From assembly GCA_015065445.1 (NCBI GenBank), contig SVQF01000005.1:1-46270 (forward strand): DNA of 46,270 bases, in the 5' to 3' direction. The notes beneath the pieces were generated by a model. The model searched no databases. It saw nothing but the letters and a program-made list of their open reading frames with translations, and was not told where the DNA came from. Source of the DNA: Oscillospiraceae bacterium (GTDB taxonomy: Bacteria; Bacillota; Clostridia; Oscillospirales; Acutalibacteraceae). Below are positions 1 to 46,270 of this stretch, piece after piece. The translations under genes and the position numbers were made by a program. The first letter of the stretch is position 1; the number at the start of each line of letters is the position of its first letter.

Positions 1-129
1 TTCAAGAGAACGGTAAAAACGGTCGAGTATTTCGTCGTCGTTACCCTTTATGCTTTCAAGTTCTGCAGTAAGGTCGGGGTCGCCCGTTGCCTTTTCAAGC
101 CATTCGTTATATAAAGCGTGTATGTCCAT
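1..129 (-). CDS. Phospho-sugar mutase (phosphoglucomutase type), N-terminal fragment
   Basis: Only the first 43 codons are in the window; the gene runs off the left edge. The reading frame starts MDIHALYNEWLEKA and continues with an ExIKG...DRFYRSLE pattern. This matches the conserved N-terminus of Firmicutes alpha-D-phosphohexomutases, where the next residues would be the FGTAGLRG motif lying outside the window. The family interconverts hexose 1- and 6-phosphates to supply UDP-sugars for the envelope and glycogen. The ATG at 129 has a GGAGAAAG ribosome site a few bases upstream. It is divergent from comM. The family call rests on a short segment, so the exact substrate (glucose or mannose) is open. 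Confidence 0.75.
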   Translation of the reverse strand, partial: MDIHALYNEWLEKATGDPDLTAELESIKGNDDEILDRFYRSLE

Positions 130-163
130 AAATCTTTCTCCTTCACAAATTAATTCACTTTCT

Positions 164-192
164 ATTTTAATATTATTATTGGGTGTTGTCAA
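164..192 (-). promoter_or_regulatory. Sigma-A promoter of the phospho-sugar mutase gene
   Basis: Read on the minus strand, TTGACA (192-187) and TAAAAT (169-164) are separated by 17 bases, upstream of the ATG at 129. The -35 box overlaps the -35 box of the divergent comM promoter. Confidence 0.7.
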
Positions 193-214
193 TATTTCAA
201 TTTTTTAGTATAAT
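186..214 (+). promoter_or_regulatory. Sigma-A promoter of comM
   Basis: TTGTCA (186-191), 17-base spacer, TATAAT (209-214); the start codon is at 239. The two divergent -35 hexamers occupy almost the same bases. Confidence 0.7.
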
Positions 215-238
215 AAAAAATATGAAACGGGGGATTTT

Positions 239-1762
239 ATGTTTTCTAAAATAAAGAGTACCGGGCTTTACGGTATAGAAACGTTTGACGTTACCGTTGA
301 GGCGGATATAAGTTCGGGTCTGCCGAGATTTGATGTTGTAGGTCTGCCCGACGCTGCTGTTAAAGAGAGCAGGGAGAGGGTGCGTGCGTCACTCAAAAAC
401 TGCGGATTTACTTATCCCGTTTCACGTATTACGGTCAATATCGCACCTGCCGACGTCAAAAAAGAAGGCTCGTTTTACGACCTGCCGATTTTTATATCGC
501 TGCTCAGGGCAAGCACACAGCTTACCGCAAATACAGACGACTACGCTTTTATAGGCGAACTCTCGCTTGACGGCGAAATACGCAGTGTAAACGGCGTTTT
601 GCCAATGGTAATTCAGGCTAAGGAGAGCGGCGTAGGAGCTGTGTTTATTCCTGCCGACAATGCGGACGAAGGCTCAGTTGTAAGCGGCATAGACGTGTTG
701 CCTGCCGCAAGCGTAAACGAAGTAGTTGCACATCTGACGGGCGAAAAACTTATTGAGCCTGCGTTCAGAGAAGTTGATGAAGACAGTGTTATAACCGAAA
801 TGCTTGACTTTGCCGATGTAAAAGGACAAAGCACGGCAAAGCGGGCTCTTGAAATTGCAGCTGCAGGCGGACACAACTGCATTATGATTGGGCCTCCCGG
901 AACGGGTAAATCTATGATGGCAAAGCGGCTCGGCTCAATTTTGCCCGAAATGACTTTTGAAGAGCAGATTGAAACCACAAAAATTTACTCGGTTGCAGGC
1001 GAGCTGCCAAAGGACGCCCGACTTATTGCAAGGCGTCCGTTTCGCTCGCCGCACCACACCGTTAGTGCTCAGGGACTCACGGGCGGCGGAGCGTCGCCCA
1101 AACCCGGCGAAATAAGTCTTGCACACAACGGCGTGCTGTTTATGGACGAGTTCCCCGAATTTGACCGCCGTGCAAAAGAGTCGCTCCGTCAACCGCTTGA
1201 GGACGGCGTGGTTACAATAACAAGAGTGTCGGGTACCATTACTTACCCGAGCGACATTATGCTTATTGCCGCAATGAACCCCTGCCCGTGCGGATATTCG
1301 GGTCATCCCAAAATCGAATGTACCTGCTCGGACGCTGCACGCAAAAGGTATAACGACAAACTGTCGGGTCCTATTCTTGACAGAATTGACCTTCACGTTG
1401 CGGTGGGCGTTGTCAATTACGAAATGCTGCGAAACGACAGAAAAGAGGAGAGCAGTGCAGAAGTGCGAAAGCGTGTAAACAGGGCGAGAGAAATACAGAA
1501 CGAACGCTTTAAAGGCACGGGCATAAAGTGCAACGCAAAGATGACCCCGAGGCTGATGCGACAGCACTGCACACTTACCGAAGACGCTGACGTTCTGCTC
1601 AGTGCGAGCTACGACGCACTCGGACTGTCGCCCCGTGCTCACGACAAAATTTTAAAAATTGCCCGCACAATTGCCGACCTTGAAGGAAGCGAAAAAATTG
1701 ACGCATCACACGTGGCTGAAGCAATACAATACAGAAATCTTGACAGACAATTCAGGAGGTAG
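239..1762 (+). CDS. comM: YifB/ComM family Mg-chelatase-like AAA+ ATPase
   Basis: This 507-residue protein has the full length of the YifB/ComM family. It has an N-terminal Lon-protease-S5-like fold (about 1-170), an AAA+ module and a C-terminal Mg-chelatase-type domain. Walker A GPPGTGKS is at 218-225, the Walker B aspartate is in LFMDEF near 303, and the family signatures RRPFRSPHH and NPCPCGY are present. In naturally competent bacteria ComM is a hexameric helicase that helps branch migration during integration of transformed DNA; in other bacteria its role is less clear. The gene has its own promoter, and its end carries the AGGAGG ribosome site of the next gene, so the two are cotranscribed. 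Confidence 0.93.
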   Translation: MFSKIKSTGLYGIETFDVTVEADISSGLPRFDVVGLPDAAVKESRERVRASLKNCGFTYPVSRITVNIAPADVKKEGSFYDLPIFISLLRASTQLTANTDDYAFIGELSLDGEIRSVNGVLPMVIQAKESGVGAVFIPADNADEGSVVSGIDVLPAASVNEVVAHLTGEKLIEPAFREVDEDSVITEMLDFADVKGQSTAKRALEIAAAGGHNCIMIGPPGTGKSMMAKRLGSILPEMTFEEQIETTKIYSVAGELPKDARLIARRPFRSPHHTVSAQGLTGGGASPKPGEISLAHNGVLFMDEFPEFDRRAKESLRQPLEDGVVTITRVSGTITYPSDIMLIAAMNPCPCGYSGHPKIECTCSDAARKRYNDKLSGPILDRIDLHVAVGVVNYEMLRNDRKEESSAEVRKRVNRAREIQNERFKGTGIKCNAKMTPRLMRQHCTLTEDADVLLSASYDALGLSPRAHDKILKIARTIADLEGSEKIDASHVAEAIQYRNLDRQFRR

Positions 1763-1765
1763 TAT

Positions 1766-2410
1766 ATGGAAAAATACATTGAAACCACTATGAAAAATCT
1801 CGAAAAAAACGGTATGAAGCCGTTTTACTGCGAAACAAAAGAAGAGGTTGCCGACATTGTTAAGTCACTTATTAAAAAGGGTGAGAGCATCTCTAACGGC
1901 GGCTCGGAGTCGCTTAAAGAGTGCGGCATTTTTGACATTATCAAAAACGGCGATTACGACTTTATTGACCGCACGGGACTCGAGGGCGAGGCAGTCCGTG
2001 AGGCGTACATAAAGGCGTTTGGCTGCGACACGTATTTTTGCTCGTCAAACGCTGTTACCGAGCGTGGCGAACTCTACAACGTAGACGGCAACTCAAACCG
2101 TGTTGCCTGCATTGTGTACGGTCCACGTCAGGTGATTATGGTTGTAGGTAAAAACAAAATTGTTCCCGACATCACCGCCGCAATCAAGCGAGTAAAAGAA
2201 AAAGCCGCACCGCCAAACTGCGTGCGACTCGGTCTTAACAACCCGTGTGCAAAACTCGGCTCCTGCGTTTCGCTCAGACTTGACGACCCGTATATGTGCG
2301 ACGGCTGTGCACTCGACAGCCGTATCTGTTGCAGCTACGTTGTCACTGCAAAGCAGCGTCACAAGGACAGAATAAAAGTCATCATCGTAAACGAGGATTT
2401 GGGATATTAA
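1766..2410 (+). CDS. LUD-domain protein (lactate utilization, LutC-like)
   Basis: The 214-residue protein fits the LUD (DUF162) family, with SNGGSESLKECG and TDYF-like segments, a GRQ/GPRQVIMVVGKNKI core and a C-terminal cysteine cluster (NPCAKLGSC, MCDGC, ICC at about 165-190). LutC-like proteins are linked to lactate oxidation, but single clostridial members such as this one lack neighbouring lutA/lutB and have no proven role. The C-terminal cysteines could bind metal or an Fe-S cluster; that is inference. It starts four bases after comM, with its AGGAGG site inside the comM end, so it is translated from the same message. A strong bidirectional terminator follows. Confidence 0.8.
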   Translation: MEKYIETTMKNLEKNGMKPFYCETKEEVADIVKSLIKKGESISNGGSESLKECGIFDIIKNGDYDFIDRTGLEGEAVREAYIKAFGCDTYFCSSNAVTERGELYNVDGNSNRVACIVYGPRQVIMVVGKNKIVPDITAAIKRVKEKAAPPNCVRLGLNNPCAKLGSCVSLRLDDPYMCDGCALDSRICCSYVVTAKQRHKDRIKVIIVNEDLGY

Positions 2411-2420
2411 TATTCATTAA

Positions 2421-2449
2421 AAAAGGTAGGTTCATTGAACCTACCTTTT
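2421..2449. terminator. Bidirectional rho-independent terminator
   Basis: A nearly perfect 14-bp inverted repeat (AAAAGGTAGGTTCA / TGAACCTACCTTTT) lies between the converging LUD and cysK genes, with A-rich and T-rich flanks on both strands. Confidence 0.88.
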
Positions 2450-2465
2450 GTCTTATTCTTTTGTC

Positions 2466-3398
2466 TTATTCGGTAAAGAGAGGGGTGGAGTAGTATCTGT
2501 CGCCGCTGTCGGGAAGAAGTGCTACAATCGTTTTGCCCTTGTTTTCGGGCTCTTTTGCAAGTTCAATTGCACTGTAAAGTGCGGCACCCGATGAAATACC
2601 TACCGAAATGCCTTCCTTCTGTGCAAGAAGTTTTGCGGTTGCGAAAGCGTCGTCGTTTGCAACCTTTATAACGCTGTCGTAAACGCTTGTGTTAAGCACG
2701 TCGGGAACAAAGCCTGCACCGATACCCTGAATTTTGTGCGGACCTGCCTTGCCCTCTGAAAGTACCGGCGAACTCTCGGGCTCAACTGCTACAACCTGAA
2801 CGGACGGTTTCTGCTCCTTGAGGTATTCGCCCGTGCCTGTAACCGTTCCGCCTGTGCCTACGCCTGCAACAAAAATGTCAACTTCGCCGTCGGTGTCGCT
2901 GAAAATTTCGGGACCTGTAGTAGCCTTGTGGATTGCGGGGTTTGCAGGGTTTACAAACTGACCCGGGATAAAGCTGTCGGGAATTTCCTGTGCGAGTTCC
3001 TCTGCCTTGGCGATTGCACCTTTCATACCGTTTGCACCGGGTGTGAGTACAAGTTCCGCACCGTATGCTTTAAGAATATTTCTGCGTTCAACGCTCATTG
3101 TGTCGGGCATTGTAAGAATAATGCGGTAGCCCTTAGCCGCAGCGATAGCGGCAAGACCAATACCCGTGTTGCCCGACGTAGGTTCAATGATAACCGAGCC
3201 TTCCTTGAGCTTGCCCTTCTGCTCAGCGTCCTCAATCATTGCTTTTGCAATTCTGTCTTTAACGCTTCCTGCGGGGTTGAAGTATTCGAGTTTTACCAGA
3301 ACGGTAGCCTCAAGACCGAGTTCTTTTTCTACGTTCACAACCTCTACAAGAGGTGTGTTACCGATTAAACCGAGTGTTCCTTTATATACTTTTGACAT
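2466..3398 (-). CDS. cysK: Cysteine synthase A (O-acetylserine sulfhydrylase)
   Basis: This 310-residue PLP enzyme makes cysteine from O-acetylserine and sulfide. The PLP lysine is K47 in NPAGSVKDR, the substrate loop TSGNTG is at 74-79, and the C-terminal [12 protein letters not shown] motif is intact, all standard for CysK. The ATG has an AGGAGG site 8 bases upstream. It follows metY by 15 bases and shares its promoter and leader, so both sulfide-fixing enzymes should be regulated together, probably by cysteine availability through the divergent Rrf2 regulator. Length and motifs are normal. Confidence 0.96.
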
Positions 3399-3413
3399 AG
3401 TTAATTCCTCCTG

Positions 3414-4691
3414 TTATATAGCGGCAAAGCCGTTTTCCAAATCTGCAATAATATCGTCAATATGCTCTGTGCCGATGGACAGGCGTATTGTGTTTTCAAA
3501 TATGCCCTGCTCGGCGAGTTCGTCTGCCGAAAGCTGGGAGTGTGTGGTCGAAGCGGGGTGGATTACAAGACTCTTCACGTCCGCAACATTTGCAAGAAGT
3601 GAGAAAATCTTCAGGTTGTCAATAAACTTCCACGCTTCTTCTCTGCCGCCCTTAATCTCAAACGTAAAGATTGAAGCACCGCCGTTTTTGAAATACTTGT
3701 TGTAAAGTTCGTGGTCGGGATGGTCGGGGAGCGACGGGTGGTTGACCTTTTCAACAAGCGGATGGTTTGCAAGGTACTCAACAACCTTCTTTGTGTTTTC
3801 GGCGTGGCGTTCAAGTCTGAGCGAAAGCGTTTCTACACCCTGCAAAAGCAGGAAGGCATTGAACGGCGAGATTGCCGCACCCGTGTCACGCAGCAGGATT
3901 GCCCTGATGTATGTAACAAACGCCGCAGGACCTACCGCATCGTAAAACGATACGCCGTGATAACTCGGGTTTGCGTCTGCAATCTGCGGAAATTTTCCGC
4001 CTGCAGCCCAGTTGAACTTGCCGCTCTCAACGATTACGCCGCCAAGCGTTGTTCCGTGACCGCCTATGAATTTTGTTGCCGAGTGAACAACAATGTCTGC
4101 ACCGTGCTCTATCGGACGGATAAGGTACGGAGTACCGAAAGTGTTGTCAACAACAAGCGGTAAGCCGTGCTTGTGAGCGATTTCGCTTATTGCGTCAATG
4201 TCGGGAATATCGCTGTTAGGGTTACCGAGCGTTTCAAGATAAATCGCTCTTGTGTTGTTCTGAATAGCACCCTCAAGTTCTGCAAGATTGTGAGCGTCAA
4301 CAAATGTTGTGCTTATTCCGTACTGCGGCAGAGTGTGCGAAAGCAGGTTGTAACTGCCGCCGTAGATGGTTTTTTGAGCAACAATGTGGCCGCCGTTTGC
4401 AGCAAGAGCCTCTATTGTATAAGTTATTGCAGCGGCACCCGATGCGAGTGCGAGTGCTGCACTGCCGCCTTCAAGAGCGGCTATTCTTTTTTCAAGAACA
4501 TCCTGTGTCGAGTTTGTAAGTCTGCCGTAAATGTTGCCGGGGTCTGCAAGACCAAAGCGGTCGGCAGCGTGCTGTGAATTGTGAAATACATAAGATGTTG
4601 TCTGATAAATAGGTACGGCACGTGAGTCCGTAGCGGGGTCAGCCTGTTCCTGACCTATGTGAAGCTGTAATGTTTCAAATTTATAACTCAT
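3414..4691 (-). CDS. metY: O-acetylhomoserine sulfhydrylase (aminocarboxypropyltransferase)
   Basis: The 425-residue protein belongs to the Cys/Met-metabolism PLP family. It has the MetY-type N-terminus (FETLQLHIGQ, followed by DSRAVPIYQTTSYVF) and the PLP lysine at 207 in HSATKFIGGHG, plus the extra length typical of O-acetylhomoserine sulfhydrylases compared with about 390 residues for cystathionine enzymes. It makes homocysteine directly from sulfide. An AAAGGAG site lies before the ATG. It is the first large gene of the metY-cysK operon, preceded by a leader of about 140 bases that encodes a short Cys/Met-rich peptide and begins at a promoter overlapped by an Rrf2-type palindrome. Confidence 0.93.
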   Translation of the reverse strand: MSYKFETLQLHIGQEQADPATDSRAVPIYQTTSYVFHNSQHAADRFGLADPGNIYGRLTNSTQDVLEKRIAALEGGSAALALASGAAAITYTIEALAANGGHIVAQKTIYGGSYNLLSHTLPQYGISTTFVDAHNLAELEGAIQNNTRAIYLETLGNPNSDIPDIDAISEIAHKHGLPLVVDNTFGTPYLIRPIEHGADIVVHSATKFIGGHGTTLGGVIVESGKFNWAAGGKFPQIADANPSYHGVSFYDAVGPAAFVTYIRAILLRDTGAAISPFNAFLLLQGVETLSLRLERHAENTKKVVEYLANHPLVEKVNHPSLPDHPDHELYNKYFKNGGASIFTFEIKGGREEAWKFIDNLKIFSLLANVADVKSLVIHPASTTHSQLSADELAEQGIFENTIRLSIGTEHIDDIIADLENGFAAI

Positions 4692-4725
4692 TATACTATA
4701 TCTCCTTTAAAATGTAAATGTGAAT

Positions 4726-4809
4726 TTATGTGTTTTGTAAACTGCAACATCGCATTGTCATACACATTCGCATTTCAAACAGAGCCGCAAAAATAGGTGT
4801 GTTTTTCAA
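4726..4809 (-). CDS. Candidate Cys/Met-rich leader peptide of metY-cysK
   Basis: A 27-codon frame (TTG start at 4809; in-frame ATGs at 4815 and 4818 are too close to the ribosome site) ends at TAA 4728-4726, 34 bases before metY. An AAAAGGAG site (4826-4819) gives 9-base spacing to the TTG. The peptide contains the segment MRMCMTMRCC, that is four Met and three Cys within ten residues, beside enzymes that make Cys and Met precursors. Ribosome stalling at these codons when Cys-tRNA is short would be a natural attenuation or coupling signal. No clear terminator hairpin is visible between it and metY, so the mechanism (translational coupling, Rho, or none) is unknown. Confidence 0.6.
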   Translation of the reverse strand: MKNTPIFAALFEMRMCMTMRCCSLQNT

Positions 4810-4837
4810 CGACATCATCTCCTTTTGTGTTGCGTTC

Positions 4838-4866
4838 ATTATAACTCCATTTACCTACCGTGTCAA
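4838..4866 (-). promoter_or_regulatory. Promoter of the leader peptide-metY-cysK operon
   Basis: On the minus strand TTGACA (4866-4861) and TATAAT (4843-4838) are spaced by 17 bases, a consensus sigma-A promoter. Transcription should begin near 4831, just before the leader ribosome site. The -35 box sits inside the first TTACCTA palindrome. Confidence 0.85.
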
Positions 4867-4873
4867 TAGGTAA
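4851..4873. promoter_or_regulatory. Rrf2-type operator 1 (TTACCTA-N9-TAGGTAA)
   Basis: A perfect 7-bp inverted repeat with a 9-base spacer covers the -35 box of the metY promoter, a position that would block RNA polymerase when occupied. The same half-sites recur at the Rrf2 gene promoter, so the divergent Rrf2 protein is the obvious candidate ligand (inference). Confidence 0.65.
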
Positions 4874-4886
4874 TTGAAAATTTGTA

Positions 4887-4916
4887 TTGATTTACCTATT
4901 AACCCTGTGGTATAAT
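4887..4916 (+). promoter_or_regulatory. Promoter of the Rrf2 regulator
   Basis: TTGATT (4887-4892) and TATAAT (4911-4916) with an 18-base spacer; predicted start near 4923, 23 bases before the ATG. Confidence 0.75.
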
Positions 4917-4923
4917 AGGTAAA
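4891..4923. promoter_or_regulatory. Rrf2-type operator 2 (TTTACCTATT-N13-AATAGGTAAA)
   Basis: A perfect 10-bp inverted repeat spans the spacer, -10 box and start point of the Rrf2 promoter. It repeats the TTACCTA half-site of operator 1 with wider spacing and suggests autoregulation. Confidence 0.65.
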
Positions 4924-4945
4924 AATTGTAAAAGGAGCATAAAAA

Positions 4946-5341
4946 ATGATATCAACAAAGGGAAGATACGCCTTAAGACTTATGATAGACATAGCACAAA
5001 ACGACAGCGGAAGTTACATTCCGCTAAAAGATATTGCCGAAAGGCAGCAGATTTCAAAAAAGTATCTCGAGATAATAGTAAAGGACCTTGTAAATGCAAA
5101 ACTGCTTAAAGGTGTAAGCGGCAAGGGCGGAGGATACAAACTTGCCAAAAAGCCCGAAGAGTACACTGTTGCCGAAATACTCGAGGTGTCCGAAGGTTCG
5201 CTTGCGGTTGTTGCCTGCCTTGAAGAAGGAGCAGAAACCTGCCCCCGTGCAGAAATCTGTAATACCCTGCCTATGTGGACGGAGTACAACAAAATGATAA
5301 GCGACTTCTTCACGTCAAAAAAACTCAGCGATTTGCTATAA
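4946..5341 (+). CDS. Rrf2-family transcriptional regulator (CymR/IscR-like)
   Basis: The 131-residue protein is a typical Rrf2 winged-helix regulator: MISTKGRYALRLM start, recognition region with ISKKYLE, and wing GVSGKGGGYKL (about 56-66). Three cysteines (C91, C99, C105, in ACLEEGAETCPRAEIC) lie where IscR-type members bind an Fe-S cluster, though the first spacing is longer than in IscR. CymR of Bacillus, which represses cysteine genes with CysK as partner, is the functional parallel suggested by the divergent metY-cysK operon. Whether it senses Fe-S status, O-acetylserine/CysK or both cannot be told from sequence. Ribosome site AAAGGAG precedes the ATG. Confidence 0.9.
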   Translation: MISTKGRYALRLMIDIAQNDSGSYIPLKDIAERQQISKKYLEIIVKDLVNAKLLKGVSGKGGGYKLAKKPEEYTVAEILEVSEGSLAVVACLEEGAETCPRAEICNTLPMWTEYNKMISDFFTSKKLSDLL

Positions 5342-5343
5342 AA

Positions 5344-5370
5344 AAAGAACCGTGAAAATCACGGTTCTTT
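5344..5370. terminator. Bidirectional rho-independent terminator
   Basis: AAAGAACCGTGA / TCACGGTTCTTT arms of 12 bp with an AAA loop, between the converging Rrf2 and aldehyde dehydrogenase genes; T-runs flank it on either strand. Confidence 0.9.
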
Positions 5371-5399
5371 TATATTTACTTTCTTGGCACTTCGAATTT

Positions 5400-6905
5400 T
5401 TACAGAAGTCCGTCCCAGGTGTCAACCTCTTTAGCCTTCATTTCTTCCTCGTCAAACCAGTGCTGTGTTACCGACTTGCTCTCGGTGAAGAATCTGTAAG
5501 CGTCCTTGCCGAGGCAGTGGAGGTCGCCGAAGAATGACTGCTTGTGACCGCTGAAAGGTACAAAGCCAACAGGTACAGGAATACCAACGTTGATACCAAC
5601 CTGACCGCCGTCTGTGTATCTTGCAAACTGGCGTGCATAGTAACCGCTCTGGGTGTAGATAACCGAGCCGTTTGCGTACGGGTTAGCGTTCATAAGTGCA
5701 AGACCTTCGTCAAAGTTCTTAACTCTCTTGATGCAAAGAACAGGACCGAATACTTCCTCGTCGCCGATTGTCATATCGGGCGTAACGTGGTCGAATACAG
5801 TAGGACCTACAAAGTAGCCGTTTTCGTAACCTGCAGGTACTTCAGGGTTTCTGCCGTCAACAACAAGTTCTGCACCTTCTCTGATACCCTTTTCAATATC
5901 AGCAAGTACTTCCTTGTAGTGCTTTTCGTATGTGATAGGACCGAGTCTTGTGCTCTTATCCCATGCAGGACCGCAGTTAACCGACTTAATCTGCTTTTTG
6001 AGTTCGGCAACAAACTTGTCTGCGATGCTCTCCTGAACAACGCATGCAGCAAGTGCCATACATCTCTGACCGCCGCAGCCGAATGCAGAGTTGATAACGC
6101 CTGCAACAGTTCTTTCAAGTGCACAGTCCTCAAGTACAAGAGCGTGGTTCTTTGCCTGGCAGAGTGCCTGACATCTTTTGCCGTTTGCAGCAGCCTTTTC
6201 ATAAATCTTAAGACCTACCGGTGTTGAGCCAACAAAGGTAATGCCCTTTACTGCAGGATGCTCAAGGATTGTGTTAATCTCATTTCTTGAGCAGGTAACG
6301 ATGTTGATAACGCCGTCAGGAATACCTGCCTCTTTATAAAGTTCGCCGATTCTCATAGCAGTTCTCGGAGTGAGAGATGCAGCTTTAAGCACCATTGTGT
6401 TACCGCAGGCAACACAAACAGGAGCCATCCAGCCAAACGGAATCATAGCGGGGAAGTTTACGGGTACAATACCTGCGAATACGCCCATAGCCTCACGGTA
6501 TTTAACTGTATCAAAGCCTGTTGATGCGTCCATAAGGCTTTCGCCCATCATAAGCGAAGGAGCCTGAGTTGCAAGTTCAGTACCTTCCTGAGCCTTACCA
6601 ACGTCGCCTGCAGCCTCTGCCCAGGTCTTGCCGTTTTCTTCGCAAACAAGCATTGTAAGTTCATCCATATGCTCAATAAGGAGCTCTCTTACCTTATAGA
6701 GAATCTGTGCTCTTTTTCTTGCAGGTGTGTTTCTCCAGGCAGGATAAGCCTTGTCTGCAGCCTCAATAGCCTCAAGAACTTCGTCGTTTGTACAGCACGG
6801 AGCCTGACCTGTAACCTCACCGGTTGAAGGATTGTGAAGGTCGTACCAAACGTCTGTCTTGGATTCTCTGAACTCACCGTTTACAAAATACTTGAGTTTT
6901 TCCAT
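5400..6905 (-). CDS. mmsA: Methylmalonate-semialdehyde dehydrogenase (CoA-acylating) family
   Basis: The 501-residue enzyme belongs to the ALDH superfamily. The MmsA branch is shown by PVNFPAMIPFGW and by the C-terminal PFSGHKQSFFGDLHCLGKDA and FFTESKSVTQHWF patterns. The catalytic cysteine is C282 in GCGGQRCMA. MmsA enzymes oxidise malonate- or methylmalonate-semialdehyde to acetyl- or propionyl-CoA with NAD. Usual partners (iol or valine genes) are absent here, and the gene stands alone with its own promoter and terminator, so its true aldehyde substrate is uncertain. The usual family segment AFGAAGQRCMA reads AFGCGGQRCMA here, giving one extra cysteine next to the active site. Confidence 0.88.
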   Translation of the reverse strand: MEKLKYFVNGEFRESKTDVWYDLHNPSTGEVTGQAPCCTNDEVLEAIEAADKAYPAWRNTPARKRAQILYKVRELLIEHMDELTMLVCEENGKTWAEAAGDVGKAQEGTELATQAPSLMMGESLMDASTGFDTVKYREAMGVFAGIVPVNFPAMIPFGWMAPVCVACGNTMVLKAASLTPRTAMRIGELYKEAGIPDGVINIVTCSRNEINTILEHPAVKGITFVGSTPVGLKIYEKAAANGKRCQALCQAKNHALVLEDCALERTVAGVINSAFGCGGQRCMALAACVVQESIADKFVAELKKQIKSVNCGPAWDKSTRLGPITYEKHYKEVLADIEKGIREGAELVVDGRNPEVPAGYENGYFVGPTVFDHVTPDMTIGDEEVFGPVLCIKRVKNFDEGLALMNANPYANGSVIYTQSGYYARQFARYTDGGQVGINVGIPVPVGFVPFSGHKQSFFGDLHCLGKDAYRFFTESKSVTQHWFDEEEMKAKEVDTWDGLL

Positions 6906-6953
6906 AATAAAATCCTATGCCTTTCTTAAAAGTGTTTAATTTTTTTCGCATAT

Positions 6954-6982
6954 ATTTTAACATTATATGTACTTGATTTCAA
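6954..6982 (-). promoter_or_regulatory. Promoter of the MmsA-type gene
   Basis: Minus-strand TTGAAA (6982-6977), 17-base spacer, TAAAAT (6959-6954), about 50 bases before the ATG at 6905. Confidence 0.65.
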
Positions 6983-7058
6983 CAATTATTTTTTCAAATG
7001 CGGATTTTTGCACTAATTCACAAATAACGCCCAAATGCACGCTGCCAATTCTTGCGTG

Positions 7059-7087
7059 TTGACGGAATTTATACCCCGTGCTATAAT
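7059..7087 (+). promoter_or_regulatory. Promoter of the CxxC lipoprotein gene
   Basis: TTGACG (7059-7064), 17-base spacer, TATAAT (7082-7087); start point near 7094, directly before the AGGAGGGG ribosome site. Confidence 0.8.
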
Positions 7088-7113
7088 TACAGGCAGGAAG
7101 AGGAGGGGAAAAG

Positions 7114-7461
7114 GTGAAAAAATCATTAGTCTTTTTGCTTGCCGTTTTACTTGTTGCAACAGCATTTTCGGGCTGCAGCAGAGTCAAAGTGTATCCAATG
7201 GGCAAGGCGGCGGAAGTAAAAGAATTCAGATTCAGCGACGAAGAAAATAAGTGCGATTACTGTGAAAAATCGCCTGTCTGTGTTTTTCATAACCCCAACG
7301 ACCCCGAGGGCAAAAACAATGCATACATCTGCGAAGACTGTGCATCAAAGTGTGCCTTCTGCGGCAAAACTCCAAAGTACTATTATCAGAACGGAACGTC
7401 AGCCGTAATCTTTGTGTGCGAAGAATGTTACAACGACGCAGTTAAAAACGAACTGCTTTAG
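7114..7461 (+). CDS. Small secreted lipoprotein with four CxxC motifs
   Basis: The GTG at 7114 is preceded by AGGAGGGG and is the only start that gives an intact signal peptide. The 115-residue product starts MKKSLVFLLAVLLVATAFSGC, a lipoprotein signal with lipidated Cys near position 20. The mature part holds four CxxC pairs (CDYC, CEDC, CAFC, CEEC), the pattern of two zinc-ribbon or knuckle units, separated by a loop with NPNDPEGKNNAYIC. Zinc ribbons on the outer face of the membrane are unusual; the cysteines could instead form disulfides or bind another metal. I do not recognise a named family. It is monocistronic, with its own promoter and terminator. Confidence 0.85.
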   Translation: MKKSLVFLLAVLLVATAFSGCSRVKVYPMGKAAEVKEFRFSDEENKCDYCEKSPVCVFHNPNDPEGKNNAYICEDCASKCAFCGKTPKYYYQNGTSAVIFVCEECYNDAVKNELL

Positions 7462-7467
7462 ACTGTA

Positions 7468-7498
7468 AAAAAGGGACTGTAAAAAACAGTCCCTTTTT
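7468..7498. terminator. Bidirectional rho-independent terminator
   Basis: AAAAAGGGACTGT / ACAGTCCCTTTTT arms (13 bp) with a five-A loop, between the converging lipoprotein and trmB genes. Confidence 0.9.
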
Positions 7499-7499
7499 C

Positions 7500-8171
7500 T
7501 TATTTCAGCCTTGCCTCAAGCCTGTAAATCGGGAATCCCTGAGACGAAAACTTTTCCTCATATTCAGTTACTATGTTGCCCTCAAAGTCGCTGTTGTGAA
7601 GGTCGAGCGATATGTTCGACAGTTCAAATCCGCACTTTGAAAACGACTCGATTGAAAACTCAAAAAAGTGCATATTGTCGGTTTTCTGATAAATCGGTGC
7701 GTTGTCTTTAAGCAGCGGCTTGTATATGTTCAAAAATCTCTCGCTTGTCAGCCTGTGCGAAGCATAACTCTTTTTCGGATACGGACACGAAAAGTTGAGG
7801 TAAATCAGTTCAACAGACTTTTCGGGTATGTACGACGGCAGATACTCCGCCGCACAGTCAAGGAATCTGATGTTTTTCAGCCCCTTTTCCTTCGCCGTTT
7901 CGCAGCCGACAACAATAACGTCACGCACCTTTTCAACGCAAAGCACGTTTATGTCGGGCTCACGCTCGGCAAGAGTGGTAGCAAAAGTGCCTTTGCCCCC
8001 GCCGATTTCAAGATGAACGGGGTTGGAGTTGCCAAAAAGTTCTTTTAAATCGAGCAGATGGTTTTCGTTTTTTGCGTCTGCAAAATTAAGGCTCTCATTT
8101 CTGAGCGTAATCAGGTAATCACCCACAGCCTCAAGCCTTGATTCCAGATTTTTCTTATGTCTCGGTCTCAT
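7500..8171 (-). CDS. trmB: tRNA (guanine-N7)-methyltransferase
   Basis: The 223-residue protein methylates G46 of tRNAs using SAM. The SAM-binding motif LEIGGGKG is at 54-61, and the C-terminal TEYEEKF segment is characteristic of TrmB. The normally conserved NFSDPWPK motif reads NFSCPYPKK here (126-134), so a conserved acidic residue is replaced by C129 and the tryptophan by Y131, and the following basic pair is HR. The frame is full length with a normal start, so it is unlikely to be a pseudogene, but activity or tRNA preference may differ. It has its own promoter and ends against a shared terminator. Confidence 0.92.
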   Translation of the reverse strand: MRPRHKKNLESRLEAVGDYLITLRNESLNFADAKNENHLLDLKELFGNSNPVHLEIGGGKGTFATTLAEREPDINVLCVEKVRDVIVVGCETAKEKGLKNIRFLDCAAEYLPSYIPEKSVELIYLNFSCPYPKKSYASHRLTSERFLNIYKPLLKDNAPIYQKTDNMHFFEFSIESFSKCGFELSNISLDLHNSDFEGNIVTEYEEKFSSQGFPIYRLEARLK

Positions 8172-8187
8172 TTATATCACCCAAGGC

Positions 8188-8216
8188 ATTATAATATATT
8201 TTGCTTTTCATTTCAA
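8188..8216 (-). promoter_or_regulatory. Promoter of trmB
   Basis: Minus-strand TTGAAA (8216-8211), 17-base spacer, TATAAT (8193-8188), giving a very short leader of about 10 bases. Confidence 0.75.
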
Positions 8217-8237
8217 TAGAAAAATATATCATAAAAA

Positions 8238-8261
8238 CCGCATCGCTTTTTGGCGATGCGG
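8238..8261 (-). terminator. Rho-independent terminator of the nfeD-SPFH operon
   Basis: GC-rich 9-bp stem (CCGCATCGC / GCGATGCGG) followed on the minus strand by a T-run, just after the SPFH gene. Confidence 0.88.
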
Positions 8262-8282
8262 CTTGTACTTGAGCCTTTAAAA

Positions 8283-9206
8283 CTATTTCGCAGCTTCAAC
8301 AATACCTTCTGCAAGACCTGCGAGCGACTGAATTTCGGACGGGATAATAATTTTTGTTGCCTGACCGTCAGCAGCTTTAGCGAATGCCTCCATTGCTTTG
8401 AGTTTGAGAACAGCATCGTTTGCGTTAGCCTCGTTGAGCATTTTGATTGCTTCAGCCGACGCCTGCTGTACCTTTGCGATAGCCTCTGCCTCACCTTCAG
8501 CCTCACGGATTTTAGCTTCTTTAACAGCCTCTGCACGAAGAATTGCGGACTGCTTTTCAGCCTCTGCCTCAAGGATTTTTGACTCCTTGTGACCCTCTGC
8601 AACAAGGATTCTCGACTGCTTTTCACCCTCTGCACGAAGGATAGCCTCACGGCGTTCACGCTCTGCCTTCATCTGCTTTTCCATAGCGTCCTGAATTTCA
8701 CGTGGCGGAATGATGTTCTTGAGTTCAACTCTGTTAACCTTGATGCCCCACGGGTCTGTTGCCTCGTCAAGAATAACTCTGATTTTGGCGTTTATTGTGT
8801 CACGTGAGGTGAGCGTTGAGTCGAGTTCGAGTTCACCGATGATGTTACGCAGGGTTGTTGCCGAAAGATTTTCAATAGCCGAAATCGGGCTTTCAACGCC
8901 GTAGCAGTAGAGCTTGGGGTCTGTAATCTGGAAGAATACAACCGTGTCTATCTGCATTGTTACGTTATCTTTTGTAATAACGGGCTGCGGCTTGAAGTCA
9001 ACAACCTGTTCTTTGAGCGATACGGTTTTTGCAACTCTTTCGATAAACGGGATTTTTACGTGAAGTCCTGTTTCCCAGGTGGTTGAATACGCACCGAGTC
9101 TTTCAATTACAAACGCTTTTGACTGCGGTACAACTCTGATGTTTGCAAATACAAGTGCAATTAATGCAACAATAATTAACGTTATTAGTATTGTGAATGG
9201 ATTCAT
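8283..9206 (-). CDS. SPFH/Band 7 membrane scaffold protein (QmcA/paraslipin-like)
   Basis: The 307-residue protein has one N-terminal TM segment (about 5-22), a Band 7 domain starting with VVPQSKAFVIERLG, and a long Ala/Glu/Lys-rich coiled coil (about 185-265) with repeated EAEKQSAILRAEA-like units, followed by IIIPSEIQSL. This is the QmcA/paraslipin type, which forms oligomeric membrane scaffolds linked to microdomains and membrane protease control. It lies directly downstream of an NfeD-like gene, its near-universal partner, with 26 bases between them and an AAAGGAG site. Confidence 0.93.
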   Translation of the reverse strand: MNPFTILITLIIVALIALVFANIRVVPQSKAFVIERLGAYSTTWETGLHVKIPFIERVAKTVSLKEQVVDFKPQPVITKDNVTMQIDTVVFFQITDPKLYCYGVESPISAIENLSATTLRNIIGELELDSTLTSRDTINAKIRVILDEATDPWGIKVNRVELKNIIPPREIQDAMEKQMKAERERREAILRAEGEKQSRILVAEGHKESKILEAEAEKQSAILRAEAVKEAKIREAEGEAEAIAKVQQASAEAIKMLNEANANDAVLKLKAMEAFAKAADGQATKIIIPSEIQSLAGLAEGIVEAAK

Positions 9207-9232
9207 AATATATCTCCTTTAATTCAAAATTT

Positions 9233-9664
9233 TTATTTTACAATTAATTTAACGCCGTCTATTTTTTCAATTGTTACAACGCTGTCCTTCGGTATGCACT
9301 CACCCGTCAGGGAACGTGCCGTCCAGATTTTACCGTCCGCCTTTACCTGCCCCGACGGTGCAAGATTGTCAATGTCTTCGGTAACAACGCCCTGCATACC
9401 AATGCAGCGGTCGGCGTTTGTTTTTTCTACCTTTGTTTCAAGTTTCTTTTTTACGAGCGGTCGTGTTATTACAAGTGCCAATGCACTTACTGCGATGAAT
9501 ACAATAACCTGCACCGTTACAGACGCACCGCAAAACTTTGCGATTAGTCCCGCAACCGAGCCGATAACAAACCATATCGACACAAGCTGAACGGTTATTG
9601 CTTCAAGCACACCAAACGCAATTATCAGTGCCGCCCAGACAATAAACATATTTACATCCGGCAT
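9233..9664 (-). CDS. NfeD-like membrane protein
   Basis: I take the ATG at 9664 (143 residues) because AAAGG then lies 9 bases upstream; an ATG at 9673 would touch its own ribosome site. Three or four TM segments (about 5-80) are followed by a C-terminal OB-fold domain (IGMQGVVTEDIDNLAPSGQVKADGKIW), the standard NfeD1b-type layout. NfeD proteins bind SPFH partners, and here the partner is the next gene in the operon. The NfeD1a-type serine protease domain is absent, as is normal for the short form. Confidence 0.9.
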   Translation of the reverse strand: MPDVNMFIVWAALIIAFGVLEAITVQLVSIWFVIGSVAGLIAKFCGASVTVQVIVFIAVSALALVITRPLVKKKLETKVEKTNADRCIGMQGVVTEDIDNLAPSGQVKADGKIWTARSLTGECIPKDSVVTIEKIDGVKLIVK

Positions 9665-9770
9665 ACTTTTCATCCTTTCATATTATTCATACGGAACCTT
9701 ATAATATGTATTAATATTATTACATATTTATTGTTCTGCCAACAATATTTTATTTCCATATGTTGAGCTA

Positions 9771-9799
9771 ATTATACCATATTCCGCAAAATTTTTCAA
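9771..9799 (-). promoter_or_regulatory. Promoter of nfeD-SPFH with a structured leader
   Basis: Minus-strand TTGAAA (9799-9794), 17-base spacer, TATAAT (9776-9771). The roughly 90-base leader contains a small perfect hairpin (TATTGTT / AACAATA, 9729-9747); no known riboswitch is apparent. Confidence 0.75.
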
Positions 9800-9840
9800 T
9801 ATCTTGTGTTTCGATTTTTCGAGATTTACAAATTGTTAAT

Positions 9841-9880
9841 AAAAAAACACAAGGAGTTGTACTTGACAAATCCCTGTGTT
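9841..9880 (-). terminator. Rho-independent terminator downstream of the Rhs gene group
   Basis: On the minus strand AACACAGGG pairs with CCTTGTGTT (one mismatch, inner TTGT/ACAA pairing) and is followed directly by a T-run. It ends transcription from the gene at 9981-10472. Confidence 0.65.
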
Positions 9881-9955
9881 ATTCCTGTGGTATATAAAAC
9901 CGGTGTCAACGGTACACAACGGTCCGTCCCCTGTGTTACCTGTGTTTCGGATAAC
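9880..9955. repeat. Possible degenerate REP-like intergenic element
   Basis: The stretch contains short phrases such as CCTGTGT repeated three times and GGTCCGTCCCCTGTGT with GGTGTCAACGG. These resemble the gggacgg/ttgacac-type dispersed hairpin elements common in Clostridia. The present copy is not a clean palindrome. Only a genome-wide copy search could confirm it. No gene is supported in 9674-9980 apart from the promoter, hairpin and terminator listed. Confidence 0.3.
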
Positions 9956-9980
9956 GCCGTCTTTGGTGTTTTGCTACTTG

Positions 9981-10472
9981 TTAATATCCATCGTCAACAC
10001 GACAACCGGAGAATTCAAAGTCTACAGACTTTAACCGGTTTTTTATTTCATTTTCATTTAATTGCTCTTTTACATAAATATATAAATCGTCGTATTCAAC
10101 TTCGTCTTTATGCATAGGAGCTGTCGGTTCATAATCTAAGCAGCCGTCAAAAAAGTAAATATCATCATCTTTGTAATCATTAACGTTAATACATGCCACC
10201 GAAAAATCTGCAAGACATTTTATTTTGCAGTTAAGTTTTACAAGTTTGTACCCCTTGGGTGTATCGTCAAAACTAAATTCAAGGCAGTTGTATTTTTCAA
10301 AATCCTTTTCAGTAGCAAAGCCTGAATAATTAACTTCAACTTCCAAAAGGCCGTTTTTTGTTGAGGCTAAATTATGGTTTTTGCTACCTGTTAACACAAT
10401 CAAAACGATTGATAAAACTAAGACTAAAATTAGAATAATTGCTAAAAATACGGTAAAAAATGGTTTTTTCAT
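9981..10472 (-). CDS. Single-TM hypothetical protein downstream of Rhs
   Basis: The 163-residue protein has an N-terminal membrane segment (about 6-28, rich in I, L and V) and an acidic, Asp/Tyr-rich extracytoplasmic part with YKDDDIYFFDGC and a C-terminal CRVDDGY. It is not a lipoprotein, since no lipobox Cys is present. I recognise no family. A GAGG site precedes the ATG, and a separate promoter (10515-10543) lies upstream, so it can be made independently of the Rhs gene. AT-rich composition like the Rhs tip suggests it arrived with that cargo. Position and topology make an accessory or immunity role possible, but this is inference. Confidence 0.75.
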   Translation of the reverse strand: MKKPFFTVFLAIILILVLVLSIVLIVLTGSKNHNLASTKNGLLEVEVNYSGFATEKDFEKYNCLEFSFDDTPKGYKLVKLNCKIKCLADFSVACINVNDYKDDDIYFFDGCLDYEPTAPMHKDEVEYDDLYIYVKEQLNENEIKNRLKSVDFEFSGCRVDDGY

Positions 10473-10514
10473 TTATATATCCTCAAACATTAAACGGGTT
10501 ATGCTTACAACTCA

Positions 10515-10543
10515 ATTATAAAATTTTAACAGCAAGGAATCAA
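10515..10543 (-). promoter_or_regulatory. Promoter of the distal Rhs-linked gene
   Basis: Minus-strand TTGATT (10543-10538), 17-base spacer, TATAAT (10520-10515), in the gap between the two small membrane-protein genes. Confidence 0.65.
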
Positions 10544-10557
10544 CCCTGTAATTAAAA

Positions 10558-11037
10558 CTATGTTTTGAATATTTTATTATAATCTTCAATCGAAACAGTA
10601 GTGATTAAATAATTGTGATTGTCGAGAAAATATGCTGTGCTTTTGTTTTTACAAAAATCTTTTAAGATTATTTTTACACTCTCAGAACTCCCGTCTTTGT
10701 ATGGTACAAAAACTGTTTTTTTATATCTTCCCTTTACAATAATACGCTCACCGCTTTTTTCACTTACAAGGTAAATTTCTTCGTGGTCGCTTGTTACTTC
10801 AGCCTTTTCAAAAATACTGTTTATTAACGAAAATTGCTCATCTCCGTCTTTGTATTTTATACTTTGTTCATCTTCGTTAACAATTGTATATGAAGTAATA
10901 CTATTTGTGTTTATTCTGCCGTAGTTTTCCGTAAAAAAAGCAGAATCATCTGTAGGCTTTATAATCACGAGGCTTGTTATAACAACAACGAGAATTATAG
11001 CGAAATACGGTAGTGCTTTTTTTATTTTGCACCTCAT
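10558..11037 (-). CDS. Single-TM hypothetical protein, candidate Rhs immunity or accessory factor
   Basis: I choose the ATG at 11037, which overlaps the Rhs stop codon (ATGA) and so is translationally coupled; an upstream in-frame ATG at 11055 has no ribosome site. The 159-residue product starts MRCKIKKALPYFA with a TM helix (about 8-27) and an extracytoplasmic domain of mixed charge without cysteine pairs or known motifs. Tight coupling directly after the toxin-like Rhs tip, a membrane anchor and similar AT-rich composition fit an immunity protein that faces the same compartment as the tip. No homology supports this, so it remains a hypothesis. Confidence 0.75.
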   Translation of the reverse strand: MRCKIKKALPYFAIILVVVITSLVIIKPTDDSAFFTENYGRINTNSITSYTIVNEDEQSIKYKDGDEQFSLINSIFEKAEVTSDHEEIYLVSEKSGERIIVKGRYKKTVFVPYKDGSSESVKIILKDFCKNKSTAYFLDNHNYLITTVSIEDYNKIFKT

Positions 11038-14000
11038 TTGAAATCTTTTTCCCATAAATTATAAATATCTACTCTTTCTAATTTATAATAAGCTTTAAAA
11101 TACATCCAATATGTGCAGTAATCTTGAGAGAGATAATACTTAGTCTCAACTCTTGCATAATAACCTTTACTTGATAATGTGTAAGAGACTCCAACCATTA
11201 AAGCATATACAGGAGAATAATATGTTTTTTGAGATAATTTGTAAGCAACACTTTTTTTGATTTCGCCCATACCTCCTCTACAACTGAACAAAAAAACTGA
11301 ACCACTAATTGATTTTTGCTCTAATCTTTTTTCCAATTGAGAAATATTAATACTTTCACCTTGAAAATATAGAGCCCCCATAGTTCCATGTAGATATAGA
11401 TAAATTGAATCAATGTTATTCATGTTGTTCCAAACTTTAACAAATTCATCCACAGTCTTAACATATTTAGCAATTACTTTTTTACTGAAATAGTTATAAT
11501 AATAAGAATTCCTTCCTTGTTTAACAAGCGATTTATTACCATTATAAATAATAGTATATATATATTTATTACGCTTGCTTGTGTTACGATTGAAGCCATT
11601 ATTATCGACATAATTCACTGCATCGTTACAGCAGTAAGCAAAAATGTTAAGACCGATTGGTTCTTCTTTGCTTTGCTGTGCATATTCAGGCAAGTCCGCA
11701 TTGATAAATCTGCAGATGCTTGGGTCGTAGTAGCGTGATTGCAGGTAGTAGTAACCCGTTTCGCTGTCGTAGTAGTAACCACGGTAGCGTAGGGGGTTTG
11801 CATTGAAGGCTGCAACCTCGGCAGTGGTAGCGTTTTCGGCTGTGTACGAGTCCGTAGGGTTGCCCCATTCGTCGTAGTCATACTGACCAATTGCAGTGCC
11901 GTCGCTGTTTGCTAAACCGAACACGTTACCCTGCACGTCTACCATATACAGATACTGCGTGCCGTTATACGTAAAGCCGAGCGGGTGACCTTCTGTATCG
12001 TACTGGAAGGTCAGTGTGTTCGTACCGTCTGACTGTGCCAGTATTACGCCGTTTTTGGTATTGTATTGCGTAGTGGTGCCGTTTACGGTCTTACTCGTTC
12101 TTATGCCGTTTTCGTCATAAGTGTAGCTGTATGTGTTGCTGCCTTTTGTTACCTGTGCAAGGCTTCTGCCTGCCGACCAGGTAAAGCTGCGGTTACCGTA
12201 GGTAAGCACGTTGCCCACATTGTCGTATGTGAGTGCGGTATTGTCAACCGAGGTGAGCTTATCCGTCCAGCCGCTGTTTGCATAAGTAAAGTTTTTTGTG
12301 CTGAGCGGAGTTGCATTTTCAAGACTTCCTGTAGTATAGTTATACGTCTTTTTTGACGTAATATTACCACGGCTGTCGTAAGAATATGCGTATGTAGTGT
12401 CGCCGTATAATCTGTAGTCTTCTCTTACAAGCTGACCTTTTGCGTCGTAGTGGTTAAAGTATTCAATACCGCTGTAACCTTTGCCGGTTATTCTGTCCTT
12501 GCTATCGTACTCATACTGATAATTTACGGTAAGCGGCTGACCGTTATCAAGGCACTGATGATTTTTTTGCCTGATTAAATTGCCGTCGTTGTCGTAAATA
12601 TACTGGTTTGACAGTGCAGTATCGTTGTTGTACTTTATTGCGTCGGCGGTCATCTGGTAGTCGCTGTTTTCGGTATAACTGTACTCAAGCGTAGCGTTGC
12701 CCCTTGTGTATGTTATGCTGTTGCCAACAAGTGCAGATGTTGTTGTAACACCAAAATCGCTTTGCGTTACATCGGTGCGGGCTTCAACTTCGTTTTCTTC
12801 GTCAGCCTCGGTTACCTGCTCGCTGTACGAATGAACAAGAGTATTGTTAGAAGTCTTGTATACTTCAACAGTCTCGCCGTCATACTCATAACGCAAGCCC
12901 GTTTCTGTGTTCACCTTTTCTGTAAGTTCGCCGTCTGTGTTGTATGTGTACGTTACAAACGGCGTACTGCTGCTGTTGTGATACTGATACTTGAGGTTGC
13001 CGTCTGTGTCGTACTCATAACGCTCGGTCTGTCCGTTGGCATACTCTGTTGAAGTTAAGTTGTAGTCTTCGTCATAGTTGTACGATACCGTATTGGTACC
13101 GCTGATATATACTTTTGTTGTTAAACCTTTAACGTTATAGCAGAATTTGTAAATGTCAAATTCTTCAGTTTTCTTTTCGCCGGTTTCAAAATAGGTATAA
13201 ACAGTCTGTACGCCAAGGCGATTTGTTTCGCTTGTCAGGTTGCCTGTGGTGTTGTCATACACATATGTATGACCTGCAGTTGAGTCAGAATAAGTGTTTG
13301 CACTCGGCAAGCCGTCAAGCGAACTGTCGTAATCTTCAGGACCGATTTCCTGCACTACTCTGCCTTGATTATCATACAGCGTTCTGGTACATTCGCCGCC
13401 TTCGTCTGCAAGCAAGGTTCTTCCTGCTGCGTCATAGGTGTATGAAGAATTATCATTGCCTGTTTGTGAAGTCAGCAGATTGCCTAAGCTGTCGTAAGTA
13501 TAATTAGTTACAGTTGTAGTTGTGTTTCCGTTTTCAACGGTTGTTACAGTTTCCTGAGTAACATTACCGACTGAGTCGTACACATAAGCATTTGAGTCGC
13601 CCGTACTGTAAGTCTCCGTCAGTACTCTGCCACTACTATCATAATTATACACTATTGTATCAAAGCAAGTCAATGATGAATTATATTCATTTGGAATTTC
13701 GCCCTCATAATCTTCTTTGAGTGTTGCGGACACGAGCACATTATTGTTGCTGTCATAGGTGTAGTAGCTGTTACTGTCTCCGTACTGTTCGTGAATAACG
13801 TTACCGTTGTTGTCATAAGTATAGGTTACGTCGTAGTCCTCCTCGCCGCCACGAACGGTCATTGAAATCAACTTTCCTGTACCGTCATACGAGTAAGAGG
13901 TCGTTTCGTTTTCTACCGTTTCGGTCAGCACTTGGAATTTGCTGTCGTAAGTGTATGTTGTGGTCGTGCCGTACTCGTCTGTGTAAGAAACGGGAAGAAA

Positions 14001-15164
14001 GGCGTCGTTATATACAGTACAGGTGGTTTCGCCTGATGATGTGAGAGTGGTATACTTCTTTTCGCTGTCCGTATATGTATACTGTACCCACGAGCCGTTA
14101 TCGTTTGTGACTTTCTTTAATCTGCCGTCGGTGTAATACTCTATTGTTTTGTCATTGCTTTTTATAAGCGTATAGTCGTTTGCCGTGCTGACATATTGGT
14201 ATTTCCCAAGCGTTACCCCTGCCTGGTCCTTGACTTGAATATATCTTCCCCATTTGGTTGTGTACTCAATATCGTTGTTATTCGGGTCAGTAATGGTTTT
14301 AACGCTGTAATAGTTTACGTCTGGGTCGTCGGTTGCTTCTACAGCTTCATAGCCAGACACAGCAAAAGTTCTTGTACCGTCACTAATTGAGGCTTCTTCA
14401 ATATTCGTTGTTCTTGTGAGATTAAGAACATTTCCGTTGCTGTCTTCAATTCCGCTGAGATAAGCAACACTGTTTAACCTGATTGCAAAATGATACTTAT
14501 ACTCGCCGTTTTCAAATATATACTCATTGTTTGATTTAGTGAGTGAGTTTCCTGTGAGCTGGTCAACATATGTATTTGTGCCTGTTCTGATTAGAGGATA
14601 CTCTGTGCCGTCAGGCAGATAAACCTTGAGGTAGCTACCAATCGTAGCAACCTTTGAGTGAACAGACTCAAACCAGTTTTTATCGGCACTGTTATATATT
14701 CTGGTATAGCCAAAGTTTATTCCGTTGTATGAAAAATCAAAATCCGTTGTACGTTCAGTATATACGCCGATTGCATGGTCGGTAGTGGTAAAATCGTCAT
14801 ATGTTATTTCGCCGTCATTTCCTATACGTGCATACACTCGTGTTGTCTGATATGCAGGGATTGAAAACGGCGATGTATAATCGGTCCAATCACCGTTTTC
14901 ACCTATTTTGTACTGCAGTGTAGTTGTATCGCTGTAATTTAATCTGTAAAGCCCAACTAATTCACCGTATCTGTAAAACAGCGGTTTTGGTGCCACGGAT
15001 GCCTGTGCAATAATCAAATTACGCAGATTTACATAGTCTGACAGGAACAGGCTACCAAATGTCATTGTTACAAATGTACCAAAAGCAATAATCACTGATA
15101 GCATCAAACTGACTATTTTTTTATATGGTTGGTACCTTAAATTGTTTTTTTTCTTCTGCATCAT
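11034..15164 (-). CDS. Secreted Rhs/YD-repeat protein with variable C-terminal tip
   Basis: The 1376-residue protein has an N-terminal hydrophobic segment (about 18-46) for export, an Ig- or jelly-roll-like region to about 230, and many YD repeats (patterns such as YDxxGNLxxxxY, DSxGN, YTYDSxGR). It then has the Rhs-associated core (SETGYYYLQSRYYDPSICRFINAD...GLNIFAYCCNDAVNYVDNNG, split across about 1125-1190). YD repeats form a shell that encloses a C-terminal effector in polymorphic toxins. The last 186 residues (from 1191) differ sharply in composition and carry a possible protease domain. AAAGGAG precedes the ATG at 15164. A TM-containing gene overlaps its stop codon. Confidence 0.92.
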   Translation of the reverse strand: MMQKKKNNLRYQPYKKIVSLMLSVIIAFGTFVTMTFGSLFLSDYVNLRNLIIAQASVAPKPLFYRYGELVGLYRLNYSDTTTLQYKIGENGDWTDYTSPFSIPAYQTTRVYARIGNDGEITYDDFTTTDHAIGVYTERTTDFDFSYNGINFGYTRIYNSADKNWFESVHSKVATIGSYLKVYLPDGTEYPLIRTGTNTYVDQLTGNSLTKSNNEYIFENGEYKYHFAIRLNSVAYLSGIEDSNGNVLNLTRTTNIEEASISDGTRTFAVSGYEAVEATDDPDVNYYSVKTITDPNNNDIEYTTKWGRYIQVKDQAGVTLGKYQYVSTANDYTLIKSNDKTIEYYTDGRLKKVTNDNGSWVQYTYTDSEKKYTTLTSSGETTCTVYNDAFLPVSYTDEYGTTTTYTYDSKFQVLTETVENETTSYSYDGTGKLISMTVRGGEEDYDVTYTYDNNGNVIHEQYGDSNSYYTYDSNNNVLVSATLKEDYEGEIPNEYNSSLTCFDTIVYNYDSSGRVLTETYSTGDSNAYVYDSVGNVTQETVTTVENGNTTTTVTNYTYDSLGNLLTSQTGNDNSSYTYDAAGRTLLADEGGECTRTLYDNQGRVVQEIGPEDYDSSLDGLPSANTYSDSTAGHTYVYDNTTGNLTSETNRLGVQTVYTYFETGEKKTEEFDIYKFCYNVKGLTTKVYISGTNTVSYNYDEDYNLTSTEYANGQTERYEYDTDGNLKYQYHNSSSTPFVTYTYNTDGELTEKVNTETGLRYEYDGETVEVYKTSNNTLVHSYSEQVTEADEENEVEARTDVTQSDFGVTTTSALVGNSITYTRGNATLEYSYTENSDYQMTADAIKYNNDTALSNQYIYDNDGNLIRQKNHQCLDNGQPLTVNYQYEYDSKDRITGKGYSGIEYFNHYDAKGQLVREDYRLYGDTTYAYSYDSRGNITSKKTYNYTTGSLENATPLSTKNFTYANSGWTDKLTSVDNTALTYDNVGNVLTYGNRSFTWSAGRSLAQVTKGSNTYSYTYDENGIRTSKTVNGTTTQYNTKNGVILAQSDGTNTLTFQYDTEGHPLGFTYNGTQYLYMVDVQGNVFGLANSDGTAIGQYDYDEWGNPTDSYTAENATTAEVAAFNANPLRYRGYYYDSETGYYYLQSRYYDPSICRFINADLPEYAQQSKEEPIGLNIFAYCCNDAVNYVDNNGFNRNTSKRNKYIYTIIYNGNKSLVKQGRNSYYYNYFSKKVIAKYVKTVDEFVKVWNNMNNIDSIYLYLHGTMGALYFQGESINISQLEKRLEQKSISGSVFLFSCRGGMGEIKKSVAYKLSQKTYYSPVYALMVGVSYTLSSKGYYARVETKYYLSQDYCTYWMYFKAYYKLERVDIYNLWEKDFK
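11037..11594 (-). other. Rhs C-terminal tip: caspase/CHAT-like His-Cys domain (putative)
   Basis: Residues 1191-1376 follow the end of the Rhs core. H1259 in IYLYLHGTMG and C1295 in VFLFSCRGG each follow a predicted hydrophobic beta strand, 36 residues apart, with a helix-forming segment (ISQLEKRLEQ) between. This is the strand-HG / helix / strand-SC arrangement of caspase-fold (clan CD, CHAT, DUF4347-like) domains. The DNA here is clearly more AT-rich than the Rhs core, as expected for an exchanged toxin module. The fold is inferred from pattern only. Confidence 0.45.
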
Positions 15165-15287
15165 TTAATCTCCTTTCGCAGTTATGGGGGTTTATTTTTT
15201 TTCACCTTCAAACTATCAATTTAACAGTGAATAATCAACCGTTTGTGCAAAATTGGTATGATTTTGATACAAAAAATGCAAAAAAAC

Positions 15288-15314
15288 GGCTCACGGAATG
15301 TTTTTCCGTGAGCC
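15288..15314 (-). terminator. Rho-independent terminator of thrS
   Basis: 11-bp stem GGCTCACGGAA / TTCCGTGAGCC with a 5-base loop, followed on the minus strand by a run of seven Ts. The remaining 120 bases up to the Rhs start show no convincing promoter. Confidence 0.9.
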
Positions 15315-15328
15315 TGTTTTGAAATGAG

Positions 15329-17263
15329 TTATCTTGATTTATTTGCGATTTCGTCTGTGATTCGTGCAACAAATTCGTCGATTGTGGTTGCACCCTCGTC
15401 GCCGTTTTTGCGTGAACGCACGGAGATTGTGCCAGCCTCAATATCCTTGTCGCCGACAAGAATCATATACGGGATTTTTTCCATCTGAGCACTTCTGATT
15501 TTAAAGCCGATTTTTTCGCTTCTGTCGTCAAGTTCGCAGCGAACTCCTGCAGCCTCGAGTTTTTCAATCATAAGGCGAGCGTAGTCCTGATGTCTGTCGG
15601 CGATTGGCAGGAACTTAACCTGAACGGGAGCGAGCCATGTCGGGAACGCACCCATAGTTTCTTCGATAAGATATGCCATAAATCTGTCGAGCGAGCCGAG
15701 GATTGCACGGTGCAGTACAACGGGCGTACGCTGTGTGTTGTCTTTATCAACGTATGTGAGGTTGAACTTTGCGGGCAGGCAGAAGTCGAGCTGGCAGGTC
15801 GAGAGCGTGTACTCTGCACCGACTGCAGGCTTAACGTTAACGTCGAGCTTGGGTCCGTAGAACGCAGCCTCGCCAATTTCCTCGGTATAATCGAGTTCAA
15901 GCGAGTCAAGAACGTCACGCAGTGCGTCTTCAGCGGTGTTCCACATCTCGTCGTCCTGATGGTACTTCTCGGTGTCCTCGGGGTCACGAAGCGAAAGAAC
16001 AAGGCGGTAATCGGTGATACCGAAGTCCTTATATGTGTCAAAAATAAGGTCAACAACCTTTGCAAACTCGTCCTTAATCTGTTCGGGAGTTACAAAAAGG
16101 TGTGCGTCGTTCTGGCAGAAGTGTCTGCCTCTTTCAATTCCTTTGAGCGTACCCGACGCTTCAAAACGGAAATCGTGTGCGATTTCGCCTATACGTACGG
16201 GCAGGCTTCTGTATGAGTGGGGTGTGTTTGCGTAAATACGCATATGGTGCGGGCAGTTCATCGGACGAAGAACATAGGTTTCGTCCTCAACTTCCATAGC
16301 GGGGAACATATTGTTTTTGTAGTGGTCCCAGTGACCTGACGTCTGATAAAGTCCGACTGTGCCTATGCACGGCGTAAGTACGTGCTGATAGCCCGATTTG
16401 ATTTCCTTATCCCTGATGTAGTCCTCAAGAATTCTCCAGAGCGTGTAGCCCTTTGGCAGGAACATCGGCATACCCTTGCCCACGAGTTCGTCCGTCATAA
16501 ACAGCTGGAGGTCGTGACCGAGTTTTCTGTGGTCACGGAGTTTAGCCTCCTCAAGTTTCTGAATATACTCGTCAAGCATCTCTTTTTTAGGGAACGCAAT
16601 ACCGTAAATTCTCTGCAGTGCCTTACCCTTTGAGTCGCCTCTCCAGTAAGCGGCGTTGTTGCTGATAAGTTTGAATGCGTTTGCTTTGATGTGACCCGTT
16701 TTGTCTACGTGAGGGCCTGCACAGAGTTCTGTGAACTCGCCCTGCCTGTAAAAGCTGATAGCCTCGCCCTTGTCGGCATGTTCTTTGATGAGCTCAATTT
16801 TGTACGGCTCGCCCTTTTCTTCCATAAGAGCAATAGCTTCGTCCACAGGGAGTTCAAACTTTTCGAGTTCAAAGTTTTCCTTTATAATCTTCTTCATCTC
16901 AGCCTCGATTTTTTCGAGGTCGTCGGGCGAGAAGGTGTTCTCAACGTCAAAGTCGTAGTAAAAACCGTTTTCAATTGCAGGACCGATTGTCAGTTTTGCA
17001 TCGGGATAAAGGCGTTTAACAGCCTGTGCCATAATGTGCGACGCTGTGTGGTTGTATGCCTTTTTGCCGTCCTCGTCGTCAAAGGTCAGCACCTCGAGTG
17101 CGGCGTCGCTGTCAATAACTGTGCGAAGGTCCTTTACTTCACCGTTGATTTTGCAGCAACACGCATTGCGGAAAAGTCCCATAGAAATGTCTTTTGTAAT
17201 ATCGGCTGCTGTTTTTGCCTCGCTGTATTCGAGTACCGAGCCGTCTTTGAGAGTAATATTCAT
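15329..17263 (-). CDS. thrS: Threonyl-tRNA synthetase
   Basis: I take the ATG at 17263 (644 residues, MNITLKDGSV), which has AAGGAGG nearby; further upstream the frame runs into the T-box RNA. Domains in order are TGS (about 1-60), the second additional/editing domain with HTASHIMAQAV and the metal-site cysteine in ELCAGPH, the class II catalytic core (MNCPHHMRIY, RHFCQNDAHLF) and the anticodon-binding domain. This is the standard ThrRS layout and length. The enzyme charges tRNA-Thr and edits Ser-tRNA-Thr. Expression is controlled by the T-box immediately upstream, which senses uncharged tRNA-Thr. Confidence 0.97.
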   Translation of the reverse strand: MNITLKDGSVLEYSEAKTAADITKDISMGLFRNACCCKINGEVKDLRTVIDSDAALEVLTFDDEDGKKAYNHTASHIMAQAVKRLYPDAKLTIGPAIENGFYYDFDVENTFSPDDLEKIEAEMKKIIKENFELEKFELPVDEAIALMEEKGEPYKIELIKEHADKGEAISFYRQGEFTELCAGPHVDKTGHIKANAFKLISNNAAYWRGDSKGKALQRIYGIAFPKKEMLDEYIQKLEEAKLRDHRKLGHDLQLFMTDELVGKGMPMFLPKGYTLWRILEDYIRDKEIKSGYQHVLTPCIGTVGLYQTSGHWDHYKNNMFPAMEVEDETYVLRPMNCPHHMRIYANTPHSYRSLPVRIGEIAHDFRFEASGTLKGIERGRHFCQNDAHLFVTPEQIKDEFAKVVDLIFDTYKDFGITDYRLVLSLRDPEDTEKYHQDDEMWNTAEDALRDVLDSLELDYTEEIGEAAFYGPKLDVNVKPAVGAEYTLSTCQLDFCLPAKFNLTYVDKDNTQRTPVVLHRAILGSLDRFMAYLIEETMGAFPTWLAPVQVKFLPIADRHQDYARLMIEKLEAAGVRCELDDRSEKIGFKIRSAQMEKIPYMILVGDKDIEAGTISVRSRKNGDEGATTIDEFVARITDEIANKSR

Positions 17264-17280
17264 TGTAATCCTCCTTGAAA

Positions 17281-17504
17281 ATAAAAAACACCCCGAAATT
17301 TCAGGGTGCATAAAATACACGGTTCCACCTGAATTACACTGCACGCAGTGTCACTCAAACCCTTTAACGCAGGGGTACGGCACACCATTTCCTGTGTGCG
17401 GCTCGGGGGTGGTGACAATTTTTTTGCGGGCGTTTTTACACCGACCAAACGCTCTCTTGACCGCAGGGCAAAACTGCCGTGTTCCCGTCATCGCCTTAAA
17501 TATC
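17281..17504 (-). promoter_or_regulatory. T-box riboswitch of thrS (Thr specifier)
   Basis: On the minus strand the leader contains the T-box core AGGTGGAACCGTG (17330-17318), which pairs with the tRNA acceptor end. The terminator helix CACCCTGAAA / TTTCGGGGTG with T-run lies at 17308-17281. The alternative TTCAGG / CCTGAA pairing forms the antiterminator. Stem I shows the AG-bulge/distal-loop signature (AAGAGAGCG...GGTCGGTGTAAAAACGC), and the 3' side reads GTCACCACCCCCGAGC. An ACC (Thr) codon is next to the conserved GAGC, matching the thrS gene downstream. Uncharged tRNA-Thr should favour read-through. Confidence 0.92.
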
Positions 17505-17510
17505 ATAGTT

Positions 17511-17539
17511 ATAATAACACCGCTTTTTATATTTGTCAA
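17511..17539 (-). promoter_or_regulatory. Promoter of the thrS T-box transcript
   Basis: Minus-strand TTGACA (17539-17534), 17-base spacer, TATTAT (17516-17511). Confidence 0.82.
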
Positions 17540-17555
17540 ATGTAAATTTATTCTG

Positions 17556-17584
17556 TTGACAAAATATGATGTAAAATATATACT
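17556..17584 (+). promoter_or_regulatory. Promoter of the first CDP-glycerol transferase gene
   Basis: TTGACA (17556-17561), 17-base spacer, TATACT (17579-17584), divergent from thrS and 30 bases before the ATG. Confidence 0.82.
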
Positions 17585-17613
17585 TTAATTAACAACTCAA
17601 AGGAGAGTTCTAT

Positions 17614-18936
17614 ATGATTTGGTACGGCAAAGAGGATGCGGACAAGCTTGACAGTCTGCCCGATTTTTCGCATTTAACTAAGCAGGACAGCAAGGTCAAA
17701 GCAATTGCTCTTGACATCGCTAAAAAGAGTTCGCTTTTTCGCAAGGCGTCACGTGACGCACTTAATTTAAAGCGTAAACTTGCATACGAAAAACGCACAA
17801 AGGATATTAAAACCGACCCCAAGGTTATACTTTTTTCCACCTTTGACGGCAGGTCTTACGGCGACAGTCCCAAGGCGATTTATGAGTATATGCTTACCGA
17901 CAGCAAGTACGACGATTACACATTCGTGTGGGCGTTCCGCTCGCCAAAGGATTTCAAGTTCTTGCTTGATAATAAAAACACATACATCGTTCAGCCTGCC
18001 ACACCGCAGTATGATTTGGTGTGTGCAACCGCCAAGTACTGGCTTTATAACTACCGCATTGCCGACTATATTTATCCTAAGGATGACCAGGTTTACGTCC
18101 AGCTCTGGCACGGCACTCCGCTTAAAAGACTCGGTTACGACATCGCCATTTCCGACAATGTTATGAACTCACAGACCGAAATCCGTGAGAAGTACAAAAT
18201 TGACGCAGCAAAGTTTAAATACATACTTGCACCAAGCGAGTTTGCAGGTGAAAAATTTGCGTCTGCGTGGAACTTAAAGGCAATCGGCAAAGAGGATACT
18301 GTTCTTGTAGCGGGCTATCCCCGTAACGATTTTCTTAAGAATTATACCGAGGCTGACGTTAAGAGCATCAAAGAGGAACTCGGACTTCCCGAGGGTAAAA
18401 AAATCCTGCTTTACGCACCCACGTGGCGTGACAATCAGCACGACAGCGAACTCGGTTATGTGTACGAGCCTGAGGCTGATTTTGATAAACTGCGTGAGGC
18501 ACTTGAAGACGAATTTATTATTCTGTTCAGAGCCCATTATCTTGTGGCAAACAGTTTTAATTTTGAAAAGTACAAGGGCTTTGTGTGGGACGTTTCGGGC
18601 GTGGCGGACATCAACCGCCTGTACATCGCCGCAGATATGCTGATGACCGACTATTCGAGCGTGTTCTTTGACTACGCAAACCTCGGCAGACCGATGGTAT
18701 TTTATATGTACGACTTCGATGCGTACGCTAATAATATCAGAGGCTTTTATATTGATATTTCGGAACTCCCGGGCAGGATTGTAAAAACCACCGACGACGT
18801 GATTGAAGAAATAAAATCCGTTGATTTTGAAGGCTTTGATTTTGAAAAATCATATCCTGCCTTCCGCCCAAAGTTCAATTATCTTGACGACGGAAACGCC
18901 TCAAAGCGTGTTGCCGACGCAGTAATAGAAGAATAA
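17614..18936 (+). CDS. CDP-glycerol glycerophosphotransferase (TagF/TarB family), copy 1
   Basis: The 440-residue protein is a GT-B fold Glyphos_transf family member, which adds glycerol phosphate from CDP-glycerol to teichoic-acid-type polymers at the inner membrane face. Family motifs are LWHGTPLKRLG (H166), ILYAPTWRDNQ, ILFRAHY and TDYSSVFFDYANLGRP (D346). No TM or signal segment is seen; family members attach peripherally, and the Lys/Arg-rich N-terminal region could do this. AAAGGAG precedes the ATG. It is monocistronic, with its own promoter and terminator. It is a close paralogue of the gene at 20359-21603, sharing an almost identical C-terminal coding stretch. Primase versus polymerase role cannot be settled. 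Confidence 0.9.
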   Translation: MIWYGKEDADKLDSLPDFSHLTKQDSKVKAIALDIAKKSSLFRKASRDALNLKRKLAYEKRTKDIKTDPKVILFSTFDGRSYGDSPKAIYEYMLTDSKYDDYTFVWAFRSPKDFKFLLDNKNTYIVQPATPQYDLVCATAKYWLYNYRIADYIYPKDDQVYVQLWHGTPLKRLGYDIAISDNVMNSQTEIREKYKIDAAKFKYILAPSEFAGEKFASAWNLKAIGKEDTVLVAGYPRNDFLKNYTEADVKSIKEELGLPEGKKILLYAPTWRDNQHDSELGYVYEPEADFDKLREALEDEFIILFRAHYLVANSFNFEKYKGFVWDVSGVADINRLYIAADMLMTDYSSVFFDYANLGRPMVFYMYDFDAYANNIRGFYIDISELPGRIVKTTDDVIEEIKSVDFEGFDFEKSYPAFRPKFNYLDDGNASKRVADAVIEE

Positions 18937-18940
18937 TCTT

Positions 18941-18973
18941 TTCGGCTTGCTTCGTGCAGGCCGAATTATTTTT
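18941..18973 (+). terminator. Rho-independent terminator
   Basis: 10-bp stem TTCGGCTTGC / GCAGGCCGAA (one G-T pair) with a TTCGT loop, then TTATTTTT, just after the first glycerophosphotransferase gene. Confidence 0.85.
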
Positions 18974-19044
18974 AAAAAAGGCTTTATTTTTAAGTATATA
19001 TGCGTTACAATGTAACTGAAAATTATACAAAAGGGGAAATGTAT

Positions 19045-20232
19045 ATGAAAAAGAAACTGGCTTCAATTGTTCTTGCGGCGGTTATGCTGCTTGCAAGCAC
19101 GGGCGTGCCGTTTTTTGCTTTTGCAAAAAGCACTACTCCCGTGTGGGATAAGTATTCAAAGTCGGGCACACACAAAGTAAGCACGCTCACGTTCACTCTT
19201 GACTCAAACGATTTTACTTACAAGGTGTGGTATCCGTCGGATATTGCCGATATGTCAAAACGCCCGGTTATCCTTTACTGTAACGGTACGGGTTCAAATT
19301 ACGAAAAGTCGCCCGAAACTGCCGTGTTTCTTAAAAAAGCAGCGTCTTACGGATTTATCTGCCTCACTAATACCGACCAGAACACGGGTACGGGTGTAAG
19401 TATGGATGCAGGTATGACTGCTCTTATAGGATTCAACGGCAACAAAAAACATAAATTTTACAACAAAATCAATATCGACAAGGTGGGTCTTGCGGGTCAT
19501 TCGCAGGGTGCAACCTGCTGTCTTAATCTTGCAAGCAAGGGCAAGTACGAAAACAGCAAGCACTTCAAAACGATTTTTGCCTGCTCGCTTCCGACCCCCG
19601 AACTTGAAGCGTCGCCTATTCAGAACTGCCCTTACGATGCGTCGCTTGTGTCGCTCCCTACGCTTATGCTTGCAGGCACGGGCAGTACGGACGCAACGTT
19701 TATCGCACCGCTGGAAACAAGCCTTCTGCCTGCGTTTTCAAAGATTAAAAGTGACGTGTATCTCGCCCGTATGAAAGGCGTGGAACACGCTGACAGCATC
19801 TATAAAACTCATCCGTATATGATTGCGTGGTTTGAGTACAGACTGAACTCCGACAAAACCGCCGCAAAGGCGTTTATCGGCAAATCTCCCGAACTCAAAA
19901 CAAACAAGGCGTGGCAGGATTTCAAACGTAAGGTCAAGGTCAATAACACCACGCTCACAAAAGTTACAGCAGTAAGCAAAGGTTTTAACGCTTACTGGAA
20001 AAAAGCCGCAGGCGTGACGGGTTATCAGGTTCAGTATTCAACAAGCAAAAAGTTTACTGCAAAAACCACAAAATCCGTTTTTGTCGCAAAGCAGAGTGCA
20101 ACCGGCAAGGCGGTCAAAAAGCTGAGTGCGGCAAAAGTTTACTGTGTTCGTGTGCGGACTTACCGTACTGTCGGCGGAGTAAAATACTACGGCAAGTGGA
20201 CGGCAGTCAAAAGCATCAAAACCAAGAAATAG
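19045..20232 (+). CDS. Secreted alpha/beta hydrolase with C-terminal FN3 domain
   Basis: The ATG at 19045 gives a clean Sec signal peptide (MKKKLASIVLAAVMLLA, cleavage likely after AFA near 27) and a 395-residue product; AAGGGG lies upstream. Residues about 40-280 form an alpha/beta hydrolase of the dienelactone-hydrolase/chlorophyllase type, with the nucleophile S153 in GHSQG and a probable catalytic H248 in GVEHADS. Residues about 305-395 are an FN3 module (AYWKKAAGVTGYQVQYSTSKKF...), common on secreted clostridial enzymes. No sorting motif or lipobox is present. Its place inside a wall-polymer island suggests an esterase acting on an envelope or diet-derived ester; the substrate is unknown. 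A short palindrome GTTACA-A-TGTAAC lies at 19004-19016. Confidence 0.85.
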   Translation: MKKKLASIVLAAVMLLASTGVPFFAFAKSTTPVWDKYSKSGTHKVSTLTFTLDSNDFTYKVWYPSDIADMSKRPVILYCNGTGSNYEKSPETAVFLKKAASYGFICLTNTDQNTGTGVSMDAGMTALIGFNGNKKHKFYNKINIDKVGLAGHSQGATCCLNLASKGKYENSKHFKTIFACSLPTPELEASPIQNCPYDASLVSLPTLMLAGTGSTDATFIAPLETSLLPAFSKIKSDVYLARMKGVEHADSIYKTHPYMIAWFEYRLNSDKTAAKAFIGKSPELKTNKAWQDFKRKVKVNNTTLTKVTAVSKGFNAYWKKAAGVTGYQVQYSTSKKFTAKTTKSVFVAKQSATGKAVKKLSAAKVYCVRVRTYRTVGGVKYYGKWTAVKSIKTKK

Positions 20233-20244
20233 TATCATAATGAG

Positions 20245-20268
20245 GGCGTCGGTAATCCGACGCCTTTT
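20245..20268 (+). terminator. Rho-independent terminator
   Basis: GGCGTCGG / CCGACGCC 8-bp GC-rich stem with TAAT loop followed by TTTT. Confidence 0.85.
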
Positions 20269-20299
20269 GTTATACTGTATATACTAAATAAAATATATA

Positions 20300-20328
20300 T
20301 TGCAACTGTTAATGTTTAATGCTATAAT
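20300..20328 (+). promoter_or_regulatory. Promoter of the glycerophosphotransferase-nonulosonate operon
   Basis: TTGCAA (20300-20305), 17-base spacer, TATAAT (20323-20328). The start point near 20335 rules out an ATG at 20332 as the normal start and supports the one at 20359. Confidence 0.8.
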
Positions 20329-20358
20329 AGTATGAAAATATTAATTTGGGACAGTGCA

Positions 20359-21603
20359 ATGAAAAAGTTCAGAACAATACTTACGGGTATTTCAAAAAAG
20401 AGTCTTTTCCTCAGAAAGTTTATCAGAAAAGCAGTTTACCTTTTCCGCCTCTGGCGTTACAAACTGCGTGGTGCAGGCAGAAAGATTGACGATAAACTGA
20501 TTGTTTTTTCGTGCTTTACAGGCAAAAAGTATGCCGACTCGCCACGTGCACTTTACGAGTATATGGTAAACAGCGACGAGTACAAAGACTACAAATTTGT
20601 ATGGACGTTTGTCAATCCGCAAAACTATTCGTTTTTGCTCGAAAACCGCAACACAACAATAGTTAAGCAGGCGTCAAGGGAATGTGAAATCGCCTTTGCC
20701 ACCGCAAAGTACTGGGTGTGCAATCACAGGGCGGCAGTTCATCGCTACCCGTCAAAAAAACAGGTGTTCATTCAGACCTGGCACGGCACGCCGCTTAAAC
20801 GGCTCGGACTTGATATTGAACGCTCAAACAACGAAATATACACTCTTGACGAGCAGAACAAAAAGTACATTATCGACGCAAAGAAGTTCACCTACTTTCT
20901 TTCGCCGTCAGCCTTCGCAAGCGAAAAATTTGTTTCCGCCTTTGCACTGAAGGAACTCGGTAAAGAGAACATTATTGTTGAAGAGGGCTACCCCCGCAAC
21001 GACTTTTTGCTGAATTATACTGACGAAGATGTTGCCCGCATAAAGCAACATCTCGGTCTGCCCGAAGGCAAAAAGGTTATCCTTTACGCACCCACGTGGC
21101 GTGATAATCAGCATCAGGTCGGCACGGGCTACGTTTACAAAACCGAGGTGGACTTTGACCGCCTGCAAAGGGAACTCGGCGACGGTTACGTAATACTTTT
21201 CAGAGCACACTACTTTATATCAAATACATTTAACTTCGACAAGTACAACGGGTTTATTTACAATGTGTCGGCTCTTGACGATATTAACGAGCTGTACATA
21301 GTTTCCGATTTGCTTATTACGGATTACTCTTCCGTATTTTTTGATTACGCAATACTAAGACGCCCGATAGTTTACTTTATGTACGACTTCGAGCTGTATA
21401 AAAACGAGATGCGAGGCTTCTATATCGACCTCAAAGAGTTACCCGGACCGATTGTTCAGGAGGAAGACGCTCTTATTCAGCAGATTAAAAAGCTGTCGGC
21501 TGATTTCAGTTATGACGAGGTTTATCAGAAGTTTAATCAGAAGTTCAACTATCTTGACGACGGAAACGCCTCAAAGCGTGTTGCCGAAAGATTAATCAAA
21601 TAA
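20359..21603 (+). CDS. CDP-glycerol glycerophosphotransferase (TagF/TarB family), copy 2
   Basis: The start at 20359 (414 residues, MKKFRTILTG) is chosen because an in-frame ATG at 20332 lies at or before the predicted transcription start; the ribosome site (GGGA) is weak. The motifs WHGTPLKRLG, LYAPTWRDNQH, ILFRAHYF and TDYSSVFFDYAILRRP identify the same GT-B glycerophosphotransferase family as copy 1. The C-terminus KFNYLDDGNASKRVAE is nearly identical to it. It is the first gene of a five-gene operon through 27413 that also makes a CMP-activated nonulosonic acid. It probably acts as primase or polymerase for the same polymer. Confidence 0.9.
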   Translation: MKKFRTILTGISKKSLFLRKFIRKAVYLFRLWRYKLRGAGRKIDDKLIVFSCFTGKKYADSPRALYEYMVNSDEYKDYKFVWTFVNPQNYSFLLENRNTTIVKQASRECEIAFATAKYWVCNHRAAVHRYPSKKQVFIQTWHGTPLKRLGLDIERSNNEIYTLDEQNKKYIIDAKKFTYFLSPSAFASEKFVSAFALKELGKENIIVEEGYPRNDFLLNYTDEDVARIKQHLGLPEGKKVILYAPTWRDNQHQVGTGYVYKTEVDFDRLQRELGDGYVILFRAHYFISNTFNFDKYNGFIYNVSALDDINELYIVSDLLITDYSSVFFDYAILRRPIVYFMYDFELYKNEMRGFYIDLKELPGPIVQEEDALIQQIKKLSADFSYDEVYQKFNQKFNYLDDGNASKRVAERLIK

Positions 21604-21620
21604 CCCTGAGGAGAACATAA

Positions 21621-24600
21621 ATGAACACTAAGCGTTTTGTTAAAAAAGGCAAAAAATTCGTAAAGCAGAACTTTGTAAAAAAGCCAAGAAAACTTACCTA
21701 TGTAAAGTATTTTAAAGAGTGCAAAACCGAACCTAAAACAGTTTTGTATCAGGCGTATTCCAACAAAATACTTGCAGGTAACCCGTTTGCAATATTCAGC
21801 TATCTTATTGACAATCCCGACTATTCCGACTTCAAACACATCTGGATTATCAAGGACGAGGCTATTCTTGAATATCCCGACGTTGCAAAATATGCAAATC
21901 ATGACAGAGTAAGATTTGTAATCGACGGCACTCCCGAGGCTATCAAGGCGCTCTGCACGGCTCAGTACCTTGTTAACAATGCGGCATTCCCGTCATACTA
22001 CATCAAAAAAGACGACCAGATTTATATCAACACATGGCACGGCACTCCGCTCAAGGGCCTCGGCAAGTTTGACAAGTCGTCAAACCGCCGCCCTATTATG
22101 AGTGCTCAGCGTAACTTCCTGTGTGCCGACTATCTTGTAATGCCAAACAAGTACACCACAGATATTCTTATGGAGCATTACGACGTTGAAAATGCGTTCA
22201 GAGGCAACATTATTGAAGAGGGTTATCCCCGAATAGACCTTGTTGCAAACACCGACAGGGAGGAGATGCTCCGCCGTCTTGAAGAAAAAGCAGGCACAAG
22301 CCTTGAGGGCAAAAAGATTATTCTTTATGCTCCGACCTTCCGCAGCGAGCTCTCGTATGCCAAAAAGCATATTGATAACTCAAACGAGATTTGCGAGTAC
22401 ATCGAACATATTGTTGACAATATGCCCGACAACTACGTAATGTTCTTTAAGGCACACAGTAACCTGATTGCTTACTTTAAAGAAAACAGCAACATCACCG
22501 ACCTGTTCCTTTTCGACGACTTTGAAACCAACAAGGTGCTGTCAGTTGCAGACGTTCTTATCACCGACTACTCTTCGGTATTCTTCGACTACCTCTGCAC
22601 AAAAAGACCTATAATCTTCTTCACCTACGACAGAGCAAAGTACGAGGGTGAGCGTGGATTCCTGTTCCCGCTTGACGAATTGCCGGGCAGACTCTGCGAC
22701 ACAGAAAAAGAGGTTGTAGAAAGTCTTGAGCAGATTAACGCAGGCGAGTACAACTACGACGAAAAATACCGCACCTTCCTTGACAAGTTTGCTTACAAGG
22801 ACGACGGCGGCTCAACAAAACGTGTTGTTGACATTATCTTCGGCGGCAAAAAGACCTCCACGGTTTATAAAATAGAAAGCGAAAAGAAGAGTATTCTTAT
22901 CCACATCGGCACAAAGATGGGTAAGGGTGCAATTGCAAAGAGCGTAATTGAGTATCTCAGAAATATCGACAGGGACAAATATAACGTGTTTGTTTTCGGT
23001 AATTATACCGAAAAGAACCGTATGCTATTTGAGTCGGTTTGCCCGGGTATACGCTATATTACACACGTTCCGCCTACTTCTTACACCGTCCCCGAAGCGT
23101 TTGCCAAAAAACTTATCGGCGAAAATTCGGCAGAGTTTTACAAGCGTGAGTACAGAAGAAATCTCGGCTTTTGCGAATTTGACGAAATCGTAAACTTCTG
23201 TGCCCATATGCCTGTTTACCGCAGAATGCTCGAAACTCAGACCGCTGCCGAAAAGACGTTCTACCTTGACGAAACGCATTATTCAAAGAGTCTTGTAAAC
23301 GAACTGTGTAAGGCTAATTACAAGAAGATTGTAATTCTTAACGAGGGCGGAATTACCGACTCGTTCAGCGACGACCGCATTGAAGTGCAGAACGTAAACC
23401 CGCAGGAATATAATATTATCAATGATATTATGAACCTTAATATGCCGCTTAAAATCCTGTTTATTGCAGGCTACGACTCAACAAACTATGTGTTTGTAAA
23501 CCTGCTTAAAGAACTCGAAAAACGTGGGCATATCTACAAACTGCTTATAAGAGACGTAGACGACGATGTTAATAATATAATGTTTGAGGGCAATCCTAAC
23601 ATTGTATCTATTAACAGCTTTAACTACGATTCGCTCGATGAGTACGACTTTGTTGTTTCGTCGCCAATCAAGTTCCGCCGTTTTGTAAGACTGTACAAAG
23701 AAATCAGAAAGAGAAATCTGTTTATTTACACTTTCTCAACCTTGTTCTCTTCAATCACAATGCGTGTTGAAGGCGACGCAGTAATTACTATCGGCGAAAA
23801 TAAATTCAGAGAGTTTAAAACAAACTTCCTCAAATACAATATGGTTGCAGCGGGTAACCCGCAGTACGACTCGCTTGTGGAAAACCGCAAGGGCAAAATC
23901 ACAAACGACCAAATCAAAAAGATTCTTTTTGTAGAACAGGGTGCTTACCCCTGCGGCGACAAGGGCAAAAAACAGCTTGCAGACCTGCTTATAAATATGG
24001 CAGAAATGAATCCGGAAAAAGAGATTCATATCAAGCCACGTTATCTGCTCGACAGTTCCGCAAAGAGTATTCACACTGTATCGGAGCATCTGTACAACTA
24101 CTTTGACCATGTTCCGAAAAACCTCGTTCTTATAAACGAAAACTTTATCCTCGAGGATATTCTCGGCGACTACGACGCAATGATTACGATGTGGAGTACG
24201 GCTTACATCGACGCTATGGCGATGAATATGCCGCTTATGCTCATCGGCGGATTCGACTCCGACGACGTATTCGACATCAGAACAAACCGTGTTAAAGACG
24301 CTTACGACGAACTTGCGGGCAGCGGCGTGCTTGTTGACTTCAGAGATTTGATGGACAAGCCGCTTGAGTTCAGATATGTTGACGAAGAGTTCAAGAAAAA
24401 GGAATTTGTCAATAATGACGAGCCCTGCTCGCCGCATATTGTTGACCTGTTTGAAACGGTTAACCAAAAACTTATTATACCCAACAAGCGTTATGCAGGC
24501 TTCTTTGAAGTCGGTTACGAGGATTATCCGAAACTGCTTGACAATATTACTCTTTATGACGTTGATGACGAAGAGTACGCCGAGTGGCAGAAGAAGTATG

Positions 24601-25352
24601 CTACGTTCAACGCTCTTATGCAGGAGTATGTGTACATTGACAGGTGTATGGGCAATATGCTTGACCTCACAGAGTGTATGCAGATAATGGAAAACTGCAA
24701 GGTCGGCGACAAAACAGACATCGAAAAGCAGCTTACCAAAAAGTATGCCGAGATTGAAGACCGTTTCTTCTCCGACCCTGCCACCGTCGAAAAGACCAAA
24801 GAGGATAAAATCCTGCTTGACTTCTACTTCGACTGGCTGTACCGTCACCACAGATATTCAGAGATTAAAAAACATCCTCTGCCGCATCTTGAGGCTAAGG
24901 AAGGCTACGAGTACTACACAGCACTTCACTGCTTAAAACTCGGCAGACAGAGCCAGGCAATTGAGCATATCACAACATACCTCGGCTACATCATAAGCAA
25001 AAACGGCAAGACCGATTTGCTCAAGGAAAAGCGTATGTACGATTATCTCAAACCATTTGTACTCGGCTCAATCAGATATAATTTCATCAAACACCTTTAC
25101 GAAAACAAAAAGTACGACGAAATTATGTTGCTCGACTTTTCAATCCTCAAACGTGACCCGCTCACAGTTTACTATCAGATGAAAGTTTATAACGAGCGTG
25201 GCGAGTACGAAAAGGCTGCGGAACTTTACAACAAGTTCATAGAAAGTCCCGCAGGCTCAAAAAGTGTTTTCAAAATATTTGTAAAAAATGTATTTACAAA
25301 TAAAGTAGAAATAGAGTATAATTATTCTGTTGAAAATCTTAATGATAATTAA
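21621..25352 (+). CDS. Large multidomain envelope-polymer transferase (glycerophosphotransferase plus putative GT)
   Basis: The 1243-residue protein starts with a complete Glyphos_transf domain (about 1-405: WHGTPLKGLG, ILYAPTFRSEL, TDYSSVFFDYLCTKRP). A second block at about 420-600 opens with a Rossmann-like strand SILIHIGTKMGKGAIAKS. A third block at about 610-930 looks like a further GT-B unit (KILFIAGYDSTNYVF... and DYDAMITMWSTAYIDAMAMN near 850). The tail (about 950-1243) is helical and TPR-like. No TM segment is seen. A GAGGAG site precedes the ATG, 18 bases after copy 2. The fusion suggests one protein that adds glycerol phosphate and a second sugar, perhaps the CMP-activated acid made by the next three genes. 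The second activity is inferred from context. Confidence 0.85.
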   Translation: MNTKRFVKKGKKFVKQNFVKKPRKLTYVKYFKECKTEPKTVLYQAYSNKILAGNPFAIFSYLIDNPDYSDFKHIWIIKDEAILEYPDVAKYANHDRVRFVIDGTPEAIKALCTAQYLVNNAAFPSYYIKKDDQIYINTWHGTPLKGLGKFDKSSNRRPIMSAQRNFLCADYLVMPNKYTTDILMEHYDVENAFRGNIIEEGYPRIDLVANTDREEMLRRLEEKAGTSLEGKKIILYAPTFRSELSYAKKHIDNSNEICEYIEHIVDNMPDNYVMFFKAHSNLIAYFKENSNITDLFLFDDFETNKVLSVADVLITDYSSVFFDYLCTKRPIIFFTYDRAKYEGERGFLFPLDELPGRLCDTEKEVVESLEQINAGEYNYDEKYRTFLDKFAYKDDGGSTKRVVDIIFGGKKTSTVYKIESEKKSILIHIGTKMGKGAIAKSVIEYLRNIDRDKYNVFVFGNYTEKNRMLFESVCPGIRYITHVPPTSYTVPEAFAKKLIGENSAEFYKREYRRNLGFCEFDEIVNFCAHMPVYRRMLETQTAAEKTFYLDETHYSKSLVNELCKANYKKIVILNEGGITDSFSDDRIEVQNVNPQEYNIINDIMNLNMPLKILFIAGYDSTNYVFVNLLKELEKRGHIYKLLIRDVDDDVNNIMFEGNPNIVSINSFNYDSLDEYDFVVSSPIKFRRFVRLYKEIRKRNLFIYTFSTLFSSITMRVEGDAVITIGENKFREFKTNFLKYNMVAAGNPQYDSLVENRKGKITNDQIKKILFVEQGAYPCGDKGKKQLADLLINMAEMNPEKEIHIKPRYLLDSSAKSIHTVSEHLYNYFDHVPKNLVLINENFILEDILGDYDAMITMWSTAYIDAMAMNMPLMLIGGFDSDDVFDIRTNRVKDAYDELAGSGVLVDFRDLMDKPLEFRYVDEEFKKKEFVNNDEPCSPHIVDLFETVNQKLIIPNKRYAGFFEVGYEDYPKLLDNITLYDVDDEEYAEWQKKYATFNALMQEYVYIDRCMGNMLDLTECMQIMENCKVGDKTDIEKQLTKKYAEIEDRFFSDPATVEKTKEDKILLDFYFDWLYRHHRYSEIKKHPLPHLEAKEGYEYYTALHCLKLGRQSQAIEHITTYLGYIISKNGKTDLLKEKRMYDYLKPFVLGSIRYNFIKHLYENKKYDEIMLLDFSILKRDPLTVYYQMKVYNERGEYEKAAELYNKFIESPAGSKSVFKIFVKNVFTNKVEIEYNYSVENLNDN

Positions 25353-25366
25353 AAGGAGATAAATGT

Positions 25367-26230
25367 ATGAAAAAACCAAGAGTTATAGCTGAAATCGGCT
25401 GCAATCATAAGGGCGATATGGAAATTGCCAAAAAGCTTATTGATGTTGCAAAGAATTACTGCAACGCCGACGTAGTTAAATTCCAGAAGCGTGACATTCA
25501 GACATGGGTTGACAGATATCCCGAGCTTTACAATGCTCCTCATCCAAACCCGATTAATGCTTACGGTCACACTTACAGAGAGCACAGAGAGGCTCTTGAG
25601 TTCACAAAAGAGCAGAACAGAGAACTCAAGGAATACTGCGAAAGCATCGGTATTGTATGGAGCACATCTGTATGGGATATGGTTTCTGCACAGCAGATTG
25701 CAGACCTCAAGCCAGAGCTTATCAAAATTCCTTCTGCCTGCAACACCAACCTCGAAATGCTCGAGTGGCTTTGCGACAACTACGACGGCGAAATCCATAT
25801 TTCAACAGGTATGACCACGGGCAAAGAGACCGACGATATTGTTGAACTCTTTGAAAGAAAAGGCAGAAACAAGGACCTCGTTCTTTACAACTGCACATCG
25901 GGCTACCCCGTACCGTTCAAAGACGTATGTCTTCTTGAAATCCGCAACCTTCAGGAAAAGTACGGCGACAGAGTTAAGGAAATTGGTTTCTCAGGTCACC
26001 ACCTCGGTATTGCAGTAGACGTTGCTGCTTACACTCTCGGTGCAACAACTGTTGAAAGACACTACACTCTCGACAGAACCTGGAAGGGTACCGACCACGC
26101 TGCTTCACTCGAACCCGAAGGACTCCGCAAACTCGTTCGTGACCTCAACGCTGTTCACGAAGCTCTCAACTACAAAGCAGTAGAGGTTCTTGACATCGAG
26201 GAAGTTCAGAGAAAGAAGTTAAAGTGGTAA
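25367..26230 (+). CDS. NeuB-family nonulosonic acid synthase lacking the SAF domain
   Basis: The 287-residue protein has the NeuB TIM-barrel motifs EIGCNHKGD, VKFQKRDIQTW, STSVWD, KIPSACNTN, ISTGM and HYTLDRTWKGTDHAASLEP. It should condense phosphoenolpyruvate with a hexose- or hexosamine-type aldose to give a nine-carbon (or related) 2-keto-acid. Bacterial NeuB enzymes are about 345 residues with a C-terminal antifreeze-like SAF domain that completes the partner's active site; here the protein stops right after the barrel (EEVQRKKLKW). Together with a KdsC-like phosphatase, this points to a phosphorylated intermediate, as in Kdn, Kdo or animal sialic acid synthesis, rather than classic bacterial Neu5Ac. 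AAGGAG site; 14-base gap from the previous gene. Confidence 0.88.
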   Translation: MKKPRVIAEIGCNHKGDMEIAKKLIDVAKNYCNADVVKFQKRDIQTWVDRYPELYNAPHPNPINAYGHTYREHREALEFTKEQNRELKEYCESIGIVWSTSVWDMVSAQQIADLKPELIKIPSACNTNLEMLEWLCDNYDGEIHISTGMTTGKETDDIVELFERKGRNKDLVLYNCTSGYPVPFKDVCLLEIRNLQEKYGDRVKEIGFSGHHLGIAVDVAAYTLGATTVERHYTLDRTWKGTDHAASLEPEGLRKLVRDLNAVHEALNYKAVEVLDIEEVQRKKLKW

Positions 26231-26244
26231 TAAGGAGAACTCCT

Positions 26245-26928
26245 ATGGCAAACAAAAATGTCGCTTTTATCCCCGTAAGGGGCGGAAGCAAGTCCATTCC
26301 GTTTAAGAACATTAAGCCAATCGCAGGCAAGCCTCTTGTTCTCTGGACAATCGAGGCTGCCGCAAAGTGCAAGTCAATCGACAAGGTTTATGTTTCAACC
26401 GACTCCGACAGGATTAAGGAAGTTGCTGCAACTTATTCGGGCGAGGGCAAAGAAAAAGTTGAGGTTATCTCACGCAGTGCCGAAACTGCAAACGACACTG
26501 CCTCAACCGAGTCTGCAATGCTCGAATTTGCAAACAATTACGATTTTGAAAACATCGTGCTTGTACAGGCTACCAGCCCGCTCCTCACTGCCGAGGACAT
26601 TCAGAAGGGCTTTGATAAGTACGACGATTTTGACAGTATTATTTCGCTTGTTGAACAAAAGCGTTTTATCTGGGAAGAGGACGAAAACGGCGGCGTAAAA
26701 TCCGCAAATTACGACCACTTCCACCGTCCGAGACGGCAGGAGTTTGACGGTTATCTTGTTGAAAACGGTGCGTTTTACATAACTTCAAAAGAACGTCTGC
26801 TCGAAACAGGCAACAGACTTTCGGGCAAAATCGGTGCCGTTGTTATGCCCGAGGAGACTTATTTTGAAATTGACGAGCCGTCAGACTGGATTATTATTGA
26901 AAATTTACTTAATGCAAAGCAGGATTAA
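26245..26928 (+). CDS. CMP-nonulosonic acid synthetase (NeuA-like cytidylyltransferase)
   Basis: The ATG at 26245 follows an AAGGAG site and gives 228 residues beginning MANKNVAFIPVRGGSKSIPFKNIK, the CTP-binding signature of acylneuraminate cytidylyltransferases; an upstream in-frame ATG (26224) lies inside the neuB stop region. Other family segments are PLVLWTIEAA, VSTDSDRIKEVA, QATSPLLTAEDI and NGAFYITSKE. It should activate the acid made by the preceding synthase as its CMP derivative for transfer to the envelope polymer. The substrate could be Kdn, sialic acid, Kdo or a relative; sequence alone does not decide. Confidence 0.92.
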   Translation: MANKNVAFIPVRGGSKSIPFKNIKPIAGKPLVLWTIEAAAKCKSIDKVYVSTDSDRIKEVAATYSGEGKEKVEVISRSAETANDTASTESAMLEFANNYDFENIVLVQATSPLLTAEDIQKGFDKYDDFDSIISLVEQKRFIWEEDENGGVKSANYDHFHRPRRQEFDGYLVENGAFYITSKERLLETGNRLSGKIGAVVMPEETYFEIDEPSDWIIIENLLNAKQD

Positions 26929-26930
26929 TT

Positions 26931-27413
26931 ATGCCAAAAATTAAGTTGTTTATTACCGACTGCGACGGTTGTATGACCGACGGCGGTATGTATTATGACA
27001 ATCTCGGCAACGAGTGGAAAAAGTTTAACGCCCGTGACGGTATGGGATTCGAGATGCTCAGAAACAGCGGCGTTCTCACAGGTATAATCAGCAGCGAAAA
27101 CACACCGCTGCTCGAACGCAGGGCAACAAAGCTTAAAATCGACGAGTTCCACCAGGGTGCAAAAAATAAACCCGAAGTGCTTGCGGAAATTTTACAGCGT
27201 ACGGGTATTGATTACAGCGAGGTTGCTTACCTCGGCGACGATATCAACGACCTTAAAATGATGGATTTGGTAGGTCTTACCTTCTGCCCAAACGACGCTA
27301 TGAAGCAGATTCAGCCAAAGGTTGACGTTGTGCTTAACAAAAAAGGCGGCGAGGGTGCAGTACGTGAGGCAGCTGAATATGTTATCGAATTAAACGAAAA
27401 GGCTGACGCATAA
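26931..27413 (+). CDS. KdsC-like HAD phosphatase (nonulosonate or Kdo phosphate)
   Basis: The 160-residue HAD phosphatase has the nucleophile motif DCDGCMTDG (D11, D13), the motif II serine in GIISSEN and the GDDINDLKMM acidic pair. This is the KdsC/YrbI branch, which dephosphorylates Kdo 8-phosphate, N-acetylneuraminate 9-phosphate or Kdn 9-phosphate. It starts 3 bases after neuA's stop and ends the operon. Pairing a KdsC-type enzyme with a NeuB-type synthase supports a phosphorylated aldose substrate, such as mannose 6-phosphate or an N-acylmannosamine phosphate. Confidence 0.9.
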   Translation: MPKIKLFITDCDGCMTDGGMYYDNLGNEWKKFNARDGMGFEMLRNSGVLTGIISSENTPLLERRATKLKIDEFHQGAKNKPEVLAEILQRTGIDYSEVAYLGDDINDLKMMDLVGLTFCPNDAMKQIQPKVDVVLNKKGGEGAVREAAEYVIELNEKADA

Positions 27414-27425
27414 GCGTCAGTCTTT
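27403..27425 (+). terminator. Terminator overlapping the KdsC-like stop codon
   Basis: CTGACGC / GCGTCAG stem with loop ATAA, where the TAA stop codon forms the loop, then TCTTTT. Ribosomes finishing the gene would cover the hairpin. Confidence 0.75.
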
Positions 27426-27454
27426 TGACTTGTGAAGTTGAGTAATTAAACTCA

Positions 27455-28396
27455 TTATACATTGTTCCGTTTCATAACATCTTTTGCGATGTAGATGGGA
27501 CGGTTTTTTACTTGCTGATAAATTTTGGCAATATACTCGCCGATTATGCCGAGTATCACAAGCGTTATACCCGCAAAGAATGTTATCAGTATTACAAGCT
27601 GAGTAAAGCCGTCAACGTTGATGTGTGACGTGATTTTTCTGATTATAGTTATAATAAGATATATTACCGAAAAAGCTGTTGCTGCCGAGCCGAGATAAAT
27701 TGCGAGTTTGAGCGGTGCGGTTGAAAATGCGATTATGCCCGATATTGCATATCGCAAAAGCTTTACAAAACTCCACTTCGTTTCGCCGCTGTTTCGCTCG
27801 TCAGCTCTGTATTCCATATAGTGAACGTTAAAACCTACCCAACTGAATATACCCTTTGAAAAACGGTGATACTCGCCGAGGGACAGTATTGCGTCACGCA
27901 CCTTTGTGTTGAACAGTCTGAAATCGCTTGCACCGTTTTTAAACTCCGTTTCGGTCAGCGTGTTCATCACCTTGTAAAATGCCGATTTCATACCGCTCAT
28001 CATTTTGCCTTCGCTTCGCACGTTCTGGTAAGCACATACACAGTCGAAGTCACGGTTTGAAATAATAAATCTGTACATTTCGAGTGCGGTTGCGGGGCTC
28101 TGCTGCAGGTCGGCGTCGATTATGCAGATGTGCTTGCCGCTTGCGTTTTGCAGTCCTGCATAAATAGCACTCTCTTTGCCGAAATTACGTGAAAAATCAA
28201 TCACGCTGATGTTTCTTTCGGTGTGAGTGTTATAAAGTTCTTTCAGCCTTTCGCCCGTTCTGTCGGTGCTGCCGTCGTTTACAAAAATGTATTCGTAGCG
28301 TATGCCCGACGGTGCAAAAACTTTTTCGCTCTCTTCAAAAAATTTTACAACGTTGCCCTGCTCGTTGTAGCAGGGGATAACAAGTGATAAATCCAT
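27455..28396 (-). CDS. GT2 polyprenyl-phosphate glycosyltransferase (DPM1/GtrB type)
   Basis: The 313-residue protein has a GT2 catalytic domain (SLVIPCYNEQGN, VNDGSTDRTG, IDADLQQSP, with the metal-binding DAD) and a C-terminal pair of TM helices (about 230-300), as in GtrB, DPM1-like and ArnC enzymes. These attach a sugar from a nucleotide donor to undecaprenyl phosphate at the inner membrane face for later use outside the cell. A partner flippase and GT-C transferase are not in the window. It faces the polymer operon convergently and shares the intergenic control region with htpG. A weak AAAAGGA site lies upstream. Confidence 0.93.
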   Translation of the reverse strand: MDLSLVIPCYNEQGNVVKFFEESEKVFAPSGIRYEYIFVNDGSTDRTGERLKELYNTHTERNISVIDFSRNFGKESAIYAGLQNASGKHICIIDADLQQSPATALEMYRFIISNRDFDCVCAYQNVRSEGKMMSGMKSAFYKVMNTLTETEFKNGASDFRLFNTKVRDAILSLGEYHRFSKGIFSWVGFNVHYMEYRADERNSGETKWSFVKLLRYAISGIIAFSTAPLKLAIYLGSAATAFSVIYLIITIIRKITSHINVDGFTQLVILITFFAGITLVILGIIGEYIAKIYQQVKNRPIYIAKDVMKRNNV

Positions 28397-28426
28397 TTTT
28401 TATCAATCCTTTTAAAATGTAATACC

Positions 28427-28455
28427 AATATAACATATATTTGTTAAAAATTCAA
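28427..28455 (-). promoter_or_regulatory. Promoter of the GT2 gene
   Basis: Minus-strand TTGAAT (28455-28450), 17-base spacer, TATATT (28432-28427). Confidence 0.65.
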
Positions 28456-28467
28456 TCAATAATACTA

Positions 28468-28495
28468 TTGACAAATGGAAAATAAAGGATATAAT
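28468..28495 (+). promoter_or_regulatory. Promoter of htpG
   Basis: TTGACA (28468-28473), 16-base spacer, TATAAT (28490-28495), with the CIRCE element at the start point. Confidence 0.82.
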
Positions 28496-28499
28496 ATAA

Positions 28500-28526
28500 T
28501 TAGCACTCGAAAGGCAAGAGTGCTAA
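28500..28526 (+). promoter_or_regulatory. CIRCE operator (HrcA binding site)
   Basis: TTAGCACTC-N9-GAGTGCTAA is a perfect match to the consensus CIRCE inverted repeat bound by the heat-shock repressor HrcA. It covers the predicted htpG start point. Confidence 0.96.
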
Positions 28527-28559
28527 TTTGTTGAATATTTTTAAATGAAGGTGATCATT

Positions 28560-30434
28560 TTGAGAAAAAAACAGTTTAAAGCAGAATCAAAAAAACTCCT
28601 TGATATGATGATAAATTCGATTTACACCCACAAGGAAATCTTTTTAAGAGAGCTTATTTCTAACGCAAGCGACGCAACGGACAAACTCTATTTTAAGTCG
28701 CTTACGGATACCAGTATCGCTACCGATAAACTTGCAATCCGCATTGACCTCGACAAAGACGCACGCACGGTTACAATTTCGGACAGCGGTATCGGTATGA
28801 CTCCCGAAGAACTCGAAAAGAACCTCGGCACAATCGCAAAGTCCGACTCCCTCAATTTCAAAAACGAAAACGAGGGCGACGAGAATATGGAAAACATCGA
28901 GGTTATCGGTCAGTTCGGCGTAGGCTTTTATTCGTCGTTTATGGTTGCCGATAAGGTCGAAGTTGTTTCAAAGGCTCTCGGTTGTGACGAGGCTGCAAAA
29001 TGGGTGAGCGAAGGTGCGGACGGCTACACAATTGAACCCTGCGAAAAAGATTCAGTCGGCACGGTAATTACCCTGCACATCAAAGACGACACCGAAAACG
29101 ACAACTATTCGCAGTACCTCGAGCAGTACAAAATTCAGGAACTCGTTAAAAAGTACAGTGACTACATCCGCTACCCGATTGTTATGGAAATGACTTCGCA
29201 GGTACCCGACCCCGAAAAAGAGGGTGAATACATCACCGAAGTTAACGACGAGGTGCTTAACTCACAGGTACCGCTCTGGCGTAAGAGCAAGAGCGAAATC
29301 AAGGACGAGGACTACAACGAATTCTATAAGCAGAAATTCTATGATTATACCGACCCCGCACTCGTAATTCACTCAAAGACCGAAGGTCAGGCAACTTTTG
29401 ACGCACTTATGTTTGTGCCGCAGAACGCACCTTTCGACTTTTACTCAAAGGAGTACGAAAAAGGACTTCAGCTTTACTCAAACGGCGTGCTGATTATGGA
29501 TAAGTGCGGCGACCTGCTGCCCGATTATTTCAGCTTTGTAAAGGGACTTGTTGACAGTGCCGACCTTTCGCTTAACATCTCACGTGAGATTCTGCAGCAC
29601 GACCACCAGCTTAAAATAATTGCAAAGGCAATCGACAAAAAAATTAAGTCAGAACTCACAAAACTTCTTCGTAAAGAGCGTGAAAAGTACGAAAAAATCT
29701 GGGAAACTTTTGGCGTTCAGATAAAGTGGGGAGTTTATGCCGACTACGGTATGAACAAGGACGGACTCAAAGATTTGCTTCTGTTCAAATCCTCAAACGG
29801 CGGCTGGGCAACTCTTAAAGAATACCGTGACCGCATGGCTGACTCGCAGGATAACATCTACTATGCCTGCGGTGAAACTGCAGAAAAGATTGCACTTCTT
29901 CCGCAGTGCGAGGCTGTTAAGGAAAAGGGCTACGAAGTACTTTACTTCACCGACGACGTTGACGAATTTGCAATTCAGATGCTTATGGAATACGACGGCA
30001 AGCACTTTGCAAATATCCTCAAAGATGACTTTGACCTCTCCACAGACGCCGAAAAAGAGGCAATGCAAAAACAGAACGAGAATTCAAAAGAGTGGCTCGG
30101 TAAAATGAAAGACCTCCTCGGCGACGAGGTAACGGCAGTTAAACTCACAAACAAACTCGGTTCGCACGCTGTGTCGCTTGCCGCAGAGGGTTACGTGAGT
30201 CTTGAAATGGCTAAGGTTCTTTCACAGATGCCGGGAGCAAACGACCAGATGAAAGCACAGCTTGTACTCGAAATCAGCTCGTCGCACCCGATTGCCGAAA
30301 AACTCGCAAATGCCGACGAGGCAACGCTTGAAAAATACACAAAAATCCTTTACAATCAGGCACGCCTGATAGCAGGACTTTCGGTTGAAAATCCGACCGA
30401 ACTTGCCGACAGCATCGCCGATTTAATGGTATAA
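28560..30434 (+). CDS. htpG: Molecular chaperone HtpG (Hsp90)
   Basis: I choose the TTG at 28560 (624 residues, reading MRKKQFKAESKKLLDMM): GAAGGTGA lies six bases upstream, whereas the ATG at 28545 would place that site inside the gene and has none of its own. The ATP-binding GHKL domain carries LRELISNASDA (helix with catalytic Glu and Asn), ISDSGIGMT and GQFGVGFYS. The middle domain and the C-terminal dimerisation domain follow, with normal Hsp90 length. It refolds stress-damaged proteins in the cytosol. HrcA control through CIRCE means heat induction; in Bacillus subtilis htpG is not under CIRCE, so this wiring differs from that model. Confidence 0.97.
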   Translation: MRKKQFKAESKKLLDMMINSIYTHKEIFLRELISNASDATDKLYFKSLTDTSIATDKLAIRIDLDKDARTVTISDSGIGMTPEELEKNLGTIAKSDSLNFKNENEGDENMENIEVIGQFGVGFYSSFMVADKVEVVSKALGCDEAAKWVSEGADGYTIEPCEKDSVGTVITLHIKDDTENDNYSQYLEQYKIQELVKKYSDYIRYPIVMEMTSQVPDPEKEGEYITEVNDEVLNSQVPLWRKSKSEIKDEDYNEFYKQKFYDYTDPALVIHSKTEGQATFDALMFVPQNAPFDFYSKEYEKGLQLYSNGVLIMDKCGDLLPDYFSFVKGLVDSADLSLNISREILQHDHQLKIIAKAIDKKIKSELTKLLRKEREKYEKIWETFGVQIKWGVYADYGMNKDGLKDLLLFKSSNGGWATLKEYRDRMADSQDNIYYACGETAEKIALLPQCEAVKEKGYEVLYFTDDVDEFAIQMLMEYDGKHFANILKDDFDLSTDAEKEAMQKQNENSKEWLGKMKDLLGDEVTAVKLTNKLGSHAVSLAAEGYVSLEMAKVLSQMPGANDQMKAQLVLEISSSHPIAEKLANADEATLEKYTKILYNQARLIAGLSVENPTELADSIADLMV

Positions 30435-30444
30435 CCGCAACTGA

Positions 30445-30480
30445 AAAAAGACTTGTTCACACCTGTGAACAAGTCTTTTT
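30445..30480. terminator. Bidirectional rho-independent terminator
   Basis: A perfect 17-bp inverted repeat (AAAAAGACTTGTTCACA and its complement) around a 2-base centre, between the converging htpG and the gene at 30482. Confidence 0.93.
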
Positions 30481-30481
30481 A

Positions 30482-31069
30482 TTATTGTTGTTTGTTAAGC
30501 ATCATCAGCGTTTGGACGTAACCTGTTGAGGCAAACATCTTCTGGTACGTAACAACAAAGCCTTTTTCTTTCATCCTGTCAATCAGGCGGCGACTGAGTG
30601 TGTCGTACATAAGATTGAAGTCGTACTTGTACGACAGTGCGATTGCCTCGTCAATGAGCTTAAACAGTTCTTCGTCGTGTTCTTTGGCGGCAAACACCGT
30701 CATAACCTTCAGCCTTTTGTTGCGGGGTGCAATAAGGTGGATTAAATACGCAAGGTTGCCACGGTAATAAAAGATTGCGGGTGCGGATTTAAACTTCTTC
30801 ATTCGTTTTGCACCCTTGCCGCTGAATTTGTGCGATGAGCGGCGGGGACTCGCAACAACAAGCAAAACATCAAAGTTCTCGTCAGTCAGCAGAAAGTCGC
30901 CTCTTTGAAGCCAGCGTGGAATATTGTAACGCAGGTAGGCGTTAATAAACTCTTCTCGCTCGCTGCTGTCGGGACACAAGAACTTAAAAAACTTGCGTTG
31001 AGTCATTTTTGGTGCAAGAATATCACTGAGCTTTTTTATGTCTTTTTCACTCAGATTTTTAAGACGCAT
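30482..31069 (-). CDS. Uncharacterised protein, possibly GNAT-like
   Basis: The 195-residue cytoplasmic protein is basic, with a helical first third and a likely alpha/beta second part (LAYLIHLIAPRNKRLKVMTVFAAKEH, then a helix and a YDTLSRRLIDRMKEKGF segment). The last pattern resembles the end of GNAT acetyltransferase domains, but the acetyl-CoA loop (R/QxxGxG/A) is not evident, so I leave the function open. Its start overlaps the end of the MATE gene by 11 bases, so it is translated with it as the last gene of the rsmA-MATE operon. Confidence 0.8.
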   Translation of the reverse strand: MRLKNLSEKDIKKLSDILAPKMTQRKFFKFLCPDSSEREEFINAYLRYNIPRWLQRGDFLLTDENFDVLLVVASPRRSSHKFSGKGAKRMKKFKSAPAIFYYRGNLAYLIHLIAPRNKRLKVMTVFAAKEHDEELFKLIDEAIALSYKYDFNLMYDTLSRRLIDRMKEKGFVVTYQKMFASTGYVQTLMMLNKQQ

Positions 31070-32474
31070 TGTTGTTTTCTCCTGTGGTGGTTTGCTGTTT
31101 TTCGAGTTTTTTTATAAGAAGTCTGAGCATAATAATGCTCATAATAATACATACGTAATCAGCAGCGGGCTGAGCCCAGATAATGCCTTCGAGTCCGATT
31201 ATGTTATCCATTATAAACAAAAGCGGCAAGTAAATAAGCCCCTGCCTGCCCACTGCGAGCATAAGCGACTGAAAGCCCTTGCCCATTCCCTGAAACGAAA
31301 AGTTAATAATAAACATAATTCCAAGGAACACGCCCGAACTCATAAGAGCCGTCAACATCTTGACGCCGTAATCAATTACTTCGCCGTTATCAATAAACAT
31401 ACCGATAACCTGCCTGCGGAAGAAAATATAGAACGCCGTCATTACAGCACCTATGATTATGTTGCACATCATACTGAAACGTATGCTGTTTTTCATTCGT
31501 GTATAGTTTTTTGCACCGTAGCAATAGCCTACAAGCGGCTGAATACCCTGTGCAAGTCCGAGCTGCAGCATTACAACAAGCATATTAGCCTTCATTGCAA
31601 CGCCCATAGCGGCAACGGCTGTGTCGCCGTAGTGCGATAAAAACATATTTATTACAATATTGGAAACGCTCATCAGCAGGTTGTTGAGTGCAGCGGGCAT
31701 ACCGACATTTATAACGCCCCTTGCAATTCCGCCTCCTGCGGAAAAACGTTTTGGCGTGATTGATAAAATTGATTTTCCTTTAAGAAAGTATATAAGAAAG
31801 AACAAAACGCTTACAACGTTACCAAGTACTGTTGCTATTGCAGCACCCGCAACACCCATATTAAGTCCGAACGGGAGCTTAAAAAAGAATAATTTGTCGC
31901 CTGTGCCGAGAATAAATATCGGGTCAAGCACAATGTTTGTAAGCTGACCTATAATCATGCCCGTAACCGACGCTTTTGCAGCTCCTTCGCCACGGATTAA
32001 GTTGCCTACCGTTATTGCAGTTACAACAAAAGGAGCACCGAGCGATACCCACATAAGATAGTCGCTTGCAAAATCAATGCTTGCGTCTGACGCACCTATC
32101 ATATACAGCAGCGGGCGTTTAAGTACAAGAAAAACCGTGCCGAGTAAAACGCCTGCGGCAATTCCGCCGTAAATACAGAAGGCGGAAATCGTTTTTATTC
32201 TGTCACGTTTGCCCTCGCCGAGTGAACGGCTGACAAACGCACATCCTCCAACGCCGAAAAGGTTGCCCACTGCGATAAACAGCAAAAACAGCGGCATAGA
32301 AAGCGAAACGGCAGAAACCTGATTTGCGTTGCCTGTCTGGCCGACAAAAAATGTGTCGGCAAGGTTGTAAACTATATTTATCAGCATACCGAGCATACTC
32401 GGCAGGGCAAGTGCCGCCACCGCTTTTGGCACGGTATACTCGCTGAAAACAAGTGTGTTGTCTTTTTGTGCCAT
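31059..32474 (-). CDS. MATE family efflux transporter
   Basis: The 471-residue protein has about 12 hydrophobic helices and MATE signatures: LPSMLGMLINIVYNLADTFFVGQ at the N-terminus, continuing with ANQVSAVSLSMP, and a second half-repeat with GMPAALNNLLMSVSNIV and FLSHYGDTAVAAMGVA. It fits the MepA-like branch of drug/sodium or proton antiporters. The start codon overlaps the rsmA stop (TAATG), so it is translationally coupled to a rRNA methylase gene. A link between the two, such as protection from ribosome-targeting drugs, is only suggestive. Confidence 0.94.
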   Translation of the reverse strand: MAQKDNTLVFSEYTVPKAVAALALPSMLGMLINIVYNLADTFFVGQTGNANQVSAVSLSMPLFLLFIAVGNLFGVGGCAFVSRSLGEGKRDRIKTISAFCIYGGIAAGVLLGTVFLVLKRPLLYMIGASDASIDFASDYLMWVSLGAPFVVTAITVGNLIRGEGAAKASVTGMIIGQLTNIVLDPIFILGTGDKLFFFKLPFGLNMGVAGAAIATVLGNVVSVLFFLIYFLKGKSILSITPKRFSAGGGIARGVINVGMPAALNNLLMSVSNIVINMFLSHYGDTAVAAMGVAMKANMLVVMLQLGLAQGIQPLVGYCYGAKNYTRMKNSIRFSMMCNIIIGAVMTAFYIFFRRQVIGMFIDNGEVIDYGVKMLTALMSSGVFLGIMFIINFSFQGMGKGFQSLMLAVGRQGLIYLPLLFIMDNIIGLEGIIWAQPAADYVCIIMSIIMLRLLIKKLEKQQTTTGENNNAS

Positions 32475-33349
32475 TATTTACCGTCTGCCTGCTCTGACAA
32501 TATTTTTGTCAAAGCGACAAAGTCCTCCATTGTCATTTTTTCTGCCCTTACCGATTCGGACAAACCGATTTTTTTAAGAGCATTTGTTACGTCTCCTTTA
32601 GAATACGGCATAGCGGACGAAAGCGAGTTCACAAGCGTTTTTCTCCTCTGCGAAAATGCCGCACGCACTAAAGCGAAAAATGCTTTTTTATCTTCAATTT
32701 CAAATTCATCGCTGCTGCTGAGTGTTATTTTTATAACTGCACTGTCAACCTTTGGCGAGGGCATAAAACTCTCCCTGCCTACTTCAAACAGCACTTCTGA
32801 AACGCCGTAGTACCTCACTGCCGCCGTTACCGCACCTGCCTTGCGGGTACCCATTTCTGCACACAGCCGCTCTGCAGCCTCCTTTTGCACCATAACAACA
32901 ATTTCGTCAATTGCAAATTCACTTTCAAGCAGCGTCATTATTATGGGTGAAGTTATGTAATACGGCAGGTTTGCACACACCTTGACGCTTGTCATTCCGT
33001 CAAAATGAGTATTAATTATCTCGCTGAGGTCGAGTTCCATAACGTCGCCGCACACGAGTTCAAAGTTATCGCACTCCGAAAGAGTATCCTCTAAAACAGG
33101 ATATAGCCTTTTATCAAGCTCAACGGCAACAACTTTTCCTGCGACTTTGCAAAGCTCTTTTGTGAGTACGCCTATGCCGGGACCGATTTCAAGCACGCCC
33201 GTGTGTTCGTCGGCACCAAGCTCCTGTGCCATGGCAGGGCATACGTCGGGGTTGATAAGAAAGTTCTGCCCCATTGCTTTTGAAAAAGTAAAGCCGTACT
33301 TTTTAAGTATTTTATTTACTTCATTGTAGTCGCATAAGTTGTAAGACAT
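32474..33349 (-). CDS. rsmA: 16S rRNA (A1518/A1519-N6) dimethyltransferase
   Basis: The 291-residue enzyme (KsgA/RsmA) dimethylates two adenines in the 3' hairpin of 16S rRNA late in 30S assembly. Motifs: the family start GFTFSKAMGQNFLINPDVC, SAM-binding VLEIGPGIGVLT, and NLPYYITSPIIMTLLE, the catalytic NLPY motif typical of KsgA/Erm. Length and order are normal, and the C-terminal domain distinguishes it from Erm. It is the first gene of a three-gene operon with overlapping stops and starts. The ribosome site is weak. Confidence 0.96.
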   Translation of the reverse strand: MSYNLCDYNEVNKILKKYGFTFSKAMGQNFLINPDVCPAMAQELGADEHTGVLEIGPGIGVLTKELCKVAGKVVAVELDKRLYPVLEDTLSECDNFELVCGDVMELDLSEIINTHFDGMTSVKVCANLPYYITSPIIMTLLESEFAIDEIVVMVQKEAAERLCAEMGTRKAGAVTAAVRYYGVSEVLFEVGRESFMPSPKVDSAVIKITLSSSDEFEIEDKKAFFALVRAAFSQRRKTLVNSLSSAMPYSKGDVTNALKKIGLSESVRAEKMTMEDFVALTKILSEQADGK

Positions 33350-33396
33350 AAAAGCGTTATCCGTTCAAACAGTTAATTGTAAAATTGCAAATAACA

Positions 33397-33425
33397 ATTT
33401 TAGCATAAAATTAATAATATAGCAA
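33397..33425 (-). promoter_or_regulatory. Promoter of the rsmA operon
   Basis: Minus-strand TTGCTA (33425-33420), 17-base spacer, TAAAAT (33402-33397). Confidence 0.65.
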
Positions 33426-33448
33426 CTATTTTTTACATATTAAAAGTA

Positions 33449-33477
33449 TTGAATAAATAATATCTTTGTGCTAAAAT
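33449..33477 (+). promoter_or_regulatory. Promoter of the ABC exporter pair
   Basis: TTGAAT (33449-33454), 17-base spacer, TAAAAT (33472-33477), 42 bases before the ATG. Confidence 0.65.
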
Positions 33478-33518
33478 ATTGTCTTAACAAATAATCTCTG
33501 AAACAGAGGACAAAAAAT

Positions 33519-35258
33519 ATGCTAAAAAAACTTTCAAAATATCTGTCGGGAATGTGGTGGTTATGTGCACTTAGTGCCGCAGGTATGATTATTGAGGCTA
33601 TATGTGAAATGTCGCTGCCGTCAATTGCAAACAGCGTATACAGTCGGGTTTCCGAGGCGTCCAAAACAGGCGAGGACGTGTCAAAGTATGTTGTGCTTGT
33701 AGGACTCGCAATGTTCGGTATGGCGGTTTTGGGACTTGTCGGAGGACTCGTTACAATGAAGGCGTCGTCAACAGTAAGCCAAAGATTTTCGTACCGCCTT
33801 CGTCAGCATATGTACGAAAAAATCAGTGCTTTTTCCTTCAAAAACATTGATTCTTTTTCAACGTCGTCGCTTACAACCCGAATGACAAACGACGTCACAA
33901 TGCTGCAAAACACACTTATGATGGTGCTGAGAATTCTTGTAAGAGCTCCCGCACTGCTTATAGTTTCGGCGTTTTTTGCGTTTTCGATCAACGCAAAAGT
34001 TTCGCTTATTATCGTAGTTATGCTGCCGATTATTATCGCCATAGTTGCTGTTGTGCTTAAATACGGTTTTCCTATGTTTCAGAAAATGCAGAAAAAAATC
34101 GACAACGTAAACCGTGTTGTTCAGGAAAACCTTATCGGCATAAGAGTGGTAAAAGCATTTGTTCGTGAGGACAGGGAGAAAGAAAAGTTCCACTCCGCAT
34201 CTGACGAACTCGCAAAGCAGGGTGCAAAAGCGGCAGGACTTGTTGTAACGGTAATGCCGATTATGATGCTGCTTATGAACGTAGTAATCGTGTTCCTTTA
34301 CTACCGTGGTGCAATCGGCGCCGCAAGGGGCGAAATGGAAGTTGGACAGATTTCTGTTCTTGCCTCTTACATAATTCAGGTGCTTATGAACATTATGATG
34401 GTGTCTATTCTGATGCTTCAGATTACCCGTGCAAAGGCGTGCGGCGACCGTGTTGTAGAAGTTCTCGACACCGAAATTGATATAGTCAACCCCGAAAATC
34501 CGTACGTACCCGTTAACCCCAAAGGCGAAATTGAGTTCAAAAATGTAAACTTCGGCTACCACGAGGGCGACAACGTGCTTGAAGGTATTTCGTTCAGGGC
34601 GGACGCAGGAAGCGTTATAGGTATTATCGGTTCAACGGGCTGCGGTAAGTCAAGTCTTGTTAATCTTATCCCCCGACTTTACGACGTCACGGGCGGCAGC
34701 GTCCTTGTTGACGGCGTTGACGTAAGGGATTACGACCTTGCCGCACTTCGCAGTAATATCGGCGTTGTGCTGCAGAAAAACGTGCTGTTTTCGGGCACAA
34801 TCAAAGAGAATATCCGCTGGGGTAAGGAGGACGCAACCGACGAAGAAATCGTTGCAGCGTGCAAGGCTGCTCAGGCACACAGCTTTATTCTTGAACAGCC
34901 CGACGGTTACGACACCGACCTGTCGCAGGGCGGACTCAATCTTTCCGGCGGACAAAAGCAAAGGCTCTGCATTGCCCGTGCTATGATTAAAAAACCGAAA
35001 ATTCTTATTCTCGACGACTCAACCTCTGCGGTTGACACTGCCACCGAGGCGAAAATCCGCAAGAGTTTTTACTCCGACCTCAGGGATACCACAATTATTA
35101 TTATCGCACAGCGTATATCCTCGGTGCAGGAGGCGGACAAAATTATTGTTCTTGACGACGGCAAAATTGAGTCCGTCGGCAATCACGATGAACTTATGCA
35201 AAACAGCGTGATTTACAAAGAAATATTTGAAACTCAGCAGAAGGGGGTGCTTGAATAA
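33519..35258 (+). CDS. ABC exporter half-transporter, degenerate-site subunit
   Basis: The 579-residue protein has six TM helices followed by an ATP-binding domain with Walker A GSTGCGKS and signature LSGGQ. The residue after the Walker B Asp is D500 (LILDDSTSAVD) instead of catalytic Glu, and the switch His is Q531 (IIAQRISS). These are the marks of the non-hydrolysing half of heterodimeric exporters such as TM287/288 or BmrCD. Its stop overlaps the start of the next gene, which has the intact residues, so the two form one heterodimer. Substrate (drug, lipid or peptide) is unknown. Confidence 0.94.
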   Translation: MLKKLSKYLSGMWWLCALSAAGMIIEAICEMSLPSIANSVYSRVSEASKTGEDVSKYVVLVGLAMFGMAVLGLVGGLVTMKASSTVSQRFSYRLRQHMYEKISAFSFKNIDSFSTSSLTTRMTNDVTMLQNTLMMVLRILVRAPALLIVSAFFAFSINAKVSLIIVVMLPIIIAIVAVVLKYGFPMFQKMQKKIDNVNRVVQENLIGIRVVKAFVREDREKEKFHSASDELAKQGAKAAGLVVTVMPIMMLLMNVVIVFLYYRGAIGAARGEMEVGQISVLASYIIQVLMNIMMVSILMLQITRAKACGDRVVEVLDTEIDIVNPENPYVPVNPKGEIEFKNVNFGYHEGDNVLEGISFRADAGSVIGIIGSTGCGKSSLVNLIPRLYDVTGGSVLVDGVDVRDYDLAALRSNIGVVLQKNVLFSGTIKENIRWGKEDATDEEIVAACKAAQAHSFILEQPDGYDTDLSQGGLNLSGGQKQRLCIARAMIKKPKILILDDSTSAVDTATEAKIRKSFYSDLRDTTIIIIAQRISSVQEADKIIVLDDGKIESVGNHDELMQNSVIYKEIFETQQKGVLE

Positions 35259-37108
35259 TGCCACCGATGGGCGGAAGAAATCCGGGCATTGTAAAGCCCA
35301 AAAACACCAAAAAAACCCTTCTCAACATTGTTGAATATATAGGCAAAAGCAAGTACCTTTTGCTGTTTGTACTGCTTATGCTTGTGCTCGGCACTCTGTG
35401 TCAGATGGGTGCGTCATACTGGCTTAAACCCATTCTTAACGATATTGCCGACTCAATAAAAGCAAATAATTTTGCTACCGAAGGCAAGAAACTGCTTATC
35501 AAAAACCTTGCAATTGTATCTGCGTTTTATGTAGGTGCGTCGCTGTTCAGCTTTGCCCAGGCAAAAATTATGGTGCGTATTGCGTACAAAACAACTAATA
35601 TTATCCGTAAGGACTTGTTCGACCATCTTCAGACTTTGCCGCTCAGATTTTTTGACGCACAGACGCACGGCGAGGTTATGAGCCGCTTTACAAACGACGT
35701 TGACAACATTCAGATGATGCTTGAACAGACTGTTGTTCAGCTCGTTTCGTCCGTGTTCACCTTTGTAAGTATCATCGTTATGATGATTTATCTTAAATGG
35801 CAGCTGTTTCTTGTAGCACTTGTGTTCCTTGTGATAATGGTGCTTAACTCCGCATTTATTGCAAAGAAAACCAAAAAATACTACAAAAAGCAGCAGGCTG
35901 CCCTCGGCGAAATGAACGGCAACATAGAGGAAACTATGGAGGGTATGAAGGTTGTTAAGGTGTTCAATCACGAAGAGGCGGCTAAAGACGCCTTCGACGC
36001 ACTTAACAACAATTACAGAACGGTTGGCACAAAGGCGAATTTCTACTCGGGCATTATGGGTCCCTGCTCAACGGGTATAAATAACGCCTCTTACGCAACC
36101 GTAACGCTTATGGGCGGAATACTTGTACTTAACAACTCGCTTGATATAGGAACGTTCTTCACCTTCCTGAACTACTCAAAGCAGTTTACCCAGCCTATTA
36201 ACCAGATTATGAACCAGATGAACAACATCTTTTCGGCTCTCGCAGGTGCCGAGCGTGTGTTCGAAATTATGAACACCGCACCCGAGGTTGACGAGGGTAC
36301 CGTAACACTCGAAGAGGTCAAAACTGCCGAAGGCAAAAAGTGGTTCTGGGTTGACGGCGAAAACCGTATCCCCGTTGAAGGCAAGGTTGTTTTTGACGAC
36401 GTTACTTTCTCCTACGTTGAGGGCAAAGTCGTTCTGCACGACATTAACCTTTACGCAAAGCCTGCACAGAAGATTGCGTTTGTAGGCTCAACGGGTGCGG
36501 GCAAAACAACAATTACAAATCTGATAAACCGCTTTTACGATATTCAGCAGGGTGCAATCACCTACGACGGTATTGACATCAAGCGGATTAAAAAGAGCGA
36601 CCTTCGCCGCTCGCTTGCAATAGTGCTTCAGGACACACATCTGTTCACAGACACAATTATGGACAACATCCGCTACGGCAGGCTTGATGCCACCGATGAG
36701 GAGTGTATTGCAGCCTCAAAACTTGCGTCAGCACACTCGTTCATCAAGCATCTACCCGACGGCTACAACACCGAAATCACGGGCGACGGCTCAAATCTTT
36801 CACAGGGTCAGCGTCAGCTCCTCGCAATCGCAAGAGCCGCAGTTGCCGACCCGCCTGTTATGATTCTTGACGAGGCAACTTCGTCCGTCGATACACGAAC
36901 AGAGGCTCATATCGAACACGGTATGGACCGCCTTATGATTGGCAGAACGGTGTTTGTAATCGCACACCGTCTGTCCACCGTACGTAATTCAAACGCCATT
37001 ATGGTTCTTGAACACGGCGAGATTATTGAACGTGGCGACCACTTTGCACTTCTTGAGCAAAAAGGCAGGTATTACGAACTCTGTACGGGCAAGGCACAGC
37101 TGTCTTAA
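35258..37108 (+). CDS. ABC exporter half-transporter, catalytic subunit
   Basis: The 616-residue partner begins with a Pro/Gly-rich MPPMGGRNPG lead, then six TM helices and an ATP-binding domain with Walker A GSTGAGKTT, Walker B with catalytic Glu (MILDEATSSVD) and switch His in VIAHRLSTV. Its signature reads LSQGQ. An AAGGGGGTG site lies in the end of the first gene and the start overlaps its TAA (TAATG), giving tight stoichiometry. No terminator is obvious after the gene; the 80 bases to the next promoter hold nothing I can assign. Confidence 0.95.
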   Translation: MPPMGGRNPGIVKPKNTKKTLLNIVEYIGKSKYLLLFVLLMLVLGTLCQMGASYWLKPILNDIADSIKANNFATEGKKLLIKNLAIVSAFYVGASLFSFAQAKIMVRIAYKTTNIIRKDLFDHLQTLPLRFFDAQTHGEVMSRFTNDVDNIQMMLEQTVVQLVSSVFTFVSIIVMMIYLKWQLFLVALVFLVIMVLNSAFIAKKTKKYYKKQQAALGEMNGNIEETMEGMKVVKVFNHEEAAKDAFDALNNNYRTVGTKANFYSGIMGPCSTGINNASYATVTLMGGILVLNNSLDIGTFFTFLNYSKQFTQPINQIMNQMNNIFSALAGAERVFEIMNTAPEVDEGTVTLEEVKTAEGKKWFWVDGENRIPVEGKVVFDDVTFSYVEGKVVLHDINLYAKPAQKIAFVGSTGAGKTTITNLINRFYDIQQGAITYDGIDIKRIKKSDLRRSLAIVLQDTHLFTDTIMDNIRYGRLDATDEECIAASKLASAHSFIKHLPDGYNTEITGDGSNLSQGQRQLLAIARAAVADPPVMILDEATSSVDTRTEAHIEHGMDRLMIGRTVFVIAHRLSTVRNSNAIMVLEHGEIIERGDHFALLEQKGRYYELCTGKAQLS

Positions 37109-37187
37109 CTGTATATAGTGACAGTTGCGTTGTTGTAACACATTATTTTGGTAAGATTTTCAATACAAAAAAATTATAACAAAACTC

Positions 37188-37216
37188 TTTACAAATAAAT
37201 ATTATCGTGCTATAAT
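37188..37216 (+). promoter_or_regulatory. Promoter of the SPKTG surface-protein gene
   Basis: TTTACA (37188-37193), 17-base spacer, TATAAT (37211-37216); an AGGGGTG ribosome site precedes the ATG at 37269. Confidence 0.8.
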
Positions 37217-37268
37217 TTATTTGATTATATTGGAAAAATATCTACACATACATTTAGGGGTGTTAAAA

Positions 37269-37760
37269 ATGAAAAAGATTTTATCAGTTATTCTTTCAGT
37301 GGTTATGCTGATTTGTGCTTCATCTGTTGCAACAGTTGCTTTTGCTGAAAACGTTAACAGTATCGAAAGCACAACAAAGGCAAACAAAATTACAGTAGAA
37401 GTTAACGGTAACGAAACCACAGACGTTATCTACGAAAAAGACCCTGAGGACCCAACAAAGATTACTTTCACCTACACAGGCGACGGCGAACTTGAGGGCT
37501 GGGAATTCCCGGGTATGACCGAGGGTGAAGATTTCATCATCATTTCCGAAGAGGGCGACTCAATCACAATTCAGCTTATCAACGGTTATGAAGGCGAGGT
37601 AATCGCAAACGCTATCGTTAAAGAATCAACCACTAAGAAAAAGAAGCATAACGATGACCGCAAGTCACCTAAGACGGGTGCTGTAACAGCAGGTGCAGTT
37701 GCAGTGGCAGGTGCAGGTGTTGCAGTTCTCGCAGCTCTTAAAAAGAGAGACGAAGAGTAA
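37269..37760 (+). CDS. Small wall-anchored surface protein with SPKTG sorting signal
   Basis: The ATG at 37269 gives 163 residues with a Sec signal peptide (MKKILSVILSVVMLICA, cleaved near AFA). An acidic middle domain (about 27-120) follows, then a Lys-rich linker and the sorting signal SPKTG (133-137), an Ala/Val/Gly-rich helix and a KKRDEE tail. SPKTG is one of the motifs reported for the class B sortase of Clostridioides difficile, and a class B sortase is the next gene. The middle domain has no cysteine and no family I recognise. It is ended by a terminator, so it can be made in excess over the sortase. Confidence 0.88.
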   Translation: MKKILSVILSVVMLICASSVATVAFAENVNSIESTTKANKITVEVNGNETTDVIYEKDPEDPTKITFTYTGDGELEGWEFPGMTEGEDFIIISEEGDSITIQLINGYEGEVIANAIVKESTTKKKKHNDDRKSPKTGAVTAGAVAVAGAGVAVLAALKKRDEE

Positions 37761-37770
37761 TTTTACACAT

Positions 37771-37799
37771 TAAAAAAAGCCCGTAAACAACGGGCTTTT
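37771..37799 (+). terminator. Rho-independent terminator
   Basis: AAAAAAGCCCGT / ACGGGCTTTTTT stem, 5-base loop, between the sorting-substrate gene and the sortase gene. No separate sortase promoter is clear, so partial read-through is likely. Confidence 0.88.
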
Positions 37800-37825
37800 T
37801 TGTTTCAGCAGGAAGATGAATTTGT

Positions 37826-38629
37826 ATGAGTGATAACATAAAAAACGAAGAGCAGGACGAAAAGAAAAGAAAAAAAGGGCTAATCTTTTTAATCCTTTCA
37901 ATAGTAGTTTTTGTTATTGTTGCCTCGGTGTATGCAGGCTATCAGCTTTTTATACATTATGACGTTCAGCAAAAAGAAGACGTTGCCTCCAGCATCGCAG
38001 CAACAACTGTAGCGGTTGACGAAGAACTTGCCGAAAACCCGATTGACTTCAAATCGCTCAAGCACCGCAACAACGATATTTATGCGTGGCTTAAGGTGCC
38101 GGGCACCAAAGTGGATTACGCTGTTGCACAGCACAGCGAGGATGATTATTTTTATCTTAAACACGACGTTTACAGCAAGCAGTGGAGTTCAAGCGGTGCA
38201 GTCTATGCCGAAATGGGCAACACCAACACGTTTGAGGACAGAGTGACCGTGCTTTACGGTCACAACGGCTACGGCGATTCTATGTTTACAACGCTGCATT
38301 ATTTTGAAGATTCCGATTTCTTCAAAAAGCACGGCAAGTTCTACATCTATATGCCTAACAGAAAACTTACATACCGAATTGTTTCGGCGTTTAAGTTTGA
38401 CGACAGACATATTCTCAACTGCTTTGACTTTAACAACACCAAGGTGTTTGAAGACTTCCTCAAAATGATTCAGTCGCCGGACACAAATAACAAAAACGTT
38501 TCAACCGCTCTTACAAGGGAGCTTAACAAAGACGATAAAATTGTGGTGCTTTCCACTTGTTTTACCAATCAGAAAAGCAACAGATACTTAGTTTGCGGAG
38601 TGTTAATAAAAGATGAACAAACAAATTGA
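37826..38629 (+). CDS. srtB: Class B sortase
   Basis: The 267-residue protein has a Lys-rich cytoplasmic start, one TM helix (about 19-38) and a class B sortase domain. The catalytic residues are H146 (LYGHNGYGD), C245 (VVLSTCFTN) and R253 (SNRYLVCGV). IYAWLKVPGTKVDYAVAQ and FYLKHD are class B hallmarks. It cleaves a sorting signal and links the protein to the wall. The SPKTG protein just upstream is the likely substrate. Its end overlaps the next gene, an LCP-type wall ligase, by 17 bases. An AGGAAG site precedes the ATG. Confidence 0.94.
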   Translation: MSDNIKNEEQDEKKRKKGLIFLILSIVVFVIVASVYAGYQLFIHYDVQQKEDVASSIAATTVAVDEELAENPIDFKSLKHRNNDIYAWLKVPGTKVDYAVAQHSEDDYFYLKHDVYSKQWSSSGAVYAEMGNTNTFEDRVTVLYGHNGYGDSMFTTLHYFEDSDFFKKHGKFYIYMPNRKLTYRIVSAFKFDDRHILNCFDFNNTKVFEDFLKMIQSPDTNNKNVSTALTRELNKDDKIVVLSTCFTNQKSNRYLVCGVLIKDEQTN

Positions 38630-40022
38630 CCCAAACCTTTCAGGTGCGGATAACGACGAAATTTTAGCCTCGCTCGGCGGTGCTAAACCGACGGCGGAAA
38701 AAAGCAGTGCAAGTCCCGAAGACTCGCTGCCGACCGACGAAAGCAATGCGGCAAGCGAGCCCGAGGACGAATATCTCGGACTGAAGCAGGATGTTAAGAG
38801 CTATCACGAGGCTGTTGAAGAGGCAAGGCGTGAAAAGGCGGAGCAAAACTCGCACCGTCATCACCACCACTCCTCCTCGCACGGTTCTGACTCACACAGG
38901 CATTCACGCTCGCATAAAAGTTCACATTCTCACAGTTCTTCGTCATCTCACGGCAGCTCACATTCGCACAGCTCTTCTTCAAAAGGAAAAAAGAAAAAAA
39001 GAAAACTGCCTTTAGCACTTAAAATAGCAATAATAATTCTTCTTATATTACTTCTTGCGTTCGGCACGGTTTTCGGCACGTTCCTTTACCTCAGGTATCA
39101 GGGCAAAAAAGACATTATGCCCGTAATTACCGAGGACACGAAGTATGAGGAAATCGTTGAGTACAAAGGTCACAAGTACAAGTATAATGAAAATGTTGTG
39201 GCACTTGCGTTTATCGGCGTTGACCAGCGACAGCTCGAAACTTCCGACAACACGGATTTCGTCGGTGCAGCCGACGCAGACCTTGTAATCGCAATTGATA
39301 CCGAAACGGGTACGACCAAGGTTATCGCAATTCCCCGTGACACAATGGTTGACATAGATATGTACAGTGCCGATACGGGACTTCTGCTCGGCTCAGACCA
39401 CGTTCAGCTCTGTCTTGCATATGCTTACGGCGACGGTGCCGAACTCAGCTGTCAGAACACTGTTGACGCAATGAGCAGAATTCTGAACAACGTTCCTATT
39501 CAGAAATATTTTACGCTCGACCTCGACGGTATCGCACCGCTTAACGACGCAATCGGCGGCGTAGAAATAGGCAGTTCGCTTTACGCATTGCCCGACTACG
39601 GCATCAGCATAGGCGACAAAGTTACGCTAAAGGGCGATATGGCAGAGCGTTACGTACGAACCCGTGACAACACGGTTGAAGCATCGCTCAACCGTACCGA
39701 ACGCCAGGTGCAGTACGTCAAGGCGTATTCGCAGCAGGTACTCCCTGCAGTAGTCCGTGATTTCTCAACTGTTTCAAAGCTTTACAACACGGCTAAAAGT
39801 TATTCAAGAACAAATCTTACACTTTCAAACGCAACGTACATTTCGTCACTTCTTCTGCAGAAGAACGTGCGTGATTTCACAGGCGTTACGCTGAAGGGAA
39901 CAATGACTGCGTCACCCGACCCGAACCCCGACTTCGTGGACGTTGTCCACGCCGAGTTCGAGCCTGACCCCGACTTCCTCCAGCAAACAGTTCTCGACGC
40001 ATTTTATACTCAGATTGAATAA
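38613..40022 (+). CDS. LytR-CpsA-Psr (LCP) ligase with His/Ser-rich cytoplasmic region
   Basis: The 469-residue protein has a cytoplasmic region of about 135 residues, including a striking His/Ser tract (about 85-120, with HRHHHHSSSHG and further SHSH repeats). A KKKKRK stop, one TM helix (about 130-155) and an LCP domain (VALAFIGVDQR, DADLVIAID, IAIPRDTMVDI, RYVRTRDN) follow. LCP enzymes transfer teichoic acids or other anionic polymers from undecaprenyl phosphate to peptidoglycan, so this may finish the polymer made at 17.6-27.4 kb. The His tract is unusual for LCP proteins and may bind metal. It overlaps the sortase gene. Confidence 0.93.
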   Translation: MNKQIDPNLSGADNDEILASLGGAKPTAEKSSASPEDSLPTDESNAASEPEDEYLGLKQDVKSYHEAVEEARREKAEQNSHRHHHHSSSHGSDSHRHSRSHKSSHSHSSSSSHGSSHSHSSSSKGKKKKRKLPLALKIAIIILLILLLAFGTVFGTFLYLRYQGKKDIMPVITEDTKYEEIVEYKGHKYKYNENVVALAFIGVDQRQLETSDNTDFVGAADADLVIAIDTETGTTKVIAIPRDTMVDIDMYSADTGLLLGSDHVQLCLAYAYGDGAELSCQNTVDAMSRILNNVPIQKYFTLDLDGIAPLNDAIGGVEIGSSLYALPDYGISIGDKVTLKGDMAERYVRTRDNTVEASLNRTERQVQYVKAYSQQVLPAVVRDFSTVSKLYNTAKSYSRTNLTLSNATYISSLLLQKNVRDFTGVTLKGTMTASPDPNPDFVDVVHAEFEPDPDFLQQTVLDAFYTQIE

Positions 40023-40059
40023 AAAATACGGCATTCCTTTCAGGAACGCCGTATTTTTT
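40021..40059. terminator. Bidirectional rho-independent terminator
   Basis: AAAAAATACGGC / GCCGTATTTTTT outer stem with an inner TTCCT / AGGAA stem, shared by the converging LCP and GH3 genes; it touches both stop codons. Confidence 0.92.
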
Positions 40060-42488
40060 TATAATTCTTTAATTTCAATTACCGAGTGCAGAATGTTCAT
40101 AGCACAACGCTGAATTTCGCCAACGGTAATGCCGTAAGGCTTACCGAGTGATGAAAGCAGCGTGCCGTCTGGCTTGCGGTCTGTGTGATACGGACCGCCC
40201 GGCATAAACAAATCAACCTGTGCTCTCACACGGTATGCGTGGTCTTTGAGTGCGGGGAACTCGGGACTCTTTTCGCTCTGCATCCACCAGTCGGTCATAA
40301 CGTTACCCTTGTAGTCCCACTCGCCTCGCAGAATGGTTGTGCATAAGTCATAATTGTAATGACCGTACACACCGTTGATTCTGTTATACGAGGTCATAAT
40401 GTTCTTTGGCGAGGATTCCTTTATGCAGATTTCAAAGCCTTTAAGGTAAATCTCACGCAGAGCACGTTCTGAAAGTCGGCTGTCGTTCTTGTTGCGGCGA
40501 GCCTCCTGATTGTTGCAGGCAAAATGCTTGGGGCAGGCTGAAAGTCCTGTACTCTGAATGCCTCTTACCGCAGCGGCACCCATTTTACCGCTTATGTACG
40601 GGTCCTCGCTGTAGTACTCAAAGTTTCTGCCGCATAGCGGATTGCGGTGAATATTCATACCGGGTGCAAGAAGAACGTCGCTGCCACGGTCTTTCATTTC
40701 TTTTGCGAGTTCGCCGTATAACTTTTCAACAAGTTCGGTGTCAAAACTGCAGGCAAGCAGCGTGCCGATAGGGATGAGCGAGCAGTGTGCCGCAAGACGG
40801 ATACCCGAAGGACCGTCAGTTGTGATTACTGCAGGAATTCCCTTGTCACGCAGCGATTCGAGCACTCCGCCGTACGCACCTGCGTTGCCCTTCGCACCGA
40901 GCGGGCTGTCCATTTTGTAGTCGCCCCTCGTGATTGCCTCAAGTTCTTCAAGACTGAGCTGCGACACAAACTCTTCCATAGTAACCTTGCCGCTCTTAAC
41001 GTCGCTGAGCTTGTAGCCGAGGTCACCTTTGATTTCTATATCTTCGGGCAGCATATTGTTTATACGTGAACCCAAATCGTATTTTTGCTTGGCAACCGCC
41101 TTTTTGCGAAGAACGGTTTTGCCGTCGATGATTTCGGCGTGCAGCACGTCAAAATTAACCTGTGGTGCGGCAGCCTGCTTGTGCTGTGCGTAAACTTCGG
41201 TTTCCTCCTGATAATAGGAGAACACCTTTTCGGCTTCACGCACATTTTTGCCAAGGTAGAACGAGTATTCGCCCTCTTCGGCAACGTATGCCCCTGCGTG
41301 ATTTGTTGAGCCGCAGTCGTCAAAAGACGTAAGCTGATAAGCATCAACCCACAGTTTAACTTCCTCGCTCTCGTTCGGAGCGAGTTCTTTTGTTTTGGCA
41401 AATGCCACAAGCTCCCTTGCGGGATTACCGAGCTTGCCGCAGGGCTTTTCAGCGTAAAGCTGCACAACCTCTTTGCCGCTGACTTTACCCGTGTTTTTAA
41501 CGGTTGCGGTGATTTCAAAACCGTCGTCAAATGCATCGGTGTCGCCGTACTCAATTGAAAAGTCGGTGTAGCTCAGACCGAAGCCGAACGGGTAAAGCAC
41601 ATTGTTTTTGTCAAAACTTTCAAAATAGCGGTAGCCTACAAAAATATCTTCTTCGTAGTTGTTGAAATTTCTGCCGCCGAAGTTGTCGCTCGACGGGTAG
41701 TCAAAATAACTCTTTGCTATTGTGTCGGTGAGTCTGCCGCTCGGGTTAACGTTACCGCAAAGAATATCTGCTACAGCGTTGCCGCTTTCCATACCGCCCT
41801 GGAATACGTAAACAACGGCACCGATTTTATCGCCGTACTTCTTAACCCACGACATATCCATAATTCCGCCCGTGTTCAGCAAAACTACAACCTTTTCAAA
41901 GTTCTGAGTAACAAGGTCAAGCAGTTCAACTTCGCTGCTGCTGAGAAGATAGCAGCCGTTTTCGTAAGCGGAGTCTCTGTCCTCTCCTGCAGCCCTGCCT
42001 ATTGTAACAACGGCAGTGTCGCTGTCGCCCTTATTACTCTGCAGAGTGATTACGTCAAGAGGCATTTCCTTCTGACAGTACGGCCACGTGCCCCATACTC
42101 CGTGGTTAGGGGGATTTTTTTCACGCCAGTCTGCGTAAACTTTTGCAAGTTTTTCGTTGAGTTCAAGTTTTTCGCAGCCCCTTATACCGTCAACAAGGTT
42201 AACTTTGTCCGGGCAGTTTACATCGCCGCCCGAGCCGTATCCAACATAAAACCAGTCAATCTGTGTGCGTGAAAAAAGCGAAACAACAGTGCCTTCTTTA
42301 AGCGGAAGCGTGCCGTCGTTTTTAATAAGTACGGCGCCTTCAGCGGCGGACTGTCTGCAAAGTTTTTTCATCTCTTTACTGATTTCGCCTGCCTCGCCTT
42401 CGGCTCCTGCACCTGTAATCTGCGAAAGCGACGAAACGCTCGCAACCTTTTCGGTTACCCTGCTTTTTATAATGTCAATAAGTCCCAT
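40059..42488 (-). CDS. GH3 beta-glucosidase with permuted domain order
   Basis: The 809-residue cytoplasmic enzyme (no signal peptide) belongs to GH3, but the parts are in reverse order. The alpha/beta sandwich domain comes first (SAAEGAVLIKNDGTLPL, VVLNTGGIMD, LYPFGFGLSYTDF). An FN3-like domain (about 300-440) follows, and the TIM barrel is last (TTDGPSGIR, APGMNIHRNPLCGRNFEYYSEDP in part, ACPKHFACNNQE). The nucleophile is D733 in GNVMTDWW. This swapped layout is known from beta-glucosidases of rumen Clostridia such as Ruminococcus albus and Butyrivibrio. It probably splits imported cello-oligosaccharides or related glucosides. AGGTGA site at the ATG; single-gene unit with its own promoter. 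Confidence 0.93.
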   Translation of the reverse strand: MGLIDIIKSRVTEKVASVSSLSQITGAGAEGEAGEISKEMKKLCRQSAAEGAVLIKNDGTLPLKEGTVVSLFSRTQIDWFYVGYGSGGDVNCPDKVNLVDGIRGCEKLELNEKLAKVYADWREKNPPNHGVWGTWPYCQKEMPLDVITLQSNKGDSDTAVVTIGRAAGEDRDSAYENGCYLLSSSEVELLDLVTQNFEKVVVLLNTGGIMDMSWVKKYGDKIGAVVYVFQGGMESGNAVADILCGNVNPSGRLTDTIAKSYFDYPSSDNFGGRNFNNYEEDIFVGYRYFESFDKNNVLYPFGFGLSYTDFSIEYGDTDAFDDGFEITATVKNTGKVSGKEVVQLYAEKPCGKLGNPARELVAFAKTKELAPNESEEVKLWVDAYQLTSFDDCGSTNHAGAYVAEEGEYSFYLGKNVREAEKVFSYYQEETEVYAQHKQAAAPQVNFDVLHAEIIDGKTVLRKKAVAKQKYDLGSRINNMLPEDIEIKGDLGYKLSDVKSGKVTMEEFVSQLSLEELEAITRGDYKMDSPLGAKGNAGAYGGVLESLRDKGIPAVITTDGPSGIRLAAHCSLIPIGTLLACSFDTELVEKLYGELAKEMKDRGSDVLLAPGMNIHRNPLCGRNFEYYSEDPYISGKMGAAAVRGIQSTGLSACPKHFACNNQEARRNKNDSRLSERALREIYLKGFEICIKESSPKNIMTSYNRINGVYGHYNYDLCTTILRGEWDYKGNVMTDWWMQSEKSPEFPALKDHAYRVRAQVDLFMPGGPYHTDRKPDGTLLSSLGKPYGITVGEIQRCAMNILHSVIEIKEL

Positions 42489-42519
42489 AAAATCACCTGC
42501 ATTTTATCAAGATAGAAAT

Positions 42520-42548
42520 ATTATATCATATATATTTAGCCGTTACAA
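42520..42548 (-). promoter_or_regulatory. Promoter of the GH3 gene
   Basis: Minus-strand TTGTAA (42548-42543), 17-base spacer, TATAAT (42525-42520). Confidence 0.7.
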
Positions 42549-42574
42549 GTGAGAGTTTGAGCTTGCTACACAAT

Positions 42575-42607
42575 AAGACACTTTTTGCGTCCTGTTGCAT
42601 ATATAAT
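42575..42607 (+). promoter_or_regulatory. Tentative spoIIE promoter with wide spacing
   Basis: TATAAT (42602-42607) lies 30 bases before the ATG, but no -35 box is found at normal distance. AAGACA (42575-42580) is 21 bases upstream, echoing the 21-base spacing of the Spo0A-activated spoIIE promoter of Bacillus subtilis. No clear Spo0A box is seen. Confidence 0.4.
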
Positions 42608-42636
42608 TCTCTTATCAAACATAAGAGGACGTAAAA

Positions 42637-44751
42637 ATGGCTATTAAAGATAAGATTTTGTCACAAAAGAGTGAAAGAAAAATAAGCACAAAGCAATACG
42701 TGATGTTTGCTGTGTACTTTGCCTCAGGCTTTGTGCTGAGCCTTGGCAGAGTTGCGGGCGACGTTACCCCGTTCGGTGTTTCGTTTACCGCCGCAGCACC
42801 AAAAAAGTTCTTTCCCTTCGCAGCGGCAGGTGCGGCGGCAGGGTGCCTTGTAAGCGGAATAAGTTCTCACTCTGCACGGTACCTGTTCGGTATTGCAATG
42901 GCACTCCTCGGCTCGCTTGCCGCAGCTGCTTTTGAACTGTATAAAAATCCGCTTTTTGTAATGTCTGTGGCGTTTGCGTCAGACTTTCTGAGCGGCAGCG
43001 TGCTTTGGCTCAGACAGTCGGGAACGGCGGAGGATTTTGTGATTGTTCTGAGCGAGGCGGTGCTTTGCGGGGGAGGTACATACTTTTTTTATCGCAGCAT
43101 TAATTCGGATTACAGACGTTTTCGCTTTAAGGCACTTCCGCTGTCGGACGTGAGTTGCATAGTAATTTCGGCTGGTCTGATGCTGATGAACCTCTCGTCG
43201 CTTGCAGTCGGCGTAATGCATCCTGCAAGAGCCGTTGCTATGTTCGCAGTACTTCTTGCGGTGCGGTTTTCGGGCGAAAAGCAGGCACTTGTTTTGTCGC
43301 TTGCACTCGGGTTTTCGCTCAGCGTTGCAGGCGGCGACGTGTTGTTTACAGTGGGGGCAATTGCGTTTTCAACCCTCGTGGCACTGTTGTTTAAAGGTCT
43401 TATGCCGTTTGCGTCGGCACTCGGATTTTTGTGTTCGTCAGGCTTTTTTGCAGCCGCTGCAGCAAATGAAAATTCTCTTTCTTTTTTTGTTGACTCGCTT
43501 GCGGCAACGCTTGTTTTTGTTTTAATCCCGTCAAAGATAAACGCAAAACTTGAACAGTTAATATCAAGTGACGAGGGCACTGCACACGACGGCTCGCTCA
43601 GGCAGAATCTTGTGCTGAAACTTCGCTTTGCCTCGTCGGCAATGGTGGCGATAAGCGAAAGCGTGGACACTGTGCGTGAACGGATAAACGAGATTACACG
43701 ACAAAAAAACGACCTCGAAAAAAGCAGTATGACCGACGAGGAATATATACGCCGTGAAATTGTACTTGAAAAGACCAATCAGATAAGGGAAGTTGCGTCA
43801 GACCAGTTTTTTTCAATTGCAGATATGCTTGAGGACCTTGCGTTTGAATTTGACGAGGCGGAGATTTTTGACACCGCCGCCGCTGAAAAAATCAGAAGGT
43901 TGCTCGGCACGTTTGAAATATACCCTGCAAGCGTTTCTGTAATAGAGGACAAGTTCTCACGAATACGGGTTGAGGTGCTTTCGGAGTGTGATGCTTCGCC
44001 TGCCAAAGACAGGCAGCTGACTGCCGAAATCGGCAGAATTGTGGGCAGATACCTCGACTCGCCGAGGGTTACGTATTTTAAAAACGAAACTATGCTTGCG
44101 TATTCGGAACGTGCAAATTACAAACTCAGCATAGGTTTTGCACAGCACAGTGCAGAGGGTAAACTCTGCGGCGACACGGTAAAGACTTTCAGCGACGGCA
44201 GGGGACACAGCATACTTGTAATCAGCGACGGTATGGGCAAAGGCTCACGTGCGGCACTTGACGGTGCTATGGGGGCGGGGCTTATTTCAAAACTGATTAC
44301 CGCAGGGTTTGGCTTTGACAGTGCGTTAAAGGTTGTAAACTCCGCCCTGCTTGTAAAAAGTAATGACGAAAGTCTTGCCACGCTCGATATTGCAAACGTT
44401 GATTTGTATACGGGCAAATGCGAACTTTATAAGGCGGGTGCTCCCGCAAGTTATATTATCAAAAACGGCAGCGTTACAAAGTGCGAACTTACGTCAATGC
44501 CTGCGGGAATTCTCCGTGGCGTAGAATTTGCAAAACGCACCGCAGTACTCGGCTGCGATGACTGTATTGTTCTTATGAGCGACGGCATATGCGACCTTGG
44601 AAGCAGGTGGATTGAAAGCGTTTTGCTCTCGCTCGACGGCTTGTCGGCACAGGAAACGGCGGACGAAATGCTGAAGCTTGCATTAAATGAATCAGAGGGG
44701 AAAAAACTTGACGATATGAGTGTTATTTTTGCAAAACTTGAAAGGAATTAG
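42637..44751 (+). CDS. spoIIE: Stage II sporulation protein E (PP2C-type phosphatase)
   Basis: The 704-residue protein has an N-terminal membrane domain of about ten helices (about 20-300), a linking coiled-coil region (about 325-420) and a C-terminal PP2C phosphatase with the metal-binding motifs ISDGMGKGSRAALDGA, LMSDGICDLGS and KKLDDMSVIFAKL. SpoIIE dephosphorylates SpoIIAA in the forespore, releasing sigma-F, and helps place the polar septum. It is shorter than the 827-residue Bacillus protein, as often in Clostridia. Its presence implies an endospore programme. A RBS-like AGAGGACG is at the start. The GlmS-like gene begins 10 bases after it. Confidence 0.95.
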   Translation: MAIKDKILSQKSERKISTKQYVMFAVYFASGFVLSLGRVAGDVTPFGVSFTAAAPKKFFPFAAAGAAAGCLVSGISSHSARYLFGIAMALLGSLAAAAFELYKNPLFVMSVAFASDFLSGSVLWLRQSGTAEDFVIVLSEAVLCGGGTYFFYRSINSDYRRFRFKALPLSDVSCIVISAGLMLMNLSSLAVGVMHPARAVAMFAVLLAVRFSGEKQALVLSLALGFSLSVAGGDVLFTVGAIAFSTLVALLFKGLMPFASALGFLCSSGFFAAAAANENSLSFFVDSLAATLVFVLIPSKINAKLEQLISSDEGTAHDGSLRQNLVLKLRFASSAMVAISESVDTVRERINEITRQKNDLEKSSMTDEEYIRREIVLEKTNQIREVASDQFFSIADMLEDLAFEFDEAEIFDTAAAEKIRRLLGTFEIYPASVSVIEDKFSRIRVEVLSECDASPAKDRQLTAEIGRIVGRYLDSPRVTYFKNETMLAYSERANYKLSIGFAQHSAEGKLCGDTVKTFSDGRGHSILVISDGMGKGSRAALDGAMGAGLISKLITAGFGFDSALKVVNSALLVKSNDESLATLDIANVDLYTGKCELYKAGAPASYIIKNGSVTKCELTSMPAGILRGVEFAKRTAVLGCDDCIVLMSDGICDLGSRWIESVLLSLDGLSAQETADEMLKLALNESEGKKLDDMSVIFAKLERN

Positions 44752-44760
44752 GTGAAATTG

Positions 44761-46270
44761 ATGAGCGGAATATTTGCATATATCGGAAGCGAAGAGCCAA
44801 GAGATGTTCTGATAACAGGGCTTTCTAAAATGCAGCATCGGGGCGGCGAGGTGAACGGTGTTTCGGTAAAAGCAAAGGACGGTTTTGCTACAGTTAAAAC
44901 TGTGGGCGACCTTCAGCGGCTCAGTGAAGAGGGCGGCAAAACCGTAACCGACGGTTGCTGCGGAATTGCCGAAACTTCACATCAGCTGCGGTGCGTAGGG
45001 GCGTTGTCTACCGTGCCTGCGTCAAACGGCTTTTTCAGTGCGGTCTGCGACGGTCCCGTGCTCAATTTTCACGATTTAAAACGTCGCACAAAAGCGGACT
45101 TTGATATTGCGACTGACGAAGATTTAATCGCTGCAAGTCTGTGCTTTTTTGATACTGATAATAAAATAGAGCGTGCATTTAAAGCGGCGGAACTCTTCAG
45201 GGGAGGTCCCGGCTTTGCGTTTATTTCAAAGGACGAAAGCTCGGTTTTTGCACGTGCGGGGAACAAGCCGTTTTTTGTCGGTGCAGGCGACGGCGGAATG
45301 TATGTGTCGAGCGAACTTGCCGCTCTGTTCGGGTGCTGCGAAAAATACGCCGTTTTACTGAACGGCGAGTCGGTTAAACTTCGCAGCGACAGGGCGTTGT
45401 TCTTCGACGCAAAGTGCCGCAAAACCAAAAAGAGTTATCAGGCTCTGCCGTCTACGGTTCGGTTTGAAACTGCTCTTACGCTTCAGGACAAGCTGTACGG
45501 ATGCTCGCTTGCTGTACGTGAAATATGGTCGCACTATGTGAAGAATTCCAAACTCTGCCTCGACAGTCTGCACCTCACAAAACGCAGCGTAGAAAAGCTG
45601 TCAAAAATAATTCTGACGGGCGAAGGCTCCTCGTATTTTTCGGCACTGTATGCCCGTCATCTGCTTGAACTGCAGACGGACATTCCGTCATACGCCTACG
45701 CCTCGGGCGAGTTTATGCACGCCAAAGGCGTGATTGACAAAAACACTCTTTTGATAGCGGTGTCCGACAGGGGCGAAACTCCGTCCACGCTGTCGTGCGT
45801 TCGGCGTGCAAAGCAGTGCGGTGCAAAAACTCTTGCCGTAACGGGCAGCGGCACGTCGGCACTCGCATTTATGTGCGATACCGTGCTGACAACCGACTGC
45901 GACAGCACAAGGGGTATATCTTTCACTTCATTCATTGCAGGCAGCGTAGCCCTTTCGCTGCTGTCACTCTTCATAGGGCAGAAAGACGACGTTGTAACCG
46001 ACATATATCTTTCGGTCGCACTCAAAATGACCGAAATGCTTTCGGGCAAAATCGCAACTGCAATCAAGAACAGCACAGCCGTTTCGACCGCTGCAACTAT
46101 AATTGACTCTGCACAGTATGTATTTGCCGCAGGTACGGGGCTTGACTATGCGGCGTCGCTTGAGGCGGCTGACAAAATAAGGGAAGTGGCAGGAATAAAC
46201 TGCACTGCCATGCCGCTTTCGGAACTTGTGAACGTCAGCCCACGACTGCTTTCCGATTCTGCGGTAATTG
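44761..46270 (+). CDS. GlmS-like protein with inactive glutaminase site (Cys2 to Ser), partial
   Basis: The frame starts MSGIFAYIGSEEPRDVL and stays open for 503 codons to the window end; AGGTGA lies 5 bases before the ATG. The layout is that of glucosamine-6-phosphate synthase: an N-terminal Ntn amidotransferase domain and SIS domains (GEGSSYFSALYARH, SDRGETPSTLSCVRRA, GTGLDYAASLEAADKIREVAG). The obligatory nucleophile Cys2 of MCGI is Ser (codon AGC at 44764), the TRWATHG region reads ETSHQLRCVG, and the SIS sugar-binding motifs are also altered. Glutamine hydrolysis is therefore unlikely. It may be a regulator, an ammonia-using isomerase or a binding protein. It lies directly behind spoIIE and is probably cotranscribed. 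Confidence 0.85.
   Translation, partial: MSGIFAYIGSEEPRDVLITGLSKMQHRGGEVNGVSVKAKDGFATVKTVGDLQRLSEEGGKTVTDGCCGIAETSHQLRCVGALSTVPASNGFFSAVCDGPVLNFHDLKRRTKADFDIATDEDLIAASLCFFDTDNKIERAFKAAELFRGGPGFAFISKDESSVFARAGNKPFFVGAGDGGMYVSSELAALFGCCEKYAVLLNGESVKLRSDRALFFDAKCRKTKKSYQALPSTVRFETALTLQDKLYGCSLAVREIWSHYVKNSKLCLDSLHLTKRSVEKLSKIILTGEGSSYFSALYARHLLELQTDIPSYAYASGEFMHAKGVIDKNTLLIAVSDRGETPSTLSCVRRAKQCGAKTLAVTGSGTSALAFMCDTVLTTDCDSTRGISFTSFIAGSVALSLLSLFIGQKDDVVTDIYLSVALKMTEMLSGKIATAIKNSTAVSTAATIIDSAQYVFAAGTGLDYAASLEAADKIREVAGINCTAMPLSELVNVSPRLLSDSAVI

Follow-up and report, generated by a model that had tools for sequence, protein, structure and literature searches.

Introduction

Caspase-like domains have a recorded place among the polymorphic toxins of bacteria. 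The catalogue of Zhang et al. (2012; PMC3482391) lists a Tox-Caspase class, characterized in its entry by a caspase-like fold, a His and a Cys, and an association with RHS repeats, with Firmicutes among its phyla; the example phyla named in the text for processing peptidases and toxins are Bacteroidetes, Gammaproteobacteria and Actinobacteria. According to the same source, these domains are mostly releasing peptidases, usually located directly upstream of a toxin domain, while the C-terminal versions are likely toxins. The immunity families listed there for Tox-Caspase are Imm36 and Imm57.

Two further proteins of interest, Tce1 and Tce2, have been described as putative cysteine proteases (PMC13323088). 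In that 2026 report, Tce2 harms yeast by means of its predicted active site, Tce1, which was poorly made, had no measurable effect on yeast, and neither of them markedly affects E. coli. A 2021 report presents PA0256/Tce1 as toxic in the E. coli cytoplasm (PMC8262886), so the two studies disagree on this point.

Gram-positive WapA/Rhs toxins are the subject of PMC12704120. In the literature searched, judged by the titles listed and the starts of abstracts (PMC12704120 included), no study was recognized that deals with a caspase tip on a Gram-positive Rhs protein or with an exported antidote to a caspase tip. An earlier note on the DNA analyzed here had regarded a protease effector carried by a Gram-positive Rhs protein as an unusual toxin class. 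The subject appears indeed to be little studied, but the class is not new, as a Tox-Caspase with RHS repeats stands in the 2012 catalogue.

Results

An Rhs protein with an AT-rich tip on an exchangeable position

The window, i.e., the whole stretch of DNA analyzed (46,270 nucleotides), encodes on the minus strand (11034..15164) an Rhs protein of 1376 aa, recognized by its ORF and by matches to RHS_repeat (2.9e-18), YD_repeat (8.4e-18) and Rhs_assc_core (7e-17). The order of its parts is a hydrophobic N-terminus, YD/RHS repeats, the Rhs core and a C-terminal tip. The N-terminal 60 residues (14985..15164, minus strand) have a basic start followed by a hydrophobic stretch, with a Kyte-Doolittle peak of 2.15 at residue 17, and from sequence and hydropathy they may constitute an export signal or an anchor. 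The Rhs-associated core at the end of the shell (11595..11876, minus strand; TIGR03696, 68.4 bits) was the single TIGR03696 match found in its own genome, which is 90% complete. Since the Rhs_assc_core match stops at residue 1190, the tip was taken as residues 1191-1376 (11037..11594, minus strand), which bears out the 186-residue tip delimited in the earlier note. The note had also described the tip as more AT-rich than the shell, and the GC fractions agree with it: 0.271 for the tip, 0.431 for the shell and 0.447 for the window. The GC fraction is low as well in both genes that follow the tip (0.303 in the next gene and 0.313 in the second one).

Concerning the shell alone (residues 1-1190), matches were obtained in 30 of 60 genomes of the genus, its own genome counted. 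In three sister genomes (loci L024, L025 and L026), near-full-length shells with 62-70% identity reach the end of the query, and the sequence that comes after them looks unlike the window tip. BLASTP among the four tips gave no match at E ≤ 1. A conserved shell with swapped tips is characteristic of polymorphic toxins.

Predicted fold of the tip

The tip contains a strand-HG motif at its positions 69-70 and a strand-SC motif at positions 104-105, as had been noticed earlier from the sequence, with the His and the Cys 36 residues apart. His1259 (tip 69; 11388..11390, minus strand), located directly after strand 61-67, is the predicted catalytic His, and Cys1295 (tip 105; 11280..11282, minus strand), directly after strand 100-103, is the predicted nucleophile. 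Another motif, FxxxWN (tip 51-56; 11427..11444, minus strand), lies on the predicted helix 48-57.

The fold was predicted and searched for, as the earlier note had proposed. The AF2 model of the tip, with pLDDT below 50 at residues 1-6, 151-163 and 180-186, was submitted to a structure search with VIA-align. Among the 50 matches listed, 48 were, judging by their titles, clan CD proteins, including Tce1, SAVED-CHAT, toxin CPDs, the Craspase TPR-CHAT, gingipain RgpB, GPI transamidase, a C11 protease, legumain and caspases; the other two were the anti-sigma factor DdvA. The tip is thus predicted to have a caspase/hemoglobinase fold, with a His(-Gly)/Cys dyad after two strands. The caspase-fold reading made earlier from the sequence is supported by this search, and DUF4347 was the right lead. 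The assignment of a caspase-fold toxin tip draws on the AF2 model, the VIA-align search, profile matches and relatives.

With Pfam DUF4347 (PF14252), the tip scored 16.8 bits, short of the gathering cut-off of 24.6, and one relative (L008) scored 28.0 bits, over that cut-off. The PF14252 scan gave no match either in the own genome or in the controls, and is hence uninformative. Alignment of the tip profile to DUF4347 with hhalign yielded a probability of 93.7, an E value of 1.9e-7 and a score of 51.7, versus 12.6 for the reversed profile and 21.1 for the best of 100 column shuffles. The His and Cys of the tip align with His186 and Cys240 proposed for Tce1. They align also with the catalytic pair of legumain, in a weak sequence match (E 0.065-0.18, with five unrelated sequences coming next at 0.52-2.7). 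Legumain (C13) and caspases (C14) share the predicted fold of the tip with 8-14% identity over the aligned parts, among the matches listed. When the PDB was searched with the single tip sequence, no match was found; profile A4 retrieved Tce1 (9QPE) at E 1.3e-4, plus matches taken as unrelated, while with the wider profile A5 9QPE drops to E 0.005 and legumain is absent from the matches listed. Pfam C14 gave no match to the tip family, and C13 reached E 0.033 in one relative only.

Relatives of the tip and conservation of the motifs

Relatives of the tip were found in 5/300 genomes of the family, 3/394 of the order, 14/391 of the class and 3/199 of the phylum, the own genome being counted in each case, in searches that differ from one another in query and cut-off. 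Metagenome assemblies provided five loci (two from Oscillospiraceae, one from Clostridia and two from Bacillota), at least three of which duplicate other loci. L035, L038 and L039 were considered identical to the loci L007, L002 and L003, each being counted once, and L037 was left out as a disrupted relative, with the frame broken inside the domain (L037:2-412).

Alignment A2 consists of the window tip and 11 of the 19 relatives from the family, order and class searches (12 rows). The eight matches left out were L014, disrupted by a stop right after the Cys motif (L014:952-1863), L015, which is half a domain, L017 and L019, which look unrelated, and L005, L018, L020 and L021, which are weak matches interrupted by stops. 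In A2, where motif conservation is partly selected for since the rows were chosen for their resemblance to the window tip, with 8/19 matches omitted, His and Cys were each conserved in 12/12 rows, and the Gly after the His in 11/12 (Ala in L011), at 17-36% identity to the window tip. Of the FxxxWN motif, W55 was conserved in 12/12 rows and both F51 and N56 in 11/12, and the motif marks this tip subfamily. The strict HG...C pattern occurred in 7/12 A2 rows versus 0/32 complete other Rhs tips.

Of the consensus motif A-x-DG, the DG is missing in the window tip. This absence, as well as the disrupted relatives L037 and L014, would fit a caspase-fold domain that is inactive as a toxin, either because the tip has degenerated or because it serves for binding. 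Such inactivity is nevertheless unlikely, considering that the dyad and the ORF are intact, that a gene is linked to the tip, and that His and Cys persist in all the A2 rows at so low an identity.

Concerning the carriers of these domains, the scan detected the Rhs core above the cut-off in 7/9, and in L002, L003, L007 and L036 the core was recognized by eye. Two carriers are not Rhs proteins, and both have the caspase-like domain at the end: L016:1-2208 contains choline/glucan-binding repeats (161 bits, cut-off 148), and L088:1-2274 gave a choice-of-anchor L match of 26.5 bits, under the cut-off of 27. L003/L039 displays tandem short frames of Rhs core plus tip, with small genes in between, an arrangement that resembles a store of spare tips.

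As to other identities for the tip, DUF6761, RnlA and SppA were rejected with matches under their cut-offs, and so was BovA, the sole match of PADLOC (E 0.0038, in 1/12 rows), which was taken as chance. The search of phages for tip relatives gave none, 156 stretches of viral contigs fit a pattern with 0 confirmed, and the plasmid search gave merely one cyanobacterial DUF4347 protein (E 0.04).

Genes downstream of the tip

The candidate immunity gene (10558..11055, minus strand; 165 aa) shares 22 bases with the Rhs ORF, and its product shows one N-terminal membrane segment (hydropathy 2.77) plus a further domain. The second AT-rich small gene (9981..10472, minus strand; an ORF of 163 aa) encodes also an N-terminal membrane segment and is possibly a second immunity gene or orphan cargo. 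The candidate immunity gene has weak matches (E 0.004-0.006) in 3/250 genomes besides its own, and the second small gene has weak matches likewise in 3/250.

The tight linkage of a candidate antidote argues against the tip being a releasing (auto-processing) peptidase instead of a toxin, as does the fact that Rhs cores self-cleave. The structure matches do include auto-processing CPDs, and most caspase domains of polymorphic toxins are releasing peptidases according to PMC3482391, but that source places the releasing versions usually directly upstream of a toxin, whereas the tip is the last domain of its protein, with no toxin domain beyond. A releasing role is therefore very improbable.

In the comparison of loci, the next gene was defined as the longest ORF of at least 70 codons starting between −30 and +150 from the stop, and the membrane segment as a 19-residue Kyte-Doolittle mean of at least 1.8 near the N-terminus. 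By these rules, a membrane-segment next gene was found after 13/13 caspase-like tips, which are homologous, so that the 13 loci are not fully independent, versus 13/28 other Rhs tips drawn from other genomes (Fisher one-sided p 5.9e-4); without the non-Rhs L016 the count was 12/12 (p 9.3e-4). The control came from 41 other Rhs loci, 9 without a complete tip and 4 without a next gene by the rule, and its 13/28 means that such genes are not specific to caspase-like tips. L002 (1.88) and L004 (1.92) passed the threshold narrowly, and the next gene of L007 is truncated by the contig end. The segment is single in 11/13 proteins and double in L004 and L008. L087 and L088 postdate the test; the next gene of L087 has a membrane segment and stands outside the count. 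The tips of L026 and L024, on shells closely similar to that of the window, likewise have membrane-segment genes downstream.

BLASTP below E 1e-4 linked only L007 with L036, and L011, L012 and L013 with one another, so by sequence the 13 next-gene proteins form about ten groups without detectable similarity, some of which may be distantly related. Pfam named 4/10 scanned next-gene proteins (DUF5050, RCC1, copper amine oxidase N-terminal domain and DUF5301); Imm36 and Imm57 were both absent from the Pfam results of the 11 downstream proteins (out of 13) that were scanned. The candidate antidotes L009:353-1357, L002:374-1360 and L012:572-1249 display RCC1-like, DUF5050 and copper amine oxidase N-terminal domains.

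The simplest reading of this diversity is that proteins anchored in the membrane or exported were recruited as antidotes several times over, and this suggests an encounter with the toxin outside the membrane. It is conceivable, though rather doubtful, that the caspase-fold toxin acts in the target cytoplasm and that the anchored protein catches it on entry or blocks its uptake. Such a cytoplasmic target would agree with the toxicity of Tce1 when made in the E. coli cytoplasm (PMC8262886, 2021) and with the membrane-segment next genes of 13/28 other Rhs tips, but for 13/13 loci with about ten groups of proteins an outside target is the simpler fit. As both readings coincide except in the place of action, their likelihoods overlap and do not add up to one.

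Discussion

It is probable that the Rhs tip is a clan CD protease toxin with the dyad His1259/Cys1295, matched by an anchored antidote, and that it acts or is caught outside the cytoplasmic membrane. The Rhs protein would be exported, as its hydrophobic N-terminus suggests, with the shell presenting or enclosing the tip, which would be released in line with known Rhs biology. The tip, as a cysteine peptidase of predicted caspase fold in which His1259 and Cys1295 would be catalytic, would cleave a protein of a competing bacterium. The overlapping downstream gene may encode the antidote, held in the membrane with a domain outside, and the pattern of the 13 loci points to the outer face of the cytoplasmic membrane as the most likely place where the toxin acts or is caught.

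A wider proposal, nearly balanced but leaning to doubt, is that caspase-fold proteases for inter-bacterial use outside the cytoplasmic membrane are mobile C-terminal modules of carriers of the Rhs, cell-wall-binding-repeat and choice-of-anchor kinds, each countered by a membrane-anchored or exported protein inhibitor, with the inhibitors drawn from many folds. If true, it would offer matched protease-inhibitor pairs, with many inhibitor folds versus a single enzyme fold, and could help to find envelope proteins that cannot be cleaved without harm to the bacterium. The exported-antidote pattern is the part most worth following.

Comparison with known systems

The CPDs of large toxins (TcdB, MARTX) are internal auto-processing domains, in contrast to the caspase-like domain of the Rhs protein, which is terminal. 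The best match of the tip, in sequence and in structure, is DUF4347/Tce1 (the T6SS effector PA0256, 9QPE), with equivalent His and Cys, Tce1 being the closest relative that has been studied; the tip differs in having the FxxxWN motif, absent at that place in eight DUF4347 rows. It is also Rhs-borne with a linked downstream gene, while Tce1 is described as a cargo protein of Hcp for which no immunity gene is evident (PMC13323088). With Tox-Caspase, compared by its description in the catalogue, the tip shares the caspase-like domain ending a polymorphic toxin, the RHS carriers, and the H and C. The Tox-Caspase class with RHS repeats was already known, catalogued in 2012, and what is new here are the swapped tips in three sister genomes, the two non-Rhs carriers and the membrane-segment pattern of the next gene.
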